Below are positions 1 through 35,368 of a stretch of 35,368 bases of DNA, one piece after another. Origin of the DNA: a virus; IMG/VR virus record IMGVR_UViG_3300031784_000106, positions 1 to 35,368 of that record; one strand, written 5' to 3'. The stretch's first letter is position 1. Every line of letters starts with the position of its first letter. Below the pieces are notes generated by a model that was not told the DNA's origin, did not search any database, and saw only the letters and a list, made by a program, of their open reading frames with translations. The position numbers and the translations under genes were made by a program.

Positions 1-80
1 CCTAGCATAAAGGCATCTGTACCGCTATAAACCAACTCTGTTGAGTCGCAGTTAATTACCTTGCATGTATTTGTGTTCAT
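1..80 (-). CDS. Partial small hypothetical protein (5' end only)
   Basis: Leftward reading frame starting MNTNTCKVINCDSTELVYSG and running off the window edge, so only 26 codons are visible. A purine-rich stretch (AAAGAAAAGAGA) lies just upstream as a ribosome site. It is the fourth gene of a tightly packed leftward operon and begins five bases after the preceding stop. Two cysteines are visible. I do not recognise the family. Confidence 0.6.
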   Translation of the reverse strand, partial: MNTNTCKVINCDSTELVYSGTDAFML

Positions 81-84
81 TTAT

Positions 85-189
85 TTATCTCTTTTCTTTA
101 GTGCATGAGCAGGGGTTGATTGTTATTTGTTTTCCTTTTTGCGTAACTATTGCTAGGGTATTGCATGAGGAGCATAAGTATAAGTGCAT
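85..189 (-). CDS. 34-residue Cys-rich micro-protein, possible zinc ribbon
   Basis: Begins MHLYLCSSCNTLAIV and ends with CSCTKEKR. The CxxC near the N-terminus and CxC near the C-terminus resemble a minimal zinc knuckle. The ATG shares its A with the preceding TAA (TAATG), so translational coupling is expected. It overlaps nothing else and fits the operon. Function unknown; that it is a gene rests on coupling and the Cys pattern. Confidence 0.6.
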   Translation of the reverse strand: MHLYLCSSCNTLAIVTQKGKQITINPCSCTKEKR

Positions 190-281
190 TAGTATTCACT
201 ATCCTTATCTAGTACTGTTGGGATAAGTACAATTATAGTGCATAGCACTGACAAGGCTAGGATGATCATAGGTAGGCTCAT
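189..281 (-). CDS. 30-residue single-pass membrane peptide
   Basis: Starts MSLPMIILALSVLCTIIVLI, a near-continuous hydrophobic run of about 20 residues, followed by a short charged tail (DKDSEY). It is coupled by TAATG overlaps both to the gene before it and the gene after it. Probably a small inner-membrane peptide; no family recognised. Confidence 0.6.
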   Translation of the reverse strand: MSLPMIILALSVLCTIIVLIPTVLDKDSEY

Positions 282-487
282 TAGTTATTTTCCTCTCTAG
301 TTAGGATAAAGTCGCGCTTATGGCGATTTAACTCAAAAATAGCACCATTGGTACAGATAACACGCATAGCGCTACCATTCCATTTTCTAATCTTTAACAC
401 TACCCCCGACTTAACAAGGTTCATGCAATTAGGTAGGGTAATGGTATCGCCTACCTCGATGTTATCGTAGTTACTTAATGTAGTCAT
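281..487 (-). CDS. Small hypothetical protein, first gene of leftward operon
   Basis: 68 residues, mixed beta-like composition with VGDTITLP and a RHKRDF tail; looks like a small SH3-like or KOW-like barrel but no family is recognised. A good ribosome site (AAAGGTGG) sits upstream of the ATG. It heads the four-gene leftward operon. Two sigma-70-like promoters face it at about 651-679 and 821-849. Confidence 0.75.
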   Translation of the reverse strand: MTTLSNYDNIEVGDTITLPNCMNLVKSGVVLKIRKWNGSAMRVICTNGAIFELNRHKRDFILTREENN

Positions 488-650
488 TTAATGACCACCT
501 TTCTTTTTTTCTATGGTATCTATTTGATACCCTTTTTCCTTGCCTAGGTTATTTGCTTTTTATTTGCTACGCTCACCCTATTGCTAGGTTTATTTGGTAG
601 GCTCAAAGGCTCACTAGGATTTATCTTTATTTAATTTTTCTTACTATGTA

Positions 651-679
651 AGTGTAACAGATAAATGTCATACTGTCTA
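651..679 (-). promoter_or_regulatory. Leftward sigma-70-like promoter
   Basis: Reading leftward: TAGACA, 17 bases, TACACT. Followed by a conserved AAGAAAAATTAAATA leader segment that also follows the next promoter upstream. It would drive the 281-487 operon. Confidence 0.5.
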
Positions 680-719
680 GTATACTCACCAGTAGTCTCA
701 CTATGTGGAGCGTGTACTA

Positions 720-735
720 TGTGATTTAGGTCACT
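720..735. promoter_or_regulatory. CRP-like palindrome (TGTGA-N6-TCACT)
   Basis: One of about fourteen TGTGA-N6-TCACA-like sites in the left 11 kb; here one end base differs. Confidence 0.45.
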
Positions 736-820
736 TATTCGCTAGGCTCATATAACAATTCGTTATCTTATTTGCTAGGCTCATAACCTTTTATCTCTAT
801 TTAATTTTTCTTATACTAGT

Positions 821-849
821 ATAATAACACATCTACCACTAAAAGTCAA
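821..849 (-). promoter_or_regulatory. Leftward sigma-70-like promoter
   Basis: Reading leftward: TTGACT, 17 bases, TATTAT. The -10 lies in a 14-bp perfect palindrome TTATACTAGTATAA (811-824). Downstream leader resembles that of the promoter at 651-679. Confidence 0.55.
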
Positions 850-870
850 GTTATAACACGGCGTGTCGCA

Positions 871-886
871 TGTGATATGCATCACA
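871..886. promoter_or_regulatory. CRP-like palindrome, perfect arms
   Basis: TGTGATATGCATCACA, a full 16-bp palindrome. Preceded by GCGTGTCG (861-868) and followed at once by a GACGTC box (890-895). Confidence 0.6.
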
Positions 887-898
887 CGGGACGTCTAA

Positions 899-976
899 AT
901 GACCAGTCTTGGGTGCATAGGTACATGACTGATCTTAGGTGCATATGCACATGACCAGTCTTAGGCGTATACGCCC
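899..976. repeat. Three tandem 26-bp repeats
   Basis: Copies at 899-924, 925-950 and 951-976, each starting ATGAC and containing a palindromic half (GTGCATATGCAC in copy 2, GGCGTATACGCC in copy 3). No spacers, so not a CRISPR array. Looks like a triplicated operator. Confidence 0.75.
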
Positions 977-1032
977 ATATAGGGGGGTGTATATAGGGGG
1001 GGTATATATAGGGGGTATATGGGGACGTCCCC
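977..1032 (+). other. Four G-tracts alternating with TATATA; possible G-quadruplex
   Basis: Runs of 6, 6-7, 5 and 4 G separated by TGTATATA-like loops of 5-8 bases, ending in the perfect 12-bp palindrome GGGGACGTCCCC (1021-1032). Fits a two-tetrad-or-more quadruplex pattern; formation is inferred. Confidence 0.5.
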
Positions 1033-1052
1033 TGTGGATAACCTGTGTATAA
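1033..1052 (-). promoter_or_regulatory. Pair of DnaA boxes, 11 bp apart
   Basis: TGTGGATAA (1033-1041) is the complement of the consensus TTATCCACA; TGTGTATAA (1044-1052) has one change. Start-to-start spacing is 11 bp, one helical turn. Confidence 0.6.
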
Positions 1053-1056
1053 CTAA

Positions 1057-1072
1057 TGTGATGCTTATCACA
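1057..1072. promoter_or_regulatory. CRP-like palindrome, perfect arms
   Basis: TGTGATGCTTATCACA, centred about 75 bases before the predicted start of transcription at the next promoter. Confidence 0.6.
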
Positions 1073-1109
1073 AAAATACTTTTCCGACACGCCCGAAAAA
1101 CACCCCAAA

Positions 1110-1132
1110 ATGTCAGACCCCCCTGTTATACT
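1110..1132 (+). promoter_or_regulatory. PafBC-type promoter P1
   Basis: ATGTCA, 11 bases (GACCCCCCTGT), TATACT. The known actinobacterial damage promoter is TTGTCRGTG-N8-TANNNT, which has the same 11-base gap. No -35 hexamer at the usual distance. Drives the gene at 1185. Confidence 0.7.
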
Positions 1133-1148
1133 TACTAGTATAAAGAAA

Positions 1149-1167
1149 GTTAAAGAAGGTCTTTAAC
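1149..1167 (+). promoter_or_regulatory. Leader stem-loop before ribosome site
   Basis: GTTAAAG / CTTTAAC, a 7-bp perfect stem with a five-base loop, ahead of AAAGGAG. The leaders of P3 and P5 carry stems at the same place with different sequence. Confidence 0.5.
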
Positions 1168-1184
1168 AAGAAAGGAGATAGTCA

Positions 1185-1367
1185 ATGACTAACTCACTAT
1201 TTGGACAAGGGTTCGCTACACTTAGCGACTACCCTAAAGGCATGATGAACTTATGCCAATGCGGTCAGGTAATACTCGCCCCCGCTACAATTCATGACAT
1301 TTGTACAACAAATGGCGACTCTTATGGTCGTACTTGCTACCACTCACAATGTGGTCGCTCTCTCTAA
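1185..1367 (+). CDS. 60-residue Cys-rich hypothetical protein
   Basis: Contains CQCG near residue 24, then CTTNG, TCYHSQCG near the C-terminus: five cysteines and two histidines that could bind zinc. Strong ribosome site AAAGGAG eight bases before the ATG. First gene after promoter P1, in an early-type micro-operon with the genes at 1416 and 1508. No family recognised. Confidence 0.75.
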   Translation: MTNSLFGQGFATLSDYPKGMMNLCQCGQVILAPATIHDICTTNGDSYGRTCYHSQCGRSL

Positions 1368-1415
1368 GTAATTAGAGAAAAACAAAACTAACTAAAAAGA
1401 AAGGTCGTTAAATAA

Positions 1416-1511
1416 ATGACACTAGATGAATACAAGGCGCTTGTAGAAGCGCAACGCAAGGAAAGCCTTGCAATTGCCCTATCCTTACTAAAGAAAGAAA
1501 CAAATAAATGA
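1416..1511 (+). CDS. 31-residue helical micro-protein
   Basis: MTLDEYKALVEAQRKESLAI and a Lys-rich tail; predicted as one amphipathic helix. Upstream AAAGAAAGG serves as ribosome site. Its TGA overlaps the ATG of the next gene (ATGA), the usual coupling in this window. Too short to assign a family. Confidence 0.6.
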   Translation: MTLDEYKALVEAQRKESLAIALSLLKKETNK

Positions 1512-1693
1512 AAACTGACTATGAATTAGAACAAGAATTGCAAGAGCAATTTAACGAATACCTAAATGATTCGCATGACCCAGTAATGATTGCAGGAATT
1601 TTATTTTATCCTGCCGACATTCTAAAAGAATGCGACCCAATTGCTTATCGTGTTTTCTTAAATGATTTTGAATCTTATTTAGAAAACGAATAA
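1508..1693 (+). CDS. 61-residue acidic hypothetical protein
   Basis: Very acidic, rich in Glu, Asp, Leu and Tyr, with the central segment HDPVMIAGILFYPADILKE. The start overlaps the stop of the preceding gene by four bases, and a terminator follows directly, so it ends the P1 operon. Acidic small phage proteins are often inhibitors or DNA mimics, but nothing here proves that. Confidence 0.75.
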   Translation: MKTDYELEQELQEQFNEYLNDSHDPVMIAGILFYPADILKECDPIAYRVFLNDFESYLENE

Positions 1694-1701
1694 AAACCAA
1701 G

Positions 1702-1731
1702 ATCGCAGAAATAAAAAATCTGCGATTTTTG
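1702..1731 (+). terminator. Rho-independent terminator
   Basis: ATCGCAGA / TCTGCGAT, 8-bp stem, followed by TTTTTG. A GACGTC box (1733-1738) follows at once. Confidence 0.8.
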
Positions 1732-1756
1732 GGACGTCGTTTCGAACAGATGTTCG

Positions 1757-1772
1757 TATGATGTAAATCACA
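1757..1772. promoter_or_regulatory. CRP-like palindrome, one arm changed
   Basis: TATGA-N6-TCACA. Lies between the GACGTC box at 1733 and a GCGTGTC box at 1792. Confidence 0.45.
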
Positions 1773-1803
1773 TCAAAAATGTCCGTTTTGTGCGTGTCTA
1801 AAC

Positions 1804-1832
1804 TTGACTTTTTGACTTTTATCTGCTAGTAT
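1804..1832 (+). promoter_or_regulatory. Sigma-70-like promoter
   Basis: TTGACT, 17 bases, TAGTAT. Would give a leader of about 150 bases ahead of the gene at 1987, or act in tandem with P2. Confidence 0.5.
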
Positions 1833-1887
1833 TACTACTATAACAATTAAATAATGACAGTTTAGCCAATGAGCCTAAGCAAATAAA

Positions 1888-1903
1888 TGTGACCAGTATC
1901 ACA
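1888..1903. promoter_or_regulatory. CRP-like palindrome, perfect arms
   Basis: TGTGACCAGTATCACA, flanked on both sides by TGAGCCTNAGCAAATAA repeats (1869-1886 and 1904-1921). Confidence 0.6.
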
Positions 1904-1930
1904 GTGAGCCTTAGCAAATAAGTGGCAAAA

Positions 1931-1953
1931 ATGTCAGCCCCCCATGATAAGAT
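1931..1953 (+). promoter_or_regulatory. PafBC-type promoter P2
   Basis: ATGTCA, 11 bases, TAAGAT. The -10 lies within a palindrome GATAAGA-TAG-TCTTATC (1946-1962). Drives the operon at 1987-2601. Confidence 0.65.
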
Positions 1954-1986
1954 AGTCTTATCAACTTAACGAAAGGAAGTCTATAA

Positions 1987-2184
1987 ATGACTTACACTAT
2001 AACACTAGAAACCTTTAATGGTTCTACCAAAAAAATCAACCTTGCCTCAAAAGGTGCGGTTGCTCAATTCATCTCAACTTATCCAACACAGTTACCTGTT
2101 GGCGTTGCAGTAAAGGTTGCTTGCGACACTCTCGGAATTAGTGGCACACTTCGTGGCACTCTTACACCCTCAAAATCAAACTAA
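1987..2184 (+). CDS. 65-residue hypothetical protein
   Basis: MTYTITLETFNGSTKKINLA start; Thr/Val-rich and probably a small beta-rich domain with the later segment LPVGVAVKVACDTLGISG. Ribosome site GAAAGGAAG seven bases before ATG. First gene after P2. No family recognised. Confidence 0.75.
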   Translation: MTYTITLETFNGSTKKINLASKGAVAQFISTYPTQLPVGVAVKVACDTLGISGTLRGTLTPSKSN

Positions 2185-2203
2185 AGAATAGGAAATAAAA
2201 TAA

Positions 2204-2410
2204 ATGACTAAAGTAGAACACTCACTAAAGTTCGTAACAGAGTTCGATGAAACTCACCCAGTAGCACAACAGGCCCTCGCTATCCCTCATGCAGATTTGG
2301 TTGCCATGCTTGAGGGAATGCTAAAAGATTTTCTTGTGCCTGCAATCGGTCCTGTCCTTGATGAAATAAATGAGCGAGGCACTTATGCAATTCTAAAGGT
2401 GGTCGAATAA
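2204..2410 (+). CDS. 68-residue helical hypothetical protein
   Basis: Predominantly helical, with the segment HADLVAMLEGMLKDFLVPAI in its middle. Preceded by AGGAAATAAA as ribosome site and coupled to the next gene by a TAATG overlap. Middle gene of the P2 operon. Function unknown. Confidence 0.75.
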   Translation: MTKVEHSLKFVTEFDETHPVAQQALAIPHADLVAMLEGMLKDFLVPAIGPVLDEINERGTYAILKVVE

Positions 2411-2601
2411 TGATGACTCGTAAAGACTATGTAGCAACTGCTGAAATTCTAAAAAGTTATTCAGAGTTAATTGACCAATTTACTTTTGAAGATTTAATCT
2501 ATGATTTTTCAGACATGTTTTTATCAGATAACCCACGCTTTAACCCAATGACTTTTAAAATTGCGTGTGGTGTAAATGATTTAGCAAATAGTAATTCATA
2601 A
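2410..2601 (+). CDS. 63-residue hypothetical protein
   Basis: Acidic and aromatic, with ILKSYSELIDQFTFEDLIYD. Two ATGs in a row are possible starts; the first shares its A with the preceding TAA. The frame ends just before an operon-end hairpin of the GAGCA/TGCTC family. No family recognised. Confidence 0.7.
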   Translation: MMTRKDYVATAEILKSYSELIDQFTFEDLIYDFSDMFLSDNPRFNPMTFKIACGVNDLANSNS

Positions 2602-2610
2602 TAAAAAAAT

Positions 2611-2634
2611 CCTGAGCATGATTTAAAACTGCTC
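2611..2634 (+). repeat. Operon-end hairpin, GAGCA...TGCTC family
   Basis: CCTGAGCATG ... AAAACTGCTC with no T-run. Related copies at 7634, 8254, 8793, 10036 and, leftward, at 21894-21918. Confidence 0.6.
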
Positions 2635-2651
2635 CACACTCAAAATTTTGG

Positions 2652-2673
2652 GACGTCGCTGTCGGGCGTGTCG
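2652..2673. promoter_or_regulatory. Composite box: GACGTC plus TCGGGCGTGTCG
   Basis: GACGTC at 2652-2657 and TCGGGCGTGTCG at 2662-2673. All twelve GACGTC sites I found in the window (890, 1024, 1733, 2652, 3699, 5087, 5815, 7140, 8842, 10181, 13267, 13274) are intergenic. The GCGTGTC part recurs at 861, 1085 (reversed), 1792, 3708, 5158 (reversed), 5824, 7171, 7181 and 8871 (last three reversed). Confidence 0.6.
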
Positions 2674-2677
2674 TCCA

Positions 2678-2734
2678 CATGACGCAGATCACACTCAAAA
2701 TTGAGCGTAAGTTATCCACATGACCTGTATCACA
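2678..2734. promoter_or_regulatory. Two CRP-like sites overlapping a DnaA box
   Basis: CATGA-N6-TCACA at 2678-2693 and again at 2719-2734. A perfect DnaA box TTATCCACA (2712-2720) shares two bases with the second site. Confidence 0.5.
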
Positions 2735-2772
2735 TTTCAAAATGTCCGATTTGTGGCATTACTGGTCAGTAG

Positions 2773-2795
2773 ATGTCAGACCCCCATGCTACACT
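2773..2795 (+). promoter_or_regulatory. PafBC-type promoter P3
   Basis: ATGTCA, GACCCCCATGC (11), TACACT. The leader TTACAGTATAAAGAAA is shared with P5, and a stem AAGGG / CCCTT follows before the ribosome site. Confidence 0.65.
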
Positions 2796-2850
2796 TACAG
2801 TATAAAGAAAAATAAGGGTAAAGAAATCCCTTAAAGAAAGGTGGTCTAAA

Positions 2851-3024
2851 ATGACTACATTAACAAAATGCGTTGAGCATAACCCTATGAAATCTGCTAT
2901 CTCCGAAATCGGTGATGAGCAATTTACCTTCTGCCAAAATTGTGAGCAGAACATTGAGCGTTGGTATAACGATACCGACCCAGAACGACTACCTATGTGG
3001 TCAGATTGGAAGGTATCTCAATGA
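2851..3024 (+). CDS. 57-residue putative zinc-binding micro-protein
   Basis: Carries CVEH at residues 7-10 and CQNC at about 39-42, a spacing compatible with one zinc site. Rest is acidic and Trp-rich near the C-terminus (MWSDWKVSQ). Ribosome site AAAGGTGG precedes the ATG. First of six tiny genes of the P3 operon; its TGA overlaps the next ATG (ATGA). Confidence 0.7.
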   Translation: MTTLTKCVEHNPMKSAISEIGDEQFTFCQNCEQNIERWYNDTDPERLPMWSDWKVSQ

Positions 3025-3131
3025 TAGACTTCGTAAAACAATTAGAATTAAATAACTATCTTGCAGACGAGCAGATAGACCCACTAGCAAAAATGCTAGA
3101 TGAACTAATAAAAAAAGGAGAATACAAATGA
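3021..3131 (+). CDS. 36-residue helical micro-protein
   Basis: MIDFVKQLELNNYLADEQID followed by a Lys-rich helix. Overlaps both neighbours by four bases (ATGA), indicating coupled translation. No family recognised. Confidence 0.65.
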   Translation: MIDFVKQLELNNYLADEQIDPLAKMLDELIKKGEYK

Positions 3132-3292
3132 GCACATTTGTACCAATCAAATCAGTATGCGGTGCGGTTAGCACTAGCATAGACATCTATGACCTTGACC
3201 TAAACCCTCATGGTGTTATCTGTTGCGATAACTGCAAGTCAATTATTCTATGCCGTAAGGCTTGGGATTTTCTATACAAGAAAGGAGAATAA
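3128..3292 (+). CDS. 54-residue Cys-rich micro-protein
   Basis: Contains CGAV early and CCDNCKSIILC in the second half, likely a zinc-binding turn. A ribosome site AAAAAAGGAG lies in the end of the preceding gene. Third gene of the P3 operon. Function unknown. Confidence 0.65.
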   Translation: MSTFVPIKSVCGAVSTSIDIYDLDLNPHGVICCDNCKSIILCRKAWDFLYKKGE

Positions 3293-3296
3293 CTAA

Positions 3297-3449
3297 ATGG
3301 CTATTTTTAATTTTGAGTTATTCGTTGATGTCGAAGCAGATGATTTTGAGTCTGCACTATCATGGCTAAAGGCTATGCCACTTGAGAGACAATTAGACTT
3401 TCATGTTATTGACTATAGAGAAATGAAAGGAGAAATAGATGAAAACTAA
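3297..3449 (+). CDS. 50-residue hypothetical protein
   Basis: Starts MAIFNFELFVDVEADDFESA, the beta strand plus helix pattern of a small ferredoxin-like half. Ribosome site AAAGGAG precedes the ATG. Overlaps the next gene by 11 bases in another frame. Confidence 0.65.
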   Translation: MAIFNFELFVDVEADDFESALSWLKAMPLERQLDFHVIDYREMKGEIDEN

Positions 3450-3600
3450 CTTTGAGATAGCGCAAGAAATTAACACTCTTGCAAAAAAACACTATGGTGA
3501 AATGGATTTAGCATTTTCTTGGGGTTGCGCTCAAGGATTGCTAACTGCAAAACAATTAGAGTTAATTCTTGGAATACTAAAAGAAAAAGAGGAAAACTAA
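3439..3600 (+). CDS. 53-residue helical hypothetical protein
   Basis: Two predicted helices, with the segment FSWGCAQGLLTAKQLELILG between charged ends. Ribosome site AAAGGAG lies inside the previous gene. Immediately followed by the next ATG with no gap. Confidence 0.65.
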   Translation: MKTNFEIAQEINTLAKKHYGEMDLAFSWGCAQGLLTAKQLELILGILKEKEEN

Positions 3601-3690
3601 ATGATTGACTTTTTTGTAAATGGAAATGCACTCTTTTGGTTTTCAATGATCTGTTTAGCAAGCGGATTTTATTTATTTGTAAAAGAGTAG
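3601..3690 (+). CDS. 29-residue membrane peptide
   Basis: MIDFFVNGNALFWFSMICLA continuing to a LYSINE-containing end (VKE): one transmembrane segment of about 18 residues. It begins directly after the preceding TAA and closes the P3 operon. Comparable single-pass peptides occur at 189, 7055 and 18414. Confidence 0.6.
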   Translation: MIDFFVNGNALFWFSMICLASGFYLFVKE

Positions 3691-3698
3691 AAAAACGG

Positions 3699-3720
3699 GA
3701 CGTCGCGTTCGGGCGTGTCG
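3699..3720. promoter_or_regulatory. Composite box: GACGTC plus TTCGGGCGTGTCG
   Basis: Complete copy: GACGTC at 3699-3704 and TTCGGGCGTGTCG at 3708-3720, followed by a CRP-like palindrome. The same order is seen at 2652 and 5815. Confidence 0.6.
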
Positions 3721-3726
3721 CCACGC

Positions 3727-3742
3727 TGTGAGATTTATCACA
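3727..3742. promoter_or_regulatory. CRP-like palindrome, perfect arms
   Basis: TGTGAGATTTATCACA, directly after the composite box and about 100 bases before the -10 of P4. Confidence 0.6.
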
Positions 3743-3842
3743 TAGGCTGAGCGTCTCACTATTTGGATTTACTCGCTAGTAACTTGATAATTTATGGTTA
3801 ATAGGCTAAACTTACATAGTAAGAAAAATAAATAACAAAGAT

Positions 3843-3865
3843 TTGTCAGACCCTAATGGTAGGAT
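3843..3865 (+). promoter_or_regulatory. PafBC-type promoter P4
   Basis: TTGTCA, GACCCTAATGG (11), TAGGAT. Drives the 3898-5056 operon. Confidence 0.65.
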
Positions 3866-3897
3866 AGATTTAATAACAAAAAGAAAGAGGTTGGCAA

Positions 3898-4110
3898 ATG
3901 TCAGCAAATGTCTATACAATAGAAAACCTACTTGTAGGAAAAACTTATAAGTCACGCACTTTAACAGGCGAAATTATAGATGCAGAAAAGTCTGATGTCT
4001 TTTATGGCGCAGGTTTAGAAAGTTATCGTGTTCAGGTTCGCCCACACTATCCTTCAGTATTTAATCTAAAGGATACTTATCGTATTCTATCAGTAAGAAT
4101 TGGAGAATAA
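3898..4110 (+). CDS. 70-residue hypothetical protein
   Basis: MSANVYTIENLLVGKTYKSR start; beta-rich, with later SYRVQVRPHYPSVFNL, suggesting a small barrel. Ribosome site AAAGAGG eight bases upstream. First gene after P4. No family recognised. Confidence 0.75.
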   Translation: MSANVYTIENLLVGKTYKSRTLTGEIIDAEKSDVFYGAGLESYRVQVRPHYPSVFNLKDTYRILSVRIGE

Positions 4111-4114
4111 ATAA

Positions 4115-4306
4115 ATGGGAAACTTAATCGAATTTTTGGTTGATTGTGTTGATTGCCATGATGAAGGCGTAATTTTTTGGGGAAACTCATCGGGTGAGTA
4201 TGACTCAGAATTTTGCGATTGCAATAAAGGCGTGTCGCTTGAAAATGAATACTGTGCATGGTATGCTGAAAGTATCATGAACGAAAACTATAAGGAGAAT
4301 AACTAA
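4115..4306 (+). CDS. 63-residue putative zinc-binding protein
   Basis: Cysteines in CVDCHDEG (residues 11-14) and CDCNKG (about 34-36) form a plausible zinc site; a further Cys follows in EYCAWY. Ribosome site GGAGAATAA precedes the ATG. Coupled to the next gene by TAATG. Confidence 0.7.
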   Translation: MGNLIEFLVDCVDCHDEGVIFWGNSSGEYDSEFCDCNKGVSLENEYCAWYAESIMNENYKENN

Positions 4307-4524
4307 TGAACGAATACCTATACTCAGTAACTACTACTAATGACGGAGAGGCTAAGCCTAATTGGATTGGTCGCTACTCAGATGCTTTATCTGCCGTTGA
4401 AGTTTATCAGAGATTTATTGACCACGGATTTGCTAATGAATTCCGTACAATAAATTTATCAGAGCCTAGTGGCAAAATGCATACAAAGATTTTGTATCGC
4501 AGTGGAATTGTAGGAGGTAAGTAA
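4306..4524 (+). CDS. 72-residue hypothetical actinophage-type protein
   Basis: Sequence such as DALSAVEVYQRFIDHGFANE and FRTINLSEPSGKMHTK resembles small conserved proteins I associate with actinobacteriophages, but without an assigned role. TAATG start, with AAGGAG upstream. Next gene starts on the base after its stop. Confidence 0.75.
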   Translation: MNEYLYSVTTTNDGEAKPNWIGRYSDALSAVEVYQRFIDHGFANEFRTINLSEPSGKMHTKILYRSGIVGGK

Positions 4525-4812
4525 ATGGGAAGTGTTACAGCAATTGGATTAGCAGACTCAGTATTAGATTTAGAAACGCAATTAGCGTATCACTTACAGG
4601 GTAATCACTATCCTCCAGTACCGCTAAGCATGGTGCAACCTTGCATCGAAGCAATTGATGCATACTATGATGAGGACTATGACCGATTTATTGCTATGCC
4701 CGAAGGCGTATTCTATAAGGGCATGAGTCATGCACCAGCACACGCAATTGTAGACCAACACCACCTATCTTGGTTTATTGACCCAGTAAATGAATTTGAA
4801 GATGAGGAATAA
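4525..4812 (+). CDS. 95-residue hypothetical actinophage-type protein
   Basis: Contains LAYHLQGNHYPPVPLSMVQP, a motif I associate with a conserved small actinophage family of unknown function. Acidic C-terminus NEFEDEE. Begins directly after the previous stop, with GGAGG upstream. Largest gene of the P4 operon. Confidence 0.75.
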   Translation: MGSVTAIGLADSVLDLETQLAYHLQGNHYPPVPLSMVQPCIEAIDAYYDEDYDRFIAMPEGVFYKGMSHAPAHAIVDQHHLSWFIDPVNEFEDEE

Positions 4813-4813
4813 A

Positions 4814-5056
4814 ATGTCTGATACAATGATTGCTATGGATTTAATACACGCTGATAACTTGCAGCCAGATCAACTAATGCTAGGCGATTTAATAAAAATT
4901 GGAGATGACATTGTTGAAATTCTTTTTATTGAAAGTGATTCCACTGGCGATAACTATGATGTACAAACAGAAAATGAATTTGGAGAAAAAGAAGTAACGC
5001 AGTATAGTTACACTGATACAATTCCTCTTTATGTTTTTATAGAGCAAGAGGAATAA
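4814..5056 (+). CDS. 80-residue hypothetical protein
   Basis: Starts at MSDTMIAMDLIHADNLQPDQ; the start is set by GAGGAA just before it. An in-frame upstream ATG at 4790 would overlap the previous gene and is less likely. The segment MLGDLIKIGDDIVEILFIES looks like a small beta-barrel (uptake of the GDxI pattern seen in translation-factor barrels). Last gene of the P4 operon. Confidence 0.7.
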   Translation: MSDTMIAMDLIHADNLQPDQLMLGDLIKIGDDIVEILFIESDSTGDNYDVQTENEFGEKEVTQYSYTDTIPLYVFIEQEE

Positions 5057-5086
5057 TTTTTATGCACTTCCCCGCATAAAAAAATC

Positions 5087-5135
5087 GACGTCGCCTGTGG
5101 ATAACCTGTGGATAACCTGTGTGACGCTTATCACA
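5087..5135. promoter_or_regulatory. GACGTC, two DnaA boxes, CRP-like site in series
   Basis: GACGTC 5087-5092; perfect TGTGGATAA at 5096-5104 and 5107-5115 (11 bp apart); TGTGACGCTTATCACA at 5120-5135. The most compact copy of the shared spacer design. Confidence 0.65.
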
Positions 5136-5173
5136 ATTCTTTGACTAGTCAGACCATGCGACACGCTGGCTAT

Positions 5174-5196
5174 TTGTCAGTCCCCCATGCTAGACT
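5174..5196 (+). promoter_or_regulatory. PafBC-type promoter P5
   Basis: TTGTCA, GTCCCCCATGC (11), TAGACT. CRP-like centre is about 75 bases before the expected start. Leader carries the stem TCAGAAA / TTTCTGA before AGAAAGG. Confidence 0.7.
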
Positions 5197-5246
5197 TACA
5201 GTATAAAGAAAGTCAGAAAAGGTTTCTGAACTAGAAAGGGTCAAAA

Positions 5247-5327
5247 ATGACTAACAATGAATTAAAAGATTTTGATGGTATTGAGCAACGCTCATGCGAT
5301 TGCGATAACGAATACTGCTATTGCTAA
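5247..5327 (+). CDS. 26-residue Cys-rich peptide
   Basis: MTNNELKDFDGIEQRS then a CDCDNEYCYC end: four cysteines in ten residues, a likely metal-binding tail. Ribosome site AGAAAGGG upstream. First gene after P5. Real coding status rests on its position and ribosome site. Confidence 0.55.
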   Translation: MTNNELKDFDGIEQRSCDCDNEYCYC

Positions 5328-5348
5328 TAAAAGAAAGGTAATGAATAA

Positions 5349-5495
5349 ATGGATACTTATAACAGAATACTAAAAGAGCAACAAGAAAAAAGAATTGCTC
5401 AATCAATAAAAGATAAAGCGGTTATTGAAGCCATGTTCTCCAATAACAATCGCCCCCTTAATAATAATCATGAACTAAAGAAAGTAGAAAACTAA
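5349..5495 (+). CDS. 48-residue charged micro-protein
   Basis: Helical and Lys/Glu-rich (MDTYNRILKEQQEKRIAQSI), then Asn-rich. An ATG at 5341 opens a 10-codon frame and is rejected. AAAGGTAA upstream; couples to the next gene through TAATG. Confidence 0.65.
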   Translation: MDTYNRILKEQQEKRIAQSIKDKAVIEAMFSNNNRPLNNNHELKKVEN

Positions 5496-5689
5496 TGTCA
5501 CTATCAATAATAAATAAAATCACTGTTGGAAAACTGTTTATTTCCAATGACCAAAATTATCTTGTAAAAGAGATTCTTGAGGTTAATGATGAAACTGAGT
5601 ATGTAATCGCAACACTCACTAATTCTAAAGGTGAAGAAGTATTTTTCACAGGTGGATTTTCTCAATGGTTCGAAGGGTTGGTTCAGTAA
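5495..5689 (+). CDS. 64-residue hypothetical protein
   Basis: Beta-rich: VGKLFISNDQNYLVKEIL and VIATLTNSKGEEVFFTGGF resemble a small barrel domain. TAATG coupling at both ends. Similar in pattern to the proteins at 3898 and 7412, but I cannot show homology by eye. Confidence 0.7.
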   Translation: MSLSIINKITVGKLFISNDQNYLVKEILEVNDETEYVIATLTNSKGEEVFFTGGFSQWFEGLVQ

Positions 5690-5778
5690 TGAAAACACTA
5701 CAAGAAAAATTAGATTTAGTTTCTAAAGAATTAGAACCAATACTTTGGGAATTGTTAGAAGAAATCGAAAAAGAATAA
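5689..5778 (+). CDS. 29-residue helical peptide
   Basis: MKTLQEKLDLVSKELEPILW then an acidic end: a single amphipathic helix. TAATG coupled to the gene before it and followed directly by a terminator, so it ends the P5 operon. Confidence 0.6.
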   Translation: MKTLQEKLDLVSKELEPILWELLEEIEKE

Positions 5779-5785
5779 AACCAAT

Positions 5786-5813
5786 TTTGCAGATCTAAAA
5801 ATCTGCAAATTTT
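5786..5813 (+). terminator. Rho-independent terminator
   Basis: TTTGCAGAT / ATCTGCAAA, 9-bp stem with a six-base loop, then TTTTGG. Confidence 0.75.
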
Positions 5814-5814
5814 G

Positions 5815-5855
5815 GACGTCGCGTTCGGGTGTGTCTGGGGATAACCTGTGGATAA
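5815..5855. promoter_or_regulatory. Composite box plus DnaA-box pair
   Basis: GACGTC 5815-5820, TTCGGGTGTGTC 5824-5835, TGGGGATAA 5836-5844 (one change) and perfect TGTGGATAA 5847-5855, 11 bp apart. Confidence 0.6.
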
Positions 5856-5910
5856 CTATGCCCTACTCACCAGTAACCTATATAAAATATCTTTAAGAAG
5901 GCTATTTTTC

Positions 5911-5942
5911 TTTTCCCCGATCCTGGGCGGGGAAAATTTTTT
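5911..5942 (+). terminator. Strong rho-independent terminator
   Basis: TTTTCCCCG / CGGGGAAAA, 9-bp stem, then six T. It is a second terminator about 125 bases after the P5 operon, so a short transcript may start between the two (a TATAAAAT run lies at about 5880). Confidence 0.8.
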
Positions 5943-5957
5943 GTGATTTTAATCACA
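5942..5957. promoter_or_regulatory. CRP-like palindrome, perfect arms
   Basis: TGTGATTTTAATCACA, just upstream of the -35 at 5968; a protein here would contact polymerase or block it. Confidence 0.6.
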
Positions 5958-5967
5958 CGATTCAGAT

Positions 5968-5997
5968 TTGACATTTTTAGTAGATGTGTGTTAATAT
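5968..5997 (+). promoter_or_regulatory. Sigma-70-like promoter, leaderless
   Basis: TTGACA, 18 bases, TAATAT, then six bases and the ATG at 6004. Confidence 0.7.
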
Positions 5998-6003
5998 TGT
6001 TAT

Positions 6004-6150
6004 ATGAAGAAAACAGATGAGGAACTACGCAGGCTTATGGAACTACGCCGTAGCAACGCTGCCTCTGCCGTACCTTCTAAAAAGGCTTACAATCGAAAGA
6101 AATGTCAGTCCGAACTGATACAATTAAAATATCAACAAAAAGGAGAATAG
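6004..6150 (+). CDS. 48-residue basic micro-protein
   Basis: Rich in Arg and Lys (MKKTDEELRRLMELRRSNAA ... KKAYNRKK). Predicted helix, then basic tail; nucleic-acid binding is possible but unproven. Apparently leaderless: the -10 TAATAT ends six bases before ATG. First gene of the operon leading to the GP88-like gene. Confidence 0.65.
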   Translation: MKKTDEELRRLMELRRSNAASAVPSKKAYNRKKCQSELIQLKYQQKGE

Positions 6151-6153
6151 CCC

Positions 6154-6330
6154 ATGACCTACGAAAATGATGAAATTCTTGATGAGTACTATGCAACAGT
6201 GTGCCCTTCATGTAAAGAAAATGCCGTTGACGCATATGAAGATAAGTGCACTCATTGCCTTCTCGAAGAAATGTCATATACTTATAACGAAGACATTGCT
6301 CTAGAAATGAGTCTTGGCCTTGACTACTAA
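6154..6330 (+). CDS. 58-residue zinc-ribbon-like protein
   Basis: CPSC at residues 17-20 and CTHC at 32-35 form a classic four-Cys zinc site; the remainder is acidic. AAAGGAG precedes the ATG. Its end overlaps the probable start of the GP88-like gene by 11-17 bases. Confidence 0.7.
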   Translation: MTYENDEILDEYYATVCPSCKENAVDAYEDKCTHCLLEEMSYTYNEDIALEMSLGLDY

Positions 6331-7054
6331 TACACTTAAACTAAAACGCTCTAACGATAGAAAGGTGGCTAATCTTGTCACAAAAAATGGAAAACAAGCC
6401 GCAATCGCAAATACCTTTGGTCTACCTGCTGGAAAGGCTTTCTCGTGCCCTGGTGCCACTAGTGTTTGTGAAAGTGTTTGCTACGCAGGAAAACTTGAAA
6501 AACTCTTCAAGGGTGTAAAGGCTAACCTATTACACAATTGGGATCTTCTTAAAGACGCAGACGGAGAAACCATGGTCCGCTTGATTAATGAGATGATTAT
6601 TGATTTCAAGAATGACTGCAAAAAGAAAGACGCACCCATGCTATTCCGTATCCACTGGGACGGAGATTTCTTTAACGATACTTATACATATGCATGGAAA
6701 GTAGTTATTGATAAGCACCCTGATATTCAATTCTGGGTTTACACTCGTGTAAAGTCTGCTGCTCTTATTCTTAAGGATGTATCTAATCTATCATTATATT
6801 TCTCTGCAGATAGCGAGAATGTAAAAACAGCGGTAGACCTAAAAATTAATAGTGGCGTACGCATGGCATACCTTGCTAAGAATTTTGCTATTGGTCAAGC
6901 CGATGTAAAAGAAATGACTGGACGACCTGCTGCTAAGTGTCCTGAGAATAATAAACAAATTCCACTTATCTCAACTGCTGGTAGCGCTTGCGTTTCTTGC
7001 TCACTTTGTGTATACTCTAAGAGTGATATCATATTCTCTGCGAGTAAAAAATAA
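6314..7054 (+). CDS. GP88-like phage protein
   Basis: About 246 residues. The Cys pattern CPGATSVCESVCYAG (C45, C52, C56), then RANLLHNW-like, FRIHWDGDFF and FWVYTRVKS segments match the Pfam family called gene product 88, found in many phages and of unknown enzymatic role. A second Cys cluster (CVSCSLC) lies near the C-terminus; together they could bind an iron-sulfur cluster. Start is probably TTG at 6314 or TTG at 6320, because no ATG is available near the conserved N-terminus and the gene overlaps its neighbour. Function is inferred only by family. Confidence 0.75.
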   Translation: MALTTNTLKLKRSNDRKVANLVTKNGKQAAIANTFGLPAGKAFSCPGATSVCESVCYAGKLEKLFKGVKANLLHNWDLLKDADGETMVRLINEMIIDFKNDCKKKDAPMLFRIHWDGDFFNDTYTYAWKVVIDKHPDIQFWVYTRVKSAALILKDVSNLSLYFSADSENVKTAVDLKINSGVRMAYLAKNFAIGQADVKEMTGRPAAKCPENNKQIPLISTAGSACVSCSLCVYSKSDIIFSASKK

Positions 7055-7123
7055 ATGAGTGCATGGCTATATGTACTAATGATACTAATAGTAATGATTT
7101 CTATTTTGGGAGGCAGTGGCTGA
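7055..7123 (+). CDS. 22-residue membrane peptide
   Basis: MSAWLYVLMILIVMISILGG, almost entirely hydrophobic. Starts on the base after the preceding TAA. Coding status is plausible from position alone. Confidence 0.45.
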   Translation: MSAWLYVLMILIVMISILGGSG

Positions 7124-7139
7124 TCCCCTGAAAAAACGG

Positions 7140-7215
7140 GACGTCGGCTGACCAGTCATTTGTCAAGTCAGACACGCACAGACACGCAGGGGTTTACGAT
7201 GTGATGTTTATCACC
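7140..7215. promoter_or_regulatory. GACGTC, two GACACGC boxes and CRP-like site
   Basis: GACGTC 7140-7145; GACACGC at 7171-7177 and 7181-7187; TGTGA-N6-TCACC at 7200-7215. Confidence 0.5.
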
Positions 7216-7285
7216 CCCAGAATTTGAGGCAGGATTTGTATTTTTGAGATTTTTCTGCTAAAATTGTATTATACGCAGAAAACCT

Positions 7286-7301
7286 AGTGACGCAAATCAC
7301 A
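7286..7301. promoter_or_regulatory. CRP-like palindrome, one base changed
   Basis: AGTGACGCAAATCACA, about 80 bases before the expected start of transcription. Confidence 0.5.
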
Positions 7302-7341
7302 TAGATAATGTCTCACATTTTGAGATTATTTGGAAATGGAT

Positions 7342-7370
7342 TTGTTATTTCTTAGATTTTTTGCTATACT
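7342..7370 (+). promoter_or_regulatory. Sigma-70-like promoter
   Basis: TTGTTA, 17 bases, TATACT; leader of about 35 bases containing AAAAGGAG. Confidence 0.65.
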
Positions 7371-7411
7371 TAATACATAAGCAAAACCAACCTAACAAAA
7401 GGAGAAACAAA

Positions 7412-7579
7412 ATGACAGTAGCAACCGCAACATACAAGGTAGGCGACCTATACACTTCACAGAAGTCAAAGGTTACAGGAACAATCTTGGAAATCGCACC
7501 TAGCAAGACAGGCGACACAGTTCGTGTTAAGTTAGATGTAAATGGAAATACTCGCTGGACAACTTGGACAGCAAAGTAA
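7412..7579 (+). CDS. 55-residue beta-rich hypothetical protein
   Basis: MTVATATYKVGDLYTSQKSK, then TGTILEIAPSKTGDTVRVKL and a WTTW end; probably a small SH3-like barrel. Start chosen by AAAAGGAG nine bases upstream; an in-frame ATG at 7361 lies inside the -10 region and is rejected. Monocistronic, with its own promoter. Confidence 0.75.
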   Translation: MTVATATYKVGDLYTSQKSKVTGTILEIAPSKTGDTVRVKLDVNGNTRWTTWTAK

Positions 7580-7633
7580 TCTAGTTACTAAGTCGCCAAT
7601 GTACAGCGACTCTAAATAAGGGGCAGGAACTAT

Positions 7634-7659
7634 CCTGAGCAAGATACAAAAAGGCTCAC
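7634..7659 (+). repeat. Operon-end hairpin, GAGC...GCTC variant
   Basis: CCTGAGCAAG ... AAAAAGGCTCACC; ends five bases before P6. Confidence 0.5.
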
Positions 7660-7663
7660 CAAA

Positions 7664-7686
7664 ATGTCAGACCCCCACGCTATAAT
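7664..7686 (+). promoter_or_regulatory. PafBC-type promoter P6
   Basis: ATGTCA, GACCCCCACGC (11), TATAAT. The -10 is a perfect consensus; still no -35 hexamer at the usual distance (ACCAAA). Confidence 0.7.
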
Positions 7687-7721
7687 AGAAACTAACCCAC
7701 AAAAAGAAAAGAGAAAACCCA

Positions 7722-8144
7722 ATGGCACGACAGAAAGCAATCTCAGTAAAGATAGCAACACCTAAAGTAATCAAGGCACTAGAAACTGCACTAGCAAAGT
7801 TAGAAGCAGACTACGCATCACAAGAAGCAAACGAAGCAAAGCATCAGAAGGCTTATGAGAAGTGGAAAAAGGAAGTTAGTGAGTATGCAATCGCTAACAT
7901 CAAGAAGGCAGAAAACTTCCGCACTAACTATCGTTCTTGGAACAATCAGTTAAACATTGACTTCGACCTAACAGTATCAGAAAAGGATTTGCCTAAAGAG
8001 CCTGAAAAGGATTTTGAGTCAATCTCTATCTATTCCTATCGTGAGCAGAAAGAGGAAATCTCTAACGCTATTCGTATTCTAAAGATGACAGATGAGGAAG
8101 TAGTTAGCACAAGCACTTACAATGCGGTTGCTCGTTACCTCTAA
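7722..8144 (+). CDS. 140-residue coiled-coil hypothetical protein
   Basis: Lys/Ala/Glu-rich N-terminal half (KALETALAKLEADYASQEAN) predicts a long coiled coil; the second half is acidic with a YSYREQKEEISNAIRILK helix. Ribosome site AAAAGAGAAA upstream. Sole gene after P6; a terminator-like hairpin follows. It resembles conserved actinophage proteins of unknown function. Confidence 0.8.
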   Translation: MARQKAISVKIATPKVIKALETALAKLEADYASQEANEAKHQKAYEKWKKEVSEYAIANIKKAENFRTNYRSWNNQLNIDFDLTVSEKDLPKEPEKDFESISIYSYREQKEEISNAIRILKMTDEEVVSTSTYNAVARYL

Positions 8145-8153
8145 ATGAAATTG

Positions 8154-8180
8154 GGTGGGGTGTAAAAGCCCCACCTAACT
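8154..8180 (+). terminator. Terminator-like hairpin
   Basis: GGTGGGG / CCCCACC, 7-bp stem with an eight-base loop, followed by a weak TAACTTT tail. Confidence 0.6.
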
Positions 8181-8253
8181 TTCGCCAGGCTGATTAGGGC
8201 GATAATAGAAATACTATAGAGCAAGGTTACTGCCGACCTAAAGACGCAGACAT

Positions 8254-8279
8254 CCTGAGCATGATCCCAAAAGGCTCCC
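8254..8279 (+). repeat. Operon-end hairpin, GAGC...GCTC variant
   Basis: CCTGAGCATG ... AAAAGGCTCCCC, very like the copy at 7634. Confidence 0.5.
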
Positions 8280-8290
8280 CACAAGGGTCC

Positions 8291-8320
8291 TTGACAAATG
8301 TCAGTGGTACCTAGTATAAT
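8291..8320 (+). promoter_or_regulatory. PafBC-type promoter P7 with a true -35
   Basis: ATGTCAGTG, 8 bases, TATAAT (8298-8320) matches the damage-promoter consensus, including GTG. A full TTGACA lies at 8291-8296, 18 bases from the -10, so basal sigma-70 use is also possible. Confidence 0.75.
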
Positions 8321-8354
8321 TAAATTAACCAACAAACAGAAAGAGGTAGCCCTT

Positions 8355-8774
8355 ATGGACCAACCAGTAATAGACAATCACTACATGACACGAGAGTTTT
8401 TGGAAACAACTTTAGTGGCAAACAAAGAACGCATTCAGCAATTAGAAGAGCACATTCAGAAAGTAACTCAGCGTTCATATGCAGAATCTGCAGATAAGAA
8501 TCGTATCGTTGAAGCAATGCAAGAGTGGACCTTGGAAGCAATTAACTGCGGTACCTTAAACGAATCCGAAGGTCAAGAAATTGCAGACATCTGTGGATTT
8601 GAACTATCAAAGGAATTTGAAGTTGAAGTTACAGTTATGTACTCAGTTACAGTCAATGCTCGTAATGAAGAAGAAGCAACTAATGCAATTCACGATATTG
8701 ATTTTGACACAGTGCAATATAACTCAGACAATATCTCATGGCTATCATCATCCATTGACAGAGTAGATATTTAG
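8355..8774 (+). CDS. 139-residue hypothetical protein
   Basis: Starts at MDQPVIDNHYMTREFLETTL, set by AAGAGG upstream; the in-frame ATG at 8298 is inside the promoter. N-terminal half is a coiled coil (KERIQQLEEHIQKV), followed by a beta-rich EFEVEVTVMYSVTVNARNEE domain of the kind seen repeatedly in phage small proteins with the EEA(T/E)NAI pattern. No role assigned. Confidence 0.75.
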   Translation: MDQPVIDNHYMTREFLETTLVANKERIQQLEEHIQKVTQRSYAESADKNRIVEAMQEWTLEAINCGTLNESEGQEIADICGFELSKEFEVEVTVMYSVTVNARNEEEATNAIHDIDFDTVQYNSDNISWLSSSIDRVDI

Positions 8775-8792
8775 TAGGGGGCTACTAATAAA

Positions 8793-8818
8793 CCTGAGCA
8801 TGTTTAAAAACTGCTCAC
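8793..8818 (+). repeat. Operon-end hairpin, GAGCA...TGCTC family
   Basis: CCTGAGCATG ... AAAACTGCTCAC. A further stem TTAGTAG / CTACTAA overlaps the end of the preceding gene. Confidence 0.55.
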
Positions 8819-8841
8819 TTTCAATTCCCTCAAAATTTTCC

Positions 8842-8879
8842 GACGTCCCGCCGACCAGTCATTGTCAAATCGACACGCC
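8842..8879. promoter_or_regulatory. GACGTC and CGACACGCC boxes
   Basis: GACGTC 8842-8847 and CGACACGCC 8871-8879. No CRP-like palindrome is seen in this spacer. Confidence 0.5.
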
Positions 8880-8945
8880 GTAGGCTAGGGGTGATCTTTT
8901 ACGAAATGTCCGTTTTATCCCATGTCTAACTAGATCGATTTGCAT

Positions 8946-8968
8946 TTGTCGGTGGGTAGGTGTATACT
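8946..8968 (+). promoter_or_regulatory. PafBC-type promoter P8
   Basis: TTGTCGGTG, 8 bases, TATACT: an exact match to TTGTCRGTG-N8-TANNNT. TTGCAT stands where a -35 would be. Drives the DUF932 gene. Confidence 0.8.
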
Positions 8969-8999
8969 TAAATTAACAACAACAAAAAGGAGAAAACTC

Positions 9000-10013
9000 A
9001 TGGCACATGAACTAGAAACACAAAATGGCGTAGCAAGTTTTGCCTCATTTCGTGAACCTGCTTGGCATGGATTGGGTACCGTATTCACAGAGGAAAAAAC
9101 CACAAAAGAAATGTTAGATTTGGCTAACCTTTCTAATTGGAATGTTCGTCTTGAGGATTTGGAAACCCCTACACATCTCACAAGCGATAAGAACTATCAG
9201 TATGTTCTTCGCACTAACCCAACAGATAACTCTCAGACCGACATTCTTGGTGTCGTTGGTGAGCGTTACCATGTAATGCAGAATGAGGATTTATTTTCAT
9301 TCGGTGATAACATTCTTGATGGTGGTGGTCGTTGGGAAACGGCTGGCTCAATTAAGGGTGGTCGTGTCGTATTCGGTGCGTTAGCACTAGAGCGTGAAAC
9401 AATTCTTGACCCTAATGGTGTTGCAGACAAGGTAAAAACTTATTTGCTCATCAACACATCACATGATGGCTCAATCGCTATTCAAGCAAGCATTACACCT
9501 GTTCGTGTTGTGTGCGCTAACACTCTCAATCTTGCACTTAACACTACCCGTAAAAAGGGTGGCGTAAAGCAATCATTCAAGATTCGTCACACACAAACTG
9601 CAAGCGGTAAGGTTGCGGTTGCTCGTGAAACTCTTGGTCTTGCTCATAAGTACATGGACTCTTTTGACCTTATGGCTAATGCTATGATTCAACAAGAGGT
9701 TTCTGCACAAATGTTTAACGACATTATTCTTGCTGCATACCCAAAGCCTGAAAAGGATTCTAAGGGTGCTTTCAAGAAGTGGGAAAACAAGGTTGATGTT
9801 ATTAACGACATCTACACAGGCGAGTTTAATGGAATGATTGCTGGTAACGCATGGGGTGCTTTCAATGCACTAACAGAGCGTTTAGATTGGCACCGTTCTG
9901 CTCGTGGTGGTTCTAACGAATCTATCCTTGCAAGCGCAAGCGGATTTGACCCTGCTATCAACGCAGAAAAGAATCGCTTACTAAAAATTGTGCGTGAACT
10001 AACAAACGCATAA
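9000..10013 (+). CDS. DUF932 / TIGR03299 phage-plasmid protein
   Basis: 337 residues. The opening MAHELETQNGVASFASFREP and AWHGLGTVF, then VGERYHVMQNEDLFSFGDN and the VRVVCANTLNLAL segment are hallmarks of the DUF932 family found on phages and plasmids. Its biochemical role is not established. Start at 9000 is fixed by AAAAAGGAG; an in-frame ATG at 8940 lies upstream of the promoter core and is rejected. It is the longest left-arm gene and has the best damage-type promoter. Codon use (many CGT, GGT, CTT) looks more optimised than in the micro-genes, suggesting high expression. Confidence 0.9.
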   Translation: MAHELETQNGVASFASFREPAWHGLGTVFTEEKTTKEMLDLANLSNWNVRLEDLETPTHLTSDKNYQYVLRTNPTDNSQTDILGVVGERYHVMQNEDLFSFGDNILDGGGRWETAGSIKGGRVVFGALALERETILDPNGVADKVKTYLLINTSHDGSIAIQASITPVRVVCANTLNLALNTTRKKGGVKQSFKIRHTQTASGKVAVARETLGLAHKYMDSFDLMANAMIQQEVSAQMFNDIILAAYPKPEKDSKGAFKKWENKVDVINDIYTGEFNGMIAGNAWGAFNALTERLDWHRSARGGSNESILASASGFDPAINAEKNRLLKIVRELTNA

Positions 10014-10035
10014 TAAAAAAAATAAATAAATGCCA

Positions 10036-10065
10036 CCTGAGCAAGTGGATGCAAAAACTGCTCAC
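10036..10065 (+). repeat. Operon-end hairpin, GAGCA...TGCTC family
   Basis: CCTGAGCAAG ... AAAAACTGCTCAC, ending two bases before the tRNA. Confidence 0.5.
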
Positions 10066-10067
10066 AT

Positions 10068-10141
10068 GGTCCGTTAGAATAGTTGGTTAGTTCGCCACCC
10101 TGTCACGGTGGAGGTCATGGGTTCAAGTCCCATACGGATCG
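10068..10141 (+). tRNA. tRNA-Asp (GTC)
   Basis: GGTCCGT/ACGGATC acceptor, CCACC-CTGTCAC-GGTGG anticodon arm, GGTTCAAGT T-loop region. Anticodon GTC. CCA is not encoded. No separate promoter seen; likely read from P8. Confidence 0.95.
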
Positions 10142-10180
10142 CAAGTAAATAAATATGCAACGCAATGTATAAAAATTTGC

Positions 10181-10205
10181 GACGTCGCCTGTGACCTACA
10201 TCACA
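10181..10205. promoter_or_regulatory. GACGTC box and CRP-like palindrome
   Basis: GACGTC 10181-10186, then TGTGACCTACATCACA 10190-10205 with perfect arms. Confidence 0.6.
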
Positions 10206-10227
10206 TAACATTTTTAATAGGATAACT

Positions 10228-10285
10228 TTACGATAGGGTGATATTTTTCCCAGAATTTCTTTACGATAGGCAAAAATTTTTCCCC
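10228..10285. repeat. Two TTACGATAGG...TTTTTCCC repeats
   Basis: TTACGATAGG at 10228-10237 and 10261-10270, 33 bp apart, each followed by a TTTTTCCC run. Same family as ATTACGA repeats at 13329, 13363, 13693 and 13742. Sits just upstream of P9. Confidence 0.6.
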
Positions 10286-10296
10286 AAAGTTTGCAT

Positions 10297-10319
10297 TTGT
10301 CAGACCTCTGCGCTATAAT
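10297..10319 (+). promoter_or_regulatory. PafBC-type promoter P9, leaderless
   Basis: TTGTCA, GACCTCTGCGC (11), TATAAT, six bases, ATG. TTGCAT at 10291-10296 in the -35 place, as at P8. Confidence 0.7.
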
Positions 10320-10325
10320 TAATCT

Positions 10326-10487
10326 ATGACCCTAAATACAATAGACGACCTGATAAACGAAATATATGAAAGCAATTACTCTCACCTAGAGTTTGAAGAA
10401 AATATGGGGGGAGATGCTTGCGACTGCCATATCCACACTACACTAAATACTATTGCCCACTATGCAGGAATTGAGGTAGGAGAATGA
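10326..10487 (+). CDS. 53-residue micro-protein with CDCHIH motif
   Basis: MTLNTIDDLINEIYESNYSH, then DACDCHIHTTLNTIAHY: Cys and His spacing suits a metal site. Apparently leaderless. TGA overlaps the next ATG (ATGA). First gene of a run of small genes reaching 11003. Confidence 0.65.
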   Translation: MTLNTIDDLINEIYESNYSHLEFEENMGGDACDCHIHTTLNTIAHYAGIEVGE

Positions 10488-10615
10488 CCCTGGATGATGT
10501 ATTAGATAAGATTGAGGAAATTATTGATAGTACTCACTCTGTTGTGTCCCCTCTAAAAATGGACCACTGCAAGTATTGCACTACTTGGCTAACTCTTACA
10601 GAAATGGTGGCATAA
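10484..10615 (+). CDS. 43-residue micro-protein with Cys pair
   Basis: MTLDDVLDKIEEIIDSTHSV then HCKYCTTW. N-terminus resembles that of the preceding protein (MTL..IDD/DVLDKI), suggesting a tandem duplication. Coupled by ATGA before and TAATG after. Confidence 0.65.
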   Translation: MTLDDVLDKIEEIIDSTHSVVSPLKMDHCKYCTTWLTLTEMVA

Positions 10616-10773
10616 TGCTAGGTTATACTAAGGAAGATCTAGACAATATGTCTATGGCTATTCATTCTGTTATAACTACCGTTGATTTTAACAACGACCC
10701 CTGGTTACACGACAACCTATATAAGGCAACAGAATTCCTTGACGGACTATGGGCAGAAGGGTACTTTGACTAA
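10615..10773 (+). CDS. 52-residue acidic micro-protein
   Basis: MLGYTKEDLDNMSMAIHSVI and an acidic aromatic end (GLWAEGYFD). Start chosen by TAATG coupling rather than the ATG at 10576. No family recognised. Confidence 0.65.
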   Translation: MLGYTKEDLDNMSMAIHSVITTVDFNNDPWLHDNLYKATEFLDGLWAEGYFD

Positions 10774-11003
10774 TGTGGAGTAGATATACTTTTGTTTGTG
10801 ATCCTGATGAATGTGATGCCCTGGTTGAGTTTACTGCTAGGGATGACTTTGGCTTTCCCCTGGGAGTTGTGGAAATGAAATGCCCTTGTGGTAGGATGTT
10901 AAACTATATTAGTTATGAAGAAGCCTATCAACCGATCATCACAGATGTGAGCAAGGTCACACCCCGTACAGTTGTCAAAATCGACTCGAACCCGTATAAT
11001 TGA
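10773..11003 (+). CDS. 76-residue actinophage-type Cys protein
   Basis: CDPDECDALVEFTARDDFGF and VVEMKCPCGR give four to five cysteines that probably bind zinc; the pattern is one I associate with small actinophage proteins. TAATG coupled. Its last 60 bases contain a CRP-like site (10946-10961) and the promoter for the next operon. Confidence 0.75.
   Translation: MWSRYTFVCDPDECDALVEFTARDDFGFPLGVVEMKCPCGRMLNYISYEEAYQPIITDVSKVTPRTVVKIDSNPYN
10946..10961. promoter_or_regulatory. CRP-like palindrome, perfect arms
   Basis: TGTGAGCAAGGTCACA inside the end of the preceding gene, centred about 53 bases before the predicted start at 11007. Confidence 0.5.
10972..11000 (+). promoter_or_regulatory. 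Sigma-70-like promoter, leaderless
   Basis: TTGTCA, 17 bases, TATAAT, then six bases and ATG at 11007. Spacing separates it from the PafBC-type promoters. Confidence 0.7.
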
Positions 11004-11006
11004 TAT

Positions 11007-11216
11007 ATGGACCTAAACACATTTCACGAATATATCAAACTGCACCTGCTATCCTTGGAGCAAGACTCTGAGGAACTACAAAAACAAATGGGATTCTATG
11101 ATGACTATGACTCAGATGAGTATAAGGATTTAGAGATAGAAGATATTTCCATTAACGGACAGATGATTGCCTGCTACCACTTTTTGTCAGTGCTGGAGGG
11201 TACAATAGAACAATGA
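11007..11216 (+). CDS. 69-residue acidic hypothetical protein
   Basis: MDLNTFHEYIKLHLLSLEQD, then a run rich in Asp/Tyr (YDDYDSDEYKDLEIED). Helical. Leaderless start; overlaps the next gene by four bases. No family recognised. Confidence 0.7.
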   Translation: MDLNTFHEYIKLHLLSLEQDSEELQKQMGFYDDYDSDEYKDLEIEDISINGQMIACYHFLSVLEGTIEQ

Positions 11217-11491
11217 TGAACACTACCCTAGAGCCAAGACTACAGAAACTAATTGATATGGGAGAGTCAGGAACGGACATCCTACATGGTGAACTTAAAA
11301 ACCTAATGCTAGAAGCCGAGAATGATTATATTGAGATTGAGGCTGAAGAGCGTGAAGGTGGCTACTCAGACGCAATGCTTTCTATGGAAAGAACAAGGGC
11401 TGAAGGAAGAATGGACGCTCTTGTAGAAGTCTATGCCCTTACATACCAACTAGCCTTTGCTATCAGTGACAGGATAAAGAACAATGGATAA
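11213..11491 (+). CDS. 92-residue helical hypothetical protein
   Basis: Acidic helices throughout (GELKNLMLEAENDYIEIEAE; RTRAEGRMDALVEVYALTYQ). The RAEGRMDALxEVYxLTY pattern occurs in small actinophage proteins in my experience. ATGA start coupling, eight-base overlap with next gene. Confidence 0.75.
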   Translation: MMNTTLEPRLQKLIDMGESGTDILHGELKNLMLEAENDYIEIEAEEREGGYSDAMLSMERTRAEGRMDALVEVYALTYQLAFAISDRIKNNG

Positions 11492-11936
11492 CTTTATCGA
11501 AATGGACTTTGACGAGTGGTGTGAGACCTATAAGCCAATCGTTAATCATATAGATACAAATGCCTCATTTGACAATGGCGAGGGTGGCATTATGTTTGAA
11601 ACATATGGCGAAGAGGTTGAGTTTGTTAAGTCTCAATCCCCTGACAAAATCTGGATGTATGGAGACGGTGACGACGGTGGGTCCTATGTCTGGAATGGCT
11701 GGGGATTTGTAAATAGATTAGGATACTTCATCACTGAGGTCCCCTGCCCTCCTGATACTACCATTCAGATACGAGTTAGTTATAACTGGTTCTATTGTGA
11801 GAACTGCAGCGCTGAGTTTGAAGACCCTGATAATCTAATTAGAGATGCCTTTGACGAGGCAGACTTGCTAAAGTGCCCACAATGCGCTACAATTGAAGAA
11901 ATGACCCTAGTAGAAATGGAAACAAATAATGGCTAA
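11484..11936 (+). CDS. 150-residue hypothetical with C-terminal zinc ribbon
   Basis: N-terminal acidic domain with WCETYKPIVNHID and MYGDGDDGGSYVWNGWGFVN, a beta-rich centre, then CENC (about 104-107) and CPQC (about 131-134), a four-Cys zinc ribbon. Starts inside the preceding gene (ATGG within AACAATGG). Known only as a hypothetical protein. Confidence 0.75.
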   Translation: MDNFIEMDFDEWCETYKPIVNHIDTNASFDNGEGGIMFETYGEEVEFVKSQSPDKIWMYGDGDDGGSYVWNGWGFVNRLGYFITEVPCPPDTTIQIRVSYNWFYCENCSAEFEDPDNLIRDAFDEADLLKCPQCATIEEMTLVEMETNNG

Positions 11937-12081
11937 ATATAACCTATACCTTGTCTTTGAGCCAACAGGACAATCACTTACAGTACTTGACTATGAGTCT
12001 TGGGCTGACTCAAAAGAAGATTTAATCAAAGAAATTATCTATGATTTAACTATCCAAACATTTGAGGTAGAGAATGACTAG
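11929..12081 (+). CDS. 50-residue micro-protein, paralogue A
   Basis: MAKYNLYLVFEPTGQSLTVL ... EDLIKEI. Shares the layout xVFEPTGxxxT-strand-acidic helix with the next gene, so the two look like a tandem duplication. Overlaps both neighbours by 8 bases. Confidence 0.65.
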   Translation: MAKYNLYLVFEPTGQSLTVLDYESWADSKEDLIKEIIYDLTIQTFEVEND

Positions 12082-12220
12082 TTGGAAAGTTGAAACAATC
12101 TTTGAGCCCACAGGCGACTACATGACATTTAGATACGAGGCCGAATCAGATAATGAAGCGGATCTCTGCAATGAAATATTAAACCAATTATCAATTGTAT
12201 CTTGGAAGGAAGAAAACTAA
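12074..12220 (+). CDS. 48-residue micro-protein, paralogue B
   Basis: MTSWKVETIFEPTGDYMTFR with EADLCNEILNQL: same FEPTG motif and NEADL helix as the gene before it. TAATG coupled to the next gene. Function unknown. Confidence 0.65.
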   Translation: MTSWKVETIFEPTGDYMTFRYEAESDNEADLCNEILNQLSIVSWKEEN

Positions 12221-12588
12221 TGGGAGCCCGTATTAACTTTGTATTTAAAGATGTTGAGGATGAAGCACATGTAGTCCTATATAGCCACTGGGGTGAGACT
12301 GAATGGCAGCGGGACCTAGCAATGGCCCTGAACCATGCTAAGCCTAGGTGGAGCGATGTTGCTTACTTTAACCGTATGGTGATTAGTTATCTTATGCAAG
12401 ATTCCGTGCTTGATGAGACAGGGTTTGGTATTTATGCTATTACTGGCAGCAACCTTGAACTAGGTGATACCACTGTCGTTATTGATGTGGCTAAAGAAAC
12501 GGTCTATGAAGCAGGCAAGGAACTGCAGGTTGACTGGCAACTATTTATTAATGCTTATATACCAAAGGTTTTGGCTGAGCAGATCTAG
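12220..12588 (+). CDS. 122-residue hypothetical actinophage-type protein
   Basis: MGARINFVFKDVEDEAHVVL, YSHWGETEWQRDLAMALNHA and the LGDTTVVIDVA segment resemble a conserved small phage family with no known role. Start fixed by TAATG coupling and GGAAGG upstream. Followed by a terminator. Confidence 0.75.
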   Translation: MGARINFVFKDVEDEAHVVLYSHWGETEWQRDLAMALNHAKPRWSDVAYFNRMVISYLMQDSVLDETGFGIYAITGSNLELGDTTVVIDVAKETVYEAGKELQVDWQLFINAYIPKVLAEQI

Positions 12589-12616
12589 GGAATGGGTCCC
12601 TTAGACTAAACAGGGT

Positions 12617-12658
12617 GGAGCGCAGGTTTTCGTAGGCTTGCGCTCCCCCTACTTTTTT
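12617..12658 (+). terminator. Rho-independent terminator
   Basis: GGAGCGCA / TGCGCTCC, 8-bp stem, then CCCTAC and six T. Confidence 0.75.
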
Positions 12659-12666
12659 GATACAAT
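12638..12666 (+). promoter_or_regulatory. Weak sigma-70-like promoter inside terminator
   Basis: TTGCGC, 17 bases, TACAAT; then TAGAGGAG before the ATG at 12685. The -35 uses the terminator stem. Confidence 0.4.
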
Positions 12667-12684
12667 GGACTAGAGGAGATACCT

Positions 12685-12924
12685 ATGGCTTATTCAATTA
12701 GACGAACGGCAACTCATAACAAAGAAACACGATTAGCAGAACAAATAGGAAAACTCCTAACCCAAGATTTTGCGGTAGATTTAGAAAGAGTAGGATACTA
12801 CATAGTAAGAAACCTACCCTTAATTAACTATCACAGACTAGAGGTTTTGAGTTTGACATCTATGGAAGAGTATGATAAACTTATGTTAGAGATGAAAGGA
12901 CCCGTAAATGGACTTCGCAGATAA
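12685..12924 (+). CDS. 79-residue hypothetical protein
   Basis: Basic N-terminus (MAYSIRRTATHNKETRLAEQ) followed by helices with LERVGYYIVRNLPLINYHRL. AGAGGAG ribosome site. Overlaps the next gene by 17 bases. No family recognised; a small helical DNA-associated protein would fit the charge pattern but is not shown. Confidence 0.7.
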   Translation: MAYSIRRTATHNKETRLAEQIGKLLTQDFAVDLERVGYYIVRNLPLINYHRLEVLSLTSMEEYDKLMLEMKGPVNGLRR

Positions 12925-13219
12925 AGCAGGAACGATTGGTCAACTATGGATTGAGTTCCGTGAGGATGAAGATTTTTCTTCCTTCATGGAGTACAACGAC
13001 CTAGGTTGTCCAATGGCATACATGATGGCACAAGGTTTGGTTAAAGACCTTACCCCACTTGGAGAAGAGATGATTTTAGAAACATTTAACATGTTTATAA
13101 AACTAATCAACATTACTGAGGAAGAGATTGATTCTTCTATCGAAGACAAAGACCTCAGTTCTATTTTAGCGTATGCCTATAACAAAAAAGAAAACACACC
13201 ACCTGACACAAAAGAGTAA
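12908..13219 (+). CDS. 103-residue acidic hypothetical protein
   Basis: Acidic and helical (FADKAGTIGQLWIEFREDED; LGEEMILETFNMFIKLINIT). Ribosome site GAAAGGA lies in the preceding gene. Ends with a charged tail. Followed by a GC-rich hairpin. Function unknown. Confidence 0.75.
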   Translation: MDFADKAGTIGQLWIEFREDEDFSSFMEYNDLGCPMAYMMAQGLVKDLTPLGEEMILETFNMFIKLINITEEEIDSSIEDKDLSSILAYAYNKKENTPPDTKE

Positions 13220-13235
13220 CTATCTTGTCTCTGAT

Positions 13236-13260
13236 CCCTGGGCTTGACAAAAGCCTGGGG
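13236..13260 (+). terminator. Stem-loop without T-run
   Basis: CCCTGGGCTT / AAGCCTGGGG, ten pairs including two G-U, loop of five. No T tract follows, so the terminator call is tentative. Confidence 0.45.
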
Positions 13261-13266
13261 CTATGC

Positions 13267-13279
13267 GACGTCGGACGTC
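13267..13279. promoter_or_regulatory. Double GACGTC box
   Basis: GACGTC at 13267-13272 and 13274-13279. The rightmost copies of this box in the window. Confidence 0.5.
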
Positions 13280-13328
13280 AAATCATATCAAATCGGACAT
13301 ATTAGACAAACCACATTTCCAGAATAAG

Positions 13329-13398
13329 ATTACGATCATCGATTTATTTTCCCCAGAATTAGATTACGAAGGACGAATTCTTTTCCCCGTACCAAACC
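13329..13398. repeat. Two ATTACGA...TTTTCCCC repeats
   Basis: ATTACGA at 13329-13335 and 13363-13369, each followed by TTTTCCCC; spacing 34 bp, like the 33 bp at 10228. Placed directly upstream of a promoter, as there. Confidence 0.6.
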
Positions 13399-13419
13399 TT
13401 ATACCATATCAAACCTTAT

Positions 13420-13449
13420 TTGTCAAACCTTTGTATTCGGTGTTATAAT
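13420..13449 (+). promoter_or_regulatory. Sigma-70-like promoter, leaderless
   Basis: TTGTCA, 18 bases, TATAAT, six bases, ATG at 13456. Confidence 0.65.
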
Positions 13450-13455
13450 TGGGAT

Positions 13456-13686
13456 ATGCCAAGAGATCATTTTTCTCAGATGTATCAGAACAAATCTACT
13501 AGACATGATCAACCTCATGACTCTATAGGGTTTGATAAAGCCATAGGTGCTTTAACTGGTATGTTATACTCTATTGTTACTCTTAAGGCTTTCTTTCCTA
13601 AGTCTCCCCCGCTGCAAATGAATAACTATCCTGCTAAGGACACCGCAGGTGGGGACAACGTCTATACACAACTAACGCTCTTCTAA
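13456..13686 (+). CDS. 76-residue hypothetical protein
   Basis: MPRDHFSQMYQNKSTRHDQP, then a hydrophobic helix (ALTGMLYSIVTLKAFF) and a Pro-rich tail. Leaderless start; the upstream in-frame ATG at 13420 is in the promoter. Flanked on both sides by ATTACGA repeats, so it may be regulated by whatever binds them. Possibly membrane-associated. Confidence 0.65.
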   Translation: MPRDHFSQMYQNKSTRHDQPHDSIGFDKAIGALTGMLYSIVTLKAFFPKSPPLQMNNYPAKDTAGGDNVYTQLTLF

Positions 13687-13692
13687 AATAAG

Positions 13693-13790
13693 ATTACGAA
13701 GGGGCAAAATTTTTCCCCGTACCAGGGCTTTTTAAAATAAGATTACGATGGAGCATTTTTCTTCCCCGTACCAGGCCTTTTTTGCCAGGG
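13693..13790. repeat. Two long ATTACGA...CCCCGTACCAGG repeats
   Basis: Copies begin AAAATAAGATTACGA and share CCCCGTACCAGG plus a T-run; ATTACGA at 13693 and 13742. The first copy holds the near-palindrome GGGGCAAAATTTTTCCCC. Confidence 0.65.
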
Positions 13791-13963
13791 GATCAAGATG
13801 AAACCCACAATCCCCTATAGTATATACACCATAACAAACCACTATAAATTATTTCCTGATTTCTAAAACTTTTCCAAACCTTTATATATTTTTATAAAGG
13901 TTTTCTTTATTTTCTGAGCAAATTCGAACAAATTTTATATGAGGTTTTGCACAGTAAATGGGC

Positions 13964-13992
13964 TTGACAAACCATGTTTCATGGTATATAAT
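13964..13992 (+). promoter_or_regulatory. Perfect consensus promoter with palindromic operator
   Basis: TTGACA, 17 bases, TATAAT. The spacer is nearly all a palindrome, ACCATG-TTT-CATGGT. No open reading frame follows for over 200 bases. Confidence 0.7.
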
Positions 13993-14015
13993 GCCCAAAC
14001 CCTGTATACAATGGT

Positions 14016-14044
14016 TTGACAATAGCGAGCATATGTGGTATAAG
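14016..14044 (+). promoter_or_regulatory. Second tandem promoter
   Basis: TTGACA, 17 bases, TATAAG, 52 bases after the first; also without a gene directly downstream. Confidence 0.5.
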
Positions 14045-14183
14045 GTTTGGGGATATAAGGTTTGGATATGGAGGTTTGGCCGTTAGGGATTACGAAGCCA
14101 TCTATAAAAGCGCTCTATACTCCACTATCCTCCACTTCACTCCACTTCTAGACTGTCTAATAATATAATCAGTAAGATTAATC

Positions 14184-14203
14184 TGTGGATAACTTGTGGA
14201 TAA
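14184..14203 (-). promoter_or_regulatory. Pair of perfect DnaA boxes, 11 bp apart
   Basis: TGTGGATAA at 14184-14192 and 14195-14203, followed within ten bases by the -10 TATAAT (14212-14217) of the gene at 14224. Confidence 0.65.
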
Positions 14204-14223
14204 CTATCTGATATAATAATCCA

Positions 14224-14349
14224 ATGAACAAATTAGAGTCATCCTATAGCAAGTTTATGGGCTATCGAATAGCATGTACCCAATGCAATCAGTTATATAT
14301 CAAACCAAATGATGACCCATTTATATGTCTTACCTGTTTAGTCAAATAG
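14224..14349 (+). CDS. 41-residue zinc-ribbon micro-protein
   Basis: CTQC at 18-21 and CLTC at 35-38, a four-Cys zinc ribbon. Leaderless: TATAAT ends six bases before ATG. The promoter overlaps the DnaA-box pair, so DnaA could control it. Converges on the GIY-YIG gene. Confidence 0.65.
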   Translation: MNKLESSYSKFMGYRIACTQCNQLYIKPNDDPFICLTCLVK

Positions 14350-14373
14350 ACTTATCCTAAAAACCAGGGGATA

Positions 14374-14691
14374 TCAAACCTCTTTGATTGCCTTATTGAC
14401 CATACGGATCAACGCCCTACGAGTTATCTTCGATGCATCAAAGGTCTCTGTGTATCCGCTTTGAGGCATATCCGACTTATCCAGAAAGTGTCCATATCTT
14501 TCCCTTAGTGTTCTTAGTACTAGGGTTTCTACTGCTCTTGCCCTATCCCGTTCGAAAAAATGCCAATACTTGATCAATATCCAACCCTTGGTCCTATGGC
14601 TTGCAAACCTTCTTCCTGAGATATCTGATATACCTACCTTGACAGCCTTATATAATGGGTTGTATAGTATGTATAGCACTGCTGATTCCAT
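14374..14691 (-). CDS. GIY-YIG-like nuclease
   Basis: 105 residues. YILY at 7-10, VKVGIS at 17-22, Arg at 27-28 and Glu at 55 match the GIY-YIG/T5orf172 fold: two tyrosine/glycine strands, catalytic Arg and metal-binding Glu. Compact with no visible DNA-binding domain. Start at 14691 chosen because TATAAT ends exactly six bases before that ATG; a longer frame from 14721 would include the promoter. Lone leftward gene in a rightward block, which fits a mobile homing-type nuclease. Confidence 0.75.
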   Translation of the reverse strand: MESAVLYILYNPLYKAVKVGISDISGRRFASHRTKGWILIKYWHFFERDRARAVETLVLRTLRERYGHFLDKSDMPQSGYTETFDASKITRRALIRMVNKAIKEV

Positions 14692-14704
14692 AGGTTTATT
14701 ATAC

Positions 14705-14732
14705 TTGACATACCGTGGCAAATTGTGATACT
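14705..14732 (+). promoter_or_regulatory. Sigma-70-like promoter
   Basis: TTGACA, 16 bases, GATACT; ATG at 14742 is nine bases on. Divergent and overlapping with the GIY-YIG gene promoter. Confidence 0.55.
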
Positions 14733-14741
14733 ATTGGTACT

Positions 14742-14900
14742 ATGAGAAAAACTAATAATAAAGTATCCCAGCACAAGGCAAAGCGAGCACAAAAAAATAA
14801 GAAAAGAATCTCTGCTAACCCATATCACAAGATATCAAGGTTTGAAAGAGAGCAGAAGTCAATCAGAGAAGGCCTTATAGCCTCTTACCTACCAATGTAG
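14742..14900 (+). CDS. 52-residue highly basic protein
   Basis: MRKTNNKVSQHKAKRAQKNK and further Lys/Arg; likely binds nucleic acid. Near-leaderless start; the ATG at 14715 is inside the promoter. Comes just before a zinc-finger gene and an HNH nuclease gene. Confidence 0.65.
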   Translation: MRKTNNKVSQHKAKRAQKNKKRISANPYHKISRFEREQKSIREGLIASYLPM

Positions 14901-14909
14901 GTTGACTTC

Positions 14910-15152
14910 ATGAGATCCTGTACATCAACTACCAAGAAGGGTACTCCCTGCTCTATTTATGTAGAAGAGTGGCGAACAAGTGGTAAATGCCATGTTCATG
15001 ACCCTAATGGAAAGTTTAGACAACAGGTAAAAAAAGGTGAGCACAGGATACCTCAAAACAAAGAAAAGGGTTGTGATCATACTTGGTATATGAGAGATCC
15101 AGGCATACAGTGCACTAAATGTTTTCTGATATGGGAAAATGATATATCCTAA
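14910..15152 (+). CDS. 80-residue double zinc-finger protein
   Basis: First site: CTSTTKKGTPC ... CHVH, the C-(x9)-C-(xn)-CxxH layout common in small phage zinc proteins. Second: CDHTWYM...CTKC. Basic between the two. Overlaps the HNH gene by 14 bases, so the two are probably co-translated. DNA binding is likely; role unknown. Confidence 0.7.
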   Translation: MRSCTSTTKKGTPCSIYVEEWRTSGKCHVHDPNGKFRQQVKKGEHRIPQNKEKGCDHTWYMRDPGIQCTKCFLIWENDIS

Positions 15153-15582
15153 CTGTGGCACATATGCTGGCTATCGCAAACATCATAACCATAAGACTAA
15201 ACCATGTGTTGAGTGTTTGAAAGCGTCAAGTATCTATAATAGATTACGATATCAGAAAAATAATCGTGCACATGTAACTGCCAAGTATCGTGCTTTAAAC
15301 CTTGATAAAGTGAGAGAGCGAGAGCGATCTAAGAATCGCAAACGCAGAGCAAAGATTACGAACGACTATAAAGAATCCCAGGTTATCTCTACATATGGTT
15401 CTAATTGCTACCTATGTGGTTTAGAAATTGACCTTATGTCTCCCCGAAAATGTGGGGTTAAGGGCTGGGAGCATGGTTTGCATATTGATCATCTTGTTCC
15501 TATTGCAAAAGGTGGCTCAGATACATTGCAAAATGTTAGACCAGTCCATGGGTTATGTAATTTAAAGAAGTGGGCAAACTGA
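15139..15582 (+). CDS. HNH endonuclease
   Basis: 147 residues. N-terminal Cys pair (C23, C26) with a GTYAGYRKHH start, a long basic helical linker (40-80), then the HNH core: C90/C93, HIDH at 115-118, N132, H137, C140. Zinc is probably held by the Cys set, and H118 would be the general base region. Cuts DNA; in phages such genes are usually free-standing homing nucleases or assist packaging. No terminase gene is next to it, favouring homing. Confidence 0.85.
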   Translation: MIYPNCGTYAGYRKHHNHKTKPCVECLKASSIYNRLRYQKNNRAHVTAKYRALNLDKVRERERSKNRKRRAKITNDYKESQVISTYGSNCYLCGLEIDLMSPRKCGVKGWEHGLHIDHLVPIAKGGSDTLQNVRPVHGLCNLKKWAN

Positions 15583-15683
15583 GGATAGTAACCACTATTG
15601 CCCGTTTAGGGCATGGGAAGGTTTATAACTTCTATTTTGCGCCGAACTTTAAGCATGATATAATAAAGTATGAACAAATCTAA
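15570..15683 (+). CDS. Possible 37-residue protein, GTG start
   Basis: VGKLRIVTTIARLGHGKVYN and FYFAPNFKHD; GTG start lies inside the HNH gene after AAAGAAG. Overlaps the next gene by 14 bases in another frame. Tentative: the only support is the gap-filling position and the reasonable composition. Confidence 0.35.
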   Translation: MGKLRIVTTIARLGHGKVYNFYFAPNFKHDIIKYEQI

Positions 15684-15795
15684 GTGCTTTTTTTGCCCTA
15701 AAGACGCAACACATTACGATATCGTCGTGGATCACTCCGACTATGTTGTTGCAGATGTCTGCTTAGATCATCTATCTATGGGTCTTGTATCGTAA
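15670..15795 (+). CDS. 41-residue CxxC...CxxH zinc protein
   Basis: CFFC at 6-9 and CLDH at 31-34, resembling a reduced DUF7455-type zinc domain (compare the genes at 23616 and 29117). Near-leaderless: TATAAT ends five bases before ATG. Next gene starts on the base after its stop. Confidence 0.65.
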   Translation: MNKSKCFFCPKDATHYDIVVDHSDYVVADVCLDHLSMGLVS

Positions 15796-16032
15796 ATGAA
15801 AACAAGAATACTTAAAGATGGGTCAGAAGTTGATTCTTTTGATAAGCCAGTTGATTTAATTATTCACACTAAAGCCCCAGGAAAATGGAAACTGACGGAC
15901 TTAGAGACGGGCGAAGAATATCTTGGATCTGAAATAAGCACTGACTTTGCAGAAGTTTTGAGAGAAAAAGTTAACATTAACAAAATAGGAACTTGGGTAA
16001 AGACCAAGTGGAAGCAAAAGCAAGTTGACTAA
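15796..16032 (+). CDS. 78-residue hypothetical protein
   Basis: Beta-rich middle (KPVDLIIHTKAPGKWKLTDL) and a basic Trp/Lys end (GTWVKTKWKQKQVD). Abuts the previous gene with no gap. Its last codons include the TTGACT of the next promoter. No family recognised. Confidence 0.7.
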   Translation: MKTRILKDGSEVDSFDKPVDLIIHTKAPGKWKLTDLETGEEYLGSEISTDFAEVLREKVNINKIGTWVKTKWKQKQVD

Positions 16033-16053
16033 ACCTTCACTTTAAGGTATACT
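16025..16053 (+). promoter_or_regulatory. Sigma-70-like promoter, leaderless
   Basis: TTGACT, 17 bases, TATACT, six bases, ATG at 16060. Confidence 0.7.
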
Positions 16054-16059
16054 GGATAT

Positions 16060-16290
16060 ATGATTCAATGGATTGCTGATTACGCACACTGGGTACTTGC
16101 TTGCATTGGCGTGTCTGGTATTTATTTTGTAGGTAGAAAAACTCTTTGGGGCTGGTTTGTTCTTTTATTTAATGAGTGTTTATGGATAGCCTATGCTCTA
16201 GTCACAGACCAATATGGTTTTATATTTGCAGCAGTGGCCTATGGCGCAGTCTATATTAGATCATACCTGCATTGGAAGAGAGATGCTTAA
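16060..16290 (+). CDS. 76-residue membrane protein, about three segments
   Basis: Hydrophobic segments near residues 10-25 (WVLACIGVSGIYFVG), 30-46 (GWFVLLFNECLWIAYALV) and 52-66 (YGFIFAAVAYGAVYI), with a basic end. Resembles small membrane proteins near lysis or host-takeover genes of actinophages; could also be PnuC-like in its short length, but no motif proves it. Confidence 0.7.
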   Translation: MIQWIADYAHWVLACIGVSGIYFVGRKTLWGWFVLLFNECLWIAYALVTDQYGFIFAAVAYGAVYIRSYLHWKRDA

Positions 16291-16492
16291 GCATTATGAT
16301 ATACCAGATCCCTTCCAAACCTTTGTAGCCAACAAGTATGCTAACGCTAAAGGTGCTGTGTATGACTTCTTTGCTAAGGAATGGCACATGAAATGTGGGT
16401 GCTGTAAGGAAGAGTTGTTTGCTCCATCCCGCAAAATTTTGACAAAGATTAGACTATATCATACAAGAAATGAGTGCTTAGGTGGATACTGA
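16283..16492 (+). CDS. 69-residue Cys-rich hypothetical protein
   Basis: MLKHYDIPDPFQTFVANKYA, then CGCCKEELF and RNECLGGY: four cysteines, likely one zinc. Start within the end of the membrane-protein gene, preceded by GGAAGAGAG; an upstream ATG at 16214 would overlap far more. Four-Cys placement suggests a nucleic-acid or protein-binding ribbon. Confidence 0.65.
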   Translation: MLKHYDIPDPFQTFVANKYANAKGAVYDFFAKEWHMKCGCCKEELFAPSRKILTKIRLYHTRNECLGGY

Positions 16493-16580
16493 AGAAGAGT
16501 TTGACCTAGAGTTTAGTGTTGAAGAAATGATTAGCCTTTATGGTATTAACAGTCTTGAAGATTTAGACAGAATTGATTAA
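16482..16580 (+). CDS. 32-residue acidic micro-protein, GTG start
   Basis: VDTEEEFDLEFSVEEMISLY then LEDLDRID; strongly acidic. GTG start overlaps the preceding stop by 11 bases. Real status uncertain; convergent with the Gly-rich gene. Confidence 0.45.
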   Translation: MDTEEEFDLEFSVEEMISLYGINSLEDLDRID

Positions 16581-16593
16581 CCAATACAGAGGA

Positions 16594-16830
16594 TTAAGCG
16601 ATATCGCCAGAGCCTGAGATAGATCCAGCACCATCTATACCTTTAGGCATGTTGTATATGCTCCATGATCCTGTGTCTCCTGGTGGGTACCCTGGGTTGC
16701 CTGGGTTACCGCTTCTGATGTAATATGCTCCTGCAATTCCGTAAGGGTTTCCGTCTGCAAGGATGATCTGACCTAATGAGTAATACCCTCCATTAGAGTA
16801 TGCTCCTACAAAATTTGGTGGTGTTGCCAT
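16594..16830 (-). CDS. 78-residue Gly/Tyr-rich protein
   Basis: MATPPNFVGAYSNGGYYSLG with repeated GNPGNPGYPPG and a GAGSISGSGD end. Composition is that of a surface or fibre-type beta/collagen-like segment, not a soluble enzyme. Leaderless: TATAAT ends six bases before ATG. Single leftward gene in a rightward block. Could be a minor tail or decoration protein; no family recognised. Confidence 0.65.
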   Translation of the reverse strand: MATPPNFVGAYSNGGYYSLGQIILADGNPYGIAGAYYIRSGNPGNPGYPPGDTGSWSIYNMPKGIDGAGSISGSGDIA

Positions 16831-16851
16831 GAGATTATTATATCATCTTTT

Positions 16852-16880
16852 TTGACATTTAGGGCTGATGGGTGTATACT
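16852..16880 (+). promoter_or_regulatory. Sigma-70-like promoter, leaderless
   Basis: TTGACA, 17 bases, TATACT, six bases, ATG at 16887. Divergent from the Gly-rich gene promoter 10 bases away. Confidence 0.75.
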
Positions 16881-16886
16881 TGATAT

Positions 16887-17006
16887 ATGAAGAAAAAAAA
16901 TGAGTGTCAAAAGTGTGGTCTATCACATAAAGATCCTATGTTTTGGAACACTCATCAAACCATGAGCGATGGACATATCTGGTGTACTAATGCCAAAAGA
17001 ACCTAA
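16887..17006 (+). CDS. 39-residue zinc-binding micro-protein
   Basis: CQKCGLSH (C7, C10, H14) with H30 and C33 later. Basic. Leaderless. The following gene starts 17 bases before its stop. Confidence 0.6.
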   Translation: MKKKNECQKCGLSHKDPMFWNTHQTMSDGHIWCTNAKRT

Positions 17007-17109
17007 GATTTTACAGATGGACTGGAAAGCACTTGGATATGAAAGGATATATGTAGATGGAAGAATTCGATGGATTCCTCAGCAACTCAAAGAAAATTCA
17101 GAAGACTAG
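16990..17109 (+). CDS. 39-residue hypothetical micro-protein
   Basis: MPKEPKILQMDWKALGYERI and a WIPQQLKENSED end; a compact beta-type peptide. Begins inside the previous gene and is itself overlapped 53 bases by the next. No family recognised. Confidence 0.55.
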   Translation: MPKEPKILQMDWKALGYERIYVDGRIRWIPQQLKENSED

Positions 17110-17299
17110 AATCTTACCATTACGATGGATAGGTAATTTTCTTGGTGGCTATGCTGGTAATCATTTAGTTAAGTGTTTTGATTATGATGAAGATGGTAAG
17201 CATGGCTTTGCTTATAAATACCACGCAAAAATGTGGAAGTATCTTAATAAGCCATATGAGTGGTGGGGAACCTATTATATTGTTAAGGTAAATAAATGA
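17057..17299 (+). CDS. 80-residue hypothetical protein
   Basis: Aromatic-rich (LRWIGNFLGGYAGNHLVKCF; YKYHAKMWKYLNKPYEWWGT). The first ~17 residues overlap the preceding gene in another frame, so the true start may be later, but no other ATG fits. Overlaps the luciferase-like gene by four bases (ATGA). Aromatic/Gly pattern is unusual; role unknown. Confidence 0.6.
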   Translation: MEEFDGFLSNSKKIQKTRILPLRWIGNFLGGYAGNHLVKCFDYDEDGKHGFAYKYHAKMWKYLNKPYEWWGTYYIVKVNK

Positions 17300-18072
17300 A
17301 TGTTTACTGGTTTGGAAGAACCAGAAACAATAATCTTTCTGAGATTTCTCTAGAGTTAGAAGAGTCTGGATTTAATGGTATTCTTTTACCATATGGTGCT
17401 GATGTTGGAGACTATTTCGTACAGATAGCGAGATCACTTAAAAAGGATCAAAAGGTTACATATATTGTCGCAGTTAGACCGTATACAATTTCTCCACAAA
17501 ATCTTGCAATGATAATTAAGTCATTAAACTCTATAGATACTGGCAGGGTTTGGATTAATTTTGTTTCAGGACAAATTTTAGATGAAGAAAAAAGTATGGG
17601 CGGAATTATAGGTGAGATAAATGACACATCTAGCCTTTATGAAAGAAGAGAATATTTAAAAAACTATATACCAATCTTTTTTGATTTTTGTAAAAAGTTT
17701 AATATAGACACAAAGATATGCATATCTGGTAAAGGCGATGACATGAATACACTTGTTGAAAACTATGGAGACTACAGTTTTGCAGCATACCAGTCACATA
17801 TTGAAGTTGCTAAGTACAAAAAAATATCTAAACCAAGAGTCTTATCTATTTTTCCACTAATAGAAGATGATGAAGAAAAGTTTAATAAATTAAAGCATAG
17901 CAAGGAACTCGGATCTGATATAAGATTAACAACTACTCTAGAACTAAAAGAAATAATTAATGAGTTAAAGTTAGATGGAATTGAAGGCATAATGTTTTAT
18001 TGCTATTGGCCTGAAGAATATAGAATTAAGATAGTTAATTTTGTTAAAGATAATAAAAATCTTTTTATTTGA
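17296..18072 (+). CDS. Luciferase-like monooxygenase, paralogue 1
   Basis: 258 residues. VAVRPYTISPQNLAMI at 58-73 and GRVWINFVSG at 83-92 are the signature of the flavin-dependent luciferase-like (LLM, SsuD/alkanesulfonate monooxygenase) family: the RPxxxSP strand and the GRxxxNxxxG flavin-phosphate loop. About 80-100 residues shorter than typical SsuD-type enzymes, so insertion segments are missing. Needs a partner flavin reductase, none of which is seen. Coupled to the preceding gene. Paralogues lie at 22834 and 28274. Substrate unknown. Confidence 0.8.
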   Translation: MNVYWFGRTRNNNLSEISLELEESGFNGILLPYGADVGDYFVQIARSLKKDQKVTYIVAVRPYTISPQNLAMIIKSLNSIDTGRVWINFVSGQILDEEKSMGGIIGEINDTSSLYERREYLKNYIPIFFDFCKKFNIDTKICISGKGDDMNTLVENYGDYSFAAYQSHIEVAKYKKISKPRVLSIFPLIEDDEEKFNKLKHSKELGSDIRLTTTLELKEIINELKLDGIEGIMFYCYWPEEYRIKIVNFVKDNKNLFI

Positions 18073-18097
18073 CAAACATAGGAATTAACTGTATAAT
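18069..18097 (+). promoter_or_regulatory. Consensus promoter, leaderless
   Basis: TTGACA, 17 bases, TATAAT, six bases, ATG at 18104. The -35 overlaps the preceding stop codon. Confidence 0.8.
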
Positions 18098-18103
18098 AGA
18101 AAT

Positions 18104-18247
18104 ATGACAAACCAAGAGATAGCAAAACTACTAGATCAAGAATCATATCGCATTTGGGACACTACCAAGGTCATTAAGAATCAAGACTACCATGATGGGC
18201 TAGTCAAGGGACTTAAAATGGCATCTAAGTTGGTTGCTAAACTATGA
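18104..18247 (+). CDS. 47-residue helical micro-protein
   Basis: MTNQEIAKLLDQESYRIWDT and HDGLVKGLKMASKLVAKL; helical with a basic end. Leaderless from a full consensus promoter. ATGA overlap with the next gene. Confidence 0.65.
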   Translation: MTNQEIAKLLDQESYRIWDTTKVIKNQDYHDGLVKGLKMASKLVAKL

Positions 18248-18417
18248 GTTTAGACGAAATGGCTTTAAGAGAAGAAATTGCAAGAGATATTGAAGCAATT
18301 CCAGTTGAAGAGTCAGTAACTAACGCAATTGGTATGAGAATTCTTGCTGCAAAGGTGGCAAGAGGAAAACACAACTACATGACAACAATGTTTGAAAGAC
18401 AGGAGGACTTCGAATGA
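18244..18417 (+). CDS. 57-residue helical hypothetical protein
   Basis: MSLDEMALREEIARDIEAIP, then GMRILAAKVARGKHNYMTTM. Acidic first half and basic second half. Coupled by ATGA on both sides. No family recognised. Confidence 0.65.
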   Translation: MSLDEMALREEIARDIEAIPVEESVTNAIGMRILAAKVARGKHNYMTTMFERQEDFE

Positions 18418-18506
18418 TTGAGATTTTGTTTTTAATTCCAGCATGTATTATTGTTGGGTATTCACTATGCTACTTTATAATGACATATAAGGTTGACCAA
18501 GATTAA
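18414..18506 (+). CDS. 30-residue membrane peptide
   Basis: MIEILFLIPACIIVGYSLCY with a short charged end: one transmembrane segment. AGGAGG upstream inside the previous gene. Overlaps the HAD gene by 14 bases. Confidence 0.6.
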   Translation: MIEILFLIPACIIVGYSLCYFIMTYKVDQD

Positions 18507-18951
18507 GCCTAGAGCATACATATTTGATGTAGATGGAACATTAGCCAATGTAGATCCCTATCTCCACCTTGTTCGTGGCTCTAATAGGGACTATAATGCT
18601 TTTCATGAGGCTTCTATTGATGCCCTGCCAAATTTTCAAGTAATTCAAATGGTGAATGAAGCCTTCTTTGATCAGATGCATATCCTTATTGTTACATCAA
18701 GGAAAGAGAAATGGCGTGGACTAACCTCTCTCTGGCTTGCTAAAAATGACATTGGGCATCATGCACTTTATATGCGTAGCGATGATGATAATAGGCCAGA
18801 CTACGAAGTTAAAAAAGACATATTGCTTAATATTAAAAAACATTGGGATGTGGTGCATGCTGTAGATGATAATCCAAATGTTATTAGGCTCTGGGAGGAT
18901 TATGGAATCTCTACAACCAAGATAGGAACATGGGATGGAGATAAATCCTAA
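18493..18951 (+). CDS. HAD phosphatase, PseT 3'-phosphatase-like
   Basis: 152 residues. DVDGT at 12-16 (motif I nucleophile and acid), TSR at 68-70 (motif II), VKKDI around 106-110 (motif III) and VDDNPNVIRLW around 124-134 (motif IV). This layout and length match the phosphatase domain of T4-type polynucleotide kinase/phosphatase, which removes 3'-phosphates during nucleic-acid repair. The kinase domain is absent here; a P-loop kinase occurs separately at 27519. TTG start is the best fit, just before the conserved strand. Nucleotide phosphatase is an alternative. Confidence 0.8.
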   Translation: MTKIKPRAYIFDVDGTLANVDPYLHLVRGSNRDYNAFHEASIDALPNFQVIQMVNEAFFDQMHILIVTSRKEKWRGLTSLWLAKNDIGHHALYMRSDDDNRPDYEVKKDILLNIKKHWDVVHAVDDNPNVIRLWEDYGISTTKIGTWDGDKS

Positions 18952-18966
18952 TATTTCAATATGTGG

Positions 18967-18972
18967 TATGAT
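18967..18972 (+). promoter_or_regulatory. -10 element, leaderless
   Basis: TATGAT ends six bases before ATG at 18979; no clear -35. Confidence 0.45.
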
Positions 18973-18978
18973 TAGTAT

Positions 18979-19638
18979 ATGAGCACATTTTTTTCTAAAG
19001 AGTTAACTGAACTTGGAATAAAGTTTGAGGAAGTGTCAGAAGGCATACTCTCAATAGATAACTTTATATCTAAAGAAGATATAGACAGTTTGTTTGATGT
19101 TATTAATTCTACTACTGAGGATCAGTGGGGACAAATTTATCTAAATAATTTAAAAGCATTTGCAAAACTTAAACATGGAAGAGACGACATAGACAATCTT
19201 GTTGCTGAAGGAAAACTACAAATTACCAAGAATTGGACAGATAAAAATCTTGCCATTTCAGATCATCCTGTTACAAAAAAGATAGATGATAAAATAGTTG
19301 AAATTATTAAAATGGCAGATCCAAATCTAATAGTAAATGGAACTAACATATTACAAAGAATGTACTCTGGTGTTCAACTGTATGCCCATACAGACCAGGA
19401 CACAGACCCATCTATTCAGTATGCTGCAATACTGTATTTAAATGATGACTATATTGGTGGAGAACTATTCTTTGATAAAATTAATGTAACACTAAAACCA
19501 AAACCAGGAACATTGGTAATATTTCCAGGTTCAGAAGAGTTTCATCATGGTGTAAATTTTGTTAAGGATGGGCCAATGAGATATGTTGTCGTTGGATTTA
19601 TTAAGACAAAAGATTTTTATGAAAACAATAAGTACTAA
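18979..19638 (+). CDS. 2OG-Fe(II) oxygenase, paralogue 1
   Basis: 219 residues. HTD (H137, D139) and H190 with R201 form the iron and 2-oxoglutarate site; YLNDDYIGGELFF and PKPGTLVIFPG are the typical jelly-roll strands of the prolyl-4-hydroxylase-like family. Hydroxylates a substrate using O2; target unknown (protein side chain or nucleic-acid base). The N-terminal 120 residues are extra and acidic. Followed four bases later by a CDGSH protein gene. Two paralogues at 20900 and 26020. Confidence 0.85.
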   Translation: MSTFFSKELTELGIKFEEVSEGILSIDNFISKEDIDSLFDVINSTTEDQWGQIYLNNLKAFAKLKHGRDDIDNLVAEGKLQITKNWTDKNLAISDHPVTKKIDDKIVEIIKMADPNLIVNGTNILQRMYSGVQLYAHTDQDTDPSIQYAAILYLNDDYIGGELFFDKINVTLKPKPGTLVIFPGSEEFHHGVNFVKDGPMRYVVVGFIKTKDFYENNKY

Positions 19639-19641
19639 ACA

Positions 19642-19773
19642 ATGAAGCAGTGTACATGTGGTAGATCAAAAATATACCCGTATTGTGATGGTACTCACAA
19701 TGACAAGATAATCAAAGATCCTGCAAATAAAACAAAAGACGATCATAATTTAAAAAACACAGACAAGAATTGA
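19642..19773 (+). CDS. CDGSH iron-sulfur micro-protein
   Basis: 43 residues. CTCGRSKIYPYCDGTH at residues 4-19 fits the CDGSH motif C-x-C-x2-S-x3-P-x-C-D-G-T-H, the three-Cys one-His ligand set of mitoNEET-type 2Fe-2S clusters. Such proteins move electrons or clusters. Nearly the minimum size for the fold. Just four bases after the oxygenase gene, so likely co-transcribed, possibly serving its iron centre. Confidence 0.85.
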   Translation: MKQCTCGRSKIYPYCDGTHNDKIIKDPANKTKDDHNLKNTDKN

Positions 19774-19798
19774 CAATAGCAATTCTTTTTGATATACT
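19770..19798 (+). promoter_or_regulatory. Consensus promoter, leaderless
   Basis: TTGACA, 17 bases, TATACT, six bases, ATG at 19805. -35 overlaps the CDGSH gene stop. Confidence 0.8.
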
Positions 19799-19804
19799 TA
19801 TTAT

Positions 19805-19948
19805 ATGGAATACAACAAAGAGTTTAATAAAATATCAAAAGACTTAAAGCACTACATCATCAAAGAACACATGAAGACATACTATCATTGGACAGTCGGT
19901 CTTGGTTCTTTTATTATTGGAATGCTTCTTGGCATATTAATCAAATAG
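19805..19948 (+). CDS. 47-residue tail-anchored membrane peptide
   Basis: MEYNKEFNKISKDLKHYIIK charged N-terminus, then a C-terminal hydrophobic segment (TVGLGSFIIGMLLGILIK). Single pass near the C-terminus. Leaderless. Sits seven bases before the tRNA cluster. Confidence 0.65.
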   Translation: MEYNKEFNKISKDLKHYIIKEHMKTYYHWTVGLGSFIIGMLLGILIK

Positions 19949-19954
19949 GTTCTA

Positions 19955-20028
19955 GCACCAGTAGCCAAGTTGGTTAAGGCACCGAACTCATAATTCGGCT
20001 ATCGTAGGTTCAAGTCCTACCTGGTGTA
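19955..20028 (+). tRNA. tRNA-Met (CAT)
   Basis: GCACCAG/CTGGTGT acceptor; anticodon loop CTCATAA gives CAT. Could be an elongator Met or an Ile reading ATA after lysidine change; the first fits because a separate Ile(TAT) follows. Confidence 0.9.
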
Positions 20029-20032
20029 CTAC

Positions 20033-20109
20033 ACATCTGTAACTCAGTTGGTTAGAGTACCTGCCTTATATGCAGAGAGCCGAAGGTTCAAGTCCTTCCA
20101 GATGTACCA
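20033..20109 (+). tRNA. tRNA-Ile (TAT)
   Basis: ACATCTG/CAGATGT acceptor; anticodon loop CTTATAT gives TAT, reading ATA. CCA is encoded (20107-20109), unlike the other tRNAs. Confidence 0.85.
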
Positions 20110-20110
20110 A

Positions 20111-20183
20111 GTCTCCATCGTCTAGTGGCCTAGGACTCTGCCCTTTCACGGCAGCAACACGGATTCGAATTCCGTTGGAGATA
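20111..20183 (+). tRNA. tRNA-Glu (TTC)
   Basis: CTGCC-CTTTCAC-GGCAG anticodon arm; acceptor GTCTCCA/TGGAGAT. Confidence 0.95.
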
Positions 20184-20187
20184 CAAT

Positions 20188-20259
20188 ACCTCTGTAACTC
20201 AGCGGAAGAGTAGCGGACTTCTAATCCGTTTGTCGCAGGTTCGATTCCTGCCAGGGGTG
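20188..20259 (+). tRNA. tRNA-Arg (TCT)
   Basis: Anticodon loop CTTCTAA gives TCT, reading AGA, a codon used freely in the AT-rich genes here. Acceptor ACCTCTG/CAGGGGT. Confidence 0.9.
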
Positions 20260-20261
20260 CT

Positions 20262-20390
20262 TTACTTTTTAGGATGCTTTGCTTCGTATGGTGCAATCTT
20301 AGACTTAATGCGACCATCTTTATATAATCTAACAATCCATCCATCTTTGATCTGAACTGGATTAAACGCTGCTGCTTTTTTCTTTGGCAT
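20262..20390 (-). CDS. 42-residue basic micro-protein
   Basis: MPKKKAAAFNPVQIKDGWIV, then RLYKDGRIKSKIA. Lys-rich. Starts two bases after the previous stop, with AAGGA as ribosome site, and ends three bases before the tRNA cluster. The longer frame through the tRNAs in another phase is an artefact. Confidence 0.6.
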   Translation of the reverse strand: MPKKKAAAFNPVQIKDGWIVRLYKDGRIKSKIAPYEAKHPKK

Positions 20391-20392
20391 AA

Positions 20393-20857
20393 TTAGTCCT
20401 TAAATAAGTTAGTAACTCTTGTTTGCTTTGAATAATCTTTTGCTGAAAAGAAGATTGATTCTGTTTTTGTAACAGGAATGCAGTTAGGAACTGGGTTACC
20501 ATCTGCTCCTGGCTTCATCCCTCTTTGTACATAGCCTTCCCAGCACGGATTAGCCTTTCCAATTGATGAGTCATACATAGCCATAGCAACTTCTGAATCC
20601 ATTGAGTGATTATTCATATCTGCTTTCTCCGCATCCTTGTACATCATGCCAATGCTATATGCAGTTGCTTCCCATGTACCGTCTTCTTCTTCGTAAATTC
20701 TAACAGACATTGCTGGATTTTCTGGTGGCATTGAAACCAAAGCATATTCTGACCCAGGTGTACCAAGTGTCCCACCCTCAGTCATAATGTGCTCTATAAC
20801 GCCATGTACAAACCCCTCAGAGGTTGATCCCATAACAAAGTCACCTTCTTTTAACAT
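20393..20857 (-). CDS. 154-residue phage protein with CWxGYxQxGMK motif
   Basis: N-terminal beta domain (MLKEGDFVMGSTSEGFVHGV, later YALVSMPPENPAMSVRIYEE), then CWEGYVQRGMKPGADGNPVP, a motif with a following Asn-Cys-Ile-Pro that I know from phage structural-region or capsid-maturation-associated proteins. Exact role unknown. Leaderless: TATACT ends six bases before ATG. Divergent from the oxygenase at 20900. Confidence 0.7.
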   Translation of the reverse strand: MLKEGDFVMGSTSEGFVHGVIEHIMTEGGTLGTPGSEYALVSMPPENPAMSVRIYEEEDGTWEATAYSIGMMYKDAEKADMNNHSMDSEVAMAMYDSSIGKANPCWEGYVQRGMKPGADGNPVPNCIPVTKTESIFFSAKDYSKQTRVTNLFKD

Positions 20858-20863
20858 ATAACA

Positions 20864-20893
20864 AGTATACCATAATACTATATAGTGTATAAT
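20864..20893. promoter_or_regulatory. Divergent -10 pair, leaderless both ways
   Basis: Leftward TATACT (20869-20864) for the gene at 20857 and rightward TATAAT (20888-20893) for that at 20900, each six bases from its ATG. The -35 areas overlap the opposite promoter, so the two are probably exclusive. Confidence 0.6.
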
Positions 20894-20899
20894 GGTTCT

Positions 20900-21475
20900 A
20901 TGAATATAATTAGACCATTTGACAATGAAATTGTAGTAGTTGAAGATTTTTTAACACAGGCTGAAGCAGACTATGTGCTTGCTCTGGCAACAGAAGACCC
21001 AAAACTTTGGGAAGGATCTAACGATGGGTCTGGGCTAAAAGAATGGTATGGAAACCAACTGAGGCTTGATCCCTCCAATCTTAAAGAAAAGTATCAAGAA
21101 TATGTAGCCTTTATGTCGATGCTTCAGGATAGATCAAAACCAATATTTTCTAGTGAGTATGGAATTTCTGAATTTTATTATCTACCAATAAACTCTGTTT
21201 CTAGAAGAATTGGTCCAGGTCTTGGAGTACATACAGACGAAATTCACCCAGATCATCCTCAATACAATCCAAGAGAGAGAATAATCACTCATGGATTTGT
21301 TGTTTATTTAAATGATGATTATGAGGGTGGAGAAATATTCTATCCTCAAAAGGGCCTATCCATTAAGCCAAAGCCTTTATCTCTTGTAATGCACCCAGGA
21401 AATAAAGAATATGAGCATGGGGTAAACGAAGTAAAGAATACCGAAAGATATAGTCTATCTTGGTGGACAAGATAG
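20900..21475 (+). CDS. 2OG-Fe(II) oxygenase, paralogue 2
   Basis: 191 residues. H111, D113, H173 and R183 form the expected active site; FVVYLNDDYEGGEIFYP and SIKPKPLSLVMHPG are the core strands. Shorter than paralogue 1, with a distinct N-terminus (FDNEIVVVEDFLTQAEADYV, a helix-rich entry typical of the family). Leaderless start at 20900; a frame from 20885 includes the promoter. Isolated rightward gene among leftward ones. Confidence 0.85.
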   Translation: MNIIRPFDNEIVVVEDFLTQAEADYVLALATEDPKLWEGSNDGSGLKEWYGNQLRLDPSNLKEKYQEYVAFMSMLQDRSKPIFSSEYGISEFYYLPINSVSRRIGPGLGVHTDEIHPDHPQYNPRERIITHGFVVYLNDDYEGGEIFYPQKGLSIKPKPLSLVMHPGNKEYEHGVNEVKNTERYSLSWWTR

Positions 21476-21487
21476 TTAAGCAAAAGA

Positions 21488-21757
21488 CTACTGCCCGTTG
21501 AGTCTTTTATGTGTTCTTATCCTGTGACAATTAGCGCAAACTACTTCGCACTTTTCTATTTCTTTTTTAATAGCCTTCCAGGAAAACCCATCATGAATCA
21601 TTCTTGAAACATTATATTTCTTGTCTCTTATGTGATCAAAGTCTAAAATTATGTGGTTACCAATACCACAGTCTACACAGCCAGAATCCTCTTTTATCTT
21701 AGCAAGCATCTTTTTATACTGCTGCTTATTATAATGGTCTAACTCTTTGTCAGTCAT
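21488..21757 (-). CDS. Small HNH nuclease
   Basis: 89 residues. C27/C30, DFDH at 39-42, and CANCHRIRTH with C74, C77, H78: the compact HNH layout with zinc held by four cysteines. Likely free-standing homing or nicking nuclease. Start at 21757 is chosen because TATAAT ends seven bases before it; the ATG at 21766 overlaps the -10. Convergent with the oxygenase gene. Confidence 0.8.
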   Translation of the reverse strand: MTDKELDHYNKQQYKKMLAKIKEDSGCVDCGIGNHIILDFDHIRDKKYNVSRMIHDGFSWKAIKKEIEKCEVVCANCHRIRTHKRLNGQ

Positions 21758-21787
21758 TGCTATCATTATACCGTGAAAATATTAAGG

Positions 21788-21869
21788 CCCCACACAGGCA
21801 ATTCACCTGACTTGCGCCACGGTCTCTATCCAATGGGTAACTAATCCATCACTAAGGTCCTGTGTGGGG
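21788..21869. ncRNA. Structured element closed by an 11-bp stem
   Basis: CCCCACACAGG (21788-21798) pairs perfectly with CCTGTGTGGGG (21859-21869), enclosing 60 bases that hold further short stems (ATGG...CCAT; CAGG...CCTG around a seven-base loop). It looks tRNA-sized but lacks a T-loop consensus. Could be a small RNA or decayed tRNA-like element; direction unknown. Confidence 0.45.
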
Positions 21870-21893
21870 ACATTTATATTGTAGCATAGGAAA

Positions 21894-21918
21894 TGAGCAG
21901 TTTATAGACGACTGCTCA
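21894..21918 (-). terminator. Operon-end hairpin of GAGCA family, leftward
   Basis: TGAGCAGT / ACTGCTCA, 8-bp perfect stem with nine-base loop. On the leftward strand it starts CCTGAGCA, matching the left-arm hairpins, and lies downstream of Hsp20. Confidence 0.55.
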
Positions 21919-22020
21919 GGTCTATTAGCCACGAAGATTCAACTTCTGCTAACTCTCCACTCATAGGAGCATCCGTTGTAAAACCTTTTAAAGTCTTATA
22001 TCGGAATGTTATCTATTATA

Positions 22021-22425
22021 CTACTGAATTTCAATAGTTTTTGGCTTTTTCTCTTCAGGCATATGCTTTTCTAAAGTTACCTCTAGTATACCGTTTGAGA
22101 ATAGTGCTGATTCAACTTCCATATATTCTGGCAAGTTAAATACAGTTGAGAACTTTCTTGCAGCAATTCCCTTATGAAGGAACTTTACTGATTCATCCTC
22201 TTCAACCTCAGATCTTTGACCACTGACCTTTAGTTGATTGTTTTCTACTACAATCGATACCTCACTCTTGTCAAACCCTGCTAGGGCAAACTCCAAGATG
22301 AATATCTCATCTCCCACACTAATTACATTATAGGGTGGATAGTTGTTTTGTGTTGTTCTGACTGTTTGATTGAATCGATTAAAGAATGGGTCATCTAAAA
22401 GACCCAGCATTGTTTCTACTACCAT
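22021..22425 (-). CDS. Small heat-shock protein, IbpA/Hsp20-like
   Basis: 134 residues. Alpha-crystallin domain with ISVGDEIFILEFALAGFDKS, then HKGIAARKFSTVFNLPEYME and NGILEVTLEKHMPEE, very close in pattern to bacterial IbpA. C-terminal IEIQ resembles the I-x-I oligomer anchor. Holds unfolded protein for other chaperones. Ribosome site AAAGGGG. Near a proteasome-like gene and a subtilisin-like gene at 30681-32320. Confidence 0.85.
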   Translation of the reverse strand: MVVETMLGLLDDPFFNRFNQTVRTTQNNYPPYNVISVGDEIFILEFALAGFDKSEVSIVVENNQLKVSGQRSEVEEDESVKFLHKGIAARKFSTVFNLPEYMEVESALFSNGILEVTLEKHMPEEKKPKTIEIQ

Positions 22426-22494
22426 TTTATTCCCCTTTCAAGCGAATAAGTTAATTTACCCCCCATTTTGGGCAGGCACTAATATTATAACATA

Positions 22495-22527
22495 GAAAAA
22501 CAGGCCTGTCAAATAACAAGCCTGTTA
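22495..22527 (-). terminator. Rho-independent terminator, leftward
   Basis: AACAGGC / GCCTGTT stem followed by TTTTTC on the leftward strand; ends the operon whose last gene is at 22541. Confidence 0.75.
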
Positions 22528-22540
22528 ATCTAAAGAAAGA

Positions 22541-22837
22541 TTACTTTACTTGGTTAGTCTTTCCTCCACCAGATGACTTCTTTGCAGGAGCCTTCTTAGC
22601 GGTCTTCTTTACTACCTTGGCCGACTTAACAGCCTTGTCTACCTCATCTACTGATGGCATCTTTCCAAATGCCAAGTCATTAGGGTTGGCTGCTCTTAAT
22701 ACTACGGGCACGAGTGCTCCAAGTAGTGAGTATGCCAGTGTCTGTGGATCTGTTACACCAGAAGCATACATTGCTGTTGCTGCTCCAAGTACCGATCTTC
22801 CATATGACGCTAGTGCGTTTTTGATTTGTTTATTCAT
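22541..22837 (-). CDS. 98-residue membrane protein with Lys/Gly tail
   Basis: N-terminal half has hydrophobic Ala/Leu-rich segments (VLGAATAMYASGV; LAYSLLGALVPVVLRAAN). The C-terminal third is KVVKKTAKKAPAKKSSGGGK, almost the same style as the end of the endolysin at 29884 (TAKKSSGGGGK). Holin-like in size, but not proven. Strong ribosome site GGAGG; its ATG overlaps the stop of the luciferase-like gene. Confidence 0.7.
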   Translation of the reverse strand: MNKQIKNALASYGRSVLGAATAMYASGVTDPQTLAYSLLGALVPVVLRAANPNDLAFGKMPSVDEVDKAVKSAKVVKKTAKKAPAKKSSGGGKTNQVK

Positions 22838-23619
22838 TGTTTTCCTCCTAGGATATTTGTTTCTTTGTTAGTAAAGTAACTAACAAAACTTAGTATATGC
22901 TTTTTTTCTATATAGTCATTGGGTTCTGCTTCATCCATTAAAATATTGCTTATATTTTTATTTTTTAATTCATTTAATAATGACTCAAACTCTTCAAAGG
23001 TAAAGTGCTGGATATCGCTTCTTGTATTTTTTTCTATTAATGGGACAAGTTCTTCTTTTGTTTTTCTTATTACTGGAGATATGTATATCATTATCTTGCT
23101 TGGATCATTAATATTAAAATTGTTTTGTCTGTATGACTGATATGGGATGATTACTTTATCTCCAGAAACCTTTTCTAGTAAAACAGGATTAGTAACAGAA
23201 ACATAAAAGTTTGGTGTTTCTCCAGCAGTATTTTTTAAAACCTTTAGATATTCTACTAAGTTTTCAGATCTTTCTAGGTTTGAAGATAGGTCATTTATAT
23301 TTCCCTGAATTCCACCTACCTGCTTATCGTATTCTGATATCCACCCAGTTATAAAATTAATTATTATCCTGTTTTCTGATATTTTTTGAAATGAATTATT
23401 TATCATAGATAGGTATTGTGGAGAAATAACATGAGGTCTTATTGCAACCATGTATTTTATTTTTTTATTTACATCTATTGCATTCGCTATTTTTACAAAT
23501 TGATCGTCACTGTAAAAAGAATACACTAAAAGAACTCCATAAAAACCAGAATCTTCTAACTCTAAAGATATTTCTTTTATATCGTAAGAGTTTGATCTTT
23601 CAAACCAAAAAAAATTCAT
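22834..23619 (-). CDS. Luciferase-like monooxygenase, paralogue 2
   Basis: 261 residues. VAIRPHVISPQYLSMI at 58-73 and RIIINFITG at 84-92 mirror paralogue 1 at the same positions. The first 60 residues (FWFERSNSYDIKEISLELED) align well with MNVYWFGRTRNNNLSEISLE, so these two are recent paralogues. GR is replaced by NR before the flavin loop (S81-E82-N83-R84). Overlaps both neighbours by four bases. Confidence 0.75.
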   Translation of the reverse strand: MNFFWFERSNSYDIKEISLELEDSGFYGVLLVYSFYSDDQFVKIANAIDVNKKIKYMVAIRPHVISPQYLSMINNSFQKISENRIIINFITGWISEYDKQVGGIQGNINDLSSNLERSENLVEYLKVLKNTAGETPNFYVSVTNPVLLEKVSGDKVIIPYQSYRQNNFNINDPSKIMIYISPVIRKTKEELVPLIEKNTRSDIQHFTFEEFESLLNELKNKNISNILMDEAEPNDYIEKKHILSFVSYFTNKETNILGGKQ

Positions 23620-23765
23620 GGCTTGTTTGCCTCAGAATAATGAAAGTCGCAAAGGTCTGCTATCCTACTCTCAGAACTTGCCCAAACCCTTGTACTTTCG
23701 TCTTGACACAACTCTTCTTCACATATAAACATGTTAAGATTTTTAGTTGATTTAAGTACTATCAT
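23616..23765 (-). CDS. 49-residue CxxxxC...CxxH zinc protein
   Basis: CEEELC, later CDFH: two pairs in the layout of the small zinc proteins at 15670 and 29117. TAATG start overlaps the stop of the gene before it, and its TGA overlaps the next ATG. Coupled in the leftward operon. Role unknown. Confidence 0.65.
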   Translation of the reverse strand: MIVLKSTKNLNMFICEEELCQDESTRVWASSESRIADLCDFHYSEANKP

Positions 23766-24190
23766 TACTCTATTTTATCATAGTCTTCTGGTAGTAGTTT
23801 CTTTAATTCCTTATATGCCTCAGAAATTTTCTTCATTGAGTGGTAGTGTGGAAATGCTGATCCTACTATACCATATTCGTCAAAGTAGGCAATCTCAGGC
23901 TCAATATCAGTAACAAACTTATTTAATCCTTCTTGGACATCGTCTATGTATTGGTATGCCCAGTCTCTGGAGTCTGAAATAAATTTTAAAAACGCCTCAG
24001 ATGAGTCCTCATTTTTATTGTTTTTTTCTTCAGACATCTGTACTAACTTTTCAGATACAATTGTTTTTTCTAGGTAAGCCTTTATAACTTCAAGTCTAAC
24101 CTCAGACAATCTTATATTTAGTCTAACATTATTAAAGATTAACATAAAAAACAAAATAATAAAAATAGAAAATGAAACTAACTCTATCAT
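23765..24190 (-). CDS. 141-residue membrane-anchored coiled-coil protein
   Basis: N-terminal transmembrane segment (LVSFSIFIILFFMLIFNNV), then a coiled coil (RLEVIKAYLEKTIVSEKLVQ) and an acidic C-terminus with EAYKELKKLLPEDYDK. Overlaps the preceding gene by four bases. Topology resembles small signal-anchor proteins of phage lysis or superinfection systems; family unknown. Confidence 0.7.
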   Translation of the reverse strand: MIELVSFSIFIILFFMLIFNNVRLNIRLSEVRLEVIKAYLEKTIVSEKLVQMSEEKNNKNEDSSEAFLKFISDSRDWAYQYIDDVQEGLNKFVTDIEPEIAYFDEYGIVGSAFPHYHSMKKISEAYKELKKLLPEDYDKIE

Positions 24191-24423
24191 TCTTCTTTTC
24201 CACCCTCTCTAACTAACATTACGATTGCACCATTTTCTTCTAGGGCTTTTTTTGCACGGATCATATATTCTACCGCTTCTTTTCTTTCTTCCCCAGACAG
24301 GCTCATGAATTCTTTTTCACTTGCTTTTACTGTTAAAAAGTGATCGTGATCTACTATCTGTAGTTGAAAACCTTTTGGGCCTCTTAATGATCTGAATGCT
24401 TTTCTCATTGAGTCTGTATACAT
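24187..24423 (-). CDS. 78-residue hypothetical protein
   Basis: Basic N-terminus (MRKAFRSLRGPKGFQLQIVD), then helical (EKEFMSLSGEERKEAVEYMI). Fits a small beta-alpha DNA-associated fold but unrecognised. Starts one base after the WhiB stop; an internal ATG at 24408 is also possible. Confidence 0.7.
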   Translation of the reverse strand: MYTDSMRKAFRSLRGPKGFQLQIVDHDHFLTVKASEKEFMSLSGEERKEAVEYMIRAKKALEENGAIVMLVREGGKEE

Positions 24424-24424
24424 A

Positions 24425-24709
24425 CTATTGCTCCGTTGTCAATCTCTGCCAAGTATTTGCCCAGTCTGTTTTAGACTTATGCTTAGAGAACTCTTTAGAT
24501 ATCTGTCCGCTTTCAAGGTATACCCCGCCCCAGATACCCCACTCTTTTTGTGAAACACCAACAGCAAAGCACATCTTAGACACTGGACACATAGAACAAA
24601 GTTTGTCTACTGCAGGTCTTAAGAGTTCATCATCCTCATACTTTTCAAAGAATATGTTTGTGTCATAGTCTAAACATAAAGCATCGTCTTTCCACTCATG
24701 TTTTGGCAT
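24425..24709 (-). CDS. whiB-like: WhiB-family iron-sulfur transcription factor
   Basis: 94 residues. C12, C38, C41 (CSMC) and C47 are the four cluster ligands; GIWGG at 58-62 is the turn that binds the primary sigma factor. WhiB proteins occur in actinobacteria and their phages and alter promoter choice, so this is the best host marker in the window. It may redirect host sigma-A toward or away from phage promoters. Charged C-terminal tail, KHKSKTD, is a probable DNA contact. Confidence 0.9.
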   Translation of the reverse strand: MPKHEWKDDALCLDYDTNIFFEKYEDDELLRPAVDKLCSMCPVSKMCFAVGVSQKEWGIWGGVYLESGQISKEFSKHKSKTDWANTWQRLTTEQ

Positions 24710-24710
24710 A

Positions 24711-24920
24711 TTAACTCACAAACTTATCTGGTATATCCCATCCATTCTTAGAAGGTACAAAACGACGCTGCAGATGCCACTTACCATCCACAAATGCTCC
24801 CTGTGGGGATGTTCTACCCTTCTCAGAAGGATAAGAATTTACTACTGTCCACCCGTCCCAGATCAAAGCCTTGTTCTTTTTAACAATTGTTTCCATTTGT
24901 TCTAATGATTTGATTTCCAT
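24711..24920 (-). CDS. 69-residue actinophage-type hypothetical protein
   Basis: MEIKSLEQMETIVKKNKALI, then GRTSPQGAFVDGKWHLQRRF and NGWDIPDKFV: conserved-looking small phage protein I associate with actinophages. GGAGAG ribosome site. Immediately upstream of whiB in the operon. Confidence 0.75.
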   Translation of the reverse strand: MEIKSLEQMETIVKKNKALIWDGWTVVNSYPSEKGRTSPQGAFVDGKWHLQRRFVPSKNGWDIPDKFVS

Positions 24921-24929
24921 TGTTCTCTC

Positions 24930-25292
24930 CTAGTACCTAAAAATGCCGTATTCGACATTATTTGTTTTTGCATCGTCAACAAGTTTTGAAACTTGTTCTT
25001 TTTCTTTACTTAAAAAAGCAAAGTAGTTTATGTCTGAAATGTTTTCTGTAATCCACGAAGGTGGTACAGCCTTGTATTTAATGCTTTTGCCACGAGCCTT
25101 TAGCCCTCGTTCTGATAGATTAGCAAACTCCATAACCATTAAGTTAATGTTTGCTGGTCCTGCAGAATAAAGATAGAAATACGGATCCTCTTCTTTTAAA
25201 GAAGACATTGTAACTGCCATGGCTCTAAGAAAAACCTGGTAGTCATCAAAACTACTAGTTCCCTGAATCCCCACTATCATTTTTCTTCCCAT
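24930..25292 (-). CDS. SLOG-like nucleotide-binding protein
   Basis: 120 residues. IVGIQGTSSFDDYQVFLRAM opens with a Rossmann-like strand-turn and YLYSAGPANINLMVMEFANL follows, the pattern of SLOG/DprA-like or YspA-type domains that bind nucleotides or nucleotide-derived ligands. LSERGLKARGKSIKYKAVPP continues the fold. Function in phages is unknown. Overlaps the next-upstream gene by 38 bases; MIVGIQ is the alternate start. Confidence 0.65.
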   Translation of the reverse strand: MGRKMIVGIQGTSSFDDYQVFLRAMAVTMSSLKEEDPYFYLYSAGPANINLMVMEFANLSERGLKARGKSIKYKAVPPSWITENISDINYFAFLSKEKEQVSKLVDDAKTNNVEYGIFRY

Positions 25293-25674
25293 CTCTAAGT
25301 TGATCCATTATAAACAGCATCTTATCTAATTGTACCTTATCCATACCCATCGTGTCAACTACGGCTGCATTGGCTCCATCTATCTCTGTCCCGTACATTT
25401 CTGCACAATAGAATGTTGCATCCTTAACAAAATAAGCCTTGTCATCAAAAATAACAACCTTAATGTTTGTCTTTTCTTCTTGCTTGCTGGACTGTCTGAC
25501 TATTTCTTTTTTATACGACCTTATATCTGGTATTAGTGGAGCAATAATTTCATATATATGGCTTTGTCTATATACAAAATCATTCTTTTTCATATTTATT
25601 TTTTGAGAAGAAATCAGCCGTGTTGTTACAAACATGGCTATCATGGTTATTGCAGATCCAAGAAAATATTCCAT
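25255..25674 (-). CDS. 139-residue membrane-anchored hypothetical protein
   Basis: MEYFLGSAITMIAMFVTTRL is a signal-anchor; then a soluble domain with IKVVIFDDKAYFVKDATFYC and a helical C-terminus. Start at 25674 is supported by GGAGG and a TATAAT 20 bases upstream; an upstream ATG at 25692 lies in the -10. Predicted single pass, N-terminus out or in unknown. Confidence 0.7.
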   Translation of the reverse strand: MEYFLGSAITMIAMFVTTRLISSQKINMKKNDFVYRQSHIYEIIAPLIPDIRSYKKEIVRQSSKQEEKTNIKVVIFDDKAYFVKDATFYCAEMYGTEIDGANAAVVDTMGMDKVQLDKMLFIMDQLRDGKKNDSGDSGN

Positions 25675-25697
25675 AGTATTCCTCCACAACAATTATA

Positions 25698-26039
25698 CTA
25701 CCTATCTAAACCAATAACACGCATAATCTCTTTTAGCGTGTACTGCTTATCTTTAGTTAGTTTTGCAACCTCTTGCTCATCTAATGCCTTTGGTGTGAGG
25801 CTGACCATTGGATTTTTTTCCGTTACATCCATGTCTAAAAATCCTTCACTCCACAATGACATTGTTTTGTTAGAAAAATATGTTGACATCTCTTTATGAA
25901 GTTCTGGATTTGCTTCAATTATTTTTTCTGTAAAGTTATATAAAGGCTCTCCAGTTTCAATGTCTATGCCTGCAACCTCTAGGCTACCATTGAGTATTAG
26001 CCTATCTATTTCGTCAAACTCATCCATTTTTTGATCCAT
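25698..26039 (-). CDS. 113-residue actinophage-type hypothetical protein
   Basis: MDEFDEIDRLILNGSLEVAG and IDIETGEPLYNFTEKI, later EKNPMVSLTPKALDE: a conserved small family seen near structural genes of actinophages, to my knowledge without a role. Start at 26039 or 26027, just inside the oxygenase gene end; the longer frame from 26144 is rejected because it lies wholly within the oxygenase gene. Confidence 0.75.
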   Translation of the reverse strand: MDQKMDEFDEIDRLILNGSLEVAGIDIETGEPLYNFTEKIIEANPELHKEMSTYFSNKTMSLWSEGFLDMDVTEKNPMVSLTPKALDEQEVAKLTKDKQYTLKEIMRVIGLDR

Positions 26040-26646
26040 TTCTAGGCTTAAGTGTGTTGTCCCAAAATCCTGGAACAATATATTTTTCTCCTGAAAGAAT
26101 TGGCTTTGAAGCATGAAAATAAGGTTTGCTTGATGGGAAAACAATTATGCTTCCAGCAGTTGGTTTTACAAAAATGTCTTGGTCTTCAAACTCAATCTCG
26201 CCACCAGTGTAGTTATCGTTTAGATAAAGAACCACAGAAATAGTTTTTGACTCATCTCCATCGTAGGTGTCTACATGTTTACCCATATAGCCTCCAACAG
26301 AATACTTGCTTATTGATATTGGACAAAGCATCCCAATACTTAGACCAGGATGTGATGACTCATAGTCTTTTGATGAATAAAGAATAGCATCAATAAGTTT
26401 TTTCTGAATATCTCTGCACTCAGCGTAGGCTTCATGATCTTTGTTGAAAAAATCTTCTCTTATCATCTTTTGCTTACCAAATAAATAATTAGACTGGTAC
26501 GCTGACCAGTCAGACCATTTAGAGATACCTGTTTCTTCTGTTAATGCATAATCTATTTTTTCTATATCATGAATTAATTTATCTGGATTCTCTATAACAT
26601 TTTCATAATAGTATATATTTTTTTCTAAAATGTTTTTTGTAATCAT
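26020..26646 (-). CDS. 2OG-Fe(II) oxygenase, paralogue 3
   Basis: 208 residues. H124, D126 and H178 are the iron ligands; SVVLYLNDNYTGGEIEFE and GSIIVFPSSKPYFHAS are the core. The residue that usually binds 2-oxoglutarate is K188 instead of Arg (GEKYIVPGFW), as in some prolyl-4-hydroxylases. Overlaps the thermonuclease by four bases. Substrate unknown. Confidence 0.85.
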   Translation of the reverse strand: MITKNILEKNIYYYENVIENPDKLIHDIEKIDYALTEETGISKWSDWSAYQSNYLFGKQKMIREDFFNKDHEAYAECRDIQKKLIDAILYSSKDYESSHPGLSIGMLCPISISKYSVGGYMGKHVDTYDGDESKTISVVLYLNDNYTGGEIEFEDQDIFVKPTAGSIIVFPSSKPYFHASKPILSGEKYIVPGFWDNTLKPRNGSKNG

Positions 26647-27050
26647 ACTCCAGACTTCTTTCTTGCTTTTGCAAGTTCATCAAAGTCCTTTACCTTTGTA
26701 TCTCCCAAGTATCCCCACGCATAGCCATCATTAATCATCTTATCATTAAGAGATTCTGTGTCACCATTAATATAGACCCAGCCAAGGATACGCCCATACT
26801 TCTCAGACGAGTCCATCTTTTCAGTCTTAATAATTACAGACTTGGCATCTTTTAGATGCTTCTTTAGATATTCCTTAGACTCAAGCCCAAGTGCCTTTTC
26901 TTTAAGATCTTTTGTACGAGACTCTGGTGTATCTATTCCAGCCAATCTTACACGGGATTGAAATAAAATATCAAACCCTAAATCAATAAGAACATCAATG
27001 GTATCTCCATCTACAACATTCTCTACTTTTCTTACATAGTATTCATACAT
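26643..27050 (-). CDS. Thermonuclease (SNase-like)
   Basis: 135 residues. VVDGDTIDV (12-20), RVRLAGIDTPE (33-43) and KYGRILGWV (84-92) are the SNase OB-fold catalytic set, with R35, E43 and R87 matching the classical numbering. Cuts DNA and RNA with calcium. No signal peptide, so it would act in the cell, perhaps on host DNA. Start at 27050 via TAATG coupling, with GGGGGAG upstream. Confidence 0.9.
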   Translation of the reverse strand: MYEYYVRKVENVVDGDTIDVLIDLGFDILFQSRVRLAGIDTPESRTKDLKEKALGLESKEYLKKHLKDAKSVIIKTEKMDSSEKYGRILGWVYINGDTESLNDKMINDGYAWGYLGDTKVKDFDELAKARKKSGV

Positions 27051-27253
27051 TATTTTCTCCCCCATTGTATATAGTTCCATCCACGCTCATGTGCGTAGTA
27101 AATAAATATTTTAACTACCGTTTCCCAAAAAGCAATTGTAATAGACAAGGTAGCATTCTTTGTAATGACATAGGCAACAGCAACGGATGAAAGTGTTCCC
27201 CATATGCGATAACTTAGTGCCTTAGCAAAAGATCTTGCCTTTGTTACTTTCAT
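27050..27253 (-). CDS. DUF2061 membrane protein, paralogue A
   Basis: 67 residues with ARSFAKALSYRIWGTLSSVA, two hydrophobic stretches, and YYAHERGWN at the C-terminus, the DUF2061 signature (R..K..(S/T)(W/Y)R ... YYxHERxW). Membrane protein of unknown role. Overlaps both neighbours. Confidence 0.8.
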   Translation of the reverse strand: MKVTKARSFAKALSYRIWGTLSSVAVAYVITKNATLSITIAFWETVVKIFIYYAHERGWNYIQWGRK

Positions 27254-27453
27254 TCTTTACCCCAAGATACAGAGTTCCAGATTCTTTCGTGGTAGTAGTA
27301 AGCAACAAAGTTAACACCATTAGTTATAATAGTTGCAAGTGTTGCCATGTTTATATCTTTGCTGAGTGCGTACAATGTTATGAATGTTGTTAACAAAGCA
27401 ACAACTCTCCATGTCAGAGACTTAGCAAGAGATCTACTTTTCTTTACGCTCAT
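27250..27453 (-). CDS. DUF2061 membrane protein, paralogue B
   Basis: 67 residues, same length and order as A: SRSLAKSLTWRVVALLTTFI and YYYHERIWNSVSWGKE. Adjacent, four-base overlap, so a tandem duplication. Confidence 0.8.
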   Translation of the reverse strand: MSVKKSRSLAKSLTWRVVALLTTFITLYALSKDINMATLATIITNGVNFVAYYYHERIWNSVSWGKE

Positions 27454-27562
27454 CTTTACTCCTAAACATCATTCGCTCTTCTGCTTCGTTCATCAAACGA
27501 CCAGATTCTTCTAAGTAATTAAATACCCATTTGCTTGCGTTTTTCAGTAGCCGAAATAGCAT
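27434..27562 (-). CDS. Possible 42-residue basic micro-protein
   Basis: MLFRLLKNASKWVFNYLEES, then NEAEERMMFRSKDERKEK. The ATG lies in the end of the kinase-fusion gene and the frame overlaps the next gene start by 20 bases. The NEAEERMMFRSK end resembles small phage proteins, but coding status is uncertain; it fills an otherwise empty gap. Confidence 0.5.
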   Translation of the reverse strand: MLFRLLKNASKWVFNYLEESGRLMNEAEERMMFRSKDERKEK

Positions 27563-28277
27563 GAATATCTGCCCCCAAGTCTACTTGTTCAATCTTATAT
27601 CCTACATCACGACCATAAACAATGTTGGTAATGTTAGGTAGTCTTAGTACTAATGCACCATCCATAAAATCATCCTTAGCGATATAACCCTTTACCTGAT
27701 CAAAAGTGAGTGGGTCTTTCTCGCTTGTGTTGTATGTATTGCGTACTCCAAGTAGTACCTGTTCTGTTCTCTTCCCTGCCTCTTTGTAAAGGGCGTGGTG
27801 GCCTTCGTGCCAAGGCTGATACCTACCCAGCATAAGGGTTGTAGGGGCTGTCCAGTCGTGTAACTGACAAGCAGCAATGATAAGGTCAGCCTCTTCTTCT
27901 ACAGTCATCCCACAGGGGATTCTGATATCGCAGGACTCTGGATCTTCCCACATCTTATTAGTGTCTTCAAATCTTCCAGACTCAATTCTATCTACCCAGA
28001 TTAAAATGTCTGGATTGCCAAATGCTGCACGGGTTAAATCTGTTGGGCACACAAAGTCAACGATTACTGGAGCAACTCCTTGCTTAGCAATAAGTCTTGC
28101 CATATCTCCCATGCGTCTTGCCTGCTCAATTCTATCTTCAGGACTAAAGCCTAAATCTGAATTCACAGTTGCACGAACCTCATCTGCATTAAGATGAATA
28201 GCATTAATTCTTTCTTTGAGTGCCTTGGCTAACTCTGTCTTGCCTGCACCTGGCAGACCAATAATCTGAATAATCAT
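27519..28277 (-). CDS. Kinase-nucleotidyltransferase fusion
   Basis: 252 residues. N-terminal P-loop GLPGAGKT at 7-14 in the setting of APS-kinase/CysC-like proteins (DADEVR-like NADEVRATV at 30-38, RRMGDMARLIAKQG). C-terminal half has GRYQPWHEGHHAL with HxGH at 157-160 and ISATEKR at 241-247, the two signatures of the cytidylyltransferase/NMN adenylyltransferase superfamily; the protein ends right after the latter. One chain thus kinases and transfers a nucleotide. Substrate may be a sugar, NMN or pantetheine; unknown. Coupled to paralogue 3 of the luciferase family by ATGA. Confidence 0.8.
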   Translation of the reverse strand: MIIQIIGLPGAGKTELAKALKERINAIHLNADEVRATVNSDLGFSPEDRIEQARRMGDMARLIAKQGVAPVIVDFVCPTDLTRAAFGNPDILIWVDRIESGRFEDTNKMWEDPESCDIRIPCGMTVEEEADLIIAACQLHDWTAPTTLMLGRYQPWHEGHHALYKEAGKRTEQVLLGVRNTYNTSEKDPLTFDQVKGYIAKDDFMDGALVLRLPNITNIVYGRDVGYKIEQVDLGADIHAISATEKRKQMGI

Positions 28278-29116
28278 TTTTTACCTATCTCTGTGTTTAT
28301 TTCTTTAATTAAATCATTAATTAAAATATCATCTTTGTCTTTTAACGGGCTATCTTTTCCAAACAAATCCCACCTATGAGTATTGATAAGAACATCTGAT
28401 ATTCCATATTTTTCAAGTTCAAGAAGTTGTTTTTTTACGCTATCTCTTGTACCAATTGTAGACATATCTAAGAATCTAGAACTTTTTTTAAATAAATATT
28501 CTTTATAGTCTTCAACTTCTTTTTCTGTTTCTAGTATAACAGGTGTAGCCATAACCATTATTTTTTTTATTCCTTTAAACCTATCCATATTATTCTTGTA
28601 GTCATCAATAACTGATAGAGAGGTTTCAGAGAACATCCTAGCGGTCTCTATTGTATACTCTGAAAAACCACTAAACACCATTTCTGGCTTTTTACTTATC
28701 ACTGGCATTTCATTATACTGTTTGATAAAATTTCTTAAAAATGTTGTTCTTTTTACAATGCTGTCTAGTGCTTCTGTATCCCCGTAAACATCCATTTGTG
28801 GCTTTTCTCCAGCAGTACTCTTTTCATCTCCAGCAATCCAGTTAAAAATTAATCTACCAGGTTCTATTTGATTAAAAGCCTCTGTCACCATAGCACAATA
28901 TTGTGGACTTATATGGTATGGCCGTAAGGCAACCATGTACTTTAACTTTTGTCCTGGAACAAGTGCTGCTGCACTTTTTACAAGGTAGTCTGGAGAGTCT
29001 GAATGAAAAGTCAGGAGAACGGACTCATACCCAAAAGACTCTAACTGAAAAGAAAGATCCCTTAAGTCTTTAGCGTCTAAGGGATTTCCTCTAAACATGT
29101 AGTGAAACTTTATCAC
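28274..29116 (-). CDS. Luciferase-like monooxygenase, paralogue 3
   Basis: 280 residues. MVALRPYHISPQYCAMV at 61-77 and GRLIFNWIAG at 87-96. The most complete of the three, with a canonical GR and N before the loop. GTG start, directly after the preceding stop. Its stop overlaps the ATG of the kinase fusion gene, so the two may form one pathway. Substrate unknown; needs reduced flavin. Confidence 0.8.
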   Translation of the reverse strand: MIKFHYMFRGNPLDAKDLRDLSFQLESFGYESVLLTFHSDSPDYLVKSAAALVPGQKLKYMVALRPYHISPQYCAMVTEAFNQIEPGRLIFNWIAGDEKSTAGEKPQMDVYGDTEALDSIVKRTTFLRNFIKQYNEMPVISKKPEMVFSGFSEYTIETARMFSETSLSVIDDYKNNMDRFKGIKKIMVMATPVILETEKEVEDYKEYLFKKSSRFLDMSTIGTRDSVKKQLLELEKYGISDVLINTHRWDLFGKDSPLKDKDDILINDLIKEINTEIGKK

Positions 29117-29344
29117 TTAAACTAACTTTTCTCGTTCGTCAGTAACAGTGATTGCAAACTTCATCATTTTTTCATAGCCTTCTTTGTTTGACATAATCTT
29201 ATTGTAATGATGTCCACAAAAAAGCAGGTCGCCGTTTAATCCCGTAACCTGAACCAAGGCCTGTGCTGCACATGCATCACATCTGTCGCTTGCCTTAAGA
29301 ACCCACTCTTTAACTTCTACAGGTGCATCAATCATAGTACTCAT
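29117..29344 (-). CDS. DUF7455-type zinc protein
   Basis: 75 residues. RCDACAAQALVQVTGLNGDL and LLFCGHHYNKI: C22, C25, C43, H45/46 in the DUF7455 pattern (DRCDxCGAQA...LLFCxHH), common in actinobacteria. Start at 29344 or 29335 (MIDAP); the longer frame to 29389 overlaps the FmdB-like gene and the -10 TATACT (29350-29345). Confidence 0.8.
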   Translation of the reverse strand: MSTMIDAPVEVKEWVLKASDRCDACAAQALVQVTGLNGDLLFCGHHYNKIMSNKEGYEKMMKFAITVTDEREKLV

Positions 29345-29354
29345 AGTATACTGC

Positions 29355-29540
29355 CTATTTCTTTCTGTTATCAGTGGAGTAAAATCCACTACCGTTGAAA
29401 ACTGCTCCTACATTAGAGTATACACGAACCAAAGAAGTATTACAAGTCTCACACTGATACCCAGGATCACTATCTTTAATAGATCTTTCCTTTGTATACC
29501 TTCGTGCACATGGCATGCAGTCATATTCGTACAGTGCCAT
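29355..29540 (-). CDS. FmdB-family zinc ribbon
   Basis: 61 residues. MALYEYDCMPCARRYTKERS, CETC and GAVFNGSGFYSTDNRKK match the FmdB family (CxxC...CxxC, then FxGSGFYxTDN). C8, C11, C30, C33 bind zinc. Regulatory role proposed for the family; precise function unknown. Next to the DUF7455 gene. Confidence 0.9.
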   Translation of the reverse strand: MALYEYDCMPCARRYTKERSIKDSDPGYQCETCNTSLVRVYSNVGAVFNGSGFYSTDNRKK

Positions 29541-29543
29541 GTG

Positions 29544-29651
29544 TTACTTCTTCTTTTTTGCTTTTACTGTCCAGACTGGTGCATTGAGATTATCTCCACC
29601 CCATTCATATCCAAGTGTTTTTACAACAAAACGAATAATTTTAATACGCAT
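29544..29651 (-). CDS. 35-residue basic micro-protein
   Basis: MRIKIIRFVVKTLGYEWGGD then a Lys tail (AKKKK). TAATG coupling with the DUF2061-type gene, then three bases to the next gene. No family recognised. Confidence 0.65.
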   Translation of the reverse strand: MRIKIIRFVVKTLGYEWGGDNLNAPVWTVKAKKKK

Positions 29652-29884
29652 TATTTTATCCTTCTAAGTTTAGGGACAATGTTCCAAATTCTTTCATGCC
29701 AATAATAGGATACCAATTCCCAACCAATATATGTCACAAATGCTAAACTAATTGGCTTAAAATACTCATATTCCCATTTGCCAGTAATGGCAAATACTGC
29801 TGCAGAAAATATTAATGTAGCAACAGTTACATGAAATACTACAAAACTAATTGATTTCATTAAGGATCTTTTGGTTGATTCCAT
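29651..29884 (-). CDS. DUF2061-like membrane protein, paralogue C
   Basis: 77 residues. KRSLMKSISFVVFHVTVATL, two hydrophobic segments, then YYWHERIWNIVPKLRR, so the family ending is kept though the Arg-Trp-Arg region is altered. Coupled to the endolysin by TAATG. Confidence 0.75.
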   Translation of the reverse strand: MESTKRSLMKSISFVVFHVTVATLIFSAAVFAITGKWEYEYFKPISLAFVTYIGWELVSYYWHERIWNIVPKLRRIK

Positions 29885-30531
29885 TATAGGGCCACGGGAC
29901 CCTTTCCTCCGCCACCAGAAGATTTCTTTGCTGTTGGCTTAATTTCTTTTGGTGCTGCTTTTTTAACTGGTGCTGCAGTAGTTGCAGATGCAACGATCTT
30001 ATTTAGTAGTGGAGCATTTTCTTCACCAGTATAAACTGGACGACCCCAACCAACAACAGCATTAACCAACTTCTTCTTGTTGTTCTTTACATACCCACGA
30101 GTTTTCTCAACGCACATTCCTCCGTTGCGCTGGTCTCCTTTTGCAGTTCCTGAAGTGTTTCCTTCAATAACTTGAATAGTTCCATCACCGTTGTTCTTAA
30201 TGCAAAGACCAACATGTGAAATACGATTTACGCCATCTTCTGGGAAATCAAAATAAATCCAGTCTCCTGCTTGTGGATCATCATTGCGAGCATCTGACCA
30301 GCGCTCAGCCTTCTTAAACCAATCTGCTGCTGCTACTGTTGATGCAGACTTAGGAAATGACTTTACTCCAGAAGTAAATGCACACCACGAAACGAATGAC
30401 TGGCACCATGGCTGGAAGTTAACCTTCATCCATGCCCCGTACTTTGTTTCATTATCTTTTGGGCCTTCAATTGTGCCCACTTCTTTCTTTGCAACCTCAA
30501 TGATTGCTTCTACTGATCCTTTTGCTGCCAT
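29884..30531 (-). CDS. CHAP-domain endolysin
   Basis: 215 residues. QPWCQSFVSWC at 40-50 (catalytic C43), GDWIYFDF at 89-96, HVGLC at 106-110 (catalytic H106) and IEGNTS at 122-127 define the CHAP peptidoglycan amidase/endopeptidase. C-terminus from about 175 is Ala/Lys/Pro-rich and ends TAKKSSGGGGKGPVAL, probably a wall- or membrane-seeking tail. No signal peptide, so it needs a holin. GGAGG ribosome site; TATAAT-like -10 at 30562-30567. Confidence 0.9.
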   Translation of the reverse strand: MAAKGSVEAIIEVAKKEVGTIEGPKDNETKYGAWMKVNFQPWCQSFVSWCAFTSGVKSFPKSASTVAAADWFKKAERWSDARNDDPQAGDWIYFDFPEDGVNRISHVGLCIKNNGDGTIQVIEGNTSGTAKGDQRNGGMCVEKTRGYVKNNKKKLVNAVVGWGRPVYTGEENAPLLNKIVASATTAAPVKKAAPKEIKPTAKKSSGGGGKGPVAL

Positions 30532-30572
30532 GGTATTCCTCCTTGTAGGTATGACTATATAATTATATCATG

Positions 30573-30645
30573 CTGCCCCACCTGGCCTCGATCCAGGGAC
30601 ATCCGAATTAACAGTTCGGCACTCTACCATCTGAGTTATAGGGCA
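30573..30645 (-). tRNA. tRNA-Asn (GTT)
   Basis: Leftward: CCGAA-CTGTTAA-TTCGG anticodon arm (GTT), acceptor TGCCCTA/TGGGGCA. CCA not encoded. Sits between endolysin and protease genes. Confidence 0.95.
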
Positions 30646-30680
30646 TTGAGGCAGTTTTGAGTCATGCCCAGGACCTAAAA

Positions 30681-31541
30681 CTACTTGCCGTTATATGGAT
30701 AGTCTAGTACTTTTGGAAGAGATGATACATATTCTCCAAAAGTTTTGTATGTATTTTTAGAAACATACTTTGCTGCTGCAAGAACTGTTGCTCCAGAAGT
30801 TCCAGATGTGTCTGCAGTCGTTCCATGATATCTTACAATCAAGGCTTCTGCAACTCCAAGGACATCAAGACCAGGACCACGGTTTGTAGACTTTGCAAAA
30901 ATATGAGACTTGGTCTTAGTATCAAACCAAGATGCGCCTACGCCAATAACTCCAGAAACGCATGATGGATATCCAACAACATTTAAAGAGCCATCATTTC
31001 CAGTTGCTGCAAAGGTTGGAATATTTTTTGAATTAAGGGAAGACACTGCTCCCATAACAACAGAGTCTGTTGTACATTCATTTAGATTGTTTTTAGAAAT
31101 AGAAGACAAACTAACTGAAACTGCATCAATGCTATACTTTTCAGCGTTCTTTGATACCCAATCAATTGCGGAACGCAAAGACTTTGTATCTTGAAGAATG
31201 TTCCCAGAACTTGTAACATTGGCGACTCTAACAAAGACGATCTTGATGCTTGGATCTACTGTAAGTGCAGCCTGAGTCATGTTGTGACCATGATAAATAG
31301 AGTTAACAATTGATGAAGGCCAGACATTTGAATTTGCAGACCCCTTGCCTTCCATAGTGTTTGTTTTGTTTGGACATGAAAGATTGGTTGTAAAGCATGC
31401 CTCATAAATTACTGAAGGAATCTTGTTGGAATCAACTGCTGAATCGATGATTGCTAAGACCTTTTGATCTTGTGCTTGTGATGGCTGCATTGCTGTAAAT
31501 GCAATTGCAATTGATAATAGTGCTAGTAGTGCTTTCTTCAT
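30681..31541 (-). CDS. Secreted subtilisin-like protease (S8)
   Basis: 286 residues. Signal peptide MKKALLALLSIAIAFTAMQP ending near AQA (residue 23). Triad D33 (IIDSAVD), H86 (HGHNMTQ) and S249 (GTSGATV), with the oxyanion N182 (AATGND). Shorter than usual S8 enzymes and lacks a pro-domain. Secretion suggests wall, surface-layer or competitor-protein cleavage. Start at 31541 set by AAGGAG; the longer frame to 31613 lacks a ribosome site. A phage-borne secreted subtilase is unusual. Confidence 0.85.
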   Translation of the reverse strand: MKKALLALLSIAIAFTAMQPSQAQDQKVLAIIDSAVDSNKIPSVIYEACFTTNLSCPNKTNTMEGKGSANSNVWPSSIVNSIYHGHNMTQAALTVDPSIKIVFVRVANVTSSGNILQDTKSLRSAIDWVSKNAEKYSIDAVSVSLSSISKNNLNECTTDSVVMGAVSSLNSKNIPTFAATGNDGSLNVVGYPSCVSGVIGVGASWFDTKTKSHIFAKSTNRGPGLDVLGVAEALIVRYHGTTADTSGTSGATVLAAAKYVSKNTYKTFGEYVSSLPKVLDYPYNGK

Positions 31542-31561
31542 TTTGTTACTCCTTGTTGTTG

Positions 31562-31780
31562 TTATTGTTTGATTTTTAAAACTACTTGGCAAGGGTCTCC
31601 GCCCTCTTCCCATTCTTGTTGTTCTTCTTCTGTCATGTAGGGATCTCCATCATGAGTGTTACAGAACGGCTCTGTTATCCATCCCCGCTCAATTCCGTTT
31701 TCAAGCCAGATCTCAAACTCATCAAAATCTGACTCCATATTTTGAATGTCCTTAAGGATTTCTTCAAATTCTTCGTTCAT
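31562..31780 (-). CDS. 72-residue acidic actinophage-type protein
   Basis: Very acidic (MNEEFEEILKDIQNMESDFD), then GWITEPFCNTHDGDPYMTEE and GGDPCQVVLKIKQ: a conserved small actinophage family I recognise without a function. Leaderless with a near-perfect promoter. Confidence 0.75.
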   Translation of the reverse strand: MNEEFEEILKDIQNMESDFDEFEIWLENGIERGWITEPFCNTHDGDPYMTEEEQQEWEEGGDPCQVVLKIKQ

Positions 31781-31786
31781 ATACTA

Positions 31787-31815
31787 AGTATACTCCTAAG
31801 CGCTTATGATGTCAA
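31787..31815 (-). promoter_or_regulatory. Consensus promoter, leaderless, leftward
   Basis: TTGACA, 17 bases, TATACT, six bases, ATG at 31780. -35 lies inside the end of the proteasome-like gene. Confidence 0.75.
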
Positions 31816-32320
31816 CTGGACCCATGCATGATGGGTTAAATTTAATTGCTGCACTGACTGCTTGGTTTACTCTATTCCTTGCATTTTTTTGCTTATCCGT
31901 TGCATATAAAACACCGTAAGCATACTCTGATCCAGAGCCAATAGAAACATATGGTAATGAGTATTTAGATAAAGACATGTCTCCAGAACTGTGCTCATAA
32001 ATTTCACCACGAATACCAATTATCAAACTGAGTTCTCCTTCTTTGGATGTATCAATCCAGAACTCGTTGTAAAATTCACGAAGTTCTTTGATAAACTTTG
32101 TATGCATAAACTTATCTGTATCTTTAATGTTAGGGGCTGATGGTCTAAAGTTGTGTCTAATTCGATCCCCGTCCATTGACCCAGCATATCCAATTAGATA
32201 GGGACCAACCTTCCAAACTTTTGGGGACTCAAGTGAAAGAATAACTCCATCATCTGATGCTCCACGATCTCCAGCCATATAAATTTTGTCTTCGTGGCGC
32301 AAAGCAACAATACAGGTCAT
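31796..32320 (-). CDS. Proteasome-like Ntn hydrolase
   Basis: 174 residues. Starts MTCIVALRHEDKIYMAGDRG: Thr2 would become the catalytic N-terminal Thr after Met removal. DRGASD and GSGSEYAYGVLYAT-like strands are those of HslV/proteasome-beta enzymes. Phage-coded members occur in actinophages. May degrade host proteins or process virion proteins; needs an unfoldase from the host. Ribosome site GGAGAGG. Confidence 0.8.
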   Translation of the reverse strand: MTCIVALRHEDKIYMAGDRGASDDGVILSLESPKVWKVGPYLIGYAGSMDGDRIRHNFRPSAPNIKDTDKFMHTKFIKELREFYNEFWIDTSKEGELSLIIGIRGEIYEHSSGDMSLSKYSLPYVSIGSGSEYAYGVLYATDKQKNARNRVNQAVSAAIKFNPSCMGPVDIISA

Positions 32321-32351
32321 GACAAAGCCCTCTCCAGATAGGTGATACTTA

Positions 32352-32381
32352 AGTATACCATTGCCTAGAGAGGGCTGTCAA
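32352..32381 (-). promoter_or_regulatory. Sigma-70-like promoter, leftward
   Basis: TTGACA, 18 bases, TATACT; leader of about 25 bases with GGAGAGG before ATG at 32320. Confidence 0.7.
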
Positions 32382-32397
32382 CTAGGGTCAATAATGA

Positions 32398-32682
32398 CTA
32401 ATTAGCCTTTTTGTCTACCGTCTTAAACGCATCATTGATCTCTGCCAATGTGAGTTTTCCATCGTCCAAAAAAGCCCTTGCCAGTCTTTCAATGACTGTT
32501 GCTACGCCTAATAGTCCTGCTAAGAATACTGCCTGAACTGTGTCAATTCCAACTACTGCTCCAGCACCAAGTACTGATAGACCAGAAGCAGCAAACACTG
32601 CTACTATACGCATCAAGATATTAGTTATTGCCTTTTGTGGGTGCTCCTTTTTAGGAGGCTCTACTACCTTTTTAGTTGCCAT
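32398..32682 (-). CDS. Holin-like membrane protein
   Basis: 94 residues. Lys/Pro-rich N-terminus (MATKKVVEPPKKEHPQ), then hydrophobic ILMRIVAVFAASGLSVLGAG and TVQAVFLAGLLGVATVIE segments, and an acidic tail with LTLAEINDAF. Size and pattern fit a class II holin. Start at 32682 by AAAGGAGG. Confidence 0.7.
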   Translation of the reverse strand: MATKKVVEPPKKEHPQKAITNILMRIVAVFAASGLSVLGAGAVVGIDTVQAVFLAGLLGVATVIERLARAFLDDGKLTLAEINDAFKTVDKKAN

Positions 32683-32684
32683 AT

Positions 32685-32891
32685 TTAGTCCTCCTTTCTT
32701 AGTGGGATTGTAATTAGCCAGATTACTGTTGTTGCAAGTACTGCAATACCAACAATATCTCTTGCTGATCCCGTCAAAGTTAGCCATGCGATGAAGAAGC
32801 CAAGGAGAGTAAAGGCTTGTGCAATCACTTCCACCCCTGCATCTTTAAGCCATGTGAAGAATCCCTTCACAACCTTTTTGATTATTTTCAT
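32685..32891 (-). CDS. Small membrane protein, holin-like
   Basis: 68 residues. Amphipathic basic start (MKIIKKVVKGFFTWLKDAGV), two hydrophobic segments (FTLLGFFIAWLTLT; IVGIAVLATTVIWLITIP) and a charged end. GGAGG ribosome site. Directly upstream of the other holin-like gene and follows the PA14 gene by two bases. Confidence 0.7.
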   Translation of the reverse strand: MKIIKKVVKGFFTWLKDAGVEVIAQAFTLLGFFIAWLTLTGSARDIVGIAVLATTVIWLITIPLRKED

Positions 32892-32893
32892 TT

Positions 32894-34999
32894 TTACCTC
32901 CTCATCCCAATCATTACATTTGCAATCTGTGAAACAATGATTACTGGGATAATGACTTCCTGGGCTTTTTCTCTCTGATCGTCTGTCATGTCCATACCCA
33001 ACTCAGAGAAATTGGATAGGAGTTCTGTAACATCCACTTCAAATATTGCTCCAAGTGGGTCTGCTAGGAATGCTTCTGTTTGTACTTCTGTTACTGCATC
33101 TGCTAATGTAAATGGCATTGGGGTTTCTCCTGCCTCACCCGCTCTATCTGTGAACTCAACAAATGCTTCTGCAAGTGCTGGGTTAGACTTTATCTGCTCA
33201 GCAATCTGTGCAACTTCTGAAGGCTTGATACCAAGATCACTTGCTACCTCTGCTTTTGCTTCTTGTGTCAATGCTCTAAGGGTTTGACTTACTGCTGTGA
33301 TCTGTTCTGCAGAAAGAGTAACTAACTTATTATCTTTACTTGTAAGGTTAGCAATAACTCCAGATAAATCTTCTGAGGTTCCCGTACCTTTCTCAGGAAC
33401 AAGTGCTGCTAAAACCTCATCAGTAATTTCTACATCTGGTTCAGTCCATGGGTTCTCTTCAGGTTCTGGATCTGGTCCAGGTTCTGGTGAAGGTTCTGGT
33501 GCAGGCTCTTCAGTTGGTTCTGGAGTTGGTTCAGGGGTAGGTGGTTCCTCTGGGGTAGGCTCAGGTGTAGGCTGGTCTGTAGGGTCTACTGTAGGCTCTG
33601 GAGAGGGCTCTGGGGTTGGAGGCTCTTCTGCTGTAGGTTCAGGACTTGGTTCTGGTGTTGGTGGTTCATCAGCAGTTGGTTCTGGGGAAGGCTCAGGAGT
33701 AGGTGGTTCATCAGCAGTTGGCTCAGGACTTGGTTCTGGTGTAGGCTGATTGGCTGCAGCATTGGCTGCTGCTTGTGCAATAGCAGCATTAAGTTCTCTT
33801 TGTGATTGCTCATCATAGTAACGCCATGCGTCATCAATTGCACTATTAACATTACTAATTGCTTGATTGTATGCGCTGATTGCATTATTTTTATTCTGTA
33901 ATGCTGTTGCAACATTTAAAACTGAATTATTATATTCATTTGTTTTATTAGTTAGTGTTTGATTGTTTGCATTTAATGTTGAGACTGATTGATTATAAAC
34001 ATTTAATTTATCATTGTATACATCTTGGGCTGAGTTTCTTGCAGCAAGGGCGTTGTTGTAATCGTTGGTTTGTTCCTGAGTTGCTCCAGGTCCAGATGAG
34101 AATGTATTTAAATTACAACTAAAGTTTTGTCCCCATACTCTTGGATTTCCAGCATAGTCACAACCTGCACCAGTCCATCCTCCAGGAATACCCCATCCAA
34201 GATGGTAGGATCCTGGTCCTCCACCGTTGTACCACCATATTTCTACATCTAAAGTTTTGTCTTCACTAACATCATATACGGGAGAGTAATCACTCCAAGT
34301 TGTTCCTTGCTCTACCCAGTTGTCAACAGCAAGTTGGCCATCGACATACATTCTAAAACCATCATCTGTATAACCTGCAAAATATGTTTGTGTAAACCAT
34401 GAAGGTACTGTAATCCGACCACTAAAATTAACTATAAAGTTTTCATATCTATTTCCACATACTGGGAGTTGCATAGAGTTTGAGTTCCATGTGCCAGTAC
34501 ATATTACAGATCCAGTGACGGCTGTATTTCCATTTCTTAATAAGTTATAAACTGTGTAAGAAAGCCCAGTACCACCAGCACTATTTAAGGCTTGTTGGGC
34601 TGTTTGGAGATTGATATTGGCTATACCAAGGGCATCGTAGGCATCATTCTTATTAGTTAAAGCAGTGGCTACTGTTGCTGTTTGTCCATCTACTGCTGAT
34701 TGGGCTAGGTCTTTTTCTTCAAGTGCCGTGGTTTCTGCGTCTAGGGCATCGTCATATAGATCTGAGGCTTGAGTCTGGGTTTCTTTTGCAGATACGGCAA
34801 GATCATATTTCTCTTCTGCCTCTTCAATTAATGATATAAATTCATCTTGGTATCCAAGGTCGTCTATGCTATCGTTAAGATCTTGTATTTCTTGGGCTGC
34901 AACTGTGAGGGGGTCATCAGAGTGTGCACCTTCTGGGGAGATAATAAGCCAGCCAAATGCTAACAATGTGGCTGCTGCTATTCGTATTAGTTTTTTAAT
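32894..34999 (-). CDS. Secreted PA14 protein with Pro-rich stalk
   Basis: About 701 residues from a likely ATT start (IKKLIRIAAATLLAFGW), which restores a signal peptide and follows GGGGGAAAGG; the next start, TTG at 34966, would cut the signal sequence. Then a coiled coil (about 30-130), a PA14 lectin-like domain (about 145-270; FAGYTDDGFRMYVDGQ is its calcium/sugar loop), another coiled coil (300-400), a TPEPSPEPT-type repeat stalk (about 415-515) and a C-terminal domain ending in a hydrophobic IIPVIIVSQIANVMIGMRR-like tail. Adhesin or tail-associated surface protein. Confidence 0.75.
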   Translation of the reverse strand: MKKLIRIAAATLLAFGWLIISPEGAHSDDPLTVAAQEIQDLNDSIDDLGYQDEFISLIEEAEEKYDLAVSAKETQTQASDLYDDALDAETTALEEKDLAQSAVDGQTATVATALTNKNDAYDALGIANINLQTAQQALNSAGGTGLSYTVYNLLRNGNTAVTGSVICTGTWNSNSMQLPVCGNRYENFIVNFSGRITVPSWFTQTYFAGYTDDGFRMYVDGQLAVDNWVEQGTTWSDYSPVYDVSEDKTLDVEIWWYNGGGPGSYHLGWGIPGGWTGAGCDYAGNPRVWGQNFSCNLNTFSSGPGATQEQTNDYNNALAARNSAQDVYNDKLNVYNQSVSTLNANNQTLTNKTNEYNNSVLNVATALQNKNNAISAYNQAISNVNSAIDDAWRYYDEQSQRELNAAIAQAAANAAANQPTPEPSPEPTADEPPTPEPSPEPTADEPPTPEPSPEPTAEEPPTPEPSPEPTVDPTDQPTPEPTPEEPPTPEPTPEPTEEPAPEPSPEPGPDPEPEENPWTEPDVEITDEVLAALVPEKGTGTSEDLSGVIANLTSKDNKLVTLSAEQITAVSQTLRALTQEAKAEVASDLGIKPSEVAQIAEQIKSNPALAEAFVEFTDRAGEAGETPMPFTLADAVTEVQTEAFLADPLGAIFEVDVTELLSNFSELGMDMTDDQREKAQEVIIPVIIVSQIANVMIGMRR
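33440..33755 (-). repeat. Imperfect PEPSPEPTA-coding repeat
   Basis: About eight degenerate copies of a (T)PEPSPEPTADEPP unit. Several copies are near-identical in DNA (GGTTCATCAGCAGTTGG), so recent slippage is likely. Confidence 0.8.
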
Positions 35000-35056
35000 T
35001 ACCTTTCCCCCTTGCAGACATGATGTCTGATAGGATGATTATACCATTTTATTGCA

Positions 35057-35090
35057 CAAAAAAGGGGCTACCATAATTGGCAACCCCTTT
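35057..35090 (-). terminator. Rho-independent terminator, leftward
   Basis: AAAGGGG...CCCCTTT stem of 12 pairs with two G-U, loop AATTAT, followed by TTTTTT. Ends the alanine-rich gene. Confidence 0.8.
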
Positions 35091-35103
35091 AGTGTTGGAT
35101 TAA

Positions 35104-35368
35104 TTACTTAACGTACTTAACCTTAGCCTTTGGATTCTTTGCATTCCACTGCTTAGCAAGTGCATTGAAAGCATCCTTGATTGACTTAAGTGCTGTTGCA
35201 TTATCTGCAGTCAACTTAGCAACTACTGCATCGTGTGCAACCTTTGCATCAGCAAGTGCCTTAGCAGAAGCAGCCTTCTCAGCAGCAAGTGCTGTAGCAG
35301 AAGCAGCCTTCTCTGCTGCAAGAGCAGCATCTGAAGCAACCTTAGCAGCAGCAGCATCTGCAGCAGCC
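35104..35368 (-). CDS. Alanine/lysine-rich coiled-coil protein, partial
   Basis: Only the C-terminal ~87 residues are in the window. Repeats of ALAAEKAASATA, ALADAKVAHD and an end NPKAKVKYVK; strongly predicted coiled coil. Could be a secreted or structural fibre protein. The repeat DNA (GCAGCAGC-type) makes assembly error possible near the edge. Confidence 0.7.
   Translation of the reverse strand, partial: AAADAAAAKVASDAALAAEKAASATALAAEKAASAKALADAKVAHDAVVAKLTADNATALKSIKDAFNALAKQWNAKNPKAKVKYVK

Follow-up and report, generated by a model that had tools for sequence, protein, structure and literature searches.

The locus at positions 13687-14373 raises the question of what a strong promoter does in front of DNA that holds no conserved gene. 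No other ORF-free gap in the window, i.e., in the whole stretch of 35,368 nucleotides analysed, is as long, and an earlier note had proposed that the transcript primes replication, acts as a regulatory RNA, or is held off by a repressor bound at a palindrome. The features of the locus are presented in Table 1.

Table 1. Features of the promoter-core locus, in window coordinates.
Feature	Position	Strand	Basis
Four same-direction upstream units, ATTACGA-N~11-(T)TTTCCCC	13328..13768 (13329, 13363, 13693, 13742)	+	sequence
AT-rich hairpin AAACCTTTATA-TATTTT-TATAAAGGTTT with T-rich tail	13876..13903	+	window and about seven relatives
Promoter P1, TTGACA-N17-TATAAT	13964..13992 (TTGACA 13964-13969; TATAAT 13987-13992)	+	sequence; kept in relatives
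GGTTTG/CAAACC repeats	13968..14078 (CAAACC 13968, 13996; GGTTTG 14013, 14044, 14059, 14073)	.	sequence
Palindrome ACCATG-TTT-CATGGT in the P1 spacer	13971..13985	.	sequence
Promoter P2, TTGACA-N17-TATAAG, 11/12	14016..14044	+	sequence
Conserved core	14088..14183	+	comparison of relatives
GATTACGA, core start	14088-14095	+	
CTCCACT repeats (three)	14120, 14130, 14140	+	
AT-rich strip of the core	14153-14169	+	
CAGTAAGATT, 3' part of the core	14170-14179	+	
Tandem DnaA boxes TGTGGATAAC, 11 bp apart	14184..14204 (14184, 14195)	+	exact match
41-aa ORF, CxxC...CxxC (zinc-ribbon-like)	14224..14349	+	outside the conserved element

Source genome

The window, taken from a viral record, covers part of a freshwater actinophage genome of ~110 kb. 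Its DUF932 protein (8985-10013) has 51-52% identity to proteins of the ~130 kb Streptomyces cluster BE phages, and the window's phage is related to them; the host would be a freshwater actinobacterium. Contigs near-identical or related to the window are found in IMG/VR, some of them 90-120 kb long. A complete relative carries genes for Pol III alpha, a DnaB-like helicase, DnaG primase, RecA, a portal protein and a prohead protease, and no DnaA domain was found among its proteins. Elsewhere in the window, an inverted repeat whose copies are ~70% alike (17341-17525 and 23390-23574) spans two opposite-strand genes (17296-18072, + strand; 22834-23619, - strand). These genes are probably paralogues, the first of which looks luciferase-like by eye.

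Promoters and flanking sequence

The perfect promoter reported in the earlier note is present with its 17-nt spacer, and RNA synthesis from P1 would start near position 13999. Four perfect promoters with a spacing of 16-18 are found in the window against 0.09 expected, far more than chance would give, and complete relatives (~110 kb genomes) have only 2-4 each. Among the 103 relatives with enough upstream sequence for the check, a P1-type promoter upstream of the single-copy core matches at 12/12 positions in 82 and at 11/12 in 19, which upholds the view of a special promoter region under selection that lacks a conserved gene. The second TTGACA promoter is likewise there, and many relatives have one ~50 bp past P1. 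The AT-rich DNA was also recovered, with 76% at 13820-13945 and 77% at 14153-14183.

The palindrome in the P1 spacer exists, but its proposed role as an operator for a repressor does not extend to the relatives: only four of 54 distinct spacers have arms of 6 bp, and a conserved operator was rejected. In the four distinct spacers that carry it (the window, L133, L022 and L083 are among the carriers), pairing is kept with changed letters, e.g., ACCTTG/CAAGGT and ACCCTG/CAGGGT. These compensating changes lie upstream of the RNA start, and the inverted repeat could be a DNA hairpin or a product of chance among close relatives.

The AT-rich hairpin ahead of P1 is a possible terminator that would insulate the locus against upstream transcripts. 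A comparable hairpin precedes P1 in 15 of 98 loci versus 26 of 300 control windows, a weak difference, and a general terminator before P1 was rejected given that only a subset of relatives has one.

A conserved single-copy core

Downstream of the promoters lies a core whose parts come in this order: ATTACGA, GCC, TATAAAA-GCTC, three CTCCACT repeats, an AT-rich strip, CAGTAA(G/C)ATT and then usually two TGTGGATAA boxes. Positions 14088-14206 show 76-92% identity in most of 36 relatives' loci, and the similarity stops abruptly at the DnaA boxes; these loci were found via a neighbouring protein and not via the core pattern, and present the same conservation. A scan with the core pattern retrieved at least 120 viral contigs, and the core is single-copy in 18 of 19 large contigs. 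The CTCCAC copies are exactly 10 bp apart throughout 108 distinct variants, although the pattern itself requires two CTCCAC copies and CAGTAA(G/C)ATT, so that these letters are conserved in part by design of the pattern. Since the sequences are kin, counts across relatives are not independent.

When the pattern was applied to 257 Gb of bacterial and archaeal genomes, it gave three chance matches only, in unrelated phyla, and the idea that the element is part of bacterial genomes was rejected. Among cultured phages, no blastn match at 1e-5 and no comparable stretch was found. A literature search found no description of the core, which we regard as a previously undescribed non-coding element.

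The distances from the P1 TTGACA to the core fall at about 84-86, 93-97, 103-106, 115-117, 123-128 and 133-138, a period of ~10 bp. This periodicity has p ~0.001-0.003 after clustering at 75% identity (34 clusters) and is weaker at coarser clustering, with p = 0.04 at 65% and p = 0.3 (lost) at 60%. This spacing and the conservation of P1 indicate that the promoter is part of the element.

The segment between promoter and core (~166 bp) holds 3.8 GGTTTG and 1.0 CAAACC, versus ~0.08 and ~0.10 per 200 bp genome-wide; the GGTTTG density is roughly 50 times the genome's, and in five of five genomes the density of these repeats is highest at this site. Upstream of the core, the ATTACGA unit of the relatives occurs at ~4.8 per kb on the + strand versus 0.01 on the - strand (89 loci). 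Phasing of the upstream WTTACGA units to the core was also considered, and rejected as weak.

The pair of DnaA boxes announced in the earlier note is exact in both copies. Three such tandem pairs are present in the window versus none in 300 shuffles, again well beyond chance. Of 108 relatives, 81 carry two or more boxes no further than 50 nt from the core and 25 carry none, so the boxes are optional to the element.

Coding and RNA readings of the locus

Contrary to the statement that no open frame follows the promoter, a 41-aa ORF begins shortly past the DnaA boxes, on the same strand and downstream of P1. P1 could thus be its ordinary promoter, with a long leader. Such a role is highly improbable, given that the ORF has matches in only 16 of about 156 related loci, whereas promoter and core are nearly universal, and that it has a TATAAT of its own at 14212-14217, 6 nt ahead of its start, from which it is apparently expressed as a leaderless gene. 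Expression as a regulatory small RNA from P1/P2, also envisaged in the earlier note, is a little less remote and still very unlikely. The strong promoter without a conserved gene and the conserved sequence downstream speak for it. Nevertheless, RNAalifold on the 108 variants yielded no consensus pair (0.0 kcal/mol), the RNA at 13999-14207 folds no better than shuffles (z-score +0.48), and Rfam gave no match for the region, so a structured RNA was rejected. In addition, the 5' part of such an RNA would differ by tens of bases among relatives, and the helical phasing of promoter and core suits DNA. Since no RNA structure is conserved and the palindrome is not conserved either, the element would work as DNA; the helical phasing, direct repeats and optional boxes fit a protein-DNA assembly.

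A 76-aa ORF at 13456-13686 starts 6 nt after a TATAAT, an arrangement of the leaderless type. It has matches in 26 related loci and belongs to no PHROG or Pfam family.

Position at the edge of the early region

The element forms the end of a ~13 kb early region, in which small genes point rightward and which resembles the long terminal repeat of cluster BE phages. In the complete relatives, the stretch from ~13.6 kb upstream to 0.7 kb downstream of the core contains 8 of 9, 10 of 13, 7 of 7, 2 of 3 and 10 of 12 DnaA boxes, as well as nearly all CRP-like TGTGAN6TCACA sites. In two genomes of ~110 kb (G001 and G002), the GACGTC palindrome is confined to the early region, where all 11 and all 9 copies stand at 0.9-12.9 kb upstream of the core.

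Other repeats occur in this region of the window. Tandem DnaA-box pairs like the one at 14184 are found in early-region gaps at 1031-1053, 5094-5116 and 5834-5856, two of them preceding CRP-like TGTGAN6TCACA sites and TGTCAG(A/T)CCCC promoter-like motifs. Near the left end of the early region, at 899-978, there are three tandem 26-bp repeats (ATGACCAGTCTTGGGTGCATAGGTAC...). Three genomes (G008, G001 and G002) have another large stretch free of genes, about -13.2 to -12.2 kb from the core. It sits where the early region has its far end and may represent the opposite end of a terminal repeat.

By analogy with the phages compared below, we infer that the edge of the early region is the junction between a long terminal repeat and the rest of the genome. 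The ends of the contigs show no pile-up at the core start, which is a weak test given that assemblies collapse the repeat. Five contig ends lie 52-83 bp upstream of CAGTAA, inside the core or at its start, at no single position and with no downstream counterpart; assembly breaks within shared sequence account for this pattern, and contig ends were rejected as a proxy for physical ends.

Comparison with cluster BE phages and T5

Terminal repeats of ~11 kb are described for BE1 phages (PMC5764925), and of 11-12 kb in a study of satellites and helpers (PMC10690885). In five BE phages (Navo, Evy, Samisti12, MindFlayer and Yaboi; Stanwilliamsviridae), the deposited DTR (10.6-12.4 kb) ends in a non-coding gap of ~1.3 kb that follows the DUF932 gene, just before (C/T)ATTACACA (YATTACACA). 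Four to six same-direction TTTACGA units precede the DTR end, DnaA boxes lie about 69 and 93 bp past it, so that the (C/T)ATTAC motif and the box pair fall within 100 bp, and the gap holds a TTGACA promoter. The freshwater phages present the same layout, with same-direction TTACGA units upstream and a DnaA pair within ~110 bp downstream. However, the pair is inverted in the BE phages and tandem in the freshwater phages, the BE promoter lies at the far end of the gap, and BE phages are without the CTCCACT array, CAGTAAGATT or the GGTTTG array. The core gave no blastn match to the BE regions, and the CTCCACT array is absent from the BE alignments.

In the terminal-repeat gap of the BE phages (Navo L202, about 20360-20510), a hairpin GTCCCTGGGGGCC...GGCCTCTCCCCAGGGACC is conserved downstream of the TTGACA promoter and is likely an RNA hairpin. 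The satellites MiniFlayer and MulchRoom were considered as carriers of a helper origin and rejected, given that they shared no above-chance stretch with the gap of Navo, the phage used for the comparison in place of their own helpers.

In the record of phage T5 (Demerecviridae), the left terminal repeat is annotated as first-step-transfer DNA, with an injection stop signal (iss) at 9140-10149, which a 2026 paper describes as consisting of repeats, inverted repeats and DnaA boxes (PMC13250531). Like the freshwater element, the iss lies in a non-coding gap with many same-direction repeats (in T5, eight copies of TGTGCAAATCCGAC) and tandem DnaA-like sites 11 bp apart. In T5 this gap closes a ~10 kb terminal repeat of early genes on its inner side, a position that the freshwater element would share. 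The two differ in that there is no homology beyond the DnaA boxes, the repeat unit is unrelated, and the DnaA sites are inside the T5 terminal repeat, whereas in the freshwater phages they follow the core. A single-strand interruption is annotated in the T5 record. A weak match (E 0.003) was found between genes of T5-like Proteus phages.

Given that the element closes a DTR-like early region, as the corresponding gaps do in the BE phages and T5, its position suggests a boundary or injection function, which the earlier note had not considered.

Function of the element

The comparisons show a conserved, directional element that is present in single copy, keeps helical phasing and forms the end of a region with regulatory motifs of its own. 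Its most likely role is either to control the entry of DNA or the processing of the genome at the early-region edge, or to initiate DNA replication. We tentatively favour, at somewhat less than an even chance, a control element at the terminal-repeat boundary that would work like the iss of T5. This reading is preferred because the core is conserved and occurs once per genome, behind a perfect promoter that is kept and yet rare genome-wide; because the promoter-core distance is periodic, the CTCCACT spacing is exact and RNA structure is missing; because most DnaA boxes, almost every CRP-like site and, in two genomes, every GACGTC palindrome fall in the early region; and because the BE DTR end and the T5 iss occupy matching gaps with repeats and DnaA sites. 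Counting against it, the CTCCACT array is absent from both BE phages and T5, hence the link is one of layout and not of homology. The DnaA sites also lie differently in T5, 25 of 108 relatives have no DnaA boxes next to the core, contig ends are not enriched at the core start, and the periodicity weakens at 65% and 60% clustering. Moreover, the function of the T5 iss, and the part of DnaA in it, are themselves only proposed.

Under this boundary reading, the element would mark the junction between the long terminal repeat, as the first-entering DNA, and the remaining genome. The same-direction repeats and the phased CTCCACT and GGTTTG sites would bind phage or host proteins, while host DnaA would bind the tandem boxes. 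Host RNA polymerase starting from P1/P2 would transcribe across the junction into the remaining genome, which would link early expression to the entry or processing of the rest, and the RNA would not need to encode anything.

A replication origin, as suggested in the earlier note, is the main rival; we consider it well short of an even chance and less probable than the boundary reading. Transcription from P1/P2 would open or prime the DNA, the CTCCACT repeats would bind a phage initiator, the AT-rich strip would melt, and host DnaA at the tandem boxes would help to load the phage DnaB helicase and primase. Iteron-type origins, such as the phage lambda ori and those of iteron plasmids, combine direct repeats, an AT-rich strip, DnaA boxes and transcription through the site. 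The element, present once per genome, has iteron-like repeats, an AT-rich strip and DnaA boxes in this order downstream of strong promoters, in a phage with its own Pol III alpha, DnaB-like helicase, DnaG primase and RecA and without a DnaA domain. It differs from such origins in having no known adjacent initiator gene, in lying at the edge of the early region, and in that its DnaA boxes are dispensable, being absent in part of the relatives and present at several other early-region sites. Furthermore, the AT-rich strip is only ~30 bp long and the replication genes are far from the element. GC skew shows no switch there; it tracks gene direction and was set aside as an uninformative origin marker, and a switch is not strictly required in lytic phages.

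A site for terminase recognition or concatemer cutting, which would define the ends of the terminal repeat with the small terminase subunit bound to the phased CTCCACT repeats, is unlikely, and like a small RNA it ranks below both the boundary reading and an origin. The BE DTR ends at the equivalent position, the layout is directional, and phased repeats would suit a ring-shaped binding protein, but the conserved promoter and the DnaA boxes would be left unexplained and contig ends are not enriched at a fixed position.

Non-coding phage DNA that is so conserved and so precisely spaced is uncommon, tRNA genes aside. On a more far-reaching reading, which we hold to be less probable than not by a clear measure, the element may be a DNA switch shared across the lineage of large actinophages and placed where first-entering DNA gives way to later DNA. 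A single nucleoprotein complex would then assemble on the strong host promoter, the phased repeats and the boxes for host DnaA, and would couple early transcription to the entry, replication or end-processing of the rest; the same plan would have arisen with unrelated sequence in T5-like phages. The element recurs in abundant, mostly uncultured freshwater actinophages, and the related Streptomyces BE phages grow in the laboratory. Hence, what such a gap of repeats and DnaA boxes does where a terminal repeat ends, a question since T5, becomes testable in a second, unrelated system.
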